NCBI GenBank assembly: GCA_004017535.1
Contig: SAJS01000022.1
Location: 1-64,000 of the forward strand
Length of the DNA: 64,000 nt
DNA from: Mesorhizobium sp.
Lineage (GTDB): Bacteria > Pseudomonadota > Alphaproteobacteria > Rhizobiales > Rhizobiaceae
Direction of reading: 5' to 3'
Part shown: positions 1 through 64,000 of the stretch, piece after piece
How the letters are laid out: the number at the start of each line of letters is the position of its first letter
How positions within the stretch are numbered: the first letter of the stretch is position 1
The notes under the pieces: model-generated
Databases searched by the model: none
Told to the model about the DNA's origin: nothing
The model's input: the letters and a program-made list of their open reading frames with translations, nothing else
Program-made: the position numbers and the translations under genes

Positions 1-26
1 TGAACCGCTTCGACGCAAAACAGAAG

Positions 27-71
27 CGGACAAATGATGTGCTACCAAACCGGACAACTTGATTAGCTACC
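27..71. repeat. Paired short direct repeats, possible IS21-like end
   Basis: Two near-identical units of about 20 bases, each starting CGGACAA and ending GCTACC, lie at 27-46 and 51-71. Tandem short repeats of this kind are typical of the ends of IS21-family elements. A frame at 3-65 that ends in TGA could be the tail of a transposition gene. The rest of the element would lie outside the window. No transposase domain is visible, so this is a weak call; promoter repeats are an alternative. Confidence 0.3.
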
Positions 72-227
72 GACAGCTTGGATGATGCCGACACGCCGGC
101 ATAATCCAGCCCCTGTAATCTCGTCCCAGAAAAGCTTTGCCGGACAGACACTCAGGGCATGTGCCGGGGTTGAGTTCGGCGGGGCACGTCGCTATGTCTC
201 GGCAATGAAATTCTAGAGTTTGAACGA

Positions 228-1193
228 ATGAAGCCGCGCATCGCCGTCCTCGGTTGCGGATACTGGGGCAGCAACCATATCCGCACCCTCAAGGCGCTTG
301 GCGCGCTCTATGCCGTTTCCGACGTCAACCGCGCCCGCGCCGAAGGTTTCGCCAGCGAGCAAGACTGCCTGGCGATCGAGCCGGACAGGCTGTTCGAGCG
401 AAACGATATCGACGCCCTCGTCATGGCGCTGCCGCCGCAATTCCATGCCGACACCGCCGTGCGGGCCGTCGAAAGCGGCAAGGACGTGCTGGTGGAGAAG
501 CCGATCGCGCTGACGGTCGCCGACGCCGAGCGCGCGGTGAAGGCGGCCAAGGACAAGGCCCGTGTCTTCATGGTCGGCCATGTGCTGCGCTTCCATCCGG
601 CCTTCGAGACGCTGAAGGGTCTGATCGACAATGGCGAGCTTGGCGAGGTGCGCTACATCCATTCGCACCGGCTCGGCCTCGGCAAGTTCCACACCGAGAA
701 CGACGCGCTCTGGGACCTGGCGCCGCACGATTTGTCGATGATCCTCGCCATCACCGGCACCGAGCCGATCGAGGTGAGGGGCGAGGGCGCGGCGCTGCTC
801 GACAATCTCAGCGACTTTGCGCATCTGCATATGCGCTTCCCGAACGGCCTGCGCAGCCATCTCTTCGCCTCGCGCCTCAATCCCTATCGGGAGCGGCGGC
901 TGACGGTCGTCGGCACCAAGGCGATGGCCGTGTTCGACGACGTCGAGCCCTGGGAGCGCAAGCTTGCCGTCTACCGCCACGCGGTCTGGCAGGACAGCGG
1001 CCAGTGGGCATTCACCGCCAACGAGCCCTCTTACGTGCCTGTCGGCGAGGGCATGCCGCTGACGCGCGAGCTTGCCCATTTCATGCAATGTATCGAGACG
1101 CGCGCCGAGCCGCGCACCGATGGCGAGGAAGCGATCCGGGTGCTGCGCATCCTGACCGCCGGCACGGTCATACACACCGGCTCGTCGGTCTGA
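228..1193 (+). CDS. Gfo/Idh/MocA family oxidoreductase
   Basis: A 321-residue NAD(P)-dependent sugar or cyclitol dehydrogenase-like protein, probably cytosolic. The N-terminus carries the Rossmann motif GCGYWG (residues 9-14). The family motif EKP is at 90-92, and the PHD motif around His167/Asp168 fits the catalytic region of the C-terminal alpha/beta domain. Length is normal for the family. The tight GCGYWG resembles members acting on nucleotide sugars (WlbA type), but substrate cannot be told from sequence. No strong Shine-Dalgarno precedes the ATG. The gene stands alone; the next gene, mnmA, is convergent, with a palindromic repeat between them. Confidence 0.85.
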   Translation: MKPRIAVLGCGYWGSNHIRTLKALGALYAVSDVNRARAEGFASEQDCLAIEPDRLFERNDIDALVMALPPQFHADTAVRAVESGKDVLVEKPIALTVADAERAVKAAKDKARVFMVGHVLRFHPAFETLKGLIDNGELGEVRYIHSHRLGLGKFHTENDALWDLAPHDLSMILAITGTEPIEVRGEGAALLDNLSDFAHLHMRFPNGLRSHLFASRLNPYRERRLTVVGTKAMAVFDDVEPWERKLAVYRHAVWQDSGQWAFTANEPSYVPVGEGMPLTRELAHFMQCIETRAEPRTDGEEAIRVLRILTAGTVIHTGSSV

Positions 1194-1220
1194 GCCGTCC
1201 TGAAGCAGCGACGATAAGAC

Positions 1221-1317
1221 TAAGCGCGTCGCGATCTTTCAGATTCGCTCCCCGCGCTTTAAGTTCTTAATTACGCATGTCTTTATCCCGAAACCGGTTC
1301 CCACTTTCGGGAGACAT
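1221..1317. repeat. RIME-like palindromic intergenic repeat, copy A
   Basis: About 97 bases with two imperfect hairpins: a first arm starting AAGCGCGTCGCG and closing on GCGCTTTAA, and a second with CCGAAA pairing to TTTCGG inside an ATGTCT/AGACAT frame. It matches the copies at 3038 and 6127 over nearly its whole length. It ends two bases before the mnmA stop codon. Elements with two palindromes of about this size are known in rhizobia as RIME; assignment to that family is inferred. Confidence 0.8.
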
Positions 1318-1318
1318 C

Positions 1319-2509
1319 TCACTCGGCGGGAATCTGCGCCGGCCTTGCCGCAAGCCTGGACAGCATGGCCTCGGCCTCGGCGCCGCGCTCGGAACGCTCG
1401 ATGAAACCGCCGCCGAACACCCGCGCCTCGTTGCCGTCGTCGGAATAGAGCACGCATGCCTGCCCGGGCGCGATGCCGGACTCGCCATCGGCCAGCTCGA
1501 CCGACGTCACACCGTTGCGGTGATGCAGCACGGCCGGACGCGGCGGCCTGGTCGAGCGGACCTTCGCGAAGAGCTCGATCCCGCCTGCCGGTACGTCCGA
1601 CAGCGGCCCGTCGCCAAGCCAGTTCATGGCTCGCAGATAGATCTTGTGCGTCTCCAGCGCTTCGCGCGGGCCGACGATGACGCGCGCCCGGTCGGCGTCG
1701 AGATGGACGACATAAAGCGGCTCGCCGGAGGCGATGCCGATGCCGCGGCGCTGGCCGATCGTGTAGCGCAGGATGCCTTCGTGGCGGCCGAGCACGCGGC
1801 CATCGATATGGACGATGTCGCCTGGGTTGGCGGCTGCGGGCTTCAGCTTGGCGATGATGTCGGAATATTTGCCCTGCGGCACGAAGCAGATGTCCTGACT
1901 GTCCTGCTTGGCGGCGACGGTCAGCCCCATCTCCTCGGCAATGGCGCGGACCTGCGGCTTCGAAAGACCGCCGAGGGGAAATCGCAGATAATCGATCTGC
2001 GCCTGCGTGGTGGCGAACAGGAAATAACTCTGGTCGCGGTCGGCGTCGACCGGCCGGTAGAGGGCGCGATGCGCGCCATTGGCGCGCGAGCGGATATAAT
2101 GGCCGGTGGCCAAGGCGTCGGCGCCGAGATCCTGCGCGGTGGCCAGAAGGTCGGCGAACTTGACCGTCTGATTGCACGATACGCAAGGGATCGGCGTCTC
2201 GCCGGCGACGTAGCTCTCGGCAAAGGGATCGATGACCGCCTTGCGGAAACGCTCCTCATAGTCGAGCACATAATGCGGAATTCCAAGCGTTTCGGAAACG
2301 CGGCGGGCATCGTCTATGTCCTGGCCGGCGCAGCACGACCCGGCGCGATGGGTGGCCGCTCCGTGATCGTAGAGCTGCAGCGTCACGCCGACGACGTCAT
2401 AGCCTTCACGCTTCAGGATGCCCGCGACCACGGACGAATCGACACCCCCCGACATCGCGACGACGACGCGGGTTTCTTCGGGGCGGCGAGGGAGATCGAG
2501 GCTGTTCAT
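1319..2509 (-). CDS. mnmA: tRNA-specific 2-thiouridylase MnmA
   Basis: A 396-residue cytosolic enzyme that makes 2-thiouridine at wobble U34 of tRNA for Lys, Glu and Gln, using sulfur from a relay protein and ATP. The ATP-pyrophosphatase P-loop SGGVDSS lies at residues 20-26. The two catalytic cysteines are visible as CVSCN (Cys112) and DICFV (Cys208), and TGHY (136-139) fits the tRNA-binding region. The extension before the P-loop is short. The gene is monocistronic, divergent from sciP, with a 254-base shared upstream region. Confidence 0.95.
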
Positions 2510-2649
2510 GGTGCTTTCACTGTGCGGCGCTCAATGCCAATGGCCGGAATATAGGTCAAGCGCCACGACTGCGCCAGCTTGCGGCCCAGGACGAAATTAC
2601 CGCCAATTTCAGGGCCTGGAGGCCGGTGTTTCAAATTCTAAACGATATC

Positions 2650-2707
2650 CTAACCGGGCGTTCACGATCCTTACCTAGTGATTAGGGTTCGCTTAGGCAA
2701 TTTTTAA
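2650..2707 (+). promoter_or_regulatory. Array of CtrA-like half-sites upstream of sciP
   Basis: CtrA binds TTAA-N7-TTAA. Here CTAA-N7-TTCA lies at 2650-2664. It is followed by half-sites TTAC (2671), TTAG (2682), TTAG (2693) and TTAA (2704), each exactly 11 bases apart, so that adjacent pairs form overlapping N7-spaced sites. The array ends 57 bases before the sciP start. In Caulobacter sciP is CtrA-activated, which fits. Binding itself is inferred. Confidence 0.55.
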
Positions 2708-2763
2708 AGCTGTGGCGGTACTGTGGCGGGGATTGGGTCTTTGAGTTTTTAGTAGAGAGTACG

Positions 2764-3039
2764 ATGACCGATCTGGTTAGACCTAGAGTCAAGTATGTTA
2801 TTGGGCCCGACGGCAGCCCTCTTACCATCGCCGATCTGCCGCCGACGAACACGCGGCGCTGGGTTATCCGGCGCAAGGCGGAAGTTGTCGCAGCGGTGCG
2901 CGGCGGCCTGCTCAGCCTTGAGGAAGCCTGCCAGCGCTACAAGCTCACCACCGAAGAATTTCTGTCCTGGCAGGCATCAATCGACGAATACGGCCTTGCC
3001 GGGCTGCGCACCACGCGGATCCAGCAATACCGGCACTAA
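2764..3039 (+). CDS. sciP: CtrA inhibitor SciP (DUF1153)
   Basis: A 91-residue helix-turn-helix protein. In Caulobacter SciP binds CtrA and blocks transcription activation by it, giving a cell-cycle feedback loop. Recognition rests on the family pattern: YVIGPDG near the N-terminus, RRWVIRRKAEVVAAV, then LSLEEACQRY and the segment FLSWQ, with length matching the family. The ATG is preceded by GAGAG. Upstream is a phased set of CtrA-like half-sites; downstream, the TAA stop merges into a RIME-like repeat, then a hairpin with a T-run. ctrA itself lies 1.6 kb further along on the same strand. Confidence 0.92.
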   Translation: MTDLVRPRVKYVIGPDGSPLTIADLPPTNTRRWVIRRKAEVVAAVRGGLLSLEEACQRYKLTTEEFLSWQASIDEYGLAGLRTTRIQQYRH

Positions 3040-3146
3040 AGCGCGTCGCGATCTTTCAGATTCGCTCCATGCCTTTTAGATTTTTGATTTTACGCATGTC
3101 TCTTTATCCCGAAACCGGTTCCCACTTTCGGGAGACATGCTTTAGG
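3038..3146. repeat. RIME-like palindromic repeat, copy B
   Basis: About 109 bases and the fullest copy of the family, running from AAAGCGCGTCGCG to GACATGCTTTAGG with both hairpins. Its first bases are the last two of the sciP TAA stop codon, so the repeat overlaps the end of the gene. Confidence 0.85.
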
Positions 3147-3168
3147 CTGGACGGTCGTTAACTGAAGA

Positions 3169-3192
3169 GGGCGCGGAACACCGCGCCCTTTT
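3169..3192 (+). terminator. Rho-independent terminator
   Basis: A perfect 8-bp GC stem (GGGCGCGG/CCGCGCCC) with a 4-base loop is followed by TTTT. It lies beyond sciP and the repeat and ahead of the convergent oxidoreductase remnant, so it probably ends sciP transcription. Confidence 0.7.
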
Positions 3193-3207
3193 CGCTTCCG
3201 TAAAACC

Positions 3208-3501
3208 TCAGACTGTCAACACAAGCTTGCCGATCGGCCGCGTGGCCAGAAAAGCATGGGCTGCTCCTGCCTGTTCGAGCGGGAAAGTCTTCGCCACGTG
3301 GGGCGAGAGCTTGCTTGCATCCACCAGCCTGGCAAGCTCGACCAGGCCATCGCGGTCGGGCACCCCGGACATGCACTCGACGCGGATACCGCGCGCGCCG
3401 GCCTTCGCCCTGGTGGCATCGTGAACATTGAGCAGCGAGACCAGAACGCCGCCGTCACGCAGGACTGCCAGCGATTGGTCGGCATGGTCGCCGCCTGGCA
3501 C
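3208..3501 (-). pseudogene. C-terminal remnant of zinc-type/quinone oxidoreductase
   Basis: About 97 codons match only the C-terminal end of NADPH:quinone oxidoreductases of the medium-chain dehydrogenase family: a cofactor-domain piece (SLAVLRDGGVLVSLL) and the classic ending (AGAAHAF.ATRPIGKLVLTV). The intact enzyme has about 310 residues, so roughly two thirds, including the promoter side, is missing. A GTG at 3501 gives an open frame, but no start signal or functional domain is present. Immediately beyond the break, on the other strand, lies a truncated HxlR gene. Confidence 0.75.
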
Positions 3502-3738
3502 GCAAGATGGAAGGCATCACGCCCAAGATGCTGACCCAGACGCTGCTGGAGCGCGACGGTCTTGTACGGCGCGAGGTGTTTCCCGTCATTCCGCCACCAG
3601 TATGAGCTTACGGAGCTTGGCCAGAACGTGGCGGGGCTGCTCAGCCAGACACGCTCATGGGCCGAAGAGCATGCGCCGGAAATCAAGGAAGCCCGCGCCC
3701 GGGCATCGGCCGATGATGGCGAATTGGCCGTGTCCTGA
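3499..3738 (+). pseudogene. Remnant of HxlR-family transcriptional regulator
   Basis: The frame from 3504 reads KMEGITPKMLTQTL then ERDGLVRREVFPVIPP, the hallmark of HxlR winged-helix regulators, but stops at TGA after PPV. The family ending (YELTELGQNVAGLL) continues one base out of frame to a stop at 3736-3738. Two residues also seem missing between TQTL and ERDG. The N-terminal third is absent. It is therefore both truncated and frameshifted. HxlR regulators are often divergent from a quinone oxidoreductase, which is exactly the neighbour fused here. Confidence 0.75.
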
Positions 3739-3840
3739 AGCAGGCGGCGAGGCTGATTCGACCGGCTGGCGGTGCTGAAGCTGTCGGCGGCATGCCTCCG
3801 GCTCGACATGTCTGCCGCAATGACTGCAATATGCTGGCGA

Positions 3841-4218
3841 TCAGCCGATCATGGCGCTGCGGCCGCCTATTTCGGCATCGCGGATCTTGGTGTCGCGCGA
3901 TTCCAGCATCTCCGCCTTGGAAAGCTCCGCTTCAGCTTCGCCGAGTAATGATTCGGCGGTGCTTCGCTGCTGGGCGAGGTCGCTTTGTGAATTCCTGAGG
4001 TTGTCGCGGCGAAGGCGGGCCGCTTTGGCGAAGGTCGGATAGGCGAAATGGTTGATGTCGGTGATGCCGGCTTTTTTCTCTTCGGCGATGATCTGCGCTT
4101 CCAGCTCGACGGCCATGCGTTCGAACTCGGCGATCATCATGTCCAGCTGCAAGAGCTGCCGCCGCTTCTCATTCACCTGAAATTGCTTCAGCCGAACGAG
4201 GTTTTCACGTGACTTCAT
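3841..4218 (-). CDS. fliJ: FliJ-like flagellar export protein
   Basis: A 125-residue, charged, almost wholly helical protein predicted to form an antiparallel coiled coil, as FliJ does when it links the FliI ATPase to the export gate of the flagellar type III machine. The start MKSRENLVRLKQFQVNEKRR is preferred over an upstream in-frame codon, because the upstream residues are unlike the family. FliJ is weakly conserved, so the name rests on length, coiled-coil nature and position next to ctrA in Rhizobiales. The fliI gene is not adjacent here. Confidence 0.7.
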   Translation of the reverse strand: MKSRENLVRLKQFQVNEKRRQLLQLDMMIAEFERMAVELEAQIIAEEKKAGITDINHFAYPTFAKAARLRRDNLRNSQSDLAQQRSTAESLLGEAEAELSKAEMLESRDTKIRDAEIGGRSAMIG

Positions 4219-4345
4219 GATTCGATACTCCGCAAACGCACACCTGCAATACCGTCCAGACCGCCCGGAACGACCCAAGCGCCGCCCGTTTCCCCCGGCT
4301 TTCCCTGGGCTATAGGAAACAAAGCCCTAAAGATTTTCGCCGACG

Positions 4346-4360
4346 GTAACCATTCGTTTA
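4346..4360 (+). promoter_or_regulatory. CtrA-like box upstream of ctrA
   Basis: GTAA-N7-TTTA differs from the CtrA consensus TTAA-N7-TTAA at one position per half-site. It lies about 310 bases before ctrA and 128 bases before the divergent fliJ-like start, so it could serve either gene. A further TTAACC half-site is at 4575. Function is inferred from CtrA autoregulation in Caulobacter. Confidence 0.4.
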
Positions 4361-4436
4361 CGGGCATTGTTAATCATACGGGCGAGGACTTAAGGCCGGG
4401 TAAAAATTCCGGCTCTCGGCGGAAGCCCGGGCCAGC

Positions 4437-4513
4437 GAGTCTCTGGAGTCACTTAGGCTGACTTTTTGATGTGGTGCATTAGCGGTTTGCGTCTGTGATT
4501 CGTTATTAGATTC
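4437..4513. promoter_or_regulatory. Cluster of four GANTC methylation sites upstream of ctrA
   Basis: GANTC occurs at 4437, 4446, 4497 and 4509. GANTC is the CcrM methyltransferase site in alphaproteobacteria, and methylation state controls a ctrA promoter in Caulobacter. Four sites in 77 bases is far above the chance rate of about one per 256 bases. The whole 389-base gap from 4279 to 4667 holds no other gene that I can see. Confidence 0.5.
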
Positions 4514-4667
4514 AAGTGGGTGTAGAAAGGGGTTAAAAAATCTGGTATCGTGGATGGCACGAAATTAGGATTTGTTAACCAGTCGGTGGCACCTTCTGTT
4601 CAGGCAATCACTGCTCCGGGTCCCGGACGGGTCGTGACACGGCCCGGCAGCAGAAAAGGGGAATGAA

Positions 4668-5363
4668 ATGCGTGTTCTGCTGATTGAAGATGACAGTGCA
4701 ACCGCACAGAGCATCGAATTGATGCTGAAATCGGAGAGCTTCAACGTCTATACGACCGATCTCGGCGAAGAAGGTGTCGACCTCGGCAAGCTCTACGATT
4801 ACGACATCATCCTTCTGGATCTCAATCTTCCCGACATGTCGGGATACGAAGTCCTGCGCACGCTGCGCCTCTCCAAGGTCAAGACGCCGATCCTGATCCT
4901 GTCCGGCATGGCCGGTATCGAGGACAAAGTGCGCGGCCTGGGCTTCGGCGCCGACGATTATATGACCAAGCCCTTCCACAAGGACGAACTGGTGGCGCGC
5001 ATCCACGCCATCGTGCGCCGCTCCAAGGGGCACGCCCAGTCGGTCATCACCACGGGCGACCTGGTGGTCAATCTCGACGCCAAGACGGTCGAGGTCGGCG
5101 GTCAGCGCGTGCACCTGACCGGCAAGGAATATCAGATGCTGGAGCTGCTCTCGCTGCGCAAGGGCACCACGCTCACCAAGGAAATGTTCCTCAACCATCT
5201 CTACGGCGGCATGGACGAGCCGGAGCTGAAGATCATCGACGTCTTCATCTGCAAGCTGCGCAAGAAGCTCGACGCGGCATCCGGCGGCCAGAACTACATC
5301 GAGACGGTGTGGGGCCGCGGCTATGTGCTGCGCGAACCGGAAGATATCCGCGTCAGCGCCTGA
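4668..5363 (+). CDS. ctrA: Cell-cycle response regulator CtrA
   Basis: A 231-residue OmpR-type regulator, the master cell-cycle transcription factor of alphaproteobacteria, phosphorylated through CckA and ChpT. The receiver domain spans about residues 1-115, with the acidic pair Asp8/Asp9, phospho-acceptor Asp51 (ILLDLNLP) and lysine in MTKPF. The winged-helix DNA-binding domain covers about 125-225, ending in the usual WGRGYVL. Length and both domains match the family fully. A purine-rich AAAAGGGGAATGAA precedes the ATG. A strong terminator follows. The neighbouring response regulator and chpT are on the opposite strand. Confidence 0.97.
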
Positions 5364-5380
5364 GCGATCAAAGCGCCTTA

Positions 5381-5415
5381 AGACAAAGACCCGGCTCAGG
5401 CCGGGTTTTTTGTCT
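5381..5415 (+). terminator. Rho-independent terminator of ctrA
   Basis: The stem ACCCGG/CCGGGT is followed by TTTTTT and framed by outer AGACAAA/TTTGTCT pairing. It lies 18 bases after the ctrA stop. The outer pairing gives an A-run on the other strand, so it may also stop transcription of the convergent response-regulator gene. Confidence 0.9.
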
Positions 5416-5433
5416 GGAGCCGGTTCCTGCGAA

Positions 5434-5802
5434 TCAGGCGGCTATCTTCAGGAAACGGAAGCTCTCGAGCAGTTGCGCACGGTTGAAGGGCTTCAGCAGA
5501 TAGCCCTGGGCGCCGGCTCGCTTGGCTCGCATGATCGCCGCGGCATCGACCTCGATCAGCGAGACCAGAATCTGTGGCTTGATGGGAGCTTCGATAGCGC
5601 GGATGCGGCGAATAAGGTCCACCGCCTGGACGTCGGCCAGCCCGCCGTCGATGACGATGACATCCGGCATGTCGTCGGCGCAGATTTCGGTAGCCTCGAC
5701 ACCGGTCGACGCCTCGACGACAATGATGTCCGAGCCGCCAAGAATACGTTTTGCGACCTTCCTGATGACGCTCGAATCATCGACGAAAAGGCAGCGCTTC
5801 AT
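5434..5802 (-). CDS. Single-domain (CheY-like) response regulator
   Basis: A 122-residue receiver domain with no output domain. Acidic Asp8/Asp9 (VDDSS), phospho-acceptor Asp52, Ser81 at the Thr/Ser switch and Lys104 (LLKPF) are all present, so it should accept phosphate. MKRCLFVDD at 5802 is chosen over an upstream in-frame start, because the domain begins there. It lies between ctrA and chpT, suggesting a part in that phosphorelay or in chemotaxis. The sequence does not look like CpdR or DivK from memory, so I leave it unnamed. Confidence 0.88.
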   Translation of the reverse strand: MKRCLFVDDSSVIRKVAKRILGGSDIIVVEASTGVEATEICADDMPDVIVIDGGLADVQAVDLIRRIRAIEAPIKPQILVSLIEVDAAAIMRAKRAGAQGYLLKPFNRAQLLESFRFLKIAA

Positions 5803-6025
5803 GTCCGGATCCTCTTTGCCATCTGCCGAACCGGCAGCCTCCGGGTAACCGGTGAGCACCATAGGCCAATCTGGTAAAGAAGCTGAAAAGCCGTTAGGTA
5901 AAGTTTTTCCAAACAGGGCATCGCGCGGTTTTTGGCCACGACGCTGTTACATGGTTCGCGGCCGACATTGCTCGATCTGCACCGCCAACACAAATATTAG
6001 CAATAAAAGATACTTTTAGTTTTCT

Positions 6026-6130
6026 TAAAGCGCGTCGCGCTGAACCGGGTTCAGGCGACGCGCTTTAAGTCTTTGTTTTGATGCATGTCGTTGTCCAGAA
6101 CCGCGCACACTTCTGCGCGACATGCATTTA
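6026..6130. repeat. RIME-like repeat, copy C (variant)
   Basis: A divergent family member. Its first palindrome is almost perfect (AAAGCGCGTCGC pairing with GCGACGCGCTTT around a CTGAACC/GGTTCAG core), and the second closes ATGCATGTCG on CGACATGCAT. It is joined head to tail with copy D, sharing the TTAA junction. The stretch 5803-6025 before it holds nothing else that I recognise. Confidence 0.8.
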
Positions 6131-6236
6131 AGCGCGTCGCGATCCTTCGGATTCGCTCCATGCGCTTTAGGACTTTGATTTTACGCGCACGTCCTTATCC
6201 CGAAACCGGTTCCCACTTTCGGGAGACATGCTTTAG
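6127..6236. repeat. RIME-like repeat, copy D
   Basis: About 110 bases, closely matching copy B over both hairpins. Its last bases (GCTTTAGG) contain the TAA stop codon of chpT, read on the other strand. Copies C and D together form a 210-base tandem block between the response regulator gene and chpT. Confidence 0.85.
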
Positions 6237-6862
6237 GCGGCCGTCAGCACGATCTCTTCGGGGGTCGCGTGGATCGAGATCGTCATGTTGGCCTCGCGCG
6301 CCAGGAGCAGCGTGTAGTAAGGCTGGACCGAGTGGGCGTCGATCGGCTCCTCGGGCTTATGCCCGGAATGCAGTTCGAGGAATTTCGGCGGCACGCGCAG
6401 CATCGGTCCACTGGCCGACAGCGAAAAGCGCGGTTCGGTTTCGAGATTTTCCAGCGTGATCACCAGCTTGCCGCCGCGCGGGATCGCCGCATGGGCGACA
6501 AGAATGAGGTTGAGCAGCAGCTTGACCTTGTTCTTGGGCAGCAGCGCGCGCGAGCCGTTCCATACAAGTTCCGGTTTTTCGTTCTTCAAGAAGGCGATTG
6601 CCACGGCCTCGGCATCACCGGTGTCGATCATCATTCCGGCGGAACCCGCGGCGCCGAAGGCGATGCGGGCAAACTGCAGCCGCGCCGAGGCGTTTTTGGC
6701 GCTCTGGCGAATGAGCTTCATGGCGTCTTCGTCGGCGCCGCCTTCGTCGAGCAGTTCAAGGCCGTTGTTGATCGCGCCGACCGGCGAAATGATGTCGTGG
6801 CAGACGCGGCTGCAAAGCAGCGCCGCGAGATCGGGCGCGGAAAGAGTGAAGAGCTCGGCCAT
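6233..6862 (-). CDS. chpT: Histidine phosphotransferase ChpT
   Basis: A 209-residue cytosolic phosphotransferase that passes phosphate from the CckA kinase to CtrA and CpdR. The dimerisation/phosphotransfer helix SRVCHDIISPVGAINNGLEL holds the acceptor His22. The rest resembles a degenerate kinase ATP-binding fold lacking the N, G1 and G2 boxes, as expected for ChpT. Length fits the family. The stop codon lies inside a RIME-like repeat. Close spacing to ctrA supports the name. Confidence 0.92.
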   Translation of the reverse strand: MAELFTLSAPDLAALLCSRVCHDIISPVGAINNGLELLDEGGADEDAMKLIRQSAKNASARLQFARIAFGAAGSAGMMIDTGDAEAVAIAFLKNEKPELVWNGSRALLPKNKVKLLLNLILVAHAAIPRGGKLVITLENLETEPRFSLSASGPMLRVPPKFLELHSGHKPEEPIDAHSVQPYYTLLLAREANMTISIHATPEEIVLTAA

Positions 6863-7200
6863 CGGTGAAATCCCTGCTTCAAGTCACTTGTTCATGGCCG
6901 AGCGACCGTTTTCGCGCCCGCCTACACGAATCACGCGCTTTCCAAGGCTTTCTGAATACACAGCGCCTGAGCGCGCAGCAACAAATCCAAATTGCCGGGC
7001 GGGAAAATGGTGCGTTCACGGGGGGAAAACCGGTGGTCGGGGCCAAAGCTCAGCCTTCGAACCGCCATCTTCGTGTGGGAGCTTAATGGTTGAAAAAGGA
7101 TTACGGCATAGTTTGCCCGTGATAGCCACCCTGAACGGCCGCCAAGAGCCGCAAGGGTGCGAGGCGTCGGCGAAAGTGCTCCCTGACGGAGATTGGAAGC
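6863..7200. other. Divergent chpT/eipA upstream region, no gene seen
   Basis: The 338 bases between chpT and eipA should hold both promoters. There is a single TTAA half-site at 7083, but no full CtrA box that I can identify. Open frames crossing it lack family features and run antisense to real genes. Confidence 0.5.
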
Positions 7201-7782
7201 ATGTTTTCCCGATACTACGACCGGACATTCGTCCGTGTCCTTACCATGACCATCACACTCCTGGGGGCTTTGGTCCTTTCGACCGCGGCATCGCGGGCCC
7301 AACAGTACACAGCTCAGGAAATCATCGATTCCGGTCATAAATTCTTTGGCGAGACATCCGGTGGCTTGGCCACAGTCGTCGAGAAGATATTCGCGTCCTA
7401 CGGCCTGCCGAACGGCTACCTGCTGGGCGAGGAGGGATCCGGGGCCCTTATCGGCGGCCTGACCTATGGCGAGGGGACGCTCTACACCAAGAACGCCGGT
7501 GACCATAAGGTATTCTGGCAAGGGCCGTCGCTCGGCTGGGATTTCGGCGGCGAGGGCTCTCGGGTGATGATGCTGGTCTACAACCTCGACGACATCAGCA
7601 GCCTCTACAACCGCTTCGGCGGCGTGGCCGGGTCCGCCTATGTCATTGCCGGCGTCGGCTTCAACGTGCTGCAGAGCAACCGCGTGCTGCTGGTGCCGAT
7701 CCGCACCGGCGTCGGCGCCCGCCTCGGGGTCAATCTCGGCTATCTGAAGCTCACCGAAAGGCCGACCTGGAACCCGTTCTGA
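7201..7782 (+). CDS. eipA: EipA-family envelope protein (DUF1134)
   Basis: A 193-residue exported protein. A signal peptide with a hydrophobic core covers about residues 14-34 and ends ASRAQ. The mature part is the glycine-rich DUF1134 domain, with GLPNGYLLGEEGSGALIGGL, GEGTLY and VFWQGPSLGWDFGGEGSRV. In Brucella, EipA is a periplasmic protein needed for envelope integrity and directly CtrA-regulated; that role here is by family. Position beside chpT and ctrA fits. A GC hairpin follows the gene. Confidence 0.88.
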   Translation: MFSRYYDRTFVRVLTMTITLLGALVLSTAASRAQQYTAQEIIDSGHKFFGETSGGLATVVEKIFASYGLPNGYLLGEEGSGALIGGLTYGEGTLYTKNAGDHKVFWQGPSLGWDFGGEGSRVMMLVYNLDDISSLYNRFGGVAGSAYVIAGVGFNVLQSNRVLLVPIRTGVGARLGVNLGYLKLTERPTWNPF

Positions 7783-7822
7783 TCGGGTTCTGCCCGTTAC
7801 AATCGCTCGGACCGTGCTGATC

Positions 7823-7853
7823 ACGCCGCGGCAAAGCTCTTGCCGCGGCGTTG
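7823..7853 (+). terminator. Hairpin terminator after eipA
   Basis: A perfect 12-bp stem (ACGCCGCGGCAA/TTGCCGCGGCGT) with a 5-base loop lies 40 bases after the eipA stop. The T-run behind it is poor, so termination is likely but not certain. Confidence 0.65.
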
Positions 7854-7917
7854 AATTTCCGCCATGCCAAGGTGGCACAATCCAGCGATTGCCGCTCGGT
7901 AAAGTGGATAGCTCGCC

Positions 7918-9060
7918 TTGGTCCAGTCGGTTCTGTTCTTCGCACTCGGTTTCCTGTGCGCCGTTTTCCTGGTGTCGCTGATCGCGCCGGCGGTCTGGCG
8001 GCGGGCTGTCGTGCTGACGCGCAGGCGGCTGGAGGCATCGCTGCCGCTGACACAAGCCGAGATCCAGGCGGACAAGGATCGGGTCCGGGCGGAATATGCC
8101 ATGACGACGCGCCGGCTGGAGATAACCGTCAAGAACCTGCAGGAGAAGGTGGCCGAGCAGGTGGTGGAGATCGCTCGCGGGCACGAGGCCCTGAAGGGGC
8201 TCGCGGTCGAAACGAAGGACAAGAACCAGGCGCTCTCCGATTTGCAGGCCAAAAATGCGGAGCTCAGGCAACGCGAGGAGGATTTGCACCGCCTCTCGGA
8301 AAAGCACGCGCAGGCCGAGCGGGCGTTGGAGAAGCGCGCGCTGGAGCTGCAGAAGCTAGAGCAGATGTATGATGACGCCAGCTTCTCGTCCTCGAACCGC
8401 CAGATCGAGCTGGTTGCCCGCGAATCCGAGCTGGAAAAGCTCGCCAGCGACATCGCGTTGCTCAAGGGCCAGCGCAAGGAGGCGGACCGCCACAGCCAGG
8501 AGATCGCCTCGGAAAGCAAGGCTGCGCGCGAAGCGTTGAAGGTCGAGAAGAAGAAAACGGCCGAGCTCGAGAAGAAGATGGAGCGGCTGCTCGCCACCCT
8601 TGCCGATCGTGAGGAGAAGCTCGACCGGCGCGAGAAGGACCTTGCTCGAATGCGCGAACGTTCGAAGGGAACCGCCGTGGCAAACGGCCTCGCGCGGCTG
8701 ACTGCCGGCTCGGACGCGAAAAGCCACGATGTCGATAAGGCGATCGCCAAGCTCGAGGCCGACCGGGAACGGCTGGAGGCAAGGCTGACGGCGCTGGCGC
8801 GTGAGAACAAGCGGCTGAAAACCGATCTTGCCGCCTCGGGGACACCAATGCCGGAATCGGCGGGCGACGCACGCTCCGGCGCCGGACTTCGCGAGCAAAT
8901 GAACGAACTGGCGGCCGAGGTCGTCAATCTGACGATGAAGCTCGAAGGGCCGGATTCCCCTATCGCCAAGGCCCTGGCGAGTGACGGGCAGCAGAATGGG
9001 CGCGGCATCAGCCTTGCCGACCGCGTGAGGGCTTTGCAGAAGGCCGGCTCGTCCAACTGA
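7918..9060 (+). CDS. Membrane-anchored long coiled-coil protein
   Basis: A 380-residue protein with one N-terminal membrane segment (about residues 4-24). A long, charged, heptad-like coiled coil follows to about residue 280, with a less ordered tail. An in-frame TAG at 7909-7911 forces the start to TTG at 7918; no ATG or GTG fits. No enzymatic motif is visible. The topology, a membrane anchor with a cytosolic coiled coil, recalls division or envelope scaffold proteins. Proximity to eipA, chpT and ctrA suggests an envelope or cell-cycle role, but that is inference; I do not recognise the family. Confidence 0.75.
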   Translation: MVQSVLFFALGFLCAVFLVSLIAPAVWRRAVVLTRRRLEASLPLTQAEIQADKDRVRAEYAMTTRRLEITVKNLQEKVAEQVVEIARGHEALKGLAVETKDKNQALSDLQAKNAELRQREEDLHRLSEKHAQAERALEKRALELQKLEQMYDDASFSSSNRQIELVARESELEKLASDIALLKGQRKEADRHSQEIASESKAAREALKVEKKKTAELEKKMERLLATLADREEKLDRREKDLARMRERSKGTAVANGLARLTAGSDAKSHDVDKAIAKLEADRERLEARLTALARENKRLKTDLAASGTPMPESAGDARSGAGLREQMNELAAEVVNLTMKLEGPDSPIAKALASDGQQNGRGISLADRVRALQKAGSSN

Positions 9061-9103
9061 GGAAGGGGGGTCGCGGTGCGCTCCCAGATCGTTCCGCGGA
9101 CTG

Positions 9104-9901
9104 CTACCGGTTTGAAAAGTGATGCAGGGCGATCGCCGAAGCCGCCGCGACGTTAAGGCTGTCGAACCCTTCCGCCATGGCGATCCGTACCGCGTGCAGT
9201 CTGGCAAGCAGCTCTTGTGGCAGGCCTTCGCCTTCAGTGCCGAGATAGAGCGCCAGCCTCGATGGCCGCTCCGCATCGCGGATGTCGGTTGCGCCACGCG
9301 GCGAGAGCGCGAACTGGCTGAAGCCAAGCTGGTCGAGCGTCGCGGTGAAGGCTGCGGTATCGTTGAAGGACGCGAAGGGAACCTTCAGCGCCGCGCCGAC
9401 GGAAACGCGGATCGCCTTGCGGTAAAGCGGATCGCAGCAGGTTCGGTCGAGCAGCACCGCGTCCGCGCCGAAGGCCGCGGCATTGCGGAAGATCGCCCCC
9501 ATATTGTCGTGATTGGAGATGCCGACCAGGACGACGGCCAAGGCTTGCCGAGGCAAGTCTTGCACCAGAAGCTCGGCGGGCGCCGGATCGCCGCGCACGC
9601 CGATCGCCAGGACGCCGCGATGCATGTGGAAGCCGGCGATCCGGTCCATGACCTCGCCGGCCGCGACATAGACCGGGAAATCCGAAGGCGCCTTGCGCAG
9701 GATCGCCTGCAGGCCCGCCAGCCGGTTTTCGAGGATAAGAGCCGACTCGGCGGCGAAGCGCCCTGTCGACAGCAAGAGGTCCAGCACCACCTTGCCCTCG
9801 GCGACGAAGCGGCCCTGCCTACCGACGAGGTCGCGCTCGCGGATGTCGAGATAGGCGGCGACGCGCGGGTCCTCAGGATCGTCGATAGCGATGAGGTTCA
9901 T
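9104..9901 (-). CDS. TrmH/SpoU-family RNA 2'-O-methyltransferase
   Basis: A 265-residue SPOUT methyltransferase using S-adenosylmethionine to methylate ribose in rRNA or tRNA. All three SpoU motifs are visible: motif 1 in GISNHDNMGAIFRNAAAFGA, motif 2 in KAIRVSVGAALKVPF, motif 3 in LGTEGEGLP and SLNVAAASAIALH. An N-terminal substrate-binding part precedes them, as in RlmB-type enzymes. The exact RNA target cannot be read from sequence. The gene ends close to, and convergent with, the coiled-coil gene. Confidence 0.9.
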   Translation of the reverse strand: MNLIAIDDPEDPRVAAYLDIRERDLVGRQGRFVAEGKVVLDLLLSTGRFAAESALILENRLAGLQAILRKAPSDFPVYVAAGEVMDRIAGFHMHRGVLAIGVRGDPAPAELLVQDLPRQALAVVLVGISNHDNMGAIFRNAAAFGADAVLLDRTCCDPLYRKAIRVSVGAALKVPFASFNDTAAFTATLDQLGFSQFALSPRGATDIRDAERPSRLALYLGTEGEGLPQELLARLHAVRIAMAEGFDSLNVAAASAIALHHFSNR

Positions 9902-9954
9902 GCAGGCCTCGCCGAAGATTGGTCAGCGAGGTAATGATCTGCTGGAGCCGCGGG

Positions 9955-10293
9955 TCAAGCCCCGGCGCGCCGCAACCGATAGGCCATCTGGGAGAGATCG
10001 CCGTCGCCGAAAATCCCTTCCAACATACGCAGCAATTCGCGCACCGCTTCGGATTTGCAGGAATAGTAGATCATCTGGCGGTCGCGCCGGGTCTCGACAA
10101 GATCGAGCGCCCTCAGCTTGGCGAGATGCTGCGACAGCGCGGACTGGCTGAGCTGCACCTTTTCGGCGATGGCGCCGACCGACATTTCGTCGTCGATCAG
10201 ATAGGCCACGATCAGCAAACGCTTTTCGTTACCCATGAGAGTGAGAAAGGCGGCGGCCGATTCCGCATTGGCCATTAGTTTGTTTGAGATCAT
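9955..10293 (-). CDS. ArsR/SmtB-family transcriptional regulator
   Basis: A 112-residue winged-helix repressor. The core NEKRLLIVAYLI, then AIAEKVQLSQSALSQHLAKLRALDLVETRRDRQMIYY, is the ArsR helix-turn-helix and wing. The metal-binding ELCVCDL motif is absent, and the only cysteine is Cys79 in YYSCKSE, so it is more like the non-metal members (NolR or BigR type). It lies 53 bases upstream of the methyltransferase gene on the same strand and might be co-transcribed. Target genes are unknown. Confidence 0.88.
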   Translation of the reverse strand: MISNKLMANAESAAAFLTLMGNEKRLLIVAYLIDDEMSVGAIAEKVQLSQSALSQHLAKLRALDLVETRRDRQMIYYSCKSEAVRELLRMLEGIFGDGDLSQMAYRLRRAGA

Positions 10294-10448
10294 AGATCCC
10301 CCAAGGGTCCTGGCTCATCCTGGCGCCAGGGGGCAATGGCGCCTGATTCCACAATGTTCAGATGTCGATAGGCGCTGAATCAGCGCCACAACAAAGGTAG
10401 ATCATTTCGTTTAAATCTCAAGCGTTGCTTTCGCTGGCGCGCGATCAA

Positions 10449-11219
10449 CTATCGCTCTTGCTCTGCCGCGCGTCCCGTCTTCGCCATCTCGACGAGCACC
10501 GAACGCAATTCGCGCGCGGCTTGCAAAGGCTGGGGAAAGAAGATCCTGCAGGTCGCGTCCGGGGCGGCGAGATCCATGCCGTCGGCATCGAAGCCGGTGA
10601 CGGTCCAGCCGTCGCCCGCGGCGCCGCCGAGGTGACGGGCATAAAGGGCAATCGCGTCACGATGGTCGGCATTCATGTGATCGAGTGCTGCCTGCTCGCT
10701 GCAGGCCAGCTCCTCGGCAAGGGCGCTGCCGGTGATAAAATCATCGCGGTCGAGAAGATAGGCCTTGCCGAAGCCGCCATTCAGGCTGGCGAGTCCTGGC
10801 TCGAGCCGGAAGAACGAGAAATCGCCGAGTCCGGCATAAAGCTTGGCCTTCGGATTGCGATTGAGGTAGCGGCGTTCGGCTCGAACCTGGTCGGCCGATC
10901 CCCGTTCCAGCCGCACGGCCCGGCAGGCCAGGCTGATGCGCGGATGCGCCAGCGGATCGCCCTTGCCGGGTTCGCCAAGCAGCAGCGAGCAGCGCGGATC
11001 GGCGACAAGCGCACCGGTGTGCGCGGACAGCATCGAGACCAGGATCAGCGGCGCGCCGTCGATGTCGGTGGCGACGCCGACCCTGCTCGCCAGCGGCGCG
11101 CCGGTGCCGGGCTCGATAACCGCGAGCGCGCCGAAACGCGCCGAGCGGATCAGGGTTTTCGCCAGCCTGATCGCCTCGGCGTCGGTCTGGCGAATGACAT
11201 CTTTTTTCCGTTCGGTCAC
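10449..11219 (-). CDS. HugZ-like pyridoxamine 5'-phosphate oxidase-fold protein
   Basis: A 256-residue protein with a split-barrel flavin/heme-binding domain (about residues 15-160, including GALAVI, SRVGVATD and SMLSAHTGAL) followed by a DUF2470 domain (DHMNADHRDAIALYARHLGG). This two-part layout is that of HugZ/HutZ heme-utilisation proteins and their non-heme relatives. The MNADH motif near the start of the second domain is characteristic. A role in heme breakdown is possible, but no heme transport gene is near. It lies upstream of the ArsR gene on the same strand, 155 bases away. Confidence 0.82.
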   Translation of the reverse strand: MTERKKDVIRQTDAEAIRLAKTLIRSARFGALAVIEPGTGAPLASRVGVATDIDGAPLILVSMLSAHTGALVADPRCSLLLGEPGKGDPLAHPRISLACRAVRLERGSADQVRAERRYLNRNPKAKLYAGLGDFSFFRLEPGLASLNGGFGKAYLLDRDDFITGSALAEELACSEQAALDHMNADHRDAIALYARHLGGAAGDGWTVTGFDADGMDLAAPDATCRIFFPQPLQAARELRSVLVEMAKTGRAAEQER

Positions 11220-11255
11220 AAGCTCACCTGAGATAAGTTGATTTCTATTATCCGG

Positions 11256-12443
11256 TTATCGGCCGAGCACACCCGCCTTTGCAAGGGCCGCGATTTCGTC
11301 CTGGCTCAAGCCAAGACGGGCCAATATGCTTGCGCTATCGCGATCGGCGGCGGCCGGTGCTGCCGCGGCCGCTGCTGGGTCTTGCGAGAAACGCGGCGCC
11401 GGCGCGGGGCGCTCGAACCTGCCAGACGTCACAAAGCTTTGCCTGGCGCGATTGTGCGGGTGGTTCCTGGCTTCGACCAGCGACAGCACGGGCGCGACAC
11501 AGGCATCGGACGCGGCGAAAAGCTCGGCCCACTCGTCGCGCGTTTTCTCCCCGACCCGCTCGGCAATGGCGGCGCGCATCGCGGGCCACGATGATTTGTC
11601 ATATTGGCTGCCGACAAAATGCCCGGCGAGCGGCAGCAGCCTGGCGAATTCGCTGAAGAAACGCGGTTCGAGGCAGCCAACGGCAATGTGCCTAGCGTCC
11701 GCCGTCTCATATGTGTCGTAGAACGGCGCGCCCGAATCGAGCAGGTTCTCGCCGCGCCTGTCGTTCCACAGACCAGCGGCCATGTAAGCGTGGATGGGTG
11801 CGGCGAGCATTGAGGCCCCCTCGATCATTGAGGCATCGACCACCTGGCCCTTTCCGGTCAGCGAACGCTGGAAAAGGGCGGCGAGCACGCCAGAGATCAG
11901 CATCATGGCGCCGCCGCCTTGATCCGCGACGAGATTGAGTGGCGGCACGGGCGGCGCGTCCTTCCTGCCGATCGCGTGCAGCAGGCCTGCATAGGCGAGA
12001 TAGGTGATGTCATGCCCGGCTCGCCCGGACAGCGGTCCGTCCTGGCCGAACCCGGTCAGGCGGCCATAGATCAGCGCCGGATTGCGTTGGAGCAGGATAT
12101 CGGGCCCTAGGCCGAGACGCTCCATCACACCAGGGCGGAACCCTTCGACAAGCAAGTCGGCCCATGCCGCGAGCCGAAGCAACAGCTCCGCGCCCGCCGG
12201 ACGCTTGAGGTCGAACTTGAGGATGGAACGGCCGTGGCGGTCGAGGTCGTATTCTTCCGGCAGGTTCAAAAGCGGCTGGCCGGCATCGGCGCGTTCGATG
12301 CGCAGCACGTCGGCGCCCATCTCGGCCAGCATCAGGGCGGCAAGCGGCACCGGGCCGAGCCCGGCCATCTCGATGACTTTCAGGCCGGCAAGCGGGCCTG
12401 TCCTTTCGGTGGAAACACCGGCACCTGTCGGCGATCGGGTCAT
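11256..12443 (-). CDS. CaiB/BaiF CoA-transferase family, alpha-methylacyl-CoA racemase-like
   Basis: A 395-residue class III CoA-transferase-fold enzyme. The start GPLAGLKVIEMAGLGP, the segment LLVEGFRPGVMERLGLG and the active region GFGQDGPLSGRAGHDITYLAYAG..H match alpha-methylacyl-CoA racemase, where His and Asp act as catalytic bases. It would epimerise 2-methyl-branched acyl-CoAs for beta-oxidation. A 4-base gap separates it from the upstream hydroxyacyl-CoA dehydrogenase gene (12448-13209), so the two are probably one transcript. Confidence 0.88.
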   Translation of the reverse strand: MTRSPTGAGVSTERTGPLAGLKVIEMAGLGPVPLAALMLAEMGADVLRIERADAGQPLLNLPEEYDLDRHGRSILKFDLKRPAGAELLLRLAAWADLLVEGFRPGVMERLGLGPDILLQRNPALIYGRLTGFGQDGPLSGRAGHDITYLAYAGLLHAIGRKDAPPVPPLNLVADQGGGAMMLISGVLAALFQRSLTGKGQVVDASMIEGASMLAAPIHAYMAAGLWNDRRGENLLDSGAPFYDTYETADARHIAVGCLEPRFFSEFARLLPLAGHFVGSQYDKSSWPAMRAAIAERVGEKTRDEWAELFAASDACVAPVLSLVEARNHPHNRARQSFVTSGRFERPAPAPRFSQDPAAAAAAPAAADRDSASILARLGLSQDEIAALAKAGVLGR

Positions 12444-12447
12444 CCCG

Positions 12448-13209
12448 CTATTTCGGCGCCATGCGGATGGCGCCGTCGAGGCGGATGGTCTCGCCGTTCA
12501 GCATCTGATTTTCGATGATGTGGAGGGCAAGGGCGGCATATTCCGCCGGCTCGCCGAGCCGCGGCGGGAAGGGCACAGCGGCGCCGAGCGAATCCTGCAC
12601 GTCCTGCGGCATGCCGGCCATCATCGGCGTCTTGAAGATGCCGGGCGCGATGGTGCAGACGCGAATGCCGGATCGCGCCAGATCGCGCGCGACCGGCAGC
12701 GTCATGCCGACGACGCCGCCCTTGGAAGCGGAATAGGCGGCTTGCCCGATCTGGCCGTCATAGGCGGCAACAGAGGCGGTGTTGACGATGACGCCGCGCT
12801 CGCCCCCGGCAAGCGGATCGAGGTTCGCCGCCCGATCGGCAACGAGGCGGATCATGTTGAACGTGCCGATCAGGTTGATCTCGATAACTTTGCGGTACTG
12901 GTCGAGCGGATGCGGTCCGTCCTTGCCGATCGTCTTCACACCGATGGCGATGCCGGCGCAATTGACCAGGATGCGCGGTTCACCGAGCTTTGCAGCCACT
13001 CCGGCGATCGCGGCCGTGGCGCTGTCGCCGCTAGAGACGTCGCATTGGACGGCAATGCCGCCGATGTCGACTGCGACCTTCGCCGCGCGCTCGATGCCGA
13101 CATCGAGGATGGCAACGCGAGCACCCTTGTCGGCAAGCGTGCGCGCCGTCGCCTCGCCAAGACCCGAACCGCCGCCGGTGACGATCGCAATCTGGCCGTT
13201 CGGGTTCAT
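12448..13209 (-). CDS. 3-hydroxyacyl-CoA dehydrogenase type-2-like SDR
   Basis: A 253-residue short-chain dehydrogenase. The NAD site TGGGSGLG is at residues 11-18; NCAG, the catalytic Ser and YSASK follow in the usual order. The sequence as a whole ([40 protein letters not shown]) closely follows the HSD17B10/HADH2 type, which oxidises 3-hydroxyacyl-CoA in fatty-acid and isoleucine breakdown. It lies 4 bases upstream of the racemase-like gene, supporting a shared acyl-CoA pathway. Confidence 0.88.
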
Positions 13210-13236
13210 GCAAGCCTCCCAGGGTTTCGAATTATG

Positions 13237-13842
13237 CTACGAGGCGCGCAGGGGAGGCGCAACCGCAATGGCCGGCTCGATCGAGAGCTGCGCATTGCCG
13301 GCCGGCCGCGCCAGAGCCGGGGCAAATTCCGCGACCCTTGCAATGTTGGCGTGGCAGACCTCACCGGCAAAGCGGGCGACTGCGCCCGGCTTGATCTCGT
13401 GATGCAGCAGCCGGTCGAGATCGACCGGGCGCGGCATGGTGATCTGCCCGCGCGGGAAGCGCTTGAAGCCGAGGGGTCCATAATACGGCTCGTCGCCGAC
13501 CAGGATGACGGCAGGCGCGCCGGCCTTCCTGGCCGCTTCCAGCGCGATCGCGACCAGCTTGCGGCCGATGCCGAGATTCTTAAAAGCGGGGCGCACCGCA
13601 AGCGGGCCGAGCATCATGGCGCGTCCCGCGCCCGCGGCCACGCGCGTCATGCGCACCGAGGCGATCACCGTGTCGTCTTTGACGGCGACATAGGACATCG
13701 AGCGGTCATGCCCGCCCGACTCGCGGATCTTGTAGGCGGCAAGCACGAAGCGGCCCGGGCCGAAGGCCTCGTCGTTGATGGCTTCGATTTCAGCATCATG
13801 GGCCGGGGTTTCCGGCAGGTATTTCACGTCGGCAAGGCTCAT
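13237..13842 (-). CDS. GNAT-family N-acetyltransferase
   Basis: A 201-residue acetyltransferase. The acetyl-CoA binding motif is visible in MLGPLAVRPAFKNLGIGRKL, and the family segment GDEPYYGPLGFKRF follows. MSLADVKYLPETP at 13842 is taken as start, since the 13 residues encoded upstream are unlike the family. Proteins with this pattern are often annotated as YhbS-like; the substrate is unknown. The C-terminal 40 residues are Ala/Pro-rich and beyond the domain. It is 27 bases upstream of the dehydrogenase gene on the same strand and may head that operon. Confidence 0.85.
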   Translation of the reverse strand: MSLADVKYLPETPAHDAEIEAINDEAFGPGRFVLAAYKIRESGGHDRSMSYVAVKDDTVIASVRMTRVAAGAGRAMMLGPLAVRPAFKNLGIGRKLVAIALEAARKAGAPAVILVGDEPYYGPLGFKRFPRGQITMPRPVDLDRLLHHEIKPGAVARFAGEVCHANIARVAEFAPALARPAGNAQLSIEPAIAVAPPLRAS

Positions 13843-14134
13843 GGTCTTTGCGTTCCGGTATGCGAGGAAGGTTTGCTGCAAGCGGCAGCGTTCGCCAGTC
13901 AGCGCTTGTTAAGCGCGGGCGCCCTTTCGTCGTCGGTCGAACCGGATCAAGGCAAAGTCGAACATGGGCGCCTCCGCTAGCACCAATTTTGTGCCGCTGC
14001 AATCGGCGCTTTTTGTCTTTCTTTGTGTCATTTGAGGAGCTGGTTCGCCATTTTTGACGAACTGTTCAGCGCCGAAAGGCTTCGCCAACCCCGCTATCGG
14101 CCTAGATTATTGCGAACCACAGGGAGATTTCCGC

Positions 14135-15121
14135 ATGGGATTGCTGATCGAAGGCAAATGGCAGGACCGCCCGTTCGAGACCGACAGCGGCGGACGGTTC
14201 ATACGCAGAGAGTCGCAATGGCGCGATTGGATCACGCGTGACGGCAGTCCGGCGCAGGGCCGCAGGCGGGGCTTCAAGGCGGAACCCGGCCGTTATCACC
14301 TCTATGTCTCGCTCGCCTGCCCTTGGGCACACCGCACCTTGATCTTCCGTGCCCTGAAGAAGCTCGATGGCATCATCTCGGTATCGGTGGTGCACCACTT
14401 CATGGGCGAAAACGGCTGGACCTTCAAAGCCGAGGACGGCGCCACGGGCGACACGCTCTACGATCTCGATTTCCTGCACCAGATCTATGCCAAGGCCGAT
14501 CCGGCCTATTCAGGTCGCGTGACGGTGCCAGTGCTGTGGGACAAGCAGGAACAGACGATCGTCAACAACGAGTCCTCCGAGATCATCCGGATGCTCAACA
14601 CCGCCTTCGACGAATGGGGCGATGCAGGTCTCGACTTCTATCCTGCGGCGCTGCGCGCGGAGATCGACAGGATCAACGCTCAGGTCTACCCGGCAATCAA
14701 CAACGGCGTTTATCGCGCCGGCTTCGCCACCACGCAGGAGGCCTATGAGGAAGCTTTCGGCGAGCTGTTCCAGGCGCTCGACACGATCGAGGAGAGGTTG
14801 TCACGACAGCGCTATCTGGCCGGCGAACACATCACCGAGGCCGATTGGCGGCTGTTCACGACGCTGGTTCGTTTCGATCCGGTCTATGTCGGCCACTTCA
14901 AATGCAATCTGCGCCGCATCGCCGACTACCCGAACCTGTCGAATTATCTGCGCGACCTCTATCAGGTGCCCGGCGTGTCCGGCACCGTCAACCTGCACCA
15001 CATCAAGTCGCATTATTACGGCAGCCACAGATCGATCAATCCGACGGGAGTTGTCCCGGTGGGGCCGGAGCTAGATTATGCGGCCGCGCATGACCGGGGC
15101 AGGTTCAGGAAAGCGGCGTGA
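14135..15121 (+). CDS. Glutathionyl-hydroquinone reductase (YqjG/ECM4 type GST)
   Basis: A 328-residue omega/Xi-class glutathione transferase that reduces glutathionyl-hydroquinones. The catalytic cysteine lies in SLACPWAHRTL, the strict family signature. Other family marks are GEDGW-like GENGWTF, VPVLWDK, IVNNESSEIIRMLN and the C-terminal NLHHIKSHYYGSH. MGLLIEGKW at 14135, preceded by AGGGAG, is chosen over an in-frame start 81 bases upstream. It is convergent and abutting with the Nudix gene. Confidence 0.93.
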   Translation: MGLLIEGKWQDRPFETDSGGRFIRRESQWRDWITRDGSPAQGRRRGFKAEPGRYHLYVSLACPWAHRTLIFRALKKLDGIISVSVVHHFMGENGWTFKAEDGATGDTLYDLDFLHQIYAKADPAYSGRVTVPVLWDKQEQTIVNNESSEIIRMLNTAFDEWGDAGLDFYPAALRAEIDRINAQVYPAINNGVYRAGFATTQEAYEEAFGELFQALDTIEERLSRQRYLAGEHITEADWRLFTTLVRFDPVYVGHFKCNLRRIADYPNLSNYLRDLYQVPGVSGTVNLHHIKSHYYGSHRSINPTGVVPVGPELDYAAAHDRGRFRKAA

Positions 15122-15625
15122 TTACCAGTAGGGTGAGATGCGCTCCCCGCCAAATATCTCGGCCATCCTTCGGAGCGTCGCCGGGGTCGTGCCCTCCGGC
15201 AAGCGGTCGAGCGGGAAGAAGCCGGCCTCGGCGATCTCATGGTCGGGCAGTTTCGGCGCGGTCTGGCTGAAAGCTTCGATCAGATAAAGGCCGACATGGT
15301 CGCGCTTGCTGGAGCGGCGATTGAAATGCATCGACCTCAGCACCGGCGGCGCGAGCAGTGCGATGTTGCCTTCCTCGGCCAGCTCGCGCGTCAACGCTTC
15401 CTCGAGCGTCTCGCCGGACTCGACGCCGCCGCCGGGCAACTGCCAGCCGGGAACATAGGTGTGGCGGATCAGGAAGACGGCGTTGGAGGCACGTTCGTAG
15501 ACCAGGCCGCGCACGCCGAGCGTCATCGGGCGGCGCAACAGAAAGTAAAAATGGAAGAACCTGGCCCGCAGCCCCGGCCAGCCGGTCTGGCGGAAGGCCT
15601 CCTCAATGTCTGCCCGGTCGTTCAT
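15122..15625 (-). CDS. Nudix hydrolase
   Basis: A 167-residue pyrophosphohydrolase. The Nudix box reads GGVESGETLEEALTRELAEE then GNI; the metal-binding REL.EE core is intact, but the usual Gly of the last EExGU part is Asn, with Gly one place earlier. Leading residues (RGLVYE, VFLIRHTYVPGWQLPGGG) are typical. Substrate cannot be told. The start at 15625 (MNDRADIEE) is chosen, because codons further upstream run into a 105-bp repeat element. Confidence 0.88.
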   Translation of the reverse strand: MNDRADIEEAFRQTGWPGLRARFFHFYFLLRRPMTLGVRGLVYERASNAVFLIRHTYVPGWQLPGGGVESGETLEEALTRELAEEGNIALLAPPVLRSMHFNRRSSKRDHVGLYLIEAFSQTAPKLPDHEIAEAGFFPLDRLPEGTTPATLRRMAEIFGGERISPYW

Positions 15626-15635
15626 CGACCGATCC

Positions 15636-15740
15636 CCAAGCAGATGTTTGTGGGTTGCCCCACGAACATCTGCTTGGCCTTCTTCGTTTTTCGCAGGTTC
15701 TGGCCGCAAGACCGTGGGATGCCTTTGCGAAGCCTGCTTG
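15636..15740. repeat. 105-bp palindromic element, copy 1
   Basis: It starts with a 42-base palindrome (CCAAGCAGATG to CATCTGCTTGG) and continues with a weaker hairpin (GCAGG to CCTGC). A second copy of exactly the same length is at 56617-56721, and most positions agree. It lies between the divergent Nudix and metallophosphoesterase starts, so it sits among their promoters. I know of no name for it. Confidence 0.8.
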
Positions 15741-15795
15741 GGCGAACAGCAAAGGGTGAGTGGAAAGCCTCGCCGGCGTCGCTTAAGAAGGGGTC

Positions 15796-16728
15796 ATGTT
15801 CAGGCTTGCGCATATTTCCGATGCTCATCTGGGACCGCTGCCCGATGTAACCTATCGCGACCTCGCGTCCAAGCGCGTGCTGGGCTATGTCAACTGGCAG
15901 CGCAACCGACGCCGCCATATGCATGATGCCGTCATCGACACAATCGTCGCCGACATCAAGGCGAACGCGCCGGACCATCTCGCCGTCACCGGAGACCTCG
16001 TCAACCTGGCGCTCGACGGCGAGATCGAAATGGCCAAGCACTGGCTGGAAACGCTCGGATCGCCGCACGACGTTTCCGTGGTTCCCGGCAATCACGATGC
16101 CTATGTGCCGGGCGCCTTCGACAAGGTCTGCCGGGCCTGGGCTCCCTGGATGACGGGCGACGGCGTCAACAGTCCGGTCGACCGCAATTCCTTTCCATAT
16201 CTGCGCGTGCGCGACAATGTCGCGCTGATCGGCGTCACCACGGCGCGCGCCACGGCACCCTTCATGGCAAACGGCTTCTTCATGGAAGGGCAGGCCGAAC
16301 GGCTCGGCAAGGTCCTCGATGATACCGCGAAACAGGGACTCTTCCGGATCATCATGATCCACCACCCGCCGGTGCGCGGCGCGGTCCCGCAGCACAAGCG
16401 GCTGTTCGGCATTGCCCGGTTCCACAAGGTCGTCCGCCGGCATGGCGCGGAACTCGTCCTGCACGGCCACTCGCACCTGCCGTCCTTGTTCGCCATCGGC
16501 GCACGCGGCGCCAAGGTGCCGGTGGTAGGGGTCGCCGCCGCCGGCCAGGCGCCGGATGGCAAACATCCCGCGGCGCAGTACAACATGTTCGAAATCGGTG
16601 GTGAAAGGGGCAACTGGCGCCTGCGCCTGACCCGGCGCGGCCTGACCGGACCGGCCATGCCGCCGTCGGATCTCCAGACCATGGACCTCGACGTGCCGGC
16701 AGACGGGCGCCAGCTCGTCAGAAGCTGA
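15796..16728 (+). CDS. Calcineurin-like metallophosphoesterase
   Basis: A 310-residue binuclear-metal phosphoesterase. All metal-binding blocks are present in order: ISDAHLG near residue 10, GDLVN around 76, GNHDAY around 99, IMIHHPP around 194 and HGHSH around 226. The family includes 3',5'-cyclic nucleotide, lipid and exonuclease-type enzymes; it is closest in layout to the CpdA/Icc-like class, but substrate is unknown. Its end overlaps the convergent membrane-protein gene by 11 bases. Confidence 0.92.
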   Translation: MFRLAHISDAHLGPLPDVTYRDLASKRVLGYVNWQRNRRRHMHDAVIDTIVADIKANAPDHLAVTGDLVNLALDGEIEMAKHWLETLGSPHDVSVVPGNHDAYVPGAFDKVCRAWAPWMTGDGVNSPVDRNSFPYLRVRDNVALIGVTTARATAPFMANGFFMEGQAERLGKVLDDTAKQGLFRIIMIHHPPVRGAVPQHKRLFGIARFHKVVRRHGAELVLHGHSHLPSLFAIGARGAKVPVVGVAAAGQAPDGKHPAAQYNMFEIGGERGNWRLRLTRRGLTGPAMPPSDLQTMDLDVPADGRQLVRS

Positions 16729-17335
16729 TCTTCATCTGCATGATGCGGTCCCAGAACAAGGCCAGCGAAATCGCCAGGCCGACAAGGGCGCCGGCCGTGA
16801 TCAGGCCGAGGCCGGCGAAGAAGGTCGTCCAGCCGTTGCGACCGGTTTCGGATCGGATGGGCGGCTCCGCTTCCTGGACCACGTGACGATGCAGGCCGGG
16901 AACGGCGCTTTCCACGCCGCCCTCCATCATGTGCTGCCGCTCGACGACACGTTCGGCCACGTAGCGCGTGACAGCGTCGGCGACGGCTTTCATCTCGGTC
17001 GATTCAGCCAGCACCACGCGGCCGACGCGCGTGTCCTTGAGGAAACGATAGGTTCGGCGGTCGCGTCCCATGGCGACGTGGCTCACCGCATCGATCCATA
17101 GCCGCGGCTGCAGGCCCGACGAGACGGCGAAGTCGAAGCTGTCCATGTCAGCCGGGACATCGGCAAAGACGGGGGCGAGCTCGGCTGCCAGCAGATCGAG
17201 CCGCATGCGATGCGCCTCGCGCATCTCGACCACCACATCATCGCGGTCGGCAAAGGCGTTCTTGACGTCGCGTATGGCATCCGAAAGCTTTCGCGATGGC
17301 TCGATCGGGGTGATTATGTCGCCTGCATCCTTCAT
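16718..17335 (-). CDS. Hypothetical protein with C-terminal membrane anchor
   Basis: A 205-residue protein of unknown function. A soluble, acidic, helical N-terminal part of about 170 residues is followed by one or two hydrophobic segments (TTFFAGLGLITAGALVGLAI and on) that would anchor the C-terminus. MKDAGDIITPIEP at 17335 is taken as start; the long frame upstream has Arg/Cys-rich out-of-character sequence. I recognise no domain. It lies convergent with the metallophosphoesterase and 73 bases downstream of an alpha/beta hydrolase gene. Confidence 0.7.
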   Translation of the reverse strand: MKDAGDIITPIEPSRKLSDAIRDVKNAFADRDDVVVEMREAHRMRLDLLAAELAPVFADVPADMDSFDFAVSSGLQPRLWIDAVSHVAMGRDRRTYRFLKDTRVGRVVLAESTEMKAVADAVTRYVAERVVERQHMMEGGVESAVPGLHRHVVQEAEPPIRSETGRNGWTTFFAGLGLITAGALVGLAISLALFWDRIMQMKISF

Positions 17336-17408
17336 GGCGGCTGTCTCGCTGTTGGTTAACAGCGAGTTAACACAATCGCCGGCAAAATGCACTGAATGAT
17401 AGCGCCGG

Positions 17409-18212
17409 TCAGCTTGCCGCCGCCCCGTACACCGGTCGTTGTCGCCTGCCGCGGCGGCGCGTGTTGCGACGCACGATCTCGGCAACCAGGTCCGGAGCCT
17501 CCTCCACCAGCATGTGACCCGCGTCAAGGACATGGTGCAGATGAAAATGCGACGGCAAAGCCTCGGCCTGCTCGACAGGCAGCAGCGGATCCTCCGCTCC
17601 CCAAACAACCATCACCGGCATGTCGAGCGCATCGAGCTGCGCTCGAGGGATGACCCCTTGCCGCTCATCCCTGGTCATCGCGGCCACCATATCGATCAAG
17701 GTCTGCAACTGGCCGGGCTGTTCGCGCATGTGGCAGAGCGCGTCCACCACGTGGTCAGGCGGCATGCTGCGCGGGGCCGACATGGCCGCAAGGCTGGCGC
17801 GGATCTGCTTTCGGCCGGAAGCCGCCGCATAGCGGCGCAGCAGGGCTGCGTTGATCTCCGGGCCGAAGCCGCCGGGCGCCAACAGCGTGAGCGAAGCCAC
17901 CCTGCCAGGATCGGTTAGCGCCATCAATGTCGCGATCGCGCCGCCCATGGAATGACCGACGAGATGGACCTTGGTCAGCTGGCGGGCGGCAAGATCGGCG
18001 AGAACAGCCCGCGCTGCCGTCTTTGCGCCGCCCGTGCCTTCGCATTGCAGCGAATGACCATGGCCCGGCAGATCGTAGGCCAATATTCTCGCCTCGGCCG
18101 CCAGCGGTGCCATGACGTCACGCCAGATCTCACGGCAGGCTCCAAAGCCATGCAGAAAGACGATCGTCTTCGGACCAGCGCCGGCCTCGACGGCATAAGG
18201 GAGTGGAAGCAT
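17409..18212 (-). CDS. Alpha/beta hydrolase
   Basis: A 267-residue hydrolase-fold enzyme. The oxyanion region HGFGACREIW, nucleophile elbow GHSMGG (Ser near residue 94), acid in VWGAEDPLLP and catalytic His in LDAGHML complete the triad. The C-terminus is Arg-rich and short. It resembles the large group of esterases/lactonases and MhpC-type C-C hydrolases; the substrate is not deducible. No signal peptide. The 263 bases upstream to 18475 contain no further gene I can support. Confidence 0.9.
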   Translation of the reverse strand: MLPLPYAVEAGAGPKTIVFLHGFGACREIWRDVMAPLAAEARILAYDLPGHGHSLQCEGTGGAKTAARAVLADLAARQLTKVHLVGHSMGGAIATLMALTDPGRVASLTLLAPGGFGPEINAALLRRYAAASGRKQIRASLAAMSAPRSMPPDHVVDALCHMREQPGQLQTLIDMVAAMTRDERQGVIPRAQLDALDMPVMVVWGAEDPLLPVEQAEALPSHFHLHHVLDAGHMLVEEAPDLVAEIVRRNTRRRGRRQRPVYGAAAS

Positions 18213-18475
18213 GAAAAAAGGAGCGGTGAGCAGGCAGCAATCAGAAATTGTGGCTGAATTGCTCCCGATCCAGACCTGTTGCCAGTAAAATTTTCGCGAC
18301 CGAAGCGGTCCGCCAGGCGCTCGACGCCCAAGCGCATCCTAATAGGTGTCGGATCACGGCGTGATACTTCCGGACTGCGGCGATCAGGTGGCCCAAACAC
18401 GGGCGGAAGGTGTGCCTATGTCCTAGTCTTGATGCGATTCCGCAATTTCAGACGGAAAACCGCTTCACATTAACT

Positions 18476-20263
18476 CTAGCTCGGATTGCCGATCCCGGCG
18501 GCACGCAAGGATTGCACCAGCCGATCGGTTAGATCCGCGGGATATTTACGGTCGACGAATGTCGCGCGCGGGTCGGCGGCGAATTTCGGGAATTCGGCGG
18601 TGAGCTCGTTGGCAAGCTCGCCCGCCAGCTTGTCGCGGCCCGAAATCTTGGCGCCGATCAGGCGCGCGGCCAGATAATGCGACTTGGATGCCGTCGTGCG
18701 CAGCGACTCGCTGGCGATGGCGGCCTTTTTCATGTCGCCCTGCATGAAGGCGCCGACGAACAGGCCATAATCCCACCAGGTCGGATGGCCGCTGAAGGCC
18801 TCGACCGCGTGGCCGAGGATCGGCGTTCCCTCATCATACTTGCCTGCGAAGATCAGCCCGTAGCCATAGGCGGCGGCCATACCGAGATCATATGGGTTGA
18901 GTTCGTAGGCCTTGCGCGTCAAGCGGATCGCTTCGTCCGCGTTGCCGAGGCGCGAGTTGAGGTAGCCGAGGGCGCGATGCGCGTGCGGGTTCATAGGCCC
19001 CATCTGAACGGCGCGATGCGCAAGCGACATGGCCTTTTCGAGCGTCGCATCGGGCGGATAGCGATAGTGGGCCGTGACGGCCTCTCCATGAAGCGCGGCC
19101 AGTTCCGCGTAGACGAGCGACGACTTGGTGCCATCGCTGGCCAGCTTCTCCAGGCAGCGATAGGCAGCTTCGTGCGTCTGGGCGTTCATGTCGAGAAAGT
19201 AGCGGTCGTCGAGCACCAGGCATCCGATCTGGCTGGTCCTGATGTCGCTCTGGTCGATGTAGCTGTAGATCGCGCCGGAAGCGGGAATGGTCGATGTCAG
19301 AAGGCTGGCAATGTTGCTTTCAACCACGCCGGGCGCGGTTTCGGCCGATGTCAGATTGCGCGACAGCAGAACTCGACCGGTTGCGACGCTCTGCAGTTCG
19401 ACCGTGACGTCGCCGGCGGCTGGGCCGGGAACAATATCGAAGACGAAACTGATCGGATCGGCCGATTGATCGCGCGTTGAATCCGGAGCGCGCCCGATGA
19501 AGTCGATGGTGTCGAAACCGGCAAGGCCGGCGCGCAACGACGATGCGACGCGAGCTGCCTCTGCTCCATCGGCGTTCACGGCAATGTGGATGAGCGGCAA
19601 CGAGTCGAATACCGGCTGGGCGGTGGTTCCGGCGACACCCGCCGTTTCGGCCGTTGCCATAGTGTCGCCGCCGCCGAGGAAGGCACCGCCTTGGCGAAGG
19701 ATGAGCACGCCGAGCATGGCAATGACCAGAACCATGGCAGCCCAGAAGAATCGCAGTTGCCGCGTCAGTGATTGTGCAGGCGCGGTCGGCGCCATGAGCG
19801 GCGCGGGTTCGTCCGATGTCGGGCTGTCGAGATAGTCGGCCGCCGGCGCGGCTTCGGCCGATGCCTGGGGTTGGCGCGCGATGTTGCCGGTGGCGGATTT
19901 TGCGTCGCCGGGCAGGCGGATTGCGTTCAGCTCATAGGAAGGGACATAGCCGCCGCGGGGAATCGCGATGCGAACCGGCTCGGCGACACCTTCATTGGCG
20001 AAGTATTGATCCAGGAGCTCGCGCAGACGACCGGCCTGAACCCTGACCACGGCGTCGGTGGAGGCGTCGAAATCGCCGTCCTTGCCGAAGACGTCCATGG
20101 CGATGGAAACGCCCTTCAGCCTGTCGGCCTCGCCAGCCTGCTCGCGCTCTACCAGGTAGCGTAAAAGCCTGCGGGCACGCTCGGACCGTCCGAACGTCTC
20201 GCTGGCAAGCAGTCGCTCTAATGTCTCGCGCACTGCGGGGGCGGCAGGCGGGGCATGCTCCAA
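18476..20263 (-). CDS. TPR-repeat membrane protein with N-terminal winged-helix-like domain
   Basis: A 595-residue protein. Residues about 10-110 form the domain often found before adenylate cyclase or TPR parts in rhizobia (LLRYLVE, VFGK..DFDASTDAVVRVQAGRLRELL, PRGGYVPSY). A membrane segment follows near 170-190 (FFWAAMVLVIAMLGVLIL), then a periplasmic part with TPR-like helices (HAHRALGYLNSRLGNADEAI, AYGYGLIFAGKYDEG). Start is TTG at 20263 with GGAAGGA six bases upstream, better supported than a far TTG at 20329. No cyclase catalytic domain is present. Function is probably sensing or scaffolding. Confidence 0.75.
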   Translation of the reverse strand: MEHAPPAAPAVRETLERLLASETFGRSERARRLLRYLVEREQAGEADRLKGVSIAMDVFGKDGDFDASTDAVVRVQAGRLRELLDQYFANEGVAEPVRIAIPRGGYVPSYELNAIRLPGDAKSATGNIARQPQASAEAAPAADYLDSPTSDEPAPLMAPTAPAQSLTRQLRFFWAAMVLVIAMLGVLILRQGGAFLGGGDTMATAETAGVAGTTAQPVFDSLPLIHIAVNADGAEAARVASSLRAGLAGFDTIDFIGRAPDSTRDQSADPISFVFDIVPGPAAGDVTVELQSVATGRVLLSRNLTSAETAPGVVESNIASLLTSTIPASGAIYSYIDQSDIRTSQIGCLVLDDRYFLDMNAQTHEAAYRCLEKLASDGTKSSLVYAELAALHGEAVTAHYRYPPDATLEKAMSLAHRAVQMGPMNPHAHRALGYLNSRLGNADEAIRLTRKAYELNPYDLGMAAAYGYGLIFAGKYDEGTPILGHAVEAFSGHPTWWDYGLFVGAFMQGDMKKAAIASESLRTTASKSHYLAARLIGAKISGRDKLAGELANELTAEFPKFAADPRATFVDRKYPADLTDRLVQSLRAAGIGNPS

Positions 20264-20412
20264 GTGTCGATCCTTCCGAACTCGGCACAGGTTAGGGCGC
20301 GATAATATAGCGCTCGCGTCGGCGCACAAGGATGCTTCTGTTATGTGATCGCGTAAGCCACCGGAAATTCCCCCGCCGGTTAACGAACGACAAGGAAGTT
20401 GCGTCTGCTTGC

Positions 20413-20443
20413 AACACGGCGCGCCTTGCGGACGCGCCGTGTT
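20413..20443 (-). terminator. Hairpin terminator after leuA
   Basis: An 11-bp perfect stem (AACACGGCGCG/CGCGCCGTGTT) with a 9-base loop lies 16 bases beyond the leuA stop. The base run after it is only weakly T-rich. Confidence 0.6.
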
Positions 20444-20458
20444 CGGGAGCCTGACTGA

Positions 20459-22258
<1,800 letters not shown>

Positions 22259-22294
22259 CTACCAGAATTTCATTCGCTTGATTATGACTTTGCC

Positions 22295-22342
22295 AAGGAG
22301 CATGCGCCTGAGGCGGCGGGTATCGACCGCCGGGCGCTCCTT
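22295..22342 (-). promoter_or_regulatory. Candidate leucine attenuator hairpins before leuA
   Basis: Straight after the leader stop codon the RNA can pair AAGGAGC with GCTCCTT over a 48-base span, enclosing a tight GGCGG/CCGCC hairpin and a GCCTCAGGC. These are the competing structures expected of a ribosome-mediated attenuator. A clear T-run is missing, so control could be by translation block or weak termination instead. Confidence 0.5.
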
Positions 22343-22461
22343 CAGCGAACCCGGCGATCGCCGATAAGGCCGAGAAGAAGCAGGGTGGAAGCGAGCGCGC
22401 GCGCGGTCTCGCCGGCAAAGCCGGGGCGAGAAGAAGCGACGGGGCGAACGCGCGAGGTCAT
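22342..22461 (-). CDS. leuA leader peptide
   Basis: A 39-codon frame upstream of leuA with AGAGAG before the ATG. It ends STLLLLGLIGDRRVR, with four consecutive Leu codons and one more two codons on, just ahead of the stop and the candidate attenuator hairpins. Scarcity of charged Leu-tRNA would stall the ribosome here. Leader-peptide attenuation of leu genes is known in proteobacteria; this instance is inferred from position and composition. It is shorter than usual gene-calling limits. Confidence 0.75.
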   Translation of the reverse strand: MTSRVRPVASSRPGFAGETARALASTLLLLGLIGDRRVR

Positions 22462-22617
22462 GGCGGCTCTCTTACAGGAGCGGCCCGCCGGAGGCAAGCG
22501 TGCGCAGGGGCGAATGCGCCGAGCGCAGGCGGAGATGTCTTCCCCGAGCCTTGTAAATGGGCCAGACTTGGTTCCGAAGGCTTGGCTGTCAAGCGAAGCT
22601 CCGGGGAGGGGTCGCCC

Positions 22618-23784
22618 ATGAATTTCGTGTTCTTCTCGCCGCATTTCCCGGCCAACGGCGCCGATTTCTGCGACCGCCTGAAGAAGGCCGGCGCGACCGT
22701 GCTCGGCATTGGTGACGCGCCTTACGAGACCCTGAACGGCAAGCTGAAGGCCGCGCTTTCGGAATATTACCGCATCGCCGACATGGAGGATTACGATGCC
22801 GTGTTCCGGGCGATGGGCCACTTCATCCACAAATGGGGCCGCATCGACCGCTTCGAGTCGCTCAACGAGCATTGGCTGGAGCTCGAGGCCAATATTCGAA
22901 CCGACTTCAACATCTACGGCACCAAGGTCGATTTCGTGAAGAATCTGAAGCGGAAGAGCCGCATGCGCGCTTTCTTCCGCAAGAGCGGGGTAGAGACCAT
23001 CCCGCAGCGCAAATGCTCCGACCGCGCCGGCGCCATGACTTTCATCCGCCGTGTCGGCTATCCGGTGGTGGTCAAGCCGGATTCCGGCTCGGGCGCCTCC
23101 AATACGTTCAAGATCTCCAATGCAAGGGAGCTCGACCAGTTCTTCAGGGATAAGCCGGAGGGCGTCACCTTCGTCATGGAACAGTTCATCGAGGGGCTGG
23201 TGGTGACCTTCGATGGGCTGGTCAACCGCGACGGCGAGGTTGTGCTGGCGGCCAGCCACCGCTACGACCAGAGCATCATGGACGCGGTCAACAAGGACCG
23301 CCACATGAGCTACACCTGCTTCCCCGAGATCACACCTGCGGTGGAGGAGGCGGGGCGCAAGATCCTGAAAGCGTTCGACGTGCGCGAGCGCTTCTTCCAC
23401 ATCGAGCTGTTCGAGACCAAGGACAAGCGCGTCATCGCGCTCGAGGTCAACATGCGCCCGCCCGGCGCCTGGATGACCGACGCCATCAACTACACCTTCG
23501 ACATCGACGTCTATGCCGCCTGGGCCGACATGGTGGTCAAGGATGCCGCCGGGGGCCCCTACAAGGGCAAGTATTTCACCGCCTATGCCAGCCGCAAACG
23601 CCATATCGACTATTTGCACAGCCATGCGGACGTGTTAGCCGCCCATGGCGACAAGATCGTCCATCACCAGGCCATCGAAGAGGTCTTCAGCCGCGCCATG
23701 GGCAATTACGCCTACCAGATGCGTTCGAAGGATCAAAAGGCGCTGCGTCAGGCGGTCGAGTATATCCACGCGGAAAAGGCCTGA
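22618..23784 (+). CDS. ATP-grasp domain protein
   Basis: A 388-residue ligase-fold protein. The N-terminal pre-ATP-grasp part begins MNFVFFSPHFPANG. ATP-binding segments follow: YPVVVKPDSGSGASNTFKI, then TFVMEQFIEGLVVTFDGL, and the metal/ATP site IALEVNMRPPGAWMTD. ATP-grasp enzymes join a carboxylate to an amine or thiol via acyl-phosphate. GGGGAGGG lies before the ATG at 22618. The next gene, an esterase-like protein, starts 4 bases after the stop, so the two products probably act together. Substrates are unknown. The gene is divergent from the leuA leader. Confidence 0.88.
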   Translation: MNFVFFSPHFPANGADFCDRLKKAGATVLGIGDAPYETLNGKLKAALSEYYRIADMEDYDAVFRAMGHFIHKWGRIDRFESLNEHWLELEANIRTDFNIYGTKVDFVKNLKRKSRMRAFFRKSGVETIPQRKCSDRAGAMTFIRRVGYPVVVKPDSGSGASNTFKISNARELDQFFRDKPEGVTFVMEQFIEGLVVTFDGLVNRDGEVVLAASHRYDQSIMDAVNKDRHMSYTCFPEITPAVEEAGRKILKAFDVRERFFHIELFETKDKRVIALEVNMRPPGAWMTDAINYTFDIDVYAAWADMVVKDAAGGPYKGKYFTAYASRKRHIDYLHSHADVLAAHGDKIVHHQAIEEVFSRAMGNYAYQMRSKDQKALRQAVEYIHAEKA

Positions 23785-23788
23785 GCCG

Positions 23789-24565
23789 ATGGACGTCTCC
23801 TATCACAAGGGCCATGCCCGCAATCTCGGCCGCGACATGGAATACAAGCGCTACGGCCATGCCGGGCGCCCGGTGGTGGTGTTCCCGACGTCGCAAGGAC
23901 GGTTCTACCAGTTCGAGGATTCGGGCGGGGTTGGCGCGCTTGCCGAGTTCATCGACACCGGCCGTATCCAGCTCTTCACGCTCGACGGCATCGATTCGGA
24001 ATCCTTCTTCAACAAGCATGCCGACGCAGCGCACCGCATCGCGCGGCACGAGGCCTATTTCCGCTATGTGCGGGAAGAGGCGTTGCCGGAGCTGCAGGCG
24101 GTCGCCGCCAAGTCCAATGGCGGCCGTGCCTTGAAGCCATTGTTCTGCGGCTGCTCGATGGGCGGCTACCACTCGTCGAATTTCGTGTTCCGGTTCCCGG
24201 AACTGGCAAGCGGCGTGATCTCGCTGTCCGGCGTCTATTCGGCCCGCGACTTTTTCGGCCGGCAGCTGGAAGGCAACATCTATTTCAACTCGCCGCTCGA
24301 CTATCTGCCGGGCATCGTCGACCAGAAGCTGCTCGGGCGGATCAGGGCGCTGCGGTTGATCTTCTGCTGCGGGCAGGGCGCCTGGGAAGAGCGCATGCTG
24401 GTCGAGACGCGCGAGCTGGAACAGGTGCTGCGCGACAAATCCATTCCCGCCTGGGTCGACTATTGGGGCGGCGACGTCAGTCACGACTGGCCATGGTGGC
24501 ACAAGCAACTGGTCTATTTTTTCGGCCGCTGGCTGGATGACGATCTCATGCACAGGCTGGATTGA
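23789..24565 (+). CDS. Esterase-like alpha/beta hydrolase
   Basis: A 258-residue protein of the esterase D-like group. It has the nucleophile elbow GCSMGG with Ser123 and a candidate catalytic His in GGDVSHDWPWWHKQL. The start MDVSYHKGHARNLGRDMEY and VVFPTSQGRFYQFED are typical of proteins annotated as esterase family beside ATP-grasp genes. No signal peptide. It is tightly coupled to the ATP-grasp gene before it, and its TGA shares a base with the next ATG. It may cleave a precursor or product of the ATP-grasp reaction (inference). Confidence 0.85.
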   Translation: MDVSYHKGHARNLGRDMEYKRYGHAGRPVVVFPTSQGRFYQFEDSGGVGALAEFIDTGRIQLFTLDGIDSESFFNKHADAAHRIARHEAYFRYVREEALPELQAVAAKSNGGRALKPLFCGCSMGGYHSSNFVFRFPELASGVISLSGVYSARDFFGRQLEGNIYFNSPLDYLPGIVDQKLLGRIRALRLIFCCGQGAWEERMLVETRELEQVLRDKSIPAWVDYWGGDVSHDWPWWHKQLVYFFGRWLDDDLMHRLD

Positions 24566-24879
24566 TGACCACCCCCGACCCGATCCGCCGCTTTGTCGAA
24601 GCCACCAACGCCGGCGATAGCGAAGCCTTTCTGGCTACCTTCACCGATGATGCCTTTTTGAGCGATTGGGGCCGCGATTTCCATGGCCGCGACGGCATCG
24701 CCCGGTGGAACCGATCGGACAATATCGGCGTGCAGTCCAATCTTCGCATCGTCCGCGTCGCGCAGCGCGACGGCGTCTACCATGCTCGCGTCGCCGTGAC
24801 GGGCAATGGCTTCAACGGCGAGGGCGACATGGCCTTCACGCTGGACGACGACCGGATCGCAAGCCTGGTCATCAGCTGA
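24565..24879 (+). CDS. SnoaL/NTF2-like small protein
   Basis: A 104-residue cone-shaped NTF2-fold protein. The pattern PIRRFVEATNAGDSEAFLAT then DAFLSDWGRDFHGRDGI is typical of SnoaL-like domains, which include isomerases and many proteins without a known reaction. Its ATG overlaps the preceding stop (TGATG), so it is translated with the esterase gene as third member of the operon. Confidence 0.82.
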   Translation: MTTPDPIRRFVEATNAGDSEAFLATFTDDAFLSDWGRDFHGRDGIARWNRSDNIGVQSNLRIVRVAQRDGVYHARVAVTGNGFNGEGDMAFTLDDDRIASLVIS

Positions 24880-24923
24880 AGCCGGACAGGAGGCTGGGTC
24901 TTTCCGCAAGTCGACACAAAATA

Positions 24924-24938
24924 TGAATTTATTGATCA
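24924..24938 (+). promoter_or_regulatory. RirA-type iron-responsive operator before the siderophore reductase gene
   Basis: TGA-N9-TCA, the rhizobial IRO core bound by the iron regulator RirA, lies in an A/T-rich stretch 47-83 bases before the candidate starts of the next gene. The same pattern precedes the TonB receptor gene at 29479. Confidence 0.6.
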
Positions 24939-25006
24939 TGTTATAGTGGCAAAGCCGCCGACGCTGTGGCATGCCGGTGCCCATGACGACATCGAAAGGC
25001 CCGGCG

Positions 25007-26086
25007 ATGAAGCCCTTGAGCGCGCAAACCCGCATCCAAAACGATGACATTCGCGCGGTGATGGACAGGCTGCGCGCCGAGCATAGCGACCATCAGATCG
25101 ACACCGGCGATGCCGGCCGATGGGAATTCCGTATGCATTACGGCTCGTTGAACGCATCGTTCGACGATCACGGCGTGCTGGTCCGTGTCGCGGCCGAGGA
25201 CGAGACCTGCCTCTCCTATATGAAGATGATCTTCGCCGGCCACATCGCCGCGCATCTCAGCACGACCGAAGGATTGCGCTGGCATGGCGACGGCACGGAT
25301 GCCGGGACGCCGGTGTTCTTCCGCGAGATATCGGTGCTGTCCTCGACGAAATTGTCGTCGCATATGCAGCGCCTGCGCTTCTCCGGCCGCGACCTCGGCC
25401 GCTTCGCCCACGGCGGACTTCATGTCCGCCTTCTGCTGCCGCCGGCCGGGCGGCAGGCGGTCTGGCCGACCATGGGCGCCGACGGCCTTATCGTCTGGCC
25501 GTCGGGCGAGGATGCGCTGACCATCCGGGTCTATACGATCCGCACGCTGGACGTGGCCGAGGGCTGGCTCGACATCGACTTCGTGCTGCATCCGGGCACC
25601 GAGACGCCGGCAGCGACTTTCGCGCAGAATGCGCGGGTCGGCGACATCATCGGCATGATCGGCCCCGGCGGTGGCAGTTTGCCCGAGGCGTCCAACCTGC
25701 TTCTTCTGGGCGACGATACCGCGGTTCCGGCGATCGGCCGGATGCTGGAAGAGCTGGCGCCGTCCGCCCGCGCCGAGGCCTTCATCGAGGTTGATGGTCC
25801 GCAAGACCGAGTTACGTTGGCGGCGGGCGAGAACATCGCCGTCCGTTGGCTGTACCGGCATGGCCGCGAAGCAGGCCGTGCCGGCCTGCTTCCGCAGGCA
25901 TTGCGCGAATGCGCCCGGCTGCCATGCCCTGACGATCTCTTTGTCTGGGCGGGATGCGAGTTCGCAGACTTCCGCGAGATCCGCCGGATAGCACGAAAGG
26001 AATGGGGCTTGCCGCGCGATCGGCATCTGGTCACCGCCTATTGGCGCCGCGGCGTGCAAGGCGAGGACGGGGCCGGCGAGGAATAG
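25007..26086 (+). CDS. Siderophore-interacting protein, flavin ferric-siderophore reductase
   Basis: A protein of about 359 residues (371 if started at 24971). The N-terminal 90 residues resemble DUF2218. The flavin-binding domain includes LTIRVYTIRTLD, and FVLHPGTETPAATFAQNARVGD and GPGG mark the reductase core; the C-terminal SIP domain has LLLLGDDTAVPAI and VWAGCEF. It should reduce imported ferric siderophore in the cytosol to release iron. The start at 25007 has AAAGG eight bases upstream; ATGs at 24971 and 24983 are possible. An RirA-type box precedes the gene. Confidence 0.9.
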   Translation: MKPLSAQTRIQNDDIRAVMDRLRAEHSDHQIDTGDAGRWEFRMHYGSLNASFDDHGVLVRVAAEDETCLSYMKMIFAGHIAAHLSTTEGLRWHGDGTDAGTPVFFREISVLSSTKLSSHMQRLRFSGRDLGRFAHGGLHVRLLLPPAGRQAVWPTMGADGLIVWPSGEDALTIRVYTIRTLDVAEGWLDIDFVLHPGTETPAATFAQNARVGDIIGMIGPGGGSLPEASNLLLLGDDTAVPAIGRMLEELAPSARAEAFIEVDGPQDRVTLAAGENIAVRWLYRHGREAGRAGLLPQALRECARLPCPDDLFVWAGCEFADFREIRRIARKEWGLPRDRHLVTAYWRRGVQGEDGAGEE

Positions 26087-26098
26087 CGCCGTCTCGTC

Positions 26099-27316
26099 TC
26101 AGTCGCGGCCGCTGACCATGGCGATCGCCGGCGTTGCCAGCAGCGCGACCACGCCCCCTCCGGCAAACAGCGCACCATAGCCGAGATGCTGCGCCGCATA
26201 GCCGGCCAGGATGCCGCCCGCCATGCTGACCAATGCGTCCATGCACTGGAAAAGCGTGAAATCGACGCCCGCCTGTCTCGGGTCCGACCAGCGCATGAAC
26301 TGCGCATAAAGCGCGACGAAGCCGAGCGCCATGATGCCGGAGGAACTCAGCATTGCGACGGCTGCCAGCGGGCCTGACGGGAAGATGCCCGAAAGTGCGA
26401 AGGCGGCGAGGACGAACAGCGATCCGGCCTGCAAGACGAGCGCGAGCACAAGCACGCTGCGCGTGCCCAACCATCGGACGAGCGCGCCGCCGGCAAGGGC
26501 GGCCGCGACGCCGAGGATCATGCTGCCGGCGCCGTTGACCAGGCCGATGGTGGAAAGGCTGAGCCCGGCATCGACGAGAAACGGCCCGAGCATCGCCAGT
26601 ACCGCCTTCTGCGCCAGAACGTAGATCGCCGACGCCACCAGGCCGCGGCGTATCTGCGGACGCCGCAACGCCATGCCGAGAGACGGCACGTGGTCGCGAA
26701 CTTCCTCGTGCGACCGGCCAGCGATGCCGAGCAGGAAGGGCAGGCCGAGCAGTACCAGCAGCGAAGCCAAGGCCCACATCGCCGGACGCCAGCCCTGGAG
26801 ATCGACAAGGAAGAGGAACAGGCCGCCGCCGATCGCCGAGCCGAGATAGGCGCCGCCGACCTGGGCGGCGTTACCCCAGCCGAGATTCTTTCCGGCAAGG
26901 TTCTGCACCGCAAAACCGTCGCAGGCGACGTCGACCGTCGAGGCTGCAAAGGCAACCACCGTCAGGCAGGCGACCAGGGGCCAGAAAGCGGCCGGGCCGA
27001 GTTGCGCGACAGCCAGCAGTCCGGCGATGGAGACCAGGCCACCGATGAGGACGATCGCGCCGGTTCGGTCCCGTCCCGACAGCGGAAGCCGGTAGCGCTC
27101 CACTGCCGGCGACCATAGGAATTTCAGCGCCCACGGCAGGGCGATCAGGGTGAGCAGGCCGATGCGGTCGAGCGGCAGGCCCTGGTCGCGCATCACGGCC
27201 GGGAGACCCGTCCAGGTGGTGCCGCCGATCACGCTCTGCGCTACATAGAGGCCGCCGATCGCCGCGACGATGGCAGCCGGCGACGAGGCGGCCCGGTTCG
27301 AGGCGGAGACTGACAT
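26099..27316 (-). CDS. RhtX/FptX-type siderophore permease (MFS)
   Basis: A 405-residue major-facilitator protein with about 12 hydrophobic segments. The residues [20 protein letters not shown] near the N-terminus and WALKFLWSP fit the RhtX/FptX group, which carries ferric siderophores across the inner membrane without an ABC system. Its ATG shares a base with the TGA of the TonB receptor gene (TGATG), so translation is coupled. Receptor, permease and the opposite-strand reductase form a full uptake path. The 12-base gap to the reductase gene is tail to tail. Confidence 0.88.
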
Positions 27317-29427
27317 CAGAAACGATAGCGCAGGCTGCCGAACAGCGAGCGGCCCTCGTCGCGGTAGCAATAGCCGGCCGAGCAGATCGTCTGCTGGTTG
27401 TCGAACAGGTTCTTGGCGTTGATCTGCAGCTTCACGCCTTCGAGCTTCGGATTGCGGAAGCCGAAATCGTAGGACAGCGAGGCGTCGACGAAGGCGCGCG
27501 CGTCGTTCTTGAAAGTGTTGGTGTCGTCGCCGTAGCTGGCGCCGGCGAAGCGCACACCGGCGCCGAGTCCGAGCCCATCCAGCGTACCGTTCTCGAATTG
27601 ATAATGGCCCCAGAGCGACAGGATGTGATTCGGCGTCGCCGACAGTTCCTTGCCGTCGGTGCCTTCGGCGCCGCGTTCGATCTTCACGCGCAGATAGGTG
27701 TAAGAGGCGATGACGCTGAAGCCATTGTCAAGCGAGGCATTGGCCTCCAGCTCGACGCCGCGCGAGTTTAGGTCGAGCTGGCGCTGCTTGTTGATGCCGG
27801 TCGAGGCGTCGAAGACGACGCCGTCCTTCTGGTCGATGTCGAACAGCGCGGCGCTGACGGTCGCGTTGCGGTCGGGGATCTCGTATTTGACGCCGATCTC
27901 CTTCTGCGTGGCGATGGTGGGGCGGGCGACGCGGCCGACCGAACTCGAAATGTCGTCATAGACGAAGCCGATGTTGGGAGAGAACGAGGTCGAATAGTTG
28001 ATGTAGGGAACGATGCCCCATTCGGTCCGATAGGACAGGCCCACGCGGCCGGATAAGGCGCTGTCCTTCTGCTTCGACTGGCTGAAATCCGCCGCGGTGG
28101 AGGTGGTGTCGACCCAGTCGTAGCGGCCGCTGGTGAACAGAGTGAAATCATTCCACTCCATCTGGTCGTGCAGGTAGACGCCGAGCTGGTTCATCTCCTG
28201 CCCGCCGGAATGCGGGACGGGGGCGGCCTTGATGTCCTCGACCGAGACATAGGAAAGCCCGCTGCCGGCGTCATAGTCCGACCAGGCGTAGTCGATGCCG
28301 GCGATCGCTGTGTGCTTGACCGGACCGGTGTCGAATTCAAGCTGGGCCATGTTGTCGACGACGAAGTTCTTCATCGCTTCCGTGTAATGGCCCCAGTAGC
28401 GCTCAAGCGGCTGATCGGCGCCGATCGAGTGATGGCCGCTATATTCGATGTCCGAGTCGACGGCGTTGTAACGCAGGTTCTGGCGCACGGTCAGCCAGTC
28501 GTTGAAGCGGTGCTCGAATTCGTAGCCGATGCGTCCCTGGTCCTGGGTGAAATCGTTCCAGGCCGGATCGCCTTCATAGACGTTCGACAGCGCGCCATAA
28601 GCGGAGTTGTAAAAGGCGGCGGTGCCGCCAGTGACGGACTTCGAATATTCGCCGAGGATGGTGAGCCTGGTGTCCTCGTCCGGCTTGAAGGTGACGGCCG
28701 GCGCCAGATAGAGCTTGTCGTCGGGATAATCGGGCAGCCCGGTCTCGCTCAGGCGGCCGAGGCTGGTGAAGCGGTAGAGAATGCTGCCGTCGTCATTGAC
28801 CGGGCCGGAAGCATCGAGCGCGGCCTGGAAGCGGTTGTGCTCGCCGGCCAGCAACTCGATCTCATGGAACGGCTCGTCCTTGGGCCGCTTGGTGACGACG
28901 TTGACGATGCCGCCCGGACCGCTGACGCCGTAAAGCGAGGAGGCCGGTCCCTTCAGGATGGTGACGCCCTCGATGCCGTAAGGTTCTGTCTTGAACCATG
29001 CGGAAGGGCCGTTGTACTGGCGCAGCCCGTCGCGGAACATGCCGTTGTAGAAGGCCTGGAAGCCGCGCAGGAAGAAGGCGTCGTAGCGCGTGTCGAACCC
29101 GAAGCTGTTCGGATTGGCGCTCGACGTATAGCCCAGCGCGTCGTTCAGCGTACGCGGCTTCTGGTCCTCGATCTGCTTTTGCGTCACGACCGAGATCGCC
29201 TGCGGGATCCTGGCGATCGGCGTGTCGGTCTTGGTGCCGATGCGGTCCTTCTTGGCGACATAGCCGTCCTGCTTCAGGATCTCGTTGCTCTCGGCGGTCA
29301 CCTCGATCCTGTCGAGAACGGTGGCGTCGCCGCCGTCCTGGGCAACTGCCGGCCAGACATGGCCGAGGATGGCGCTGCCTGCCAGCAATGATAATCCCCG
29401 GCGCCACGTCCTCGACCGCTTCGGCAT
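27316..29427 (-). CDS. TonB-dependent siderophore receptor
   Basis: A 703-residue outer-membrane receptor. The signal peptide is about residues 1-30 ([19 protein letters not shown]). The TonB box/plug region has [26 protein letters not shown] and the plug ending [21 protein letters not shown]. The beta-barrel ends in an aromatic residue (LFGSLRYRF), as needed for assembly. FhuA/FoxA-type receptors for hydroxamate siderophores have this layout; the ligand is not proven. Start at 29427 is chosen for GGAGAC upstream and the signal peptide. An RirA-type box and an inverted repeat lie just upstream. Confidence 0.94.
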
Positions 29428-29440
29428 TAACCTGTCTCCA

Positions 29441-29485
29441 ATACTCATATTTGACCACGTCTCCGCGCTCTCAAATATGAGTATG
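29441..29485 (-). promoter_or_regulatory. 14-bp inverted repeat in the receptor leader
   Basis: A perfect 14-base inverted repeat, TCAAATATGAGTAT, at 29441-29454 and 29472-29485, with 17 bases between. The near arm ends one base before the ribosome-binding region; the far arm overlaps the iron box. It may be a double operator or an RNA hairpin in the 5' leader. Confidence 0.6.
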
Positions 29486-29493
29486 TGAGTCAA
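29479..29493 (-). promoter_or_regulatory. RirA-type iron-responsive operator before the TonB receptor gene
   Basis: TGA-N9-TCA lies 52-66 bases upstream of the receptor start, within the 109-base gap to the preceding exporter gene. It predicts iron repression of the receptor and its coupled permease. Confidence 0.6.
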
Positions 29494-29536
29494 GTATTTT
29501 TTGACGCCTCCTCGAACTTATTGGCGTCACGCCGCG

Positions 29537-31060
29537 TCAGCCTTCCTGGCAGGCCGGGAGAGGAGCGGTGTCTTGCTCCGGCGCCGATCCGCGACGCAGG
29601 CCGAGGAAGACGATGACGGCGGTAAGCACGTTGATCGTCGCCAGCACGATGAGCAGCCGGTCGAAAGCAGTCTCATAGGCCTGGATGAGGGCCGTGGCGC
29701 CAGCCATCGGCAGGTGTTGGATCGTTGCGGCGATATTGCCGGTTGCCAGCAACTGTGCGGCAGCGGCCGCTTCGGCAGGCGAGGCCAGCCCTTGAGCGCC
29801 GAGCTGCGTGGCCGTGAAACCCGACAAGACCGCCATGACGATCGCCAGGGCCACGCCCTCGCTGGCGACGCGGGTGGTGTTGAAGATGCCGACCGCCATG
29901 CCGGCACGCTCCTTCGGCACGACGCTGAGGGCAAGCCCGTCCATCAGCCCCCAGGGCAGGGCGATGCCGATGCCGATCAGGACCAGCGCGCCGTCCGCCG
30001 CGGGCACGCGGCTCAGCCAGAGCAGGCCGGCCGCTGCGACGAGGACGCCAACGCCGCAGATCGTGGCGGGCGCGATCCAGCGCGCCGCCTGGCCGGCGAG
30101 CAACGGCAGGATCAACAGCGGGCCGGAGAGGCAGATCATCAATTGCCCCGCCTTGATCTCGCTCATCCCCTCGATGCCGATGAAGCGGATCGGCAGGAGC
30201 ACGAGCAGCACGACGAAGGCATAGGCGGGTGCCGCGGCCAGGAACTGGACGCCGACGAAGCGCGGGAAGCGGAACAGCGTCAGGTCCAGCATCGGCCGGC
30301 GCACACGCCGCTCGACAATGACGAAGGCGGCAAAACCGACGGCAGCGATGCCTAGGAGCGCGAGAACGAAGGGATCGGCCCAGCCGCTTTGAGGCGCCTG
30401 CAGCACGCCATAAGTCAACGCGGCAAGCGCGATGGTGAAGGTGCCGGCGCCAGCCCAATCGAGCCCGGTTGCATCCGGGTCGCGCGATTCGGTGACGGTG
30501 CGCAGGCCGAGCGCGGCCGCAGCGACGCCAAGCACCGCCACGAGGACAAAGATCGCGCGCCAGCCGAATGTATCGATGAGCAGGCCGGAGGCGACGGGGC
30601 CGAAGGCGAGCCCGATGCCGAAGCTGGTGCCGAGGAAGCTGAAGGCGCGCAGCCGCGATTGCCCGTCGAATTCCTGCGCGAGCGCGGAGGCGCCACCGGC
30701 GAAAGCGGCGGCGCCGCCTATGCCTTGCAAGGCACGGAACATGTCGAGCCAGACGATGTCCGGCGCCAGCATGCAGCCCAGCGCGGCAAGAACATAGGCG
30801 GCGAGGCCGACGAGGAAGATCCGCTTGCGGCCATGGTTGTCGGCCAATGCCCCGGCCGCCATCAGGCCGGCGCCGAAGGTCAGCATGAAGGCGTTCGTCA
30901 CCCAGTTGAGCGCGAGCGGACTGCCGCCGAGACCGGCGGCAATGCGAGAAAGCGCCACGGCAGGGCCGGTAAAGCTCAACGGCATCGTCATGGCGGCAAG
31001 GCAGACCGACAGCAGCACAAGCCATCTGCCGGCGTGGCCGGTTCTGGTCATCAAAATCAT
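29537..31060 (-). CDS. MFS transporter, DHA2 (EmrB/QacA) type
   Basis: A 507-residue transporter with about 14 hydrophobic segments, as in DHA2 drug:proton antiporters. NWVTNAFMLTFGAGLMAAGALADNHGRKRIF is the conserved loop and motif A. The start MILMTRTGHAGRW at 31060 has AGGAAAA upstream. It precedes the siderophore receptor gene by 109 bases on the same strand and could export a siderophore or a toxic compound; no siderophore synthesis gene is visible. It is divergent from a LysR gene, which is its likely regulator. Confidence 0.88.
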   Translation of the reverse strand: MILMTRTGHAGRWLVLLSVCLAAMTMPLSFTGPAVALSRIAAGLGGSPLALNWVTNAFMLTFGAGLMAAGALADNHGRKRIFLVGLAAYVLAALGCMLAPDIVWLDMFRALQGIGGAAAFAGGASALAQEFDGQSRLRAFSFLGTSFGIGLAFGPVASGLLIDTFGWRAIFVLVAVLGVAAAALGLRTVTESRDPDATGLDWAGAGTFTIALAALTYGVLQAPQSGWADPFVLALLGIAAVGFAAFVIVERRVRRPMLDLTLFRFPRFVGVQFLAAAPAYAFVVLLVLLPIRFIGIEGMSEIKAGQLMICLSGPLLILPLLAGQAARWIAPATICGVGVLVAAAGLLWLSRVPAADGALVLIGIGIALPWGLMDGLALSVVPKERAGMAVGIFNTTRVASEGVALAIVMAVLSGFTATQLGAQGLASPAEAAAAAQLLATGNIAATIQHLPMAGATALIQAYETAFDRLLIVLATINVLTAVIVFLGLRRGSAPEQDTAPLPACQEG

Positions 31061-31205
31061 GGATTTTCCTATCCGAGAAGGAATTGCCGGCTTGCGCGGA
31101 CTCGCGTCGCCGATCGCAACGACAAGATAGGACGGCGACATTTTCGGCAAAATAGTATTAAATCTCTAGTCATACCGGAATGAAACGCTCGAATGGAATC
31201 ACGCG

Positions 31206-32093
31206 ATGGATCGCCTCAACGGCCTTCTTGCCTTTGCCCGCACCGCCGAGTTCGGCAGTTTCGTCAGCGCGGGGCGGGCGCTAGGCATCTCCGCTTCGGC
31301 CGTCGGCAAGAGCGTCGCCCGGCTCGAGCAGGAAGTCGGGGTGCGGCTCCTGCAGCGCAGCACGCGGCGCATTGGCCTGACGGAGGAGGGTAAGCTGTTC
31401 AACGAGCGGGTGCGCCGCATTCTCGACGACATCGACGATGCCGAGGCGATGCTGTCGCGGACACGCGAGACGCCGCATGGGCGGCTGCGCATCTCGACCC
31501 CGATCGTCACCTATCACCTGCTGTTGCCGGTGCTGTCGGAATTCATGGCGCGATACCCGGAAATCGAGCTCGACATCGATTTCAACGATCGCATCGTCAA
31601 CGTCATCGAAGAGGGGATCGACGTCGCGATCCGCAGCGGCGAGCTGCCCGATTCACGATTGGTGTCGAGGCCGGTCGCGCCCTTTCGCATGATCTTGTGC
31701 GCGGCCTCGTCCTATCTCGATCGGCATGGCACCCCAGGCACGCCGGCGGATCTGGCGGCGCATTTCGGCATCCATTTCCGTTTCCTCAACAGCGGCAGGC
31801 TGCTGCAATGGCCGTTCATCACAGGAAGCGCCGCGCCGCAGATCCGTTCGATGCTGACCTGCAACAACATGGAGGCGCTGAAGGGTGCGACGCTTTCCGG
31901 GCTCGGCATAGCTTGCATGCCCGATTTCCTGGTGCGGGAGGCGCTGCATGACGGAAGGCTGAGAACCGTGCTCGACGATCATGTCGACGGCCGCGGCCAG
32001 TTCCGCATGCTGTGGCCGTCCAACCGCCACCTCTCGCCGAAGGTGCGCGTCTTCGTCGATTTCCTGCCCGAGCGGCTTGCTGTCGGGCGATAG
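31206..32093 (+). CDS. LysR-family transcriptional regulator
   Basis: A 295-residue regulator. Winged helix-turn-helix at about residues 1-60 (LLAFARTAEFGSFVSAGRAL, SASAVGKSVARLEQEVGVRL), then a periplasmic-binding-like effector domain with HGRLRISTP and EEGIDVAIRSGEL. It looks like the CrgA/DmlR-type group. The 145-base region shared with the divergent DHA2 exporter gene (start 31060) suggests that it controls that gene. The inducer is unknown. Confidence 0.92.
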   Translation: MDRLNGLLAFARTAEFGSFVSAGRALGISASAVGKSVARLEQEVGVRLLQRSTRRIGLTEEGKLFNERVRRILDDIDDAEAMLSRTRETPHGRLRISTPIVTYHLLLPVLSEFMARYPEIELDIDFNDRIVNVIEEGIDVAIRSGELPDSRLVSRPVAPFRMILCAASSYLDRHGTPGTPADLAAHFGIHFRFLNSGRLLQWPFITGSAAPQIRSMLTCNNMEALKGATLSGLGIACMPDFLVREALHDGRLRTVLDDHVDGRGQFRMLWPSNRHLSPKVRVFVDFLPERLAVGR

Positions 32094-32108
32094 GTCCCCC
32101 GGGGGTGG

Positions 32109-32873
32109 TCAGTAGGTGGTACGGCCGCCCGAGAGGTCGAAGGTGGCGCCGGTGGTGAAGGAGTTCTCGTCCGACAGCATGAAGGCGATCATTGCGGCCG
32201 CCTCCTCGATCTCGACGAAACGGCCGCGCGGCACCTTGCCGAGCATGTAGGCGACCTGGGCCTCGGTGAGCTGCTCCAGAATGCGGGTGCGGGCGGGCGA
32301 GGGCGTCAGCGCGTTGACGGCTATGTCGTATCCAGCGAGCTCCTTGCCGAGCGATTTGGTCAGCGCCAGCACGCCGGCCTTGGCGGCCGAATAGGCGGCG
32401 GCGTTGGGATTGCCCTCCTTGCCGGCCACCGAGGAGATGTTGACGATGCGGCCGTAATTGCGCGCGACCATGCCGGGCACCAGGCGCTTGCAGCAATAGA
32501 AGACGCCGTTGAGGTCGATATCGACGATCTGGCGCCAGGCGGCGGGATCATAGTCGACCACGGTCGCCGCCGGCCCGGCGATGCCTGCATTGTTGACGAG
32601 GAGATCGACGGGACCGAGCGTCTGCTCGGTCTCGGCGGCGGCGCGATCGACGGCCTCGATCTGCGACTGGTCGCAAAGGATGACCTCGACCCGGCCAAGA
32701 GAAGCGAGTTCGGCTACGGCCTTGGCCATGGCGGCCTGGTCGACGTCCCAGATGGCCACGCTGGCGCCCGACGACAACAAGCGTCGCGCGACCGCAAGGC
32801 CGATGCCTTGCGCGCCGCCGGTCACCACGGCGACGCGGCCGGAAAGATCGACGGCATTCACACGACGGTTCAT
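32109..32873 (-). CDS. Short-chain dehydrogenase/reductase
   Basis: A 254-residue SDR. The NAD(P) site is TGGAQGIG, then NNAGIAGPAA, a catalytic Ser in NISSVAG and YSAAK. The C-terminal DLSGGRTTY is common in FabG-like dehydrogenases acting on small hydroxyacids and sugars. The start MNRRVNAVDLSGRVAV follows GAGGAAAA. It is convergent with the LysR gene (15-base gap) and lies downstream of the AbrB-type membrane gene on the same strand with 36 bases between, so they may be co-transcribed. Substrate unknown. Confidence 0.88.
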   Translation of the reverse strand: MNRRVNAVDLSGRVAVVTGGAQGIGLAVARRLLSSGASVAIWDVDQAAMAKAVAELASLGRVEVILCDQSQIEAVDRAAAETEQTLGPVDLLVNNAGIAGPAATVVDYDPAAWRQIVDIDLNGVFYCCKRLVPGMVARNYGRIVNISSVAGKEGNPNAAAYSAAKAGVLALTKSLGKELAGYDIAVNALTPSPARTRILEQLTEAQVAYMLGKVPRGRFVEIEEAAAMIAFMLSDENSFTTGATFDLSGGRTTY

Positions 32874-32909
32874 GGCATTTTCCTCGCTCCCACCTTGCAA
32901 TAGCGCGGA

Positions 32910-34013
32910 TCAGGCCCTCACGTTTCGCGCCACCAGCCTGGCTACGCTTGGCCCAATGAGCAGCACGACTAGGAAGCGCGCCGACTGTAGCGCCATGACG
33001 AAGGAGATGTCGACGTTCCGCGCCGCGGCGGCGATGATGGCAACACTGTCCATGCCGCCCGGGCTGGTCGCCAAGTAAGCGGTCAACAGGTCGATGCCGA
33101 GCAGACGGCTGATGACGAAGGCCATGCCGCCGCAGAAGGCGATCAGCGCCACGATCGAGCCGATGATCTGCGGCAGGGCGCGCGCCGCATGGCGCAGGAT
33201 CGGCCGGGTGAAGTTCAGCCCGATCGACCAGCCGACCATGGCGTAGCTGATCGCCAGCAGCCAGGGCGGCAACTGCATCGGCGCGCCGAGGCCGAGATGG
33301 ATGAGGGCGCCGAAAATGAAGGTGCCGAGAAAGAACGGCGAGGGCAGCCTGACCAGCTTTCCGGCCAGGCCGCCCACGATCGCGATGCCGATGGTGGCGG
33401 CGAAGGCTAAGGCATCGATCGGCGGAAACCAGACGATCGGCGGCACCTCGACGCCGGATGTGTCGACCCACATCCTGGCGACGAGCGCGGCAGTCATCGA
33501 GACGAAGATGACGCGCAGATACTGCATGAACGCTACGAGACGCTGGTCGGCGCCAAAGGCGCCGGCCATCAGTACCATGGCGGTGGCGGCACCGGGCGAG
33601 GAGCCCCAGACCGCCGTGGTGCCGGGCAGGATGCGCCAGCGGCTGATCAGCCAGCCAAGCAGGCTGGAGGCGGCGACGGTTGCGACCACCACGCCGAGGA
33701 AGAGCGGCCATTCCTTGTAGAAGGCCGGAAACATGTCGGCGGAGATCGAATTCGCAACCAGGCAGCCGACGATCGCCTGGGCCGAACCGAACAGGAGGCG
33801 CGGCACGCGGACGGTGGCGCCGTTCGTGCCGGCGAGGATGGCGGCAAGCATAGGGCCGATCAGCAGCGCCGCCGGCAAGGCGGCGAGTTCCAACGCGCCG
33901 GCGAAGAGCAGCGAAAACACCAAAAGCACCAGCCATTGCCGCGGCGAGCGCAGCCGCGCCATGCGCTCGATCGGCGTCTGGTCCCGGGATGGTTGCTCTG
34001 GCGAGGAGTCCAT
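32910..34013 (-). CDS. AbrB-family membrane protein
   Basis: A 367-residue inner-membrane protein with about ten hydrophobic segments arranged as two similar halves (LLIGPMLAAILAG in the first, FLGTFIFGALIHLGLGA in the second). This is the family named AbrB in databases, despite having nothing to do with the DNA-binding AbrB. GTTAVWGSSPGAATAMVLMA and YLATSPGGMDSVAIIAA are the conserved repeat pair. Function is not established; transport or regulation has been suggested. It probably shares a transcript with the SDR gene downstream. Confidence 0.85.
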   Translation of the reverse strand: MDSSPEQPSRDQTPIERMARLRSPRQWLVLLVFSLLFAGALELAALPAALLIGPMLAAILAGTNGATVRVPRLLFGSAQAIVGCLVANSISADMFPAFYKEWPLFLGVVVATVAASSLLGWLISRWRILPGTTAVWGSSPGAATAMVLMAGAFGADQRLVAFMQYLRVIFVSMTAALVARMWVDTSGVEVPPIVWFPPIDALAFAATIGIAIVGGLAGKLVRLPSPFFLGTFIFGALIHLGLGAPMQLPPWLLAISYAMVGWSIGLNFTRPILRHAARALPQIIGSIVALIAFCGGMAFVISRLLGIDLLTAYLATSPGGMDSVAIIAAAARNVDISFVMALQSARFLVVLLIGPSVARLVARNVRA

Positions 34014-34081
34014 GTTCGGCTCTTAAACCGGACGCAGACAAATGCGAACCCGCTTTTCGCGGACAATCCGTGTCGAGGTGG

Positions 34082-34393
34082 TCAGCCGGCCTTTCCCGGC
34101 GCGGGAAGTCCAAAGCCGCCGACCGGATGCGTCTCGATCTGGAATTCGAAACCGGCGATGAAGGCGCGCGCCTTGGCGATCGCGGCCTGGACTTCCGGCA
34201 GCTGCAGCGAGGCCTTGTGGCTCGCCTGGTCGATCCATACCTCGGTGACCCAGATGGCATCGGCGTCGGCCGGATCGGTGGCGATGATGTAGCTCAGGCA
34301 GCCTGGGAGCGCTGCAGTGCTTTCGCGCAGCACGTCGATCACCGCATCGCGCTGGCCGCGCGCCGCCCGCATCTTGCCGATCAATCCGTACAT
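34082..34393 (-). CDS. Antibiotic biosynthesis monooxygenase (ABM) domain protein
   Basis: A 103-residue ferredoxin-like small protein. MYGLIGKMRAARGQRDAVID, LPGCLSYI and IWVTEVWIDQASHKASL match the ABM family, which includes cofactor-free quinol monooxygenases (YgiN) and several non-enzymatic relatives. It lies between an SDR gene and the AbrB-type gene on the same strand, a common setting for quinone or aromatic metabolism, but no pathway is evident. Confidence 0.85.
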   Translation of the reverse strand: MYGLIGKMRAARGQRDAVIDVLRESTAALPGCLSYIIATDPADADAIWVTEVWIDQASHKASLQLPEVQAAIAKARAFIAGFEFQIETHPVGGFGLPAPGKAG

Positions 34394-34444
34394 GCCTTGA
34401 TCTCCCTCCAGGTTGCACGCTGCATCAAGTATGCAATCGCCGGC

Positions 34445-35218
34445 TCACGGCATCAACTGGCCGCCATTCACCTCGATCACTTGGCCGATGATGTAGCCGC
34501 TCAACAGATCGGACGACAGGAACAGGTAGGCGCCGACGCAATCCTCGGCCGTTCCGGCGCGTCCCTGCGGAATGGTCGCGACCATCGCCTTGATCTGCTC
34601 AGCGCTCGAATAGCGTTCGTGGAACGGCGTCAGGATCGTGCCTGGCGCCACCGCATTGACGCGGATGCCGAAGCCGATGAGTTCCTTCGCCATGCCGCGC
34701 GTCACGTTGGAAACGAAGGCTTTCGACGAACCATAGAGGCCGGCGCCGCCGCCGGCGCCATTGCGCGCGGCGATCGAGGTGGTGTTGATGATGAAGCCGC
34801 CCTGGCGCTTCAGCCACGGGATCGCCTTGCGCGAGGCGGTCAGCACCGAGCGCGCGTTGAGGTCCATCACGGCGTCGTAATGCGCTTCGTCCTGGTCGGC
34901 ATAGGCGATGCGGCCGAGCATGCCGCCGGCATTGTTGACCAGGCCGTCGAGCCGGCCCAAATGCTGGGCGCTTTCCTCGACCACACGCTCGACGTCGGCG
35001 GGTATCGAAAAATCGCCCTGGACCAGAAACACCTCGCCGCCGTCGTCCCGGATAGCTTCGGCCACGGCTTCGGCGGGTGCGCGGCTCGCATTGTAATGCA
35101 GCGCGACGCGGCATTTCTGCGCAGCGTAGGCACGCGCAAGTGCTGCACCGATGCCGGTCGAGGCACCGGTGACCAGCACCGCCTTGCCGGCAAGATCGGG
35201 GATGGCAAGTGTCGTCAT
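34445..35218 (-). CDS. Short-chain dehydrogenase/reductase
   Basis: A 257-residue SDR. NAD(P) site TGASTGIG, NNAGGMLGRIA, Ser in NTTSIAARNG and YGSSK are all present. The C-terminal SGYIIGQVIEVNGGQLMP is the usual dimer end. MTTLAIPDLAGKAVLVTG at 35218 is taken as start. It lies about 50 bases upstream of the ABM gene on the same strand. Substrate unknown; FabG-like 3-oxoacyl or sugar dehydrogenases are the nearest type. Confidence 0.88.
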   Translation of the reverse strand: MTTLAIPDLAGKAVLVTGASTGIGAALARAYAAQKCRVALHYNASRAPAEAVAEAIRDDGGEVFLVQGDFSIPADVERVVEESAQHLGRLDGLVNNAGGMLGRIAYADQDEAHYDAVMDLNARSVLTASRKAIPWLKRQGGFIINTTSIAARNGAGGGAGLYGSSKAFVSNVTRGMAKELIGFGIRVNAVAPGTILTPFHERYSSAEQIKAMVATIPQGRAGTAEDCVGAYLFLSSDLLSGYIIGQVIEVNGGQLMP

Positions 35219-35314
35219 GTCGGTCGGCCTCCAGGTTTGCACATTTCGTAGGCCATTGCGGGCCTTCCGTTCAAGTGTTGGCGTTCAAGTGTTGGCATTC
35301 AAGCGTGGCCGCGT

Positions 35315-35749
35315 TCAGGGCCTGAGATAGACATAGCCCTGATGCTGCAGTTCGGCGAGTTTAACGACGCCGCCTTTCTCTGCGACCTGGAAGCCCGACA
35401 GCAGGTCGGCAAGCGTGATGTCCATGCCGCGCAGGGTGTTGCCGCAGGCCTGCGGGACGAGTCCCTGCTGGACGAGGCCGGCAAAGCGGCTGGAAACAGC
35501 GCCGGAAGCGCCCTTGGATTTGAAGGCGGCCAGCGCCGGACCGTGCACGACAAGCACGATATCGACATTGCCGCCGGTGCCTTCATAGTGGTTCTTGATG
35601 TTGCCGAGGACGAAGTTGACCTTGTCGGCGTCGCTGAGGTGATAAGCGACCTTCAGCTTCTCCTCAGCCGTTGCCGCGTTGGCCCGGCTCAGGCCGAAAA
35701 GGCCCGCGGCGCCGGCAAGGCCGGCACGAAAAATGTCACGGCGCAGCAT
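35315..35749 (-). CDS. Secreted DsrE/F-like protein
   Basis: A 144-residue protein with an N-terminal signal carrying twin arginines (MLRRDIFRAGLAGAAGLFGLSRANA), so export by Tat is possible. The mature part has the DsrE fold pattern: VAYHLSDADKVNFVLGNIKNH, then VDIVLVVHGPALAAF. A single Cys in QACGNTL could serve in sulfur handling, as in DsrE/TusD relatives, but the family is broad. GGAGG precedes the ATG. Upstream, divergent, is a secreted protein gene. Confidence 0.8.
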   Translation of the reverse strand: MLRRDIFRAGLAGAAGLFGLSRANAATAEEKLKVAYHLSDADKVNFVLGNIKNHYEGTGGNVDIVLVVHGPALAAFKSKGASGAVSSRFAGLVQQGLVPQACGNTLRGMDITLADLLSGFQVAEKGGVVKLAELQHQGYVYLRP

Positions 35750-35848
35750 CCTATCCTCCGTTTGCCGGCCTGCTCGCGCGATTTTGCATGGTCCAGGCGG
35801 GTCTCCTAGACTAGCATAAAGAAGTCCTGTCGGTGGGAGGAGGATCGC

Positions 35849-36949
35849 ATGGCATCGAAGGCCGTTGTGGGGAGGACCATGGCGGGCGTAGCGCTTTGCG
35901 CCGCCCTTGCCGCTTTTGCCGGCGCGGCGCGCGCCGAACAGCCGCCCAAACTTCCCGAGCTCAGCCCGACCGGTGCCGATGTCTGCTTCGGCCGCATCTA
36001 CGACGCCGCCCATCTCAAGGCGCATCCGCACCAGAAAGTGGCACGCATCTTTTTCTTCTATGGCCATGATCCGGTCAGCCGGCCGAACGAAGAACCCCCC
36101 GCCAACCAGGATACTTCCTATAACGGCTTCCTCACCACCACTGTGCGCGGCGCCAAGAAGCCCGACTGGGCGGCCGGCTGGTGCAACAAGGAGGATCCGA
36201 GCGACAAGGCGAGTGGCATCCGCTGCGGCATGGATTGCGACCGCACGCTCGCCTCGGTGAAAGTCGACGACAAGGGCCGGCTGATGCTCTCCAACGTACA
36301 GCCTGATGTGTATCTCGACGCCGGCGCGGAGGAAGATCTCGGCAAAGCCGAGTACAACAGGCAGGCGCTGGGCAGCGAGGACGACAATTTCAAGCTGGAT
36401 CCGATGCCGGCCGAGACCTGCAAGACGGAGTTCTCACGCATCGACCCCATCGACCCGGCGCTGGGTGATCCGCTGCGCGTGCGCCTGAAGCCCGATCAGC
36501 CCTTCTGCTTCGGGCGCGACTATGACGATGCGCATCTGAAAACACATCCCAACCAGCTGACGCAATCCATCCGCGTCTTCCGCGGGCCGGTCGAGCTCGC
36601 TTCCTTCGCGGCCGGCGGCGATGCCGCGACCTGGCCCGACGGGGCGGACATTGCCGTTTCGGTGACGACCAAGCAGAAGGGGAAAACGGTCACGCAGACC
36701 TATTCCTGCCAGGGCGAGGCCGATCAGTGGCGCTGCTCGGCAAGCTCCAAAATGAGCGATTTTTCCTGCGACATCTCGCAGAAGGAGATTTTTCTCAAGC
36801 GCGGCCCCAATGGCACGATGATGCTGGCCAATCCCAACAGTGCGGTGGCTGTTGTGGATCTCTGTTCGAAGGCGGCGGACGGCAAGACCAAGTCCGACGA
36901 CAAGGTTTATCGGCTGCAGCCACTGCCGCAGTCGGCCTGTGCTCCGTAA
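35849..36949 (+). CDS. Secreted protein with two repeated domains, unknown function
   Basis: A 366-residue exported protein with a signal peptide ending near AARAE (residue 30). The mature part is an internal duplication: CFGRIYDAAHLKAHPHQ at 46-62 recurs as CFGRDYDDAHLKTHPNQ at 220-236, and each half ends in a similar LMLSN/MMLAN strand and a KLDPMP/RLQPLP motif. There are about eleven cysteines, some spaced as disulfide pairs, fitting a periplasmic location. I recognise no family. A large palindrome begins inside its stop codon. Confidence 0.75.
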   Translation: MASKAVVGRTMAGVALCAALAAFAGAARAEQPPKLPELSPTGADVCFGRIYDAAHLKAHPHQKVARIFFFYGHDPVSRPNEEPPANQDTSYNGFLTTTVRGAKKPDWAAGWCNKEDPSDKASGIRCGMDCDRTLASVKVDDKGRLMLSNVQPDVYLDAGAEEDLGKAEYNRQALGSEDDNFKLDPMPAETCKTEFSRIDPIDPALGDPLRVRLKPDQPFCFGRDYDDAHLKTHPNQLTQSIRVFRGPVELASFAAGGDAATWPDGADIAVSVTTKQKGKTVTQTYSCQGEADQWRCSASSKMSDFSCDISQKEIFLKRGPNGTMMLANPNSAVAVVDLCSKAADGKTKSDDKVYRLQPLPQSACAP

Positions 36950-37091
36950 GGCCTGCCGATATTCAGGTGAGGCCGGCCTGCGAACGACGGCTTCCTGCGC
37001 TTCCGGTGCTCACGTACTTTAAGTACGCTCCGCTCCGGTTCTCGGAAGCCATCGTTCTCGACTCGGCCTGACCTGAATCTCGACAGGCCTT
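36948..37091. repeat. 144-bp near-palindrome between convergent genes
   Basis: The ends AAGGCCTG and CAGGCCTT pair, followed by ATTCAGGT/ACCTGAAT and further matched blocks, and the centre is ACTTTAAGT. The whole can fold as one long hairpin. It fills the gap between the secreted protein gene and the cation transporter gene and begins within the stop codon of the first. It may work as a two-way terminator. The central GTACTTTAAGTACGC-type sequence is familiar from rhizobial intergenic repeats (memory only). Confidence 0.75.
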
Positions 37092-37099
37092 AGTTAGCG

Positions 37100-38050
37100 C
37101 TAAGCGAAAGGCACCGCCGTGGTGCCTTTCGGCAGCTTCGCCTCGTCGTCCGGCTCGACATGGATGGTGACGCGCACCGAGGGGATCTCGGCCTTTAGCG
37201 CGTCCTCGATGCGGTCGCAGATGACATGGCTGGCGCCGACCGTCATGTCGGCGTCGACGACGAGGTGGAACTCGATGAAAGTGGCGCGTCCAGCAATGCG
37301 CGTCTTCAGGTCATGCACCTCGAGCGCGCCTTTCGAATTGGCCGAGATGATGTCGCGGATCTGCATGTGCTCGTCTTTGTCGACGGCGCGGTCCATCAGG
37401 CCGTTCATCGACGAGCCGATGACATGCCAGCCTTGCCACAAGATGTTGAGCGCGACGATCACGGCCAATGCCGGATCGAGGATCTGCCAACCGGTGAGGA
37501 CCGCGCCGATAAGGCCGCCGAGCACGCCAACGGACGTCACCACGTCGGTCATGATGTGCTGGCCGTCGGCGATCAACGCTGGCGACTTCGCGTTCCGGCC
37601 GACCTGGATCAGAGTCCAGGCCCAGATCGCGTTGACGATGGTCGCCAAGCTGTTGACGGCGAGGCCCGTCCAGGGCCGCTCGAGCGGGGCCGGATGCTGC
37701 CAGGACTGCCAGACCTCGTTGAGGATCAGGAGGGCCGCGACCACGATCAGCACGCCCTCAAGAACGGCGGAGAAGTATTCGGCCTTGTGATGGCCGAAGG
37801 GATGGTCCTGGTCGGCGGGCTTGTAGCTGACCTGGATCGCCCAGAAGGCGGCGGCCGAGGCGATGACGTTGACAATCGATTCCGCCGCATCCGAATAAAG
37901 CGCGACGGAGCCGGTGATGTACCAGGCGGCCACCTTGAGGGCGAGCACGACGAAGGCGACGACGATCGACCAGAAGGCGAGCCTTGCGACCTTCTGCCTG
38001 GTCGCGGTCTTCGCCGCGGCCATCGTCGTGTCCAGCGCCTCGCTCATCAT
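37100..38050 (-). CDS. Cation diffusion facilitator transporter
   Basis: A 316-residue metal:proton antiporter of the FieF/CDF type. Six membrane segments are followed by a cytosolic ferredoxin-like C-terminal domain. Metal-site motifs are visible: SDAAES in the second segment, HPFGHHKAEYF before the third and DGQHIMTDVV in the fifth. The C-terminal domain carries His/Asp residues (FIEFHLVVD). Zn, Fe or Mn efflux is likely; the metal cannot be assigned. The start follows the trpE(G) stop by two bases, so the two are co-transcribed. Confidence 0.9.
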   Translation of the reverse strand: MMSEALDTTMAAAKTATRQKVARLAFWSIVVAFVVLALKVAAWYITGSVALYSDAAESIVNVIASAAAFWAIQVSYKPADQDHPFGHHKAEYFSAVLEGVLIVVAALLILNEVWQSWQHPAPLERPWTGLAVNSLATIVNAIWAWTLIQVGRNAKSPALIADGQHIMTDVVTSVGVLGGLIGAVLTGWQILDPALAVIVALNILWQGWHVIGSSMNGLMDRAVDKDEHMQIRDIISANSKGALEVHDLKTRIAGRATFIEFHLVVDADMTVGASHVICDRIEDALKAEIPSVRVTIHVEPDDEAKLPKGTTAVPFA

Positions 38051-38052
38051 CC

Positions 38053-40242
38053 CTACGCGGCCTTTTCCTTGGCCTTGCGCGGTAGATGCGCGACAATGTT
38101 CTCGATGATGCGCATGCCGGCATTGTGGCCGAGCGTCATGATCGATTCGGGATGGAACTGCACCGCCGCGATCGGTTCCTTGCGATGCTCAAAGGCCATG
38201 ATGATGCCGTCCTCGGTCTCGGCCGTGACGACGAAACCGTCGGGCAGCCGCACCGGATCGGCGAAGATCGAGTGATAGCGGCCGACGGTCACTTCCTTGG
38301 GCAGGCCCGAGAAGATGATGCCGGGTTTCGAGACGCGGATGCGCGAGGGCTTGCCATGCATGGGGATGTGCAACTGCCTCAATTCGCCGCCATAGGCTTC
38401 GGCCAGCGCCTGCAAGCCGAGGCAGACGCCGAAGATCGGCAGGTCGCGGGCGCGCGCCTTCTTAATGGTGGCGGCGCAGTCGAAATCGGTTGGCGTGCCC
38501 GGTCCGGGCGACAGCACGACGAGGTCGGGCTTCAGCCGCTCGAAGACTTCCTCCGGCACCGGCGTGCGCACGGTGGAAACATTGGCGCCGGTTTGGCGGA
38601 AGTAGTTGGCGAGTGTGTGGACGAAGGAGTCTTCGTGGTCGACGAGCAGGATGTTGACGCCGTCGCCGACGCGCGCGGTGGTGCGCTCGGTTCCGGTGGC
38701 GTTACCGGTCTTGGCGTCGCGGATGGCGGAGAGCATGGCGGATGCCTTCAGTTCGGTTTCGGCTTCTTCTTCCTCGGGCACGCTGTCGAAGAGCAGCGTG
38801 GCGCCGGCGCGCACCTCGGCGATGCCGTCTTTGATGCGAATGGTGCGGAGTGTAAGGCCGGTGTTCATGTCGCCGTTGAAATTGACCATGCCAATTGCGC
38901 CGCCATACCAGGCGCGCGGACTCTTCTCGTTCTGCTCGATGAAGCGCATGGCCCACAGCTTCGGGGCGCCGGTGACGGTGACCGCCCAGGCGTGCGAGAG
39001 GAACGCATCGAAGGCGTCCATGCCTTCCCGCAGCCGGCCTTCGATGTGATCGACGGTGTGGATCAGGCGCGAATACATCTCGATCTGGCGGCGGCCGATG
39101 ACGCGCACCGAGCCTGGCTCGCAGACGCGCGACTTGTCGTTGCGGTCAACATCCGAGCACATGGTGAGCTCGGACTCGTCCTTCTTGGAGTTGAGCAGCT
39201 TCAGGATCTGCTCGCTATCGGAAATCGCGTCGTCGCCGCGCTTGATGGTGCCCGAGATCGGGCAGGTCTCGACGCGCCGGCCGTTGACGCGCACGAACAT
39301 CTCCGGCGAGGCGCCGATCAGATATTCGTTCTCGCCGAGATTGATGAAGAAGGAATAGGGCGAGGGGTTGATTGATTTCAGCTTGCGCGAGATGTCGGAG
39401 GGCTGGGTCTCGCAGCGCTCGTAGAACATCTGTCCAGGCACAACCTCGAACAGGTCGCCGCGCTTGAAGCTTTCCATGGCGCGCCGCACCAGGTTGGCGT
39501 ATTCGCCCGGTTCGTGGTCGCCGCGCGGCGGGATGCGGTCGGCGGTCTTGAACGGCTCGACATGGGCATCGCGGGCCAGGCCTTCGGTCGAAAAGCCCTC
39601 GCCGGAATAGTCGTAGCGGTCGGTCCAGGCTTTGGTCGAATAATGGTCGACCACGAGAATCTCGTCTGGCAGGAACAGCACCAGGTCGCGCTGGCTTTCC
39701 TTGCGCTCGAGCTTGTAGTCAACCGGGTCGAACTGGAAGGCGAGGTCATAGCCGAAGGCGCCATAAAGGCCAAGATTGGCGTCCTCGGCGGTCTTGAACA
39801 AAGCGGTGATGGCCCGCAGCACGGTGAAGACGGACGGAACGCGGCTGCGCTCCTCCTCGGTGAAGACGCGGCCGGGTTTTGCCACATCGAGGCGGATGAG
39901 CGTCTTCGAGGTCTCCGCGATCATCACCTCGCTCAGCGCGCCAAGTGCCTTTCCGATAGCAGGCAGGAGCACTTCGCCGCGCCTGTTCAGCGCTTCGATG
40001 CGCATGGCGCGGCCGCGCGCGGAGATCACCAGCGGCGGGTCGATGATGGCGGTATCCCAGCGCGTGTAGCGGCCCGGATACTCGTAGTTCGAGGAAAACA
40101 CCGCGCCGCGGCGTGAATTCAGGCCGTCGACATAGGCATCGATCGCGCCTTCATAGGGCCTGTCGTGCCGTTCGCGGGTGATCGTCACGCCGCCCGCGGT
40201 GACGAAGCGCTCCGCCCCGTTGTCCAGAACTTTAGTCGTCAT
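38053..40242 (-). CDS. trpE: Fused anthranilate synthase TrpE(G)
   Basis: A 729-residue fusion of both anthranilate synthase subunits, as in Sinorhizobium and other Rhizobiales. The TrpE part (about 1-510) has [19 protein letters not shown] and [14 protein letters not shown]. The glutaminase TrpG part follows with [16 protein letters not shown] (catalytic Cys) and VQFHPESI (His, Glu). It makes anthranilate from chorismate, the first step of tryptophan synthesis. Start [13 protein letters not shown] at 40242 matches the known length. A trp leader peptide and attenuator lie upstream. Confidence 0.96.
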
Positions 40243-40288
40243 TGCCGTCTCCATCAGCGTTTTGGGCAACGGACCCGGGAATGGCTCT

Positions 40289-40326
40289 AAAAAACAAATG
40301 GCCGCCCGGACATTCCGCTGCGGCCA
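40289..40326 (-). terminator. trp attenuator terminator
   Basis: On the transcribed strand TGGCCGC pairs with GCGGCCA, with a further CCGG-type inner match, followed by ATTTGTTTTTT. It lies between the trp leader and trpE(G), as the terminator of a classical attenuator. Confidence 0.85.
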
Positions 40327-40364
40327 CCCTCATTTTCACGCGCACACGCACGAACCGGCCGCTG

Positions 40365-40409
40365 TCAGCGAGCCCACCACCAAACGGTCTTGTTCGAACG
40401 CATGTTCAT
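40365..40409 (-). CDS. trp leader peptide
   Basis: A 14-residue frame, MNMRSNKTVWWWAR, with three consecutive Trp codons, then stop, 39 bases before the attenuator stem. It closely follows the rhizobial trpE(G) leader pattern ending in WWWAR. Ribosome stalling at the Trp codons would favour read-through into trpE(G). It could instead start at the second Met, two codons in. Confidence 0.9.
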   Translation of the reverse strand: MNMRSNKTVWWWAR

Positions 40410-40573
40410 GCCGACTCCCATAGCGGCGAATGCTTGGATCGGCAAGCGGAATCAGGAAACTAGCCGGGCGTGGTGAATCGGCTGTAGCGCAGGCTCGCCC
40501 TCCCGGCTTGGCGGGAGCATTTCGCTTGGCGGACGGCGCGATATGCAGCCGGACATTCGCTGGCTGGAACTCT

Positions 40574-40864
40574 TTAGCCCGCGTCAACGACAAACATGCG
40601 TGCTTCCTGCGCCGCGTCGCGCTCAACCTTGATCGGCGCGTACTGCGGTGACCGATAAAATGCCAGCGCGTCGGCGAGGGTCGCGAATTCGAAGATGCCC
40701 GCCATGGGCAATGGTGTCACGTCTCCTTCCAGCCTCTCAACCACTGGCCCGAAGTGCAGGATACGGCCGCCTGCCGCGTGCAGCGCTGCCTGAAAGCGCG
40801 GCGCCAGCGCGGCTTGCCTTGCCGGATCCTTGATACGCAGATTGATGTGGACGTAGGCAGTCAT
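40574..40864 (-). CDS. DUF1330 domain protein
   Basis: A 96-residue ferredoxin-like small protein. MTAYVHINLRIKDPARQ, GPVVERLEGD and FATLADALAFYRSPQYAPIK are the DUF1330 pattern (dimeric alpha-beta barrel, no established reaction). It is divergent from a MarR gene, with 66 bases between them that hold a palindrome, so MarR probably controls it. Confidence 0.88.
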   Translation of the reverse strand: MTAYVHINLRIKDPARQAALAPRFQAALHAAGGRILHFGPVVERLEGDVTPLPMAGIFEFATLADALAFYRSPQYAPIKVERDAAQEARMFVVDAG

Positions 40865-40880
40865 GGCGCGCTCCCGAATA

Positions 40881-40898
40881 ATAATGTATATACAGTAT
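40881..40898. promoter_or_regulatory. Palindrome, likely MarR operator
   Basis: The core TGTATATACA is perfect, and the extended 18 bases are symmetric at 16 positions. It is centred in the intergenic region of the divergent DUF1330 and MarR genes, the usual place for a MarR-type autoregulatory operator. Confidence 0.55.
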
Positions 40899-40930
40899 TT
40901 GATGAATCGGAGAGTGTCGAGACCTGGTGT

Positions 40931-41440
40931 ATGACAGAGGCTTCTGATTTCTATCGTCGCGTCGAGACCGAATGTCCGGCCTTCCAGGCTCGGGTCACTG
41001 CGCGGGCGCTGACGCGCTACTACAACACCTGTTTTCGGCCGTTGGGGATCACCGCGGAGCAGTTCAGCCTTCTGGTGGGGATTGGCGGCAGCCACGAACC
41101 AACGATCGCTGAGCTGGCGTCGCGCGCCGGGGTCGACGCCACCACTCTCAGCCGCAGCGTGCAGAGCCTCGAACGGAGCAATCTTGTGCGCAGCCAAGGG
41201 GGGAGGGGCCGGGCCGGCAAACGCTTGGTGCTCACCGATGCGGGCCGCCGGTTGATGCACGAATCCATGGCCGCCTGGGAGAGCGCCCGGCTTCGGTTGG
41301 CCGATGCATTTGGCGAGGAGGCATCGCGTTCCGCGGGGAGGATTATGTCGCGGCTTGCGGTCGCCGCCCAGGCCGCGACCTCGGCCGTCTCACAAACCAA
41401 TTTCCCAGATAACCAGCCTGGGATGCCGGCCGCTCGATAA
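40931..41440 (+). CDS. MarR-family transcriptional regulator
   Basis: A 169-residue winged-helix regulator. LGITAEQFSLLVGIGG, IAELASRAGVDATTLSRSVQSLERSNLV and the wing RGRAGKRLVLTDAGRRL are all in order. The C-terminal tail of about 35 residues is Ala/Ser-rich. MTEASDFYRRVETECPAF at 40931 is taken as start, though no strong ribosome-binding site is near. Such regulators usually sense small aromatics or oxidants; the ligand here is unknown. Confidence 0.9.
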   Translation: MTEASDFYRRVETECPAFQARVTARALTRYYNTCFRPLGITAEQFSLLVGIGGSHEPTIAELASRAGVDATTLSRSVQSLERSNLVRSQGGRGRAGKRLVLTDAGRRLMHESMAAWESARLRLADAFGEEASRSAGRIMSRLAVAAQAATSAVSQTNFPDNQPGMPAAR

Positions 41441-41510
41441 CATCCGGATCGGTCGCGCATTCGGGCAGGAAATCACGCTCCGACCCGCCGTTCAGGCTAG
41501 GGCAAGGACA

Positions 41511-42566
41511 TCAATCCTCCAGCGTGCCCGAGCGCGCATCGCTGCTCCTGGCTTCGCCGGCGAGCTTCAACAGATCCTCGCCGGCGCGGATGATGCGTCG
41601 CGCGCGGCGGGTCAGGATGAAGCCCGACTGCGGTGCAAACACTTCCGTGCGGCCGCCGGCCTCGCCGGGCGCGTGCACGATCGTCGCCAGCCTGTCGCCC
41701 TTCTTCACGCGGTCGCCTGGCTTGACGTCGTAGAGGATCGCGCCGGCCCTGGGCGAGGGCATCATGTCTATGTTCTCGAGCGGCACGACCGGTCCTGAGA
41801 ATTTCTCGAATTTCGGCACGGACGAGTCCTGAACGACGCCGCGTGTCACCAGCAGGCGGTAGAGGCCTTCCGCGTCGGACGCGGCCAGTGCGCCATCGAC
41901 GTCGAGCATGCCGCGATATTCGACCGTGGTGACGACGCGGCGATCGAAGCGCGCGATGCTCGCGGGCACATTCTGGTAGGGCATGATCGAGGCGCCTTCG
42001 AAAGTGCCGGTAGTGTCCTCGCTCCACAAAAGGACGGCCTCGGCGCCCATGGCGGCGGCGCAGTCGGCCATATGCGGCCACAGGCTGGAGTGGATGTAGA
42101 GATAGGTGAGGCCTTCGTCATCGCAGTGGAGGTCGAGCACGATGTCGCTGCCGAGCGAGAGCTGGACCAGCCGGTTCTTCAGCCGGCGGTCGGCGCCGCC
42201 GAGGCTGACATCCGGCAGAAGCTTGGCGTCGGGCGCCGCAAGCAACGGGAAGGAGCGGTTGAAATTGGTGCGGGTGCCGAGATTGAAGCGGCCCTGATGC
42301 TCGCCGAAATGATATTGCGCGCGGCCGATCGGATTGGCCCAGGGCACGATGGTGATCGGACCCCTGATGCGGCCCTCGGTCTTGGCCTTGGCAAGCATCG
42401 GCATCAACGCGTCGATGGCGACGACGCCCGGCAGTTCGCCGGCATGAAGAGCGGCCTGCAGATAGGCGGAAGGGGCCGCCTTGTCCTTGCCCTCGAAGCG
42501 GAAGACCGGGAATTCGTAAATCGTGCCTTCGGCGTCGCCGGGGATGCGCTCGATCGTCTTCTGCAT
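41511..42566 (-). CDS. Succinylglutamate desuccinylase/aspartoacylase family hydrolase
   Basis: A 351-residue zinc carboxypeptidase-fold enzyme. Zinc ligands are seen in AALHAGELPG (His, Glu) and LDLHCDDEG (His). Other family features are RTNFNRSFP and the C-terminal beta domain (VKPGDRVKKGDRLATI). These enzymes cleave N-acyl amino acids; AstE- and ectoine-degradation DoeB-like members are similar, and the substrate is uncertain. GGAGG precedes the ATG at 42566. Confidence 0.88.
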   Translation of the reverse strand: MQKTIERIPGDAEGTIYEFPVFRFEGKDKAAPSAYLQAALHAGELPGVVAIDALMPMLAKAKTEGRIRGPITIVPWANPIGRAQYHFGEHQGRFNLGTRTNFNRSFPLLAAPDAKLLPDVSLGGADRRLKNRLVQLSLGSDIVLDLHCDDEGLTYLYIHSSLWPHMADCAAAMGAEAVLLWSEDTTGTFEGASIMPYQNVPASIARFDRRVVTTVEYRGMLDVDGALAASDAEGLYRLLVTRGVVQDSSVPKFEKFSGPVVPLENIDMMPSPRAGAILYDVKPGDRVKKGDRLATIVHAPGEAGGRTEVFAPQSGFILTRRARRIIRAGEDLLKLAGEARSSDARSGTLED

Positions 42567-42724
42567 GGGGCCTCCGAATGAAGAGGCCACCCAAATGCCT
42601 GTTCGCGGCTCGGATGTCGAGTGGTCCAGGCCGGGCTACGCCGTAGGGCAACAGCCGGCTACGGCGAGGTGCCGAGCTTGGCTACGTCGAAGACGCCGAG
42701 CCCGTTACGGCGAAACGCCGAGCT

Positions 42725-43897
42725 TTATTCAGCGGGCTGCGGCTCCAGGATCGCGCAGCGGTCGAGCGACTGCGACAGCACGGCCACCGCGACGGCCAGA
42801 AGCGCGAGCGCGGCGCCCACCAGCGGCAGGTTGCCGTAGGACACGCCCCAGGAGATTGCGAGACCGCCGATCCAGGCGCCGCCGGCATTGCCGACATTGA
42901 AGGCGCCCTGGTTCAGCGTGGCGGCAAGGTTCGGTCCTTCGGCGGCTGCCTCGACGACGCGGATCTGCAGCGGCGGCACGACGATGAAGATCAGCATGCC
43001 CCACAGGAAGACGATGGCGACGGCGACCGCGGCAATCGCGCCGAGCTTGGCGAAGACGACGAACAGCAGGGCCATGGCGAGCAGCGTGGCAATCACGGTC
43101 GGCATCAGCTTCCAGTCGGCCAGCCTGCCGCCGATGATGTTGCCGATGGTCATGCCGGCGCCGAACAGGAGCAGCACCCAGGTCACGGTCGCCGTCGACA
43201 GGCCGGAGACGTCGGTCAGATACGGCTTGATGTAGGTGAAGACGGCGAACAGGCTGGCCGAGGCGAGCGAGGCGATCAGCATCGCCAGCCACACCTGCAG
43301 CTTGCCGAGCACGCGCAATTCGCCGACCAGCCCGCCGCCGCTGGGCTCGGCGACATCCGACGGCACCAGCCATCCGATCGCCGCGACCGAGATCAGGCCG
43401 ATGCCGACGACGGCGAGGAAAGTGGCGCGCCAGCCGAAGGCTTCGCCCAGCGCCGTGCCGGCAGGAACGCCCAGGATGTTGGACAGCGTCAGGCCGGCAA
43501 ACATCAGCGCGATGGCGCTCGCCCGCTTGTTGCGCGGCACGAGGCTCGCCGCAACGACGGAGCCGATGCCGAAAAAGGCGCCGTGGCCGAAGGCGGTGAA
43601 GACCCGCGCGGCCATCAACAGCCAGTAGTTCGGAGCGATGGCGCAGAAGAGGTTGCCGATGACGAAGAGAGCAGCGAGGCCGACAAGCACGGGCTTGCGC
43701 GACATGCGCGCCGTTGCCATGGCCACGATCGGCGCGCCGAAGACGACGCCCAACGCATAGCCGGTGACCAGAAGGCCAGCCGAAGGGATCGAGACGCCAA
43801 GGTCGGCCGCCACTTCCGGCAGCAGGCCCATGATGACGAATTCGGTGGTGCCGATGCAGAAGGAGGCAATGGCAAGCGCTAGGATCGGCAGCGGCAT
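42725..43897 (-). CDS. MFS transporter, DHA1 (AraJ/YdhP-like)
   Basis: A 390-residue transporter with about 12 hydrophobic segments. FCIGTTEFVIMGLLPEVAADLGVS at the start is diagnostic of the sugar-efflux/AraJ-type drug:proton antiporters, and motif A appears as ATARMSRKPVL. Export of small molecules such as sugars or chloramphenicol-like drugs is possible; the substrate is unknown. It stands alone, 158 bases from the hydrolase gene. Confidence 0.9.
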   Translation of the reverse strand: MPLPILALAIASFCIGTTEFVIMGLLPEVAADLGVSIPSAGLLVTGYALGVVFGAPIVAMATARMSRKPVLVGLAALFVIGNLFCAIAPNYWLLMAARVFTAFGHGAFFGIGSVVAASLVPRNKRASAIALMFAGLTLSNILGVPAGTALGEAFGWRATFLAVVGIGLISVAAIGWLVPSDVAEPSGGGLVGELRVLGKLQVWLAMLIASLASASLFAVFTYIKPYLTDVSGLSTATVTWVLLLFGAGMTIGNIIGGRLADWKLMPTVIATLLAMALLFVVFAKLGAIAAVAVAIVFLWGMLIFIVVPPLQIRVVEAAAEGPNLAATLNQGAFNVGNAGGAWIGGLAISWGVSYGNLPLVGAALALLAVAVAVLSQSLDRCAILEPQPAE

Positions 43898-44014
43898 GGA
43901 ATGTCCGTCTGAATCGGTTCAAAATCTAGACTGGCGTTAGATGTACTCAGCGCGCAAGCGTCATTGTTGCAACGCAGCATGCAGAAAGAGGAGAGCGAGG
44001 TCGCGACGAACAAC

Positions 44015-45391
44015 CTAGGTGAGCGGCTTCAGCTCCTGGGCGATGGTCGGCAGCAGCTCCGAGACATTGGGGTGGATGTGCATGGCGCGCGCCAGCGTCG
44101 AGATGGGCGCCTTGGCGTACATGAGATCGAGCACGCAGTGGATCGCTTCGTCGCCGCCCGGCCCGAGCACGGTGCAGCCGAGGATCTCGCCGGTGTCGGC
44201 ATCGGCGAGTATCTTCATGAAGCCCTGCGTCTCGCCCTTCTCGACCGCGCGGCCGACACGCGTCATCGGCCGCTGGCCGACCAGCGCGCGGCGGCCGGAT
44301 TTCTTCACCGCGGCTTCCGTCATGCCGCAGCGTCCAAGCGGCGGATCGATATAGAGCGCATAGGCCTCGATGCGGTCGGTGACCTTGCGCGGATCATTGT
44401 CGAGCAGATTGGCGGCGACGATCTCGAAGTCATTGTAGGAGGTGTGGGTGAAGGCGCCCTTGCCGTTGCAGTCGCCCATCGCCCAGATGCCGGGCACGCT
44501 GGTGCGCAACTGGTCGTCGACGACGATGAAGCCGCGCTGGTCGACGGCGACGCCGGCCTTTTCTAGGCCGAGATCGTCGGTGTTGGGGACGCGGCCGAGC
44601 GCCAGCAGCACATGCGAGCCGACAGCCGGCGGCTTGCCAGCGGAGAAGGTGACGGCGATCTCGTTGCCTTTCCTGGCGAACGCGATGTCGCCGGCGCCGA
44701 CATGGACGGTGATGCCTTCATTTTCGAGAATGGACTGGATGGCGGCGGACGTTTCCTCGTCCTCGCGGCCGGTCAGCCGCGGCGCTTTCTCGATCACCGT
44801 GACCTCGGAGCCGAAGCGGCGGAACATCTGCGCGAATTCGAGCGAGATATAGCTGCCGCCGACGACGATCAGATGGCTGGGCAGCACATCGAGATCCATC
44901 ATCGAGGAATTGGTGAGATAGGGGATGTCGTGGACACCGGGCAGGTCGGGCACCGATGCGCGGCCGCCGGTGTTGAGGAAGATCCTTGGCGCGGTGAGCA
45001 GCTCGTCGCCGACACGCACGGTGTTGGCGGATTCAAAGCGCGCATGGCCGCGATAGAGCGTGCACTTCTCCATGCCCGCGATCCAGGTCTCCAGCCCCGT
45101 GCGGGAAGCGCCCGACACCTTGTCCTTGCGCGCCTTGATGGCCTTGTAGTCGACGCCGACGGGACCCGAAACCGTCACGCCATAGTCGGCGGCGCGGCGG
45201 GCGAGGTGGGCGGCATAGGCGCTCGCCACCATCGTCTTGGTCGGAATGCAGCCGGTGTTGACGCAGGTGCCGCCGATGAGATTGCGTTCGATCAGCGCCA
45301 CGCTCATGCCGGCCGCGTTCAGCCGGCCGGCGAGCGGCGTGCCAGCCTGGCCGGCGCCGATGACGATGGCGTCGAAGGCTTTGGCGCTCAT
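44015..45391 (-). CDS. Pyridine nucleotide-disulfide oxidoreductase (FAD)
   Basis: A 458-residue flavoenzyme similar to mercuric and lipoamide reductases. The FAD motif GAGQAGTPLAGRL is at residues 12-24. The redox disulfide is Cys43/Cys48 in GGTCVNTGCIPTKTM. The NAD motif is VVGGSYISLEFAQMFRRFG, and the dimer-interface His follows in MHIHPNVSELLPT. No N-terminal metal-binding domain is present, so mercury reduction is not shown; it may be one of the uncharacterised group I disulfide reductases. The ATG is overlapped by the stop of the upstream DUF4126 gene (ATGA), so they are co-transcribed. Confidence 0.9.
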   Translation of the reverse strand: MSAKAFDAIVIGAGQAGTPLAGRLNAAGMSVALIERNLIGGTCVNTGCIPTKTMVASAYAAHLARRAADYGVTVSGPVGVDYKAIKARKDKVSGASRTGLETWIAGMEKCTLYRGHARFESANTVRVGDELLTAPRIFLNTGGRASVPDLPGVHDIPYLTNSSMMDLDVLPSHLIVVGGSYISLEFAQMFRRFGSEVTVIEKAPRLTGREDEETSAAIQSILENEGITVHVGAGDIAFARKGNEIAVTFSAGKPPAVGSHVLLALGRVPNTDDLGLEKAGVAVDQRGFIVVDDQLRTSVPGIWAMGDCNGKGAFTHTSYNDFEIVAANLLDNDPRKVTDRIEAYALYIDPPLGRCGMTEAAVKKSGRRALVGQRPMTRVGRAVEKGETQGFMKILADADTGEILGCTVLGPGGDEAIHCVLDLMYAKAPISTLARAMHIHPNVSELLPTIAQELKPLT

Positions 45392-45849
45392 GCGACGGCA
45401 GCCACGATCAGCAGCCCGCCGATGATCGCCACGGCATCCTCTAAGAAGGCGGCAGGCGGATCCTTGCCGAAGGCGGCGGCCAGCCGGCCACGCACCTCGG
45501 CGCCACCCAGCGTGCCGATCACCGCGCCGATGGCGCCGGCGATAAGCCCGCCGATGGTGGCGCCAGCGGTGGCGCCGATCACCGCGCCGGTGAAAGCGCC
45601 TAGCACGACACGGGCGCCGAACTGCTGCGGCACCTTCCGGCTCGGCGTCGACGGCAACTGGTCGGTCACGAGCTCAACAATTGCCAGGATGGTGAAAATG
45701 CCGACGGCGATCCAGTGGCCCATGAAGCTCGCCCAGGTGCCGGCGACCGGCAGCCAGCCGAGATAAGAACCCCAGGCGACGGCGGCCGGCGCTGTCATTG
45801 CGCGCAGGCCGGCAACGACACCTATCAGCAGTGCAAGCAGGTAAAGCAT
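45388..45849 (-). CDS. DUF4126-like membrane protein
   Basis: A 153-residue, very hydrophobic protein with about four membrane segments and a glycine/alanine-rich stretch (GAFTGAVIGATAGATIGGLI). MLYLLALLIGVVAGLRAMTAP and SYLGWL resemble the DUF4126 family. MLYLLALLIG at 45849 is taken as start. Function is unknown. Translation is coupled to the flavoprotein gene, suggesting a membrane partner in redox work (inference). Confidence 0.75.
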   Translation of the reverse strand: MLYLLALLIGVVAGLRAMTAPAAVAWGSYLGWLPVAGTWASFMGHWIAVGIFTILAIVELVTDQLPSTPSRKVPQQFGARVVLGAFTGAVIGATAGATIGGLIAGAIGAVIGTLGGAEVRGRLAAAFGKDPPAAFLEDAVAIIGGLLIVAAVA

Positions 45850-45980
45850 GATCGACCCCCTCAAATCGGAACCTCGCACGGTACCATGAAGGCAGGCTAG
45901 CATAGGGCGAGCGTTTGGCCACGGGCTTTTGTCCGACAATCGGTTATGCTCGGCAGCTGACGAAATCGGGAGGTGCCGCC

Positions 45981-46538
45981 ATGACGGCAAGTGAGCGCAT
46001 CAAGATGGCGGCGGGCGAATGGTACACCTGCACAGACGATGAGTTGGAGGCGTTGCGCGTTGCCGCGCGCGATGCGGTGTTCGAGCACAACAGCCTGCCG
46101 CCCCGGCAGCGCGGCAATATGGGGCGTGCCTTGCGGGCGCTGCTTGGCGGCGCGGGCGAAGGGGCGCGCATAGAGGCGCCGTTCCATTGCGCCTATGGCT
46201 TCAATTTGTTTCTCGGCGACGGCACTTTCCTCAATGCCGGCTGCACGATCCTCGACACCGCGCCGGTGCGGATAGGCAAGGGCACGCTGCTTGGCCCCAA
46301 TGTCCAGATATACTGCGCGGAGCATCATCGCGAGGCCACTGGACGGTTGGCCGGGCTGGAGATCGCAAAACCGGTGACGATCGGCGACAACGCCTGGATC
46401 GGCGGCAGCGCCGTCATCCTCGCCGGCGTCAGCATAGGCGAGGGCGCGATCGTCGGCGCCGGCGCGGTGGTGACCCGCGACGTGCCGGCCAACGCGACCG
46501 TGGTCGGCAACCCGGCGCGGGTGGTCACGCCGCGCTAA
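45981..46538 (+). CDS. Sugar O-acetyltransferase (maltose/NodL-like)
   Basis: A 185-residue left-handed beta-helix acetyltransferase. An N-terminal Mac domain (MTASERIKMAAGEWYTCTD) is followed by hexapeptide repeats, the active-site His in CAEHHREATGR and GDNAWIGGSAVILAGVSIGE. It moves acetyl from acetyl-CoA to a sugar hydroxyl. Nothing next to it suggests Nod-factor work, so a general sugar acetyltransferase is preferred. GGGAGGTG precedes the ATG. It overlaps the convergent GlxA-like gene by 14 bases. Confidence 0.9.
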   Translation: MTASERIKMAAGEWYTCTDDELEALRVAARDAVFEHNSLPPRQRGNMGRALRALLGGAGEGARIEAPFHCAYGFNLFLGDGTFLNAGCTILDTAPVRIGKGTLLGPNVQIYCAEHHREATGRLAGLEIAKPVTIGDNAWIGGSAVILAGVSIGEGAIVGAGAVVTRDVPANATVVGNPARVVTPR

Positions 46539-47511
46539 GCGCGCCCGCGGTCTTGGAAAACTCCCGCCTGTATTGCATAGGCGAGGTTTTCAGCCGCGCG
46601 GCAAAATGCTGGCGCAGCGAGGTGGCGCTGCCGAAACCGGCTTCGAAGGCCACCATGTCCATCGATTTGTCCGTCTGCTCCAAAAGCCGCTGCGCCAGCG
46701 CGACGCGCTGGTCGGCGAGCCAGTCGCCGAAACTGGTGCCGGTGGTTTTCTGGAAACGGCGCGTGAAGGTGCGGCGGGTAAGGCCCGCCGCGTCAGCGAC
46801 GCTGTCGAGACTGTGCGCTTCGCCGAGCGATGCCCGCACGTCATCGAGGGCCTTGGCGAACCGGTCGGCGTTCGGCGTCGGCGCAAGCGGGCGCTCGATG
46901 AACTGTGCCTGGCCGCCCTGCCGGTGCGGCGAGAGCACGACGTGGCGGGCAAGTCGAAGGGCAGCCTCCGCGCCATAGCGGGCGCGTACGATGTGCAGGC
47001 AGCAGTCGAGCCCGGCTGCGACACCGGCGGAAGTGATGACATCGCCATCGTCGACATAGAGCACGTCGGCGTCGATTGCGATGTCTGGATGAAGCGCCTG
47101 GAGCTGATCGGTATAGGCCCAGTGGGTGGTTGCCTTACGCCCGGCCAGCAATCCGGCGCCGGCAATGGCGAAGGTGCCGAGGCACAGACCCACGATCAGC
47201 GCGCCGCGCCCATGCGCGCCTTGCAGCGCCTCCTTGAACGGTGCGGGCAGCGGGGCCTCGAGATCCTTCCAGCTTGGAATGATGACGATGTCGGCCTCGT
47301 CGAGCGCCGAAAGATCGTGCGGCACGACGATGCTCAGCCCCGCATCGGTATGAATGGGTCCCTCCTCCATCGCGCAGACGCGGAAGTCGAAGCGTGGCAG
47401 TCCAAGCCTGGTTCGATCGGCGCCAAACACCAGGCAGGGCACGGAGAGGTGGAACGGGCTGATGCCGTCGAAGGCGACAGCGGCGATGATCGGTTGCTTC
47501 ATGGCTGACAT
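46525..47511 (-). CDS. GlxA-family AraC-type regulator
   Basis: A 328-residue regulator. The N-terminal DJ-1/PfpI-like domain (about 8-195) has GLCLGTFAIAGAGLLAGRKAT with a cysteine at the usual nucleophile elbow, and the C-terminal AraC domain (about 215-318) has SVADAAGLTRRTFTRRFQK and AFEAGFGSATSLRQHF. It is divergent from the isochorismatase-like gene and likely its activator or repressor. GlxA-type regulators often sense carnitine, dimethylglycine or other amine metabolites; the signal here is unknown. Confidence 0.9.
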   Translation of the reverse strand: MSAMKQPIIAAVAFDGISPFHLSVPCLVFGADRTRLGLPRFDFRVCAMEEGPIHTDAGLSIVVPHDLSALDEADIVIIPSWKDLEAPLPAPFKEALQGAHGRGALIVGLCLGTFAIAGAGLLAGRKATTHWAYTDQLQALHPDIAIDADVLYVDDGDVITSAGVAAGLDCCLHIVRARYGAEAALRLARHVVLSPHRQGGQAQFIERPLAPTPNADRFAKALDDVRASLGEAHSLDSVADAAGLTRRTFTRRFQKTTGTSFGDWLADQRVALAQRLLEQTDKSMDMVAFEAGFGSATSLRQHFAARLKTSPMQYRREFSKTAGALSAA

Positions 47512-47534
47512 CGTCTGCGTTGATTGGGGAATGT

Positions 47535-47563
47535 CCCAATTCTTTCGAATGATGTCAATTGGG
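47535..47563. promoter_or_regulatory. Inverted repeat between GlxA-like and isochorismatase-like genes
   Basis: CCCAATT and AATTGGG are separated by 15 bases within the 119-base divergent region. This is a fair candidate operator for the GlxA-type regulator; half-site spacing is longer than one helical turn. Confidence 0.45.
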
Positions 47564-47630
47564 CCACTTTCGGCCGTCGGGACATCCGCCTAGCTTTGCG
47601 CCCATCAACCCGGTCGAAAGGAAAACCGCC

Positions 47631-48272
47631 ATGTCAGCACCAGCCACCCAGCCGCGCCGCGCGCTTGTCGTCGTCGATGTCCAGAACGACTATAATGGCG
47701 GCAATTTAGCCATCCAGCATCCGCCCTTCGCCGAGACCGTCGCCAATGTGGCGCGCGCCATGGACGCTGCCGCGGCGGCCGGCATCGAGATCGTCGTCGT
47801 CAAGCAGATGGCGCCCGAGACCTCGCCGATCTTCGCCAAGGGCAGCCATGGCGGCGAACTGCATCCAGAGATCGCCGGGCGCGCACGCGACCACTATGTC
47901 GAGAAGACGCTGCCATCCGCCTTCTCCGGCACGGACCTCGAGGCCTGGCTGCGCGCCAATGCCATCGATACGATCGCGGTCGTCGGCTACATGACCCACA
48001 ATTGCGATCTGTCGACCATCATCCACGCAATGCATATGGGCTTCGCCGTCGAGTTCCTCTCGGATGCCAGCGGCTCGGTGCCCTATGCCAACAGCGCGGG
48101 CTATGCGTCGGCAGAGGACATCCACCGGGTGGTAAGCGTCGTTCTGCAGTCGCGCTTCGCCGCGGTGCTGAAGACCGCCGAATGGATTGATTGCCTGAAG
48201 ACCGGGAAGCCGCCCGAACGCGACACGATTTATGCATCGAACCAGCGGGCGCTGAAGCGGAACGCTGCCTAG
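47631..48272 (+). CDS. Isochorismatase-like cysteine hydrolase
   Basis: A 213-residue enzyme of the nicotinamidase/isochorismatase fold. The Asp-Lys-Cys triad is seen as VVDVQNDY, VEKTLPSAF and GYMTHNCDLST. The usual cis-peptide region has MTHMC in typical members; here the residue before Cys is Asn. Substrates are amides or enol ethers; none can be assigned. AAAGGA lies upstream. It is probably controlled by the divergent GlxA-type regulator. Confidence 0.88.
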   Translation: MSAPATQPRRALVVVDVQNDYNGGNLAIQHPPFAETVANVARAMDAAAAAGIEIVVVKQMAPETSPIFAKGSHGGELHPEIAGRARDHYVEKTLPSAFSGTDLEAWLRANAIDTIAVVGYMTHNCDLSTIIHAMHMGFAVEFLSDASGSVPYANSAGYASAEDIHRVVSVVLQSRFAAVLKTAEWIDCLKTGKPPERDTIYASNQRALKRNAA

Positions 48273-48282
48273 TCCGGCAAGC

Positions 48283-48310
48283 AAAAAGGGCGCCGCAATA
48301 GCGACGCCCC
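48283..48310 (-). terminator. Rho-independent terminator of fhs
   Basis: On the minus strand GGGCGTCGC pairs with GCGGCGCCC (one mismatch) around TATT, followed by TTTTT. It is 26 bases beyond the fhs stop and in the convergent gap with the isochorismatase-like gene. Confidence 0.8.
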
Positions 48311-48335
48311 TGACCACTCCCGGCGTGAAGGGTGC

Positions 48336-50015
48336 TTAGAACAGGCCTTCGATCTGACCCTGTTCGTTGAGGAAGATCTTTTCCGAGGACGGCGCCTTGG
48401 GCAGGCCGGGCATGGTCATGACCTCGCCGCAGATGATGACGACGAAGCCGGCACCGGCCGAAAGCCTGACCTCGCGCACCGGCACGGTGTGGCCGGTCGG
48501 CGCGCCGCGCAGATTCGGGTCGGTCGAGAAGGAGTACTGGGTCTTGGCCATGCAGACCGGCAGATTGCCGTAGCCGGCCTGTTCCCAGGCATGCAGCTGG
48601 TCGCGGATCGACTTGTCGGCGATCGCCTCGTCGCCGCGATAGATGCGCTTGACGATGGTGTTGACCTTCTCGAACAGCGGCATCTCGTCCGGATAGAGCG
48701 GCGAGAACTGCGAGGCGCCGGACTCGGCTATTTCGACGACCTTGCGGGCGAGGTCCTCGATGCCCGCCGAGCCTTGCGCCCAGTGCTTGCACAGGATCGC
48801 CTCGGCTCCCTGCGCCTTGACGAAATCCTTCATCGCCTGGATCTCGGCTTCGGTGTCGGTGGTGAAGTGGTTGATCGCCACCACCGCCGGCACGCCGAAC
48901 TGCTTCACGTTCTCGATGTGGCGGCCGAGATTGAGGCAGCCCTTCTTGACCGCCTCGATGTTCTCCTTGCCGAGGTCTTCCTTTTTGATGCCGCCATTCA
49001 TCTTCATGGCGCGCACGGTCGCGACGATGACCGCCGCCGAGGGCTTCAGCCCCGCCTTGCGGCACTTGATGTCGAAGAACTTTTCCGCGCCGAGGTCCGC
49101 GCCGAAGCCGGCTTCGGTGACGACATAGTCGGCGAGCTTCAGCGCGGTCGTGGTGGCGACGACCGAGTTGCAGCCATGCGCGATGTTGGCGAACGGGCCG
49201 CCATGCACGAAGGCCGGGTTGTTTTCCAGCGTCTGCACCAGGTTGGGCTGCATGGCATCCTTGAGCAGAACCGCCATGGCGCCGTCTGCCTTGAGGTCGC
49301 GGGCATAGACCGGCGACTTGTCGCGGCGATAGGCGACGATGATGTCGCCGAGACGCTTCTCGAGGTCCTTGAGGTCGGTAGCCAGGCACAGGATCGCCAT
49401 CACTTCCGAGGCGACGGTGATGTCGAAGCCGGCTTCACGCGGATAGCCGTTGGCGACGCCGCCCAGCGAGCAGATGATCTCGCGCAGCGCCCGGTCGTTC
49501 ATGTCCATGACGCGGCGCCAGGCCACGCGGCGGGTGTCGATGCCGAGTTCGTTGCCCCAGTAGATGTGGTTGTCGATCAGCGCCGACAGCAGATTATGCG
49601 CGGTGGTGATGGCGTGGAAATCGCCGGTGAAGTGAAGGTTCATGTCCTCCATCGGCACCACCTGGGCAAGGCCGCCGCCGGCTGCGCCGCCCTTGACGCC
49701 GAAATTCGGGCCGAGCGAGGCCTCCCGGATGCAGACGATCGCCTTCTTGCCGATGCGGTTCAAACCGTCGCCGAGGCCGACCGTGGTGGTCGTCTTGCCT
49801 TCGCCGGCGGGCGTCGGGTTGATGGCGGTGACCAGGATGAGCTTGCCGTCCTTGTTACCCTTCACCGACTTGATGAACTCGGCCGAGACCTTCGCCTTGT
49901 CATGGCCATAGGGCAGCAGATGCTCGGTCGGGATGCCGATTTTGGCGCCGATCTCCTGGATCGGTTTCTTCTTGGCGGCGCGCGCGATCTCGATGTCGGA
50001 CTTCACTTCGGCCAT
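48336..50015 (-). CDS. fhs: Formate-tetrahydrofolate ligase
   Basis: A 559-residue cytosolic enzyme that makes 10-formyl-tetrahydrofolate from formate, THF and ATP in one-carbon metabolism. The P-loop is [12 protein letters not shown] (about residues 67-78). Other family marks are [28 protein letters not shown] and [14 protein letters not shown]. Length and order are canonical. No operon partner such as folD is next to it. It ends in a clear terminator. Confidence 0.97.
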
Positions 50016-50332
50016 GACGGCTTTCCTCTGGAGTAGGCGGTGGAGGGGAGGGGTTCGATCATTCGTGCATGGTCGAGACCCCGCCCGGACGCAAGGGCAT
50101 GTTCTAACCCTGTCGTTGGCGCGGCGTCAACTTCCATGCAACTATGTTTCCTGTTAAGAAAGAGCGTTCCGTCGCCGGGCCTCTTCAGGGCAGTCGTCTC
50201 GGGCCCGGTCGTTGCGCCGTATAGAAGCCAGAGCGGGGGCGGTTTCGCCGTCTCAAAACAGCCGCCTAATGCGCGAAAAGCGACAGGGGCGACGGCGCAA
50301 ATCCGCCATCGCCCTGTCGCGCCGAGACGGTG
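50016..50332. other. Intergenic region with terminator, no gene
   Basis: The 317 bases upstream of fhs contain no supportable gene. On the minus strand a strong hairpin (GCGACAGGGCGATGGCGG pairing with CGCCGTCGCCCCTGTCGC, then TTTTCGC) at 50277-50321 ends the unknown-function operon. The remainder should hold the fhs promoter. Confidence 0.65.
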
Positions 50333-51457
50333 CTATTGTGTCAGAACGTTGCTGATCTCGACCATGTTGGAGCGCACGCGCAGTATGTAGAAGCCCATCG
50401 TCGTGAGATGCGTCGGCAACAGCCAGCCGTCCTCCCGGCCATTGGCGATGATGAAGGGCTGGATGCGCAGCGCCGAGACGAACTGCGCATCCATCGTGTC
50501 CCACAGGCTCTGCAGGTGCTTTTCCTTGAGCACGTCCTCGAAGTCGGCTTGGGCGCCCTTCATCAGGCCGTAATAGGCATAGAGCTGGCCATAGGCGAAC
50601 CAGAAGCGGTCGTCGGCGCGGGTATCGAACCAGCCGTTGTTGTGGTTTTCGGCGCGCTCCTTGAGGATCGCCGAAGTCGAGCCGATATCCGATGCGATGC
50701 GGTCGATATATTGCTTGAGATTGTCGGCACGCGCGTCGAACGTCGCCTGGCAGGTGGCGAGCCGGGCGTTGAAGGAACGCAGCTTGCGCACCGCGTCGCG
50801 ATAATAGCTCGGCGTCGGCGTCTTCGGGCCGAAGGGATTCAGCCCGAAATACCAGGTGTACTCGTCGAACTGCAGATTGCCGCGTGCGTCCTGCAGGTCG
50901 GCGTCGATCTGCGAGGTCGTGCGCACGCGGCCGAGATTGTCGGCGAGCTCGGTCGCGGTGCGGCGCACCGCCTGGTTGATGCCGCGCTGGAAGGATGCCT
51001 TGTTGTCCATCCAAGGCGTGTTGTCCCAGTCGATGCCGAACAGGCCGAGCTTGTAGAGGATCATCGACGAGATCCAGGCATTCTGGTTGACGTTGAAGTC
51101 GGTCAGATCGGCGGCGACCTGGGCGATCGCCGAGTTGCCGCAGGTCTTGGCCGTGTCGGTGCCGGCGCCGGCGGAAACCTGTTCGCCGGCCGACACGTTG
51201 CGCTTCTCGAATGTGTAGGTGTCGGGATAGTTCGGGTTGAAATTGTTCCACCACTGCGTGGCGTAGAAGAAATTGGCGTAGAGGCCGATCAGAACCAGGA
51301 GAGCAAGACCGACCACCGCCTTCAGGATCCAGCCGCGCTGTCCATACCAGCGGCCGACCCACATGAACGGCCACAGAATGACGCCGATGACGAAGCCGAT
51401 GCCGCGGCCGATCCACTGGAAGATCTGGGTGAAGAAGTTCACGATCGGGTCGAGCAT
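50333..51457 (-). CDS. DUF2333-like membrane protein
   Basis: A 374-residue protein with an N-terminal hydrophobic helix pair (about 5-65, including FVIGVILWPFMWVGRWYG and VVGLALLVLIGLYANFFY) and a long periplasmic or cytosolic part rich in Tyr, Trp and Asn (WYFGLNP, NNGWFDTRADDRFWFAYGQL). It resembles the DUF2333 family, which has no known function. MLDPIVNFF at 51457 is taken as start; codons upstream lack a family match. It is the last gene of the five-gene operon, ended by a hairpin with a T-run. Confidence 0.7.
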   Translation of the reverse strand: MLDPIVNFFTQIFQWIGRGIGFVIGVILWPFMWVGRWYGQRGWILKAVVGLALLVLIGLYANFFYATQWWNNFNPNYPDTYTFEKRNVSAGEQVSAGAGTDTAKTCGNSAIAQVAADLTDFNVNQNAWISSMILYKLGLFGIDWDNTPWMDNKASFQRGINQAVRRTATELADNLGRVRTTSQIDADLQDARGNLQFDEYTWYFGLNPFGPKTPTPSYYRDAVRKLRSFNARLATCQATFDARADNLKQYIDRIASDIGSTSAILKERAENHNNGWFDTRADDRFWFAYGQLYAYYGLMKGAQADFEDVLKEKHLQSLWDTMDAQFVSALRIQPFIIANGREDGWLLPTHLTTMGFYILRVRSNMVEISNVLTQ

Positions 51458-51562
51458 GGCTGTGGCACCCCCTTTAGAGTATTTCACCGTTTCAAGGGAA
51501 ACGGCGATCTGCCCTAACCCTTTGTTTTGGCGCAATTCCGGGCGGAAACCGCCCAGACTTTT

Positions 51563-52870
51563 CTAGTCGATCACGCCGTAAAGGCGCGCGCGGAACGCCG
51601 CCTTGTCCTTCAAATATGTGGTTTTCAGAACGTCCACAACATGGCTTCGCCAGGCGTCGCTGTAGCTCTCATAGTCCTTGTAGAAGCCGGGCTTGTTGAA
51701 GACGTAGCGCGAGACGAAGTCCTGCGGCACGAAATCTGAGATCAACTGGTTGGTCAGCCAGGCATCGGGGTGTTCGGGCTTGGCGCGCACGACCAGGAAG
51801 CGCTGGCGCGGCGGCACGTCCTCGATTTTGAGATGGCCGAGTTGGGCGATCTCGCGCTTGGCGGCGTTGAGGAAGGGAAAGTTCCCGTCCCGGGCGATCA
51901 GGTCGGCATTGCCGTGGATCCAGGTCTGCAGCCAGACCTTGTCGACATCGGTCAAATTGCGGTTGGGCTCGGCGTCGCGGATCAGCGCGCCCACGACCAT
52001 CTCGGCGCGATGCTCGAGATAGCCGGAGGCCTCGATCCACGAGGCGCGCGGCAGGTCGAGGCGGCCGGTGGCGGCGAGGAAGCGGAACACCTTGTCGGCA
52101 TCGTTGATCGACAGGTAGCTGACCTGCCAGGGGCGTGAGCGGCGGAAGCCGGGAGCGGCTGGATCGCAGATCACCGTCGTCATATCGGGGTCGACGAAGA
52201 CATAGAGGCCGCCGAAATGGCTGGTCCAGTAGGCATTGTGGCGGAAGATCACCTGGTCGGGGACCAGCGCGTTCTCGCGGATGTCGCCGCAGATTTTGGC
52301 CAGATCGACCATGCGCTGCAGCATGGCGTTGTCGCGCCAGGCGTCCGGCTCCTGTTTCAGCCGGTCGACCAGCTTGCCGAGCTCGGCCGCCTTGCCCAGC
52401 ACGTCCTCGGCCGACAGTACCTTGAACTCGACCTGGTTGATTGACAGCAGGTCCTCGATGTCGTTGACCTTGGGGACCGAGTCCTCGATCTCGCCGTAGA
52501 TCACGTCCTTGATGGTCAGCGCGTCGATGGCGCGCTGGTTCTTCGACATGAACTCGAACATCAGCTGCGAGGTGTTGGAGAAGGCGGTGTGCACCACCGG
52601 CAGGTCGATCTGCGACGGCGTCAGGATGATGAAGCGGCGGTTGACCTCGTTGGGATCGAGATAGTCGAAATCGCCGCACTCCTCGGCGATTTCGGGCGAA
52701 AAGCCGGTGCGGTCGATCTGGAAGCTCTTCAACTTGGTCGGCTCGAGGCCGAAGGCGACAAGCGCCTTGTTGTAGCGCTGGATGAGATACGGCTCGTCGA
52801 CGGTGAGCAGCCTGCCGTAGATCAGCTCGTTGTCGCGCAGAAGATCGGGTTTCTTGGCGGGGCGGGTCAT
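51563..52870 (-). CDS. Conserved protein of unknown function, fourth gene of operon
   Basis: A 435-residue soluble protein, acidic and without signal peptide or membrane segment. The start MTRPAKKPDLLRDNELIYGR is followed by mixed alpha/beta sequence with no motif I recognise; I recall a similar rhizobial family annotated as DUF6638, unverified. Segments such as RRFIILTPSQIDLPVVHTAF and GGLYVFVDPDMTTVI look like a conserved core. It lies 105 bases before the DUF2333-like gene and just downstream of the DUF559 cassette. Confidence 0.6.
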   Translation of the reverse strand: MTRPAKKPDLLRDNELIYGRLLTVDEPYLIQRYNKALVAFGLEPTKLKSFQIDRTGFSPEIAEECGDFDYLDPNEVNRRFIILTPSQIDLPVVHTAFSNTSQLMFEFMSKNQRAIDALTIKDVIYGEIEDSVPKVNDIEDLLSINQVEFKVLSAEDVLGKAAELGKLVDRLKQEPDAWRDNAMLQRMVDLAKICGDIRENALVPDQVIFRHNAYWTSHFGGLYVFVDPDMTTVICDPAAPGFRRSRPWQVSYLSINDADKVFRFLAATGRLDLPRASWIEASGYLEHRAEMVVGALIRDAEPNRNLTDVDKVWLQTWIHGNADLIARDGNFPFLNAAKREIAQLGHLKIEDVPPRQRFLVVRAKPEHPDAWLTNQLISDFVPQDFVSRYVFNKPGFYKDYESYSDAWRSHVVDVLKTTYLKDKAAFRARLYGVID

Positions 52871-52920
52871 TGGCTGGGGTCCGACAAATGTCGCCTCGAA
52901 AGGTGAAGCGGCGACGCTGA

Positions 52921-53450
52921 CGCCCCCCTCTCCCCGTCCTTCACGGGGAGAGGGTAAGGGTGAGGGGCGGCGCCAGCGTTCAAAGATTTGTCTCCCCGTA
53001 GCCGCCGGCGGCAGTAAACCGAAGCTCGTGCGTTTCGATTAGACGATCGAGACGGCATTCGATTGCAGCAAGTATGGTTTCGAGCACCTCATCCCGATCT
53101 TTCAAGATAGCGACATTCCAGAAGCGGAGGACGGACCAATTGTTTGAGACCATGAAGCGATCTCTAGTCCTGTCGTAATTATTGCCTGCATGCTGGCTGC
53201 CGTCGACCTCAACAACGAGGCGGCACTCCCTGCAGGCAAAATCGGCGAAATAATTTCCTATCGGAAACTGCCGCACAAATTTATGACCGTTCAATCGTCT
53301 GCCGCGCAGTTCCATCCAAAGCGCTGTTTCCGCGTCGTTATCCGACTGCCGAAGGCGTCTTGCTCGTTTCGTTGTCGCGACTTCTGGTCCACGCACGGCG
53401 CTGCCCCTCACCCTTACCCTCTCCCCGTGAAGGACGGGGAGAGGGGGGCG
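52921..53450. mobile_element. DUF559 cassette framed by 54-bp inverted repeats
   Basis: A 530-base unit: repeat, gene, repeat. The inverted copies at 52921-52974 and 53397-53450 agree at 53 of 54 bases and each contains its own hairpin (CTCTCCCCGT/ACGGGGAGAG). The gene between uses 52980-53396, leaving five bases on one side and none on the other. It sits in an otherwise 98-base gap between two operon genes and looks A/T-richer than its surroundings. It may be a non-autonomous mobile unit. No transposase and no clear target duplication is visible. Confidence 0.6.
52980..53396 (-). CDS. DUF559 (Vsr-like) endonuclease-domain protein
   Basis: A 138-residue protein from a GTG start directly beside the repeat. 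The domain runs from RLRQSDNDAETALWMELRGR to the C-terminal third. The core FADFACRECRLVVEVDGSQH fits the DUF559 signature, related to very-short-patch repair endonucleases with Asp and Glu-x-Asp as metal-site candidates. A role as a nuclease in DNA repair or in mobility of the cassette is inference. Starts further upstream would run through the repeat. Confidence 0.8.
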   Translation of the reverse strand: MRGPEVATTKRARRLRQSDNDAETALWMELRGRRLNGHKFVRQFPIGNYFADFACRECRLVVEVDGSQHAGNNYDRTRDRFMVSNNWSVLRFWNVAILKDRDEVLETILAAIECRLDRLIETHELRFTAAGGYGETNL

Positions 53451-53498
53451 CCGACGTTGGCACCACATCCTTCCGTACTCGCCGGCAGCGAAGGAAGC

Positions 53499-55409
53499 CT
53501 ACGCATTCCACGCCCCCTTCTTCTTCAATTCCTCCATCTCGCGCGCCGCGCGCTCACGCAGCCTTGCGTCGCGCAGGAGCTTCTCCACCGCGGCATCATC
53601 CGACTTGTCGGAATAGCGGAACTCGGAATCGGCGTAGCGGTTGATCTCCTGCATGACCATGTCCATCGAGAACGGCCCGCGCAGTTCCTCGATCATCGCC
53701 TTCTTGTCGTCGTAGCTCTTGTGCATGAAGGCTTCGGGCTTCTCGAACCACTCGTCCGGCAGCTCGATATCCATGGCGCGCATCTTGATCGCGTCGGTGA
53801 CGTTTTTGATGGCGCGGCCGGTGAAGCGTGGTTCTGCGTCCTTGATCATGTGCAGGTAGGTGCCGATATCGGCCATGGTCTTAGGCGCGCCATTCTCCTT
53901 CATGTAGCGCTCATAGACCTTCATCAGCCCGTCTTCCTGCGGCTTCTCGTGTGCTTCATAGGCTTCGGCCACGGCGCGCTGGATCTCCTGCGCGGCATAG
54001 AGCTCATGCTCGCCCAGCGGGATCTTGTGGTTCTTGCCGGCGAGCAGCACGAAGATGTCGATATAGTCGTCGCGGGTCTGCGGGCCGTCGACCAGCCAGC
54101 GCGCGCCGGCGCGCTGGCGCAGCGCGTCGTCGACATTTTCCGGATAGTTGGAGAACATGCCGAAAGAGCAGTTGCCGCGCACCACCGTCGAGGCGCCGGC
54201 GAAGGCGTCCATCAGCACGCCGGTGATCTCCTGCTGACCGGCGGAAGCGCGGTCGTCGGAGCGGCGCGCCGCAACCTGGTCGATATCGTCGATGGTGCCG
54301 AAGCCGATGACGCGCGGATTGAGCACGTTGTTGATGAATTGCCGGCAGTTCTGGCCGGACTTGCCCTGATAGGACGAAATCTGGTCGACGCCGAAATTCT
54401 CATAGGCGAACGGATAGCCGGCCACCTGGCAATAGCCGTTGACGAGGCCGGCGATCATCTGGATCAGTGTCGTCTTGCCGGTGCCTGGCGCGCCGTCGCC
54501 GATGAAGGTGAACAGGAAGCCGCCAAGCTCGACGAACGGGTTCAGCTCGCGCTCGAAATCGTAGGCCATCAGCATCTTGGCCAACCTGACTGACTGGAAT
54601 TTGGCGATGTGGTTGCCGACAACCTCTTCCGGCTTCTTGAAGGTCATCACCAGCGGCTTGGAGCGCTTGCCGGGCGCGACGTCGAAGCCGTCGAGGGTGA
54701 AATCGTCGACATCGATGCGGATATGCGTGTTCTCGAACGGGCCGATGCCGTCGAAGCGGCCCTTTCGCGCCAAGAGCCCGTCGATGGCGACACGGGCGAA
54801 GGCGCGAGCACGCGTCATCAGGTCCGCATCGTCCTTCGAGCCGGTAATCGCCTTGTCGAGACCGGCCACGATCGATTTCACCGCGTCCTGTGGCGTGTCG
54901 AACAGGAAGTCGGGCTCGGCGATGTCGTTCGGCGCCTCGCCGTCGCTGTCGATCAGCTGGAACAGATAGGAGGCAAAACTGAAAGCGGAGACGTAAGCCG
55001 ACGCCGACAGAAGCTTCTTGAAGCTCGACGCCTCGTCGCCTTCCAGCGGCGCACGGGCATTCTTCGCCTGCAGGCTTTCGAGATCGGAGCCTTCGGCGAA
55101 GACACCCGCTATGGCGAGCGCGATCGCGAGGCCACGGCGGGCGCGGTAGAGCAGCGTGTGCTGCGGGATGCTCATCAACTGGTCGTCGGGGTGGATCGCG
55201 GCGACCGTCTTTGTGAGCTCGACCTCGCGCGTGCGGCGCACCGAGCCGACCGAAACGGTCGAGACGAAGCGGCGGTTGGTGCCGGCGAGCGGCGTGCCGG
55301 ATTCGCGCGACGGGTCCTCCAGCACGACGATGCGGGTGATGAAGCTCTGCGCCGAGGCACGGTGCTTCTCGATTGCGGCTTCCGAGATCGTGGTCAGGCC
55401 GGTGTCCAT
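53499..55409 (-). CDS. AAA+ family ATPase, operon core
   Basis: A 636-residue protein. The first 300 residues are helical and without known motifs. Walker A is GDGAPGTGKTT at 304-314, Walker B is GFGTIDDIDQ at 368-377; a sensor-like region (NCSFGMFSNYP, then ALRQRAGARWLVDGPQTRDD with arginines) follows. This is a clear AAA+ ATP-driven remodelling protein. Neighbours are all unknown, so the client is unknown. The 24-base gap to the upstream gene supports co-transcription. The C-terminus ends in charged helices. Confidence 0.85.
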   Translation of the reverse strand: MDTGLTTISEAAIEKHRASAQSFITRIVVLEDPSRESGTPLAGTNRRFVSTVSVGSVRRTREVELTKTVAAIHPDDQLMSIPQHTLLYRARRGLAIALAIAGVFAEGSDLESLQAKNARAPLEGDEASSFKKLLSASAYVSAFSFASYLFQLIDSDGEAPNDIAEPDFLFDTPQDAVKSIVAGLDKAITGSKDDADLMTRARAFARVAIDGLLARKGRFDGIGPFENTHIRIDVDDFTLDGFDVAPGKRSKPLVMTFKKPEEVVGNHIAKFQSVRLAKMLMAYDFERELNPFVELGGFLFTFIGDGAPGTGKTTLIQMIAGLVNGYCQVAGYPFAYENFGVDQISSYQGKSGQNCRQFINNVLNPRVIGFGTIDDIDQVAARRSDDRASAGQQEITGVLMDAFAGASTVVRGNCSFGMFSNYPENVDDALRQRAGARWLVDGPQTRDDYIDIFVLLAGKNHKIPLGEHELYAAQEIQRAVAEAYEAHEKPQEDGLMKVYERYMKENGAPKTMADIGTYLHMIKDAEPRFTGRAIKNVTDAIKMRAMDIELPDEWFEKPEAFMHKSYDDKKAMIEELRGPFSMDMVMQEINRYADSEFRYSDKSDDAAVEKLLRDARLRERAAREMEELKKKGAWNA

Positions 55410-55433
55410 GAAGGATGCTCCGCGATTTGACGG

Positions 55434-56582
55434 TCACACATCGCTGATCACCTGCCCGTTGGACAGGATGTGAACCTTGTAGCCGGAAAAGATCTTCTGC
55501 GCTTCACCCGCGGCATAGAGCGCCTGGTAGGCCTCATGCGGGATCAGCGCGTGGTTCTCGTAGCTCGAGACGCCCTGGCGCGCCGCTTCGAGATCGTCGG
55601 TGTTGATGAAGAATTCCTGCGTCGTCTTCTCGCTGGAGAAAAGACCCCTGCGGCCGGGCTTCTCGCTCTTGGAAAAGACCTCCTGGATTGTCCAGGTGAG
55701 CAGCCAGGCATTCTCGGGCTTGCGCACCTTGGAGAGCACCTCGGCCACGGTCGAATTGTTGTCGGTGATGCCGGCCGAGTAGAAGGGCCCGAGCACCACG
55801 CGCCGCAGCTGCTTGGGATGCAGCGACTCGAAATCCTTGTCGAGATTGACGGCGATCGTCGCCGGCGAGAGCGTGTAGGCCGAGTTCTTCTCGGTGAAAT
55901 CGTCGAAGCGGTGCGCAAGCTCCGGGTTGAGCAGGCCGTCGACGGGCAGCGGGATCTCGACCTTCTCGTTCAGCTTGCCGGTGCTGTCGTCGACCAACTG
56001 GCGCACCATGCTTTCGGAGGAATCCTCCACCGTCACCATGTAGATCAGCGGCAGGTTGGCGCTGCCGTCGAATGTCGCCCAGTGGACGAGATAATAGGGC
56101 CGCATGGTCTTCGGGTTGACCGAGACTTTGGCCGTCTGCGCAAGCGTGAACGGGCCGAAGGTCGCCTCGCTCTTGACGTCCTCCAGATAGAGCCGCTCGG
56201 CCATCGACTTCTGGAGCGCCTCGGGAAATTCCTTGTGGCGCAGGATGAAGTCGGCCATCTCCTCGCGCAGCTCGCCGGCCTGCGGGATGTTGGCCAGGCG
56301 GGCGTCGGCCTGCTGGCGGTCGTTTTCCAATTCGAGCAGGTTCTGGAACACGGGATAGCCGCTGTCAGCGCGCGAGATGCGGAAGGTGTCCATGAAGCCC
56401 AGCCGGTTGCGCCAGCAGGCAAAGGATTTGTCCAGCCGTGCGATATACTCCGCGACGATCCTGGCGACGATGCCGTGCCGGTAAAGCGGCGAGCGGTCGT
56501 CGCGCATGAACACTTCCAGTCCGCCCAGCGCCGCCGTGATGGCGGAGAAATAGCGGGCCGCCGCGTCGTTCTCAGGTGTCAT
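55434..56582 (-). CDS. Conserved protein of unknown function, second gene of operon
   Basis: A 382-residue soluble protein with no signal peptide. Its first half is helical (LDKSFACWRNRLGFMDTFRI, ENDRQQADARLANIPQAG); its second half has more strand (RPYYLVHWATFDGSANLPLI and VLGPFYSAGITDNNSTVAEV). I recognise no domain. It is 24 bases upstream of the AAA+ gene and would be made with it, so it may be a cofactor or client of that ATPase. A 105-bp palindromic element lies directly upstream. Confidence 0.6.
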   Translation of the reverse strand: MTPENDAAARYFSAITAALGGLEVFMRDDRSPLYRHGIVARIVAEYIARLDKSFACWRNRLGFMDTFRISRADSGYPVFQNLLELENDRQQADARLANIPQAGELREEMADFILRHKEFPEALQKSMAERLYLEDVKSEATFGPFTLAQTAKVSVNPKTMRPYYLVHWATFDGSANLPLIYMVTVEDSSESMVRQLVDDSTGKLNEKVEIPLPVDGLLNPELAHRFDDFTEKNSAYTLSPATIAVNLDKDFESLHPKQLRRVVLGPFYSAGITDNNSTVAEVLSKVRKPENAWLLTWTIQEVFSKSEKPGRRGLFSSEKTTQEFFINTDDLEAARQGVSSYENHALIPHEAYQALYAAGEAQKIFSGYKVHILSNGQVISDV

Positions 56583-56616
56583 GGGACTGCCGTGGAGATG
56601 AGATCAGCGGCGCCGC

Positions 56617-56721
56617 CCAAGCAGATATTCGTGGCATGTCCCACGAATATCTGCTTGGATTCCTTTATTTTCTCGCAGGTTCTGACCGCAACACCGTGGG
56701 ACACTTTTGCGGAACCTGCTT
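56617..56721. repeat. 105-bp palindromic element, copy 2
   Basis: It has the same length and layout as the element at 15636-15740: a 42-base palindrome (CCAAGCAGATA to TATCTGCTTGG) followed by a weaker GCAGG/CCTGC hairpin. Its last bases overlap the TAA stop of the coiled-coil gene. It fills most of the gap to the next operon gene. Confidence 0.8.
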
Positions 56722-57808
56722 AGGACTGCACATAGTTGGCGGAATTGTGCTTCTTCATCACATCGTCGAAGCGGCGCGCGAAGGCGTCGTCGGCAAGCTT
56801 CTTGCGCCGCTGGATGTCGGCTGACGCCACCATGTTCTTCTCATGCATCTCGAGCAGATCGCCGATATGCTTCTGCGAGGCGGCGCCGATGCCGGCCATC
56901 GTCTCCTCGGCCGTGTTGTCGACCTGGCTGCCCAGCGTGTTGATCTTGTGGGCGACGTCCTGCTGGGCGGCGGTCTTCAGCGAATCTTCCAGCGCCTTGT
57001 ACAGCACGATGCGTTGCTCGGTGTCGATGGTCAGCTTGTTGATCAGCGTCGACTGCGCGGCGATCTGGTTGTTGAGCGAATCGACGAAGGTCTGGAACAT
57101 CGAGGTATAGCGCTCCAGCGTCTGGCTTTCGGCGAGCAGCTCCTGTTCCTTGGCCTGCTTTTCATTGTATTCGGTCGCCATTTTGGAGCGCTCGCCCTCG
57201 AGCTCGGTACGCTCCTTCTGCGTCGTCGACGCGGCGATCTTGTTCTCGATGTCGAGCAGCAGAGGGTTCAATTCCTCGATGCGCTTCTGCACGGCCTCGA
57301 GGTTGGACATGGTCGTCTTGCGGCGCTCGATCACCTGCGACAGGCTGGTCTCGGAAGTCTTGTAGCGCTGGTCGAGGATCTGTTTCTGCGCCTTCAGGAT
57401 GCCGACGATGGTATCCGACTTCGCCAAAAGCTCCTGCAAATTGCCGGCCAGCGACATGTTGCGGACGCGGTCGGTGCGCATGCGCTGCTTGCGCTGCTCG
57501 GAGAAGACACCGACGAAGTTTTCCCAGCCGGTGTAGCTCTTCATGCTCTCGAACTCGGCGCCGAAAACGTTGGTGGCGTCCTCGAGCCCGATGATCAGGT
57601 CGGCGATGTTGCCTTCCATGACCTTCTGCTGCTTGAGCACGTCCTCGATGCGGGCGTTCTCGATGTCGAAATTGGCGTCGCCGATCTTCTTATCGGCCTG
57701 CGCGAGCGTGTCGAGCACCGTACCGGACTGCTCGATCTTGGTGCGCATGTCCTCGACGACCTGCTTGGTCCTGGCAATTTCGGCATCGAAATTCTGCAAT
57801 GTCGCCAT
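56720..57808 (-). CDS. Long coiled-coil protein, first gene of operon
   Basis: A 362-residue soluble protein, almost wholly charged helix with heptad-like repeats (residues about 1-60, 120-290 and 310-355), hence a rod or filament former. MATLQNFDAEIARTKQV at 57808 is taken as start, as the residues upstream are unlike it. There is no membrane segment or enzyme motif. It heads the row of unknown genes with the AAA+ ATPase, suggesting a scaffold that the ATPase acts on. The stop is inside a palindromic repeat. Confidence 0.7.
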   Translation of the reverse strand: MATLQNFDAEIARTKQVVEDMRTKIEQSGTVLDTLAQADKKIGDANFDIENARIEDVLKQQKVMEGNIADLIIGLEDATNVFGAEFESMKSYTGWENFVGVFSEQRKQRMRTDRVRNMSLAGNLQELLAKSDTIVGILKAQKQILDQRYKTSETSLSQVIERRKTTMSNLEAVQKRIEELNPLLLDIENKIAASTTQKERTELEGERSKMATEYNEKQAKEQELLAESQTLERYTSMFQTFVDSLNNQIAAQSTLINKLTIDTEQRIVLYKALEDSLKTAAQQDVAHKINTLGSQVDNTAEETMAGIGAASQKHIGDLLEMHEKNMVASADIQRRKKLADDAFARRFDDVMKKHNSANYVQS

Positions 57809-58094
57809 TGGGGCCTCCCGCTTCGGCATCCGTTTCCGTGTCGTGGCGGCAAATATATGTGGGGCTTCAAGGGATTGAAAGAAGGAAGACAAGGAGAGAC
57901 GTCAAAACAAAAGAACTGGTCAGGTCCTTGAAAGACAAGGCAATCATGCGCATGGCGGCCAGTAATGCGCGACGCCGTCGAACAGCTTCAGCTTACATGC
58001 CTTAAGCTCTTGTTTTTACGGACGGCCAAGGCGATGACACAGCGCCGGCAAATCTCATAAGCCGGCGGCAGTACCAGTTTCTTTCCAATTCCGA

Positions 58095-58484
58095 TCAGGG
58101 TTTTGGGTCGGCCTTGAGATAGGCGATCACGTTGGCGATGTCGTCGTCGCTGGTCAGGCCGGTAAAGGCCATCCTGTTGCCGGGAACCTTCTGCTTGGGA
58201 GCCTTGAGATATTCGGCGAGGCTGGCCTCGTCCCAGACCAGGCCGGCGGCGCCGGCATCCTTCATGGCTTGGGAATAATGGCCGGCAAAGCTCTCCGCCG
58301 AGCCGGCCTTGCGGCCGACGACGCCCATCAGATGCGGGCCGACCTTGTCGCGGTCGCTTGCCGCCTCATGGCAGGCCATGCAGCGGTTGAAGACCTTCTT
58401 GCCCAGTGCTGCATCGCCACCGGCATGCGCGGCAAGCCCGCCGGCAAGCAGGAAAAGTGCGGCGGGCGAAATGGCTCGAAGCAT
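58095..58484 (-). CDS. Class I cytochrome c
   Basis: A 129-residue periplasmic electron carrier. The signal peptide ends near AAHAG (residue 22). The heme site is CMACH, and the sixth-ligand Met lies in NRMAF within VPGNRMAFTGL. Sequence order (GKKVFNRCMACHE, KVGPHLMGVVGR) is that of cytochrome c2/c550 of Rhizobiales. It may feed a terminal oxidase. The 286 bases upstream to the coiled-coil gene contain nothing else I can support. Confidence 0.93.
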   Translation of the reverse strand: MLRAISPAALFLLAGGLAAHAGGDAALGKKVFNRCMACHEAASDRDKVGPHLMGVVGRKAGSAESFAGHYSQAMKDAGAAGLVWDEASLAEYLKAPKQKVPGNRMAFTGLTSDDDIANVIAYLKADPKP

Positions 58485-58572
58485 GGCTGACCCCGGAGAG
58501 TTCTTGCTGTCGGCCTTATAGGGCGAAGCCTTGACAAAAGCCACACCCGGCGCGGCGGGCAATCTCCGCGGC

Positions 58573-59432
58573 TCAGGCCTGCTGCGCCAGATCTCGGCGC
58601 AGAAAGTCATGCAGACGATCGACCGCCGGCGTCGTCGACAAAGGGTTGCGCAGGATGCCGATCTCCAGGTCCGGCAACACAGGCAGCCCCTCATTGGCGC
58701 CGATGATGCGCAGCGACGGCGGCACGCTTCGCTGGGCAAGGCCGGCGACCGCGAGCCCCGCCTGCACCACCGCGACCAGCCCGAGCAGGGAGGCGCTGGA
58801 ATAGGTGCAGCGATAGGATCGGTCGGCACCGCCGAGTGCCTGCAGCACATTCATCCTTGCCGCGCAGCCAGGTTCGAACAGGGCGACAGGCAGCGGATCG
58901 GTCTGCCAGGCCACGTGATTGGGCGAGGCGATACCCAGACAAAGCGCTCCAGCCTGATCACCTCGAGCGGCTGATCCGGCAGGCGGGTGACGATCGCCAG
59001 GTCGAGCCGTCCCTCCGCCAGGGTCTTCACCAGCGCCGTCGACTGCTCGCAGACGAGCTCGACGGTGACCAGCGGGTGATCCTCGGCAAAGCGCGACAGC
59101 ACGGGCGGCAGCAGGAAGGCCGCGTAGTCGTCCGGCACGCCGAGGCGCACGCTGCCAGTTTCCTTCGGCCGGGTGACGCTCGCCCATGCCTCGTCGGACA
59201 GTTTCAGCAGCCGGCGCGCATAGATGAGGAAATCCTCGCCGGCCGCATTGGGGGTGACCGTTCTAGGGCCCCGCACCAGAAGCTGGTTGCCCACCATGTC
59301 TTCCAGCCTTTGCATCTGCATGCTGACCGCCGACTGGCTGCGGCCGACGCGCGGCGCCGCATTGGACAGGCTGCCGCTTTCGACGACGGCAACGAAGGTC
59401 TTCAAGAGGTTGAGGTCGAGTGGAGCGGCCAT
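58573..59432 (-). pseudogene. LysR-family regulator, frameshifted
   Basis: Residues up to VIRLERFVWV are a normal LysR N-terminal half (LKTFVAVVESGSLSNAAPRV, QSAVSMQMQRLEDMVG). There the frame slips near 58930, and the rest (ASPNHVAWQTDPLPVALFEP, ILRNPLSTTPAVDRLHDFL) follows in another frame to a stop at 58573. The total length of 860 is not a multiple of three. One lost base, or a sequencing error, would explain it. The EamA gene divergent from it is intact. Without the slip it would have about 286 residues. Confidence 0.8.
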
Positions 59433-59448
59433 AGCGCTATCAGCATAT

Positions 59449-59474
59449 CGAATAGATACCCACAAATCTATTCG
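59449..59474. promoter_or_regulatory. Inverted repeat in LysR/EamA divergent region
   Basis: CGAATAGAT and ATCTATTCG form a perfect 9-base inverted repeat with 8 bases between. It starts 17 bases before the LysR ATG and 59 bases before the EamA start. This is where a LysR regulator binds to control itself and its divergent target. Confidence 0.6.
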
Positions 59475-59532
59475 CTTGATTGAAATCGTTTCGGCTGGCC
59501 AGATGAGCTCCGACCCGTTTGGAGAGCCGATA

Positions 59533-60429
59533 ATGAGGGACATATCGATCGCCCGCTTCCCCGCCGCGAGCCTCGCTCTGGCGATGGTGATTGCCGGCAC
59601 GGTCGGCGCCTTCGTCACGGAGTCGGGACAACATCCCGTCACCGTCGTCTTCTGGCGATGCGTGTTTGGCGCGCTGTTCCTGGCCGCGTGGTGCCTGCTG
59701 CGCGGCTACCTGCCGGACCGGACGCTGTCCCCATCCCGGCTTGCGCTCGCCGCGCTTGGCGGCGTTTGCATGGTGCTGAGCTGGACGGCCTTCTTCGCCG
59801 GCTTCGCGATGACATCGATCGCGACGACGACAATCGTCTATCATGTCCAGCCGTTCTTCGTGGTGCTGATCGGCGTCATCTTCCTCAAGGAACGCATCTC
59901 GCCCGACCAGATTCTGTGGATGCTTGGCGCGTTCCTCGGCGTGGTGCTGGCCAGCGGCCTGGTCGTCATTCACGGCCGTGCCGACGCGAAATGGGCGTTG
60001 GGCATCGCGCTGACGCTGGGCGCCGCCCTGCTTTATGCGGTGGCGACGCTCCTTGCCAAGGGCCTCGGACAACAGCGCGCGGAGATCACCGTGCTTTGCC
60101 AGACGCTGGTCGGGGTCGTGCTGCTCGCCCCGTTCGCCGAAATCGGCCACTCCATCCCGCTTCCATCGTGGGGCTGGCTGGCCGGGATCGGGGTCCTGCA
60201 TACCGGCATCGCTTATGTGTTGATGAATTCCGCCTTTCCGCGCCTAAAGACGCCGGTGATCGGCGTTCTCACTTTCATCTATCCTGTCGTCGCGATCATC
60301 ATCGACTGGACCTTGTACGGCCATCCACTCGGACCGGCGCAGGCTGCCGGCATGGCGCTGATTGCGCTGGCAACCCTCGGCGTGCGGCTTGGCTGGCGGT
60401 TTCCGATTCGGCGTGTTTCGGCCGCCTAA
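59533..60429 (+). CDS. EamA-family (DMT) transporter
   Basis: A 298-residue inner-membrane protein with about ten hydrophobic segments in two EamA domains (segments such as GTVGAFVTESGQHPVTVVFW and the second-half ALLYAVATLLAKGL). Drug/metabolite transporters of this kind usually export amino acids or related molecules. GGAGAG is 7 bases before the ATG at 59533; an in-frame ATG at 59503 is possible. Divergent from a broken LysR gene, so its control may be lost. Three bases separate its end from tdk. Confidence 0.88.
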   Translation: MRDISIARFPAASLALAMVIAGTVGAFVTESGQHPVTVVFWRCVFGALFLAAWCLLRGYLPDRTLSPSRLALAALGGVCMVLSWTAFFAGFAMTSIATTTIVYHVQPFFVVLIGVIFLKERISPDQILWMLGAFLGVVLASGLVVIHGRADAKWALGIALTLGAALLYAVATLLAKGLGQQRAEITVLCQTLVGVVLLAPFAEIGHSIPLPSWGWLAGIGVLHTGIAYVLMNSAFPRLKTPVIGVLTFIYPVVAIIIDWTLYGHPLGPAQAAGMALIALATLGVRLGWRFPIRRVSAA

Positions 60430-60432
60430 ACC

Positions 60433-61044
60433 TCAGGGGCTGACAAAACCAATGAGATCGTCGGGAGCTGACCTGCCCATTTCCTCTTCCCAATGGCGGC
60501 GGCAGAGCGAGACATAGACGTCCTTGCCGATGGCGACCTGCTGGCCCTGCTTCGCCACCTTGCCGTCGGAGCCGAGCCTGACCACCATCGTGGCCTTGCG
60601 GCCGCAGCGGCAGATGGTGCGCACCTCGCGCAAATCGTCGGCGATGGCGAGCAGCGCGCGCGAGCCGGGAAACAGATTGCCCTGGAAATCGGTGCGCAGG
60701 CCGTAGCACATGACCGGGATGTTCAGCCTATCGGCGATACGGGCGAGCTGCCAGACCTGCTCCTCCTCGAGGAACTGAGCCTCGTCGACGAACACGCAAT
60801 GCACGGTCGTATGTTCGTGATGATCGGCGACCCTGGCGAAGAGGTCGTCGCCGTCGCGGAACATCTCGGCCTCGGATTCGAGACCGATGCGCGACGAGAT
60901 CAATCCGCTGTCGCCCTTGCGATAATGTCCGGCGACGAACAGCATCGTCGACATGCCGCGTTCGCGATAGTTGTAGGACGCCTGCAAGAGCATCGTCGTC
61001 TTGCCGGCATTCATCGTCGCGTAGTGGAAGTAAAGCTTGGCCAT
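60433..61044 (-). CDS. tdk: Thymidine kinase
   Basis: A 203-residue type II thymidine kinase that phosphorylates thymidine to dTMP in salvage. The P-loop is MNAGKTT, followed by VDEAQFL (Walker B) and the lasso region GLRTDFQGNLFPGS. Zinc ligands are seen as ICRCGRK and SLCRRHW. MAKLYFHYATMNAGKT at 61044 is taken as start. It is convergent with the EamA gene and divergent from choX. Confidence 0.95.
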   Translation of the reverse strand: MAKLYFHYATMNAGKTTMLLQASYNYRERGMSTMLFVAGHYRKGDSGLISSRIGLESEAEMFRDGDDLFARVADHHEHTTVHCVFVDEAQFLEEEQVWQLARIADRLNIPVMCYGLRTDFQGNLFPGSRALLAIADDLREVRTICRCGRKATMVVRLGSDGKVAKQGQQVAIGKDVYVSLCRRHWEEEMGRSAPDDLIGFVSP

Positions 61045-61292
61045 GCGTCCTTCTAAGCTCACATGTCGGCGCCCGGGGAGGGGGCCCGAGGCTCCGTCCA
61101 CCAAAAACTCCCTGCCGTCTAAAATCCGATGTCGTTCAAAAGCCTGTCATGTCGCGTAAAGGCTAGCGCGCGCCGTTCGTCGTGATGTTGAAGCGCTTGA
61201 AACGGCTTCAAAATGGTGTTTGGCTGACGAAACAAGGCGGGCGCAAGAACCGTGACTTCGCATCGCCTGGTAATTGCAATGGGAGAAAGTTC

Positions 61293-62228
61293 ATGTCGCG
61301 TATGAAATCTATCGTCGCAGGCATCGGCCTTGCGGCGCTTCTGACCACGACGGCCGCCTATGCCGGCGATCCGGCGAGCTGCAAAGCGGTTCGCCTGTCC
61401 GATGTCGGCTGGACCGACATCCAAGCCACGACGGGGCTGGCCTCGGTGCTGCTCACCGCGCTCGGCTATGAGCCGCAGACGATCCAGCTTTCGGTGCCGG
61501 TGACCTATGCGTCGCTGAAGAACAAGGACCTCGACGTTTTCCTCGGCAACTGGATGCCGTCGATGACCAACGACATCAAAGACTATACCGCCGACGGCTC
61601 GGTCGAGACGATCAGCACCAACCTGACCGGCGCCGGCTATGGCATCGTCGTGCCGACCTATGTCGCGGATGCCGGCGTCAAGACGCTGACCGATCTCGGC
61701 AAGTTCAAGGACAAATTCAACGGCAAGATCTACGGCATCGAGGCAGGCAATGACGGCAACCGCATCATCCTCGACATGATCAAGAACCCGAAGGACAATC
61801 TCGAGGGCTTCGAACTGGTCGAGTCGTCGGAAGCCGGCATGCTGACGCAGGCCGAGCAGTCGATGAAGAACAATGAGTGGATCGCCTTCCTCGGCTGGAC
61901 GCCGCACCCGGTGATGGGCGCCATGAAGATCACCTATCTCGACGGCATGGGCGACAGCGGCTTCGGCGCCGCCACGGTCTACACCAACGTGCGCAAGGGC
62001 TACACCACCGAATGCCCGAACGCCGGCAAGTTCATCGCCAACCTGAAGTTCAATCTCGACATGGAAGGCGAGATGATGGACGCGATCCTGAAGGGCGGCG
62101 ATGCCCAGACGGTGGCGAAAGACTGGCTGAAGAAGCATCCCGACGCCGTTGCGCCCTGGATTGCCGGCGTCACCACCTTTGATGGCGGCGACGCGGCTGC
62201 CGCCGTCAAGACCGCGCTCGGGAGCTGA
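61293..62228 (+). CDS. choX: Choline ABC transporter substrate-binding protein
   Basis: A 311-residue periplasmic protein with a signal peptide ending AAYAG (about residue 25) and an OpuAC-type fold. The aromatic residues that form the trimethylammonium cage in ChoX are plausible in VGWTDIQ, FLGNWMPS and WTPHPVM. It delivers choline for conversion to glycine betaine. GGGAGAAAG precedes the ATG. choW and choV follow, in the same order as in Sinorhizobium. Confidence 0.9.
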   Translation: MSRMKSIVAGIGLAALLTTTAAYAGDPASCKAVRLSDVGWTDIQATTGLASVLLTALGYEPQTIQLSVPVTYASLKNKDLDVFLGNWMPSMTNDIKDYTADGSVETISTNLTGAGYGIVVPTYVADAGVKTLTDLGKFKDKFNGKIYGIEAGNDGNRIILDMIKNPKDNLEGFELVESSEAGMLTQAEQSMKNNEWIAFLGWTPHPVMGAMKITYLDGMGDSGFGAATVYTNVRKGYTTECPNAGKFIANLKFNLDMEGEMMDAILKGGDAQTVAKDWLKKHPDAVAPWIAGVTTFDGGDAAAAVKTALGS

Positions 62229-62257
62229 GCCGCTTGGGACCGGCATGATTTCCGGAA

Positions 62258-62288
62258 AAGGGCAGCCCTTGAAGAGGCTGCCCTTTTT
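62258..62288 (+). terminator. Intercistronic terminator between choX and choW
   Basis: A perfect 10-bp stem (AAGGGCAGCC/GGCTGCCCTT) with an 8-base loop is followed by TTTTT, 30 bases after choX and 64 bases before choW. It would reduce transcription into the permease genes and leave choX mRNA in excess. Confidence 0.8.
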
Positions 62289-62351
62289 CATATGCCTGGA
62301 GACGTGAGAGGATGACCGTGCGGCAAGCGCGGCGCAGCCGAGAGGGGAAAT

Positions 62352-63206
62352 ATGGATCCAATTTCGAAATTCCTGACCGACTACAAAATCCCCATCGGGC
62401 CGTGGGGCAAGGCGTTCTTCGGGTTCCTGACCGACAATTTCGACACCATCTTCCGGGCTTTCTCAAACGGGTTGAATTTCATTCTCGATGGGGCGGTGAA
62501 CCTCCTGCTGATGGTGCCGCCGGTGCTTCTGGCGCTGGTCATCGCGATCGTCGCCTGGCTCCTGCAGCGTTCGCGGCCGCTCGCCATCGGCGTCTTCCTC
62601 GGCCTGATCTTCATCATCAACCAGAACCTGTGGAAGCAGACGGTGCAGACGCTGGTGCTGGTCGTTGCCGCCGCCGCCATGGCGATGGCGATCGGTGTGC
62701 CGCTCGGCATCTGGGCCGCGCACAAGCCGAAGGTTTACCGGGTCATGCTGCCGGTGCTCGACCTGATGCAGACGCTGCCGACCTTCGTCTACCTGATCCC
62801 GGTGCTCACGCTGTTCGGCCTCGGCAACGCGCCCGGTCTCATCGTCACCATCATCTTCGTCATCCCGACGGCAGTCAGACTCACCCATCTCGGCGTGGTC
62901 TCGGTGCCCAAGGCGATCATCGAGGCGGGCGAGGCCTTCGGCGCCACCAAGCGCCAGCTCCTGTGGAAGGTGGAGCTGCCATCGGCGCTGCCGACCATCA
63001 TGGCGGGTCTCACGCAATCGATCATGCTGTCGCTGTCGATGGTGGTGTTCGCCGCTCTGATCGGCGCCGGCGGCCTCGGCACGGAAATCAACCGCGCGCT
63101 TGGCTCGCGCCGCATCGATCTCGGGCTTGAGGCCGGGCTCGCCATTGTCGTGCTCGCTATCGTTCTCGACCGCATGACCCGCATCGGCGTTGGAGGCAAG
63201 AAATGA
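62352..63206 (+). CDS. choW: Choline ABC transporter permease
   Basis: A 284-residue inner-membrane permease with about six membrane segments. The ABC-binding loop is seen near EAGEAFGATKRQLLWKVELP, and the proW/OpuAB-type start ISKFLTDYKIPIGPWGK is typical. It forms the choline channel with ChoV. Its TGA overlaps the choV ATG (ATGA). Confidence 0.92.
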   Translation: MDPISKFLTDYKIPIGPWGKAFFGFLTDNFDTIFRAFSNGLNFILDGAVNLLLMVPPVLLALVIAIVAWLLQRSRPLAIGVFLGLIFIINQNLWKQTVQTLVLVVAAAAMAMAIGVPLGIWAAHKPKVYRVMLPVLDLMQTLPTFVYLIPVLTLFGLGNAPGLIVTIIFVIPTAVRLTHLGVVSVPKAIIEAGEAFGATKRQLLWKVELPSALPTIMAGLTQSIMLSLSMVVFAALIGAGGLGTEINRALGSRRIDLGLEAGLAIVVLAIVLDRMTRIGVGGKK

Positions 63207-64000
63207 CCGTCGCGGTTGATTTCAAGAACGTGGACATCGTCTTCGGGGCCGACCAGGCAGGTTCGCTGGCTTTGATCGATCAAGGCGCCACCCGCGCCGA
63301 GATATTGGAGAAGACCGGCAATGTGCTTGGGTGCGCCGGCGCCAGCCTCACCGTGCACGAAGGCGAGATATCGGTGCTGATGGGCCTGTCCGGTTCCGGC
63401 AAGTCGACGCTGCTTCGGGCTGTCAATCGGCTGAACGTCGTGTCGCGCGGCCAGGTGCTGGTCAAGGACGGCGACCGCATCGTCGATGTCGTCACCTGCG
63501 ACGAGGCGACCTTGCGGCGGCTGCGGCAGAAGCAGGTGGCCATGGTGTTCCAGCAGTTCGGGCTGCTGCCCTGGCGCACGGTCGAGGAAAATGTCGGCTT
63601 CGGGCTTGAGCTTGCCGGCGTCCCGGAAGCCGAGCGCAAGGCGCGGGTGCAAAAGCAACTACAGCTTGTCCATCTCGATCAGTGGTCGAGGAAATACGCG
63701 CATGAGCTTTCCGGCGGCATGCAGCAGCGTGTCGGCCTGGCGCGCGCCTTCGCCACCGAAGCGCCGATCCTCTTGATGGACGAGCCGTTCTCGGCGCTCG
63801 ACCCGCTGATCCGCACCAAGCTGCAGGACGAATTGCTGCAGCTTCAGGCGGAACTCAAGAAGACCATCATCTTCGTCAGCCATGACCTCGAGGAGGCGCT
63901 GAAGATCGGCAGCCACATCACGATCATGGAAGGCGGCCGCATCGTCCAGACCGGCGCGCCGGAAGACATCGTGCTCAGGCCCGCCAACGACTATGTCCGC
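63203..64000 (+). CDS. choV: Choline ABC transporter ATP-binding protein (partial)
   Basis: The first 266 codons; the gene runs off the window. Walker A is GLSGSGKSTLL, the Q-loop FQQFGLLPW, signature LSGGMQQRV, Walker B ILLMDEPF and switch His in VSHD, all intact. It powers choline import with ChoX and ChoW. The C-terminal end, where related proteins sometimes carry CBS domains, is not seen here. The ATG overlaps the choW stop. Confidence 0.93.
   Translation, partial: MTVAVDFKNVDIVFGADQAGSLALIDQGATRAEILEKTGNVLGCAGASLTVHEGEISVLMGLSGSGKSTLLRAVNRLNVVSRGQVLVKDGDRIVDVVTCDEATLRRLRQKQVAMVFQQFGLLPWRTVEENVGFGLELAGVPEAERKARVQKQLQLVHLDQWSRKYAHELSGGMQQRVGLARAFATEAPILLMDEPFSALDPLIRTKLQDELLQLQAELKKTIIFVSHDLEEALKIGSHITIMEGGRIVQTGAPEDIVLRPANDYVR

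Follow-up and report, generated by a model that had tools for sequence, protein, structure and literature searches.

The closest described systems to the element reported here are the REPIN/RAYT systems, in which, according to PMC3116915 and PMC3733652, palindromic repeats stand beside an enzyme gene, gene-less inverted doublets are dispersed, and enzyme and repeats apparently co-evolve. All three features have counterparts in the cassettes built around genes of the DUF559 family: palindromic repeats lie beside the enzyme gene, the repeats that we call type T form dispersed gene-less inverted doublets, and an apparent co-evolution is also seen for DUF559 and its REPs. However, the REPIN/RAYT enzyme is a Y1 (HUH) transposase, to which the DUF559 nuclease is unrelated, and REPIN hairpins carry a GTAG tag at their foot, whereas the repeat of our locus (type A) is without GTAG. 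Thus, the cassette resembles a REPIN/RAYT system in the way it works without belonging to that class. The pair of a MITE and its autonomous insertion sequence provides a further comparison, in that the gene-carrying and gene-less forms of type T likewise share ends and orientation; unlike an insertion sequence, the framed unit has no transposase gene, and no target duplication was recognised, in flanks too diverged to exclude one.

On the side of the enzyme, the catalytic domain of the homing endonuclease I-Bth0305I has a fold like that predicted for the DUF559 nuclease (TM-score 0.75 by target length, from fold prediction). The target on which I-Bth0305I dimerises measures nearly 60 bp (PMC3943268), which approximates the length of one repeat here. 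That enzyme is intron-encoded and multi-domain, whereas the protein of our locus is a small single-domain one between inverted repeats, known from its sequence. Caulobacter VsrA contains a DUF559 domain, as stated in PMC12907096, but in contrast to Vsr and VsrA the nuclease studied here is framed by matched repeats and is variable at its site. On the side of the repeats, the CGTC-tagged REPs are alphaproteobacterial palindromic repeats that are said, in PMC3733652, to lack a dedicated transposase. Stems of CGTC REPs almost always begin with complementary AT pairs (PMC3733652), but the type A stem begins CCC; given this CC start, we do not assign type A to the CGTC family. In searches of open-licence papers, no link of DUF559 to inverted repeats or REPs was found.

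In the window, by which we mean the whole 64,000-nt stretch of Mesorhizobium DNA that was analysed, a DUF559 (PF04480) nuclease gene with a GTG start (52980-53396, minus strand, 138 codons plus stop) lies between two REP-like repeats of type A. The left copy (52921-52974, plus strand) consists of an outer hairpin and then a G-rich tail toward the gene, and the right one (53397-53450, minus strand) is its inverted copy as determined by sequence alignment. In the alignment of the spacer, 53/54 positions of these 54-bp inverted repeats were identical, and each copy contains a hairpin (52926-52954 and 53417-53445) with a 12-bp perfect stem and a 5-base loop, in agreement with the coordinates, the match and the hairpins given in the original prediction. 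As single-stranded DNA, the 29-mer 52926-52954 has a predicted folding energy of -14.5 kcal/mol (z -6.0). Imperfect outward extensions on the left (52898-52920, plus strand) and right (53451-53473, minus strand) lengthen the arms to 77 nt with 86% identity (52898-52974 versus 53397-53473), and a GCGCCAACGCTGACG-like stretch outside the hairpin was found again in many type A cassettes. The GTG start (53396-53394) abuts the right repeat, and five bases separate the left repeat from the end of the stop codon at 52980. An in-frame ATG is located upstream of the GTG, at 53468, and the longer open reading frame 52980-53468, used as query, matched the DUF559 family of Pfam with E 7.9e-36; the relatives at loci L045, L057 and L181 have ATG in place of the GTG of the window gene.

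The nuclease gene is the only gene between the repeats, and no transposase gene is found inside the unit. It resides inside an apparent operon, between a DUF6638 gene (51563-52870, minus strand) and an AAA ATPase gene (53499-55409, minus strand), both of which belong to the host site and lie outside the element. The spacer between these two genes is 628 bp and the block is 530 bp, so 98 bp would remain without the block, as had been estimated. The genome of the window has four DUF559 matches, and type A repeats with at most three mismatches are represented in it by the two framing copies only. Another of its DUF559 genes, L009, has an unusually long inverted repeat of about 150 bp; by eye, a characteristic stretch of this repeat recurs in a unit of genome G128 that lies at an unrelated place (L419, at the second site described below). 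A search of Rfam gave two matches, both under their gathering score; PADLOC has no family for the nuclease, and its matches in NCBIfam were all under the curated cut-off.

The predicted structure of the nuclease (pLDDT 83.6) had as its top structural match 3hrl (E 8.3e-7), which is an endonuclease-like protein from Neisseria gonorrhoeae and was also the sole sequence match in the PDB. The second was I-Bth0305I (PDB 3r3p; E 2.2e-3 for the match with the TM-score given above, and a further match with E 8.6e-3), followed by weaker matches to mitochondrial ribosomal proteins and to E. coli Vsr (1vsr, E 0.35). As modelled, the fold of the DUF559 nuclease is of the Vsr/EDxHD homing-endonuclease type. 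E23, D52, E63, D65 and H69 of the window protein are among the 17 invariant columns in an alignment of 20 sequences, and we regard them as candidate catalytic residues. Two types of nuclease are encountered at the DUF6638/AAA site, as described below, with median dN/dS values of 0.088 (19 genes) and 0.099 (28 genes), calculated after exclusion of 24 and 87 saturated pairs and with dS close to saturation; both types look conserved at the protein level.

To describe how general the framing of DUF559 genes is, a framing score was defined as the best inverted match between the 300 bp upstream and the 300 bp downstream of a DUF559 domain, and domains with a score of at least 40 were called framed. 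The window block scored 103. A score of at least 40 was found for 119 of 160 unique DUF559 domains with enough flank, a biased set in which many loci were chosen from the site of the window. As controls for this set, 0/1213 sliding positions in the window reached 40 (top score 35), and neither did any of 287 positions offset by 900 bp. These two controls replaced an earlier one, in which the upstream flank of one locus was compared with the downstream flank of another; it gave scores of at least 50 in 104/500 random genus pairs and was discarded, as we attribute its failure to orthologous loci in opposite orientation.

A less biased Mesorhizobium sample was composed of 33 best-family-match loci and 40 others, approximately every second one, drawn among the matches listed, so that it represents the stronger DUF559 matches. 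Among the matches listed, 46/74 domains of this genus sample were framed, with 46/48 framed outside a cysS-linked locus, in 15 contexts, and 0/26 in the cysS-linked context. This context comprises loci grouped by shared flank DNA, and cysteinyl-tRNA synthetase (cysS) is encoded at the two of its loci that were checked, L010 and L025. The DUF559 gene linked to cysS looks like a fixed copy, usable as an internal control. Being without framing repeats at L010, L025 and 24 further genus loci, it is possibly a copy adopted by the host.

Beyond the genus, 17/29 DUF559 domains at class level were framed and 12/29 were unframed, taking best matches first. In five class-level loci (L155, L156, L168, L169 and L175) the DUF559 frames extend into the repeat and end in similar C-terminal peptides, e.g. 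PNPLP. In named records, where loci were found by one conserved peptide and the best 80 were taken, 45/73 loci with enough flank were framed after L258 had been left out as an artefact of masked N, and the corresponding control with a 900-bp offset gave 0/149 positions; the unframed loci, 28/74 of these best 80, are counted against the explanation that we favour. The survey of framed genes in named records included Sinorhizobium, Bradyrhizobium, Sphingopyxis, Caulobacter, Variovorax, Thiobacillus and Luteimonas. Hence, the association of such repeats with DUF559 genes, on which the original prediction depended, recurs in the genus, at class level and in named records. A common repeat plan was recognised by eye at many loci, in which a CTCCC...GGGAG hairpin, often accompanied by another hairpin, is combined with a gene-facing tail, e.g. 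GGTGAGGG or GGATGAGGGG.

The correspondence between nuclease and repeat was measured on clustered nucleases, each combination of cluster and genomic context being represented by one framed member. Protein distance and repeat similarity were correlated with r -0.519 over 35 representatives and, when matching was restricted to the genus, with r -0.794 over 18 representatives; in both cases 0/5000 permutations were as extreme. Nucleases of similar sequence are accompanied by similar repeats, even when their genomic sites differ. In genome G020 (L181), a type A nuclease with type A repeats (39/42) is located between genes for an ABC-transporter domain and a lipoyl-ligase-like domain, which from their position we take to be lolD and lipB. 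In genome G060 (L182), a type A nuclease with a broken reading frame is found on a 5.6-kb contig with repeats matching at 48/50, and no DUF6638/AAA flank was found within the 3 kb examined. The occurrence of type A at these two places therefore indicates that the repeat pair travels with the gene.

The DUF6638/AAA site could be read in 107 of 146 genus genomes, with G040 (L331), G115 and G090 left out. Type A was present in 22 of the 107 genomes and a distant A-like form (60% protein identity) in 2, while 29 had type C, a different nuclease (about 53-66% identity where alignable) with a different repeat, with an insertion sequence breaking up one of these 29. At 40/107 sites there were repeats but no intact nuclease cassette, and the site was empty, with a spacer of 0-21 bp, in 14/107. 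The block, which had been supposed to be mobile, is thus variable among relatives. On a tree of the flanks, the site states need 56 changes, compared with 47-62 (mean 54.9) in 100 shuffles, and type A alone needs 21, compared with 18-24; the states fit this tree, in which 40/104 inner branches are unsupported, no better than shuffled labels. On a better-supported tree (21 genomes, ~16 kb around the site), the states take 10 changes and type A takes 6, as raw counts without shuffles, and the two closest relatives of the window, G097 and G107, carry repeats only and an interrupted type C. Transposase genes were noticed within the REP region of this site in two genomes, of DDE_Tnp_1 in G107 (L079, 1045-2280) and of IS110 type in G138 (L327, 506-1474); REPs as targets of insertion sequences are described for Sinorhizobium meliloti in PMC1525189.

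Alleles of mixed composition were found in G012, G022 and G117, where the left flank of type A, with its hairpin or repeat, is joined to type T content, and the joints are at or in a repeat. Moreover, 7/107 sites have a single hairpin in a spacer of 30-45 bp, and this hairpin could be a target or a remnant. The simplest reading is that breakage or recombination at the repeats is behind the turnover at the site, a reading that does not name the enzyme, and ordinary recombination may explain part of it. Among insertion differences in regions of at most 20 kb in 21 genomes, the REP-bearing ones were at the DUF6638/AAA site only, and two further gaps were not REP-like; a pattern scan gave nine REP groups, all at this site, using a pattern that does not recognise type A hairpins. 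A second site is empty in G126 (L413) and has different repeat families in other genomes, with no clear target duplication, and at a third site (L350) 11/16 rows were too diverged. The junctions, where the original prediction had looked to target duplications, revealed none that could be recognised among the species compared, which are too diverged to exclude one.

Gene-less repeats are most evident for type T, a repeat that accompanies a nuclease cluster of mostly 126-residue open frames and reaches up to 114 copies per genome. In three genomes with complete lists, 93 copies gave 36 neighbour pairs within 600 bp and 24 unpaired copies. Cassette orientation was observed in 33/36 pairs and another orientation in 3/36; 31/36 were 117-163 bp apart in cassette orientation, and 2/36, both in G032, were 552 bp apart and each enclosed a nuclease. 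All 20 short pairs examined were units of 142-164 bp with the same ends (20/20). The relation between gene-less and gene-carrying units of type T is that expected of a miniature and a gene-carrying element. Locus L015 (G032, contig C24, 431950-433343) contains two tandem type T nuclease cassettes, ~1.08 kb apart and each with its own repeats. The few dispersed copies of types A and C that were examined either stood alone or were paired the other way round, with tails outward (L195, L197 and L198).

Copy numbers were compared between genomes with and without the corresponding nuclease. Type T copies were commoner where the T nuclease was confirmed (18 genomes, median 44.5, versus 34 genomes, median 11.5; p 2e-6, with 9 genomes of inferred nuclease status set aside), and adding those 9 to the first group gave 27 genomes with median 41 (p 1.6e-7). 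Type A repeats were more numerous where nuclease A was present (26 genomes, median 8.5, versus 120 genomes, median 1.0; p 6.7e-13, and p 6.5e-9 with the framing pair subtracted), and nuclease C had no effect on their number (p 0.89). Type C repeats were commoner with nuclease C (28 genomes, median 4.5, versus 118 genomes, median 1.0; p 1.1e-9, and p 0.017 with the framing pair subtracted), and nuclease A had no effect on them (p 0.94). The statistics for types C and T ignore kinship. For type A, 11 independent tree pairs gave values of 2.6-3.4 in the same direction and 1.0-1.1 in the opposite one, with no significant p. Copy number as proof of mobilisation is thereby weakened, since the strong raw association of type A is non-significant on independent pairs. 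Genome G100, which has 19 dispersed type A repeats yet a type C cassette at the site, is likewise counted against our favoured explanation. The same applies to the genome of the window, whose type A copies at up to three mismatches are the framing pair and no others, to the unframed class-level domains (12/29), to the lack of a recognised target duplication, to the arrangement of the dispersed A and C copies, and to the weak structural matches with mitochondrial ribosomal proteins.

On the framing of the genes, the matching of nucleases and repeats, the turnover at the site, the other sites and the gene-less pairs, all of them observed, we base the interpretation that the block is, reasonably probably, a REPIN-like mobile element in its nuclease-carrying form, with a nuclease of Vsr/homing type as its enzyme in place of a RAYT. 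That nuclease and repeats together form a composite mobile unit is very likely; that the nuclease drives the movement is a proposition we hold to be evenly balanced. In such a mechanism, the nuclease would recognise its own REP and cut or nick there, and the break would be repaired from another REP-ended copy. Spread would result if repair placed a copy of the cassette, or of a pair lacking the gene, at the cut; exchange, if one REP-ended unit were replaced by a different one; and loss, if a REP pair were reduced to one hairpin. Allelic recombination between strains could also account for the turnover at the site. REP hairpins are known as hot spots for SbcCD-type hairpin cleavage, RecA-dependent events and replication slippage, and the main rival explanation is that host enzymes break these hairpins and allelic exchange drives the turnover, the nuclease being cargo or a repair enzyme. 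We consider this rather unlikely, but it accords with the mosaic alleles jointed at or in repeats, with the 7 single-hairpin alleles and with a nuclease-copy number link that is non-significant on independent pairs; moreover, PMC12907096 discusses VsrA, the DUF559 protein of Caulobacter, as an enzyme of mismatch repair. However, it leaves unexplained why DUF559 genes in particular are framed (46/48 in the genus, among the matches listed) and why related nucleases have related repeats at different sites.

Movement of the REPs in trans by a classical transposase or a RAYT, with DUF559 genes inside by chance or as cargo, is in our view very improbable, although RAYTs are proposed as movers of REPINs in other bacteria (PMC3116915) and the repeats of G107 and G138 contain insertion sequences. 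Our genome-wide transposase search, which covered the Y1_Tnp family (RAYT-type Y1 transposases), found matches in 7/61 genus genomes, and none in the genome of the window; of the six genomes with the most type T repeats, five were also without a match. Y1_Tnp is absent from 54/61 genomes, including that of the window, and a RAYT is therefore an unlikely mover. It is also conceivable that the repeats are immobile and insulate a small gene, their hairpins terminating transcription or stabilising the mRNA, for which the strong hairpin in each repeat and the position of the gene inside an apparent operon would speak. Near-identical arms, lineage-specific repeat sequences, gene-less dispersed copies and presence or absence at the site would be unexpected for such hairpins, and the cysS-linked DUF559 copies manage without repeats, so we give this explanation hardly any credence. 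The interpretation as a nuclease-carrying, REPIN-like element thus stays our preferred one. The original prediction of a minimal mobile cassette with REP-like or homing-like spread is supported as a whole, its REP-like organisation directly and its nuclease-driven mobility as a deduction.

More broadly, and tentatively, as we rate it slightly short of probable, these cassettes may form a class of selfish DNA in their own right, called 'REP-homing' elements, in which a stand-alone nuclease of Vsr/EDxHD type would cut its own REP palindrome and spread itself and gene-less REP pairs by break repair. Such nucleases would be the missing mobiliser of a large REP superfamily of the Alphaproteobacteria, probably present in some beta- and gammaproteobacteria as well, with a stem around CTCCC...GGGAG and a tail like GRTGAGGG as its features. 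Pfam still lists DUF559 as a family of unknown function, and CGTC REPs predominate in Alphaproteobacteria and seem to be without a dedicated transposase, according to a 2013 survey (PMC3733652). A REP-matched nuclease, if true, would provide a testable mover for REP families in RAYT-less genomes and would mean that a nuclease of repair type is able to serve a population of miniature repeats. The cysS-linked copies without repeats allow a mobile nuclease to be compared with one that is possibly host-adopted, and the DUF6638/AAA site, which within one genus holds cassette A, cassette C, repeats alone or nothing, offers a model for gain, loss and exchange.
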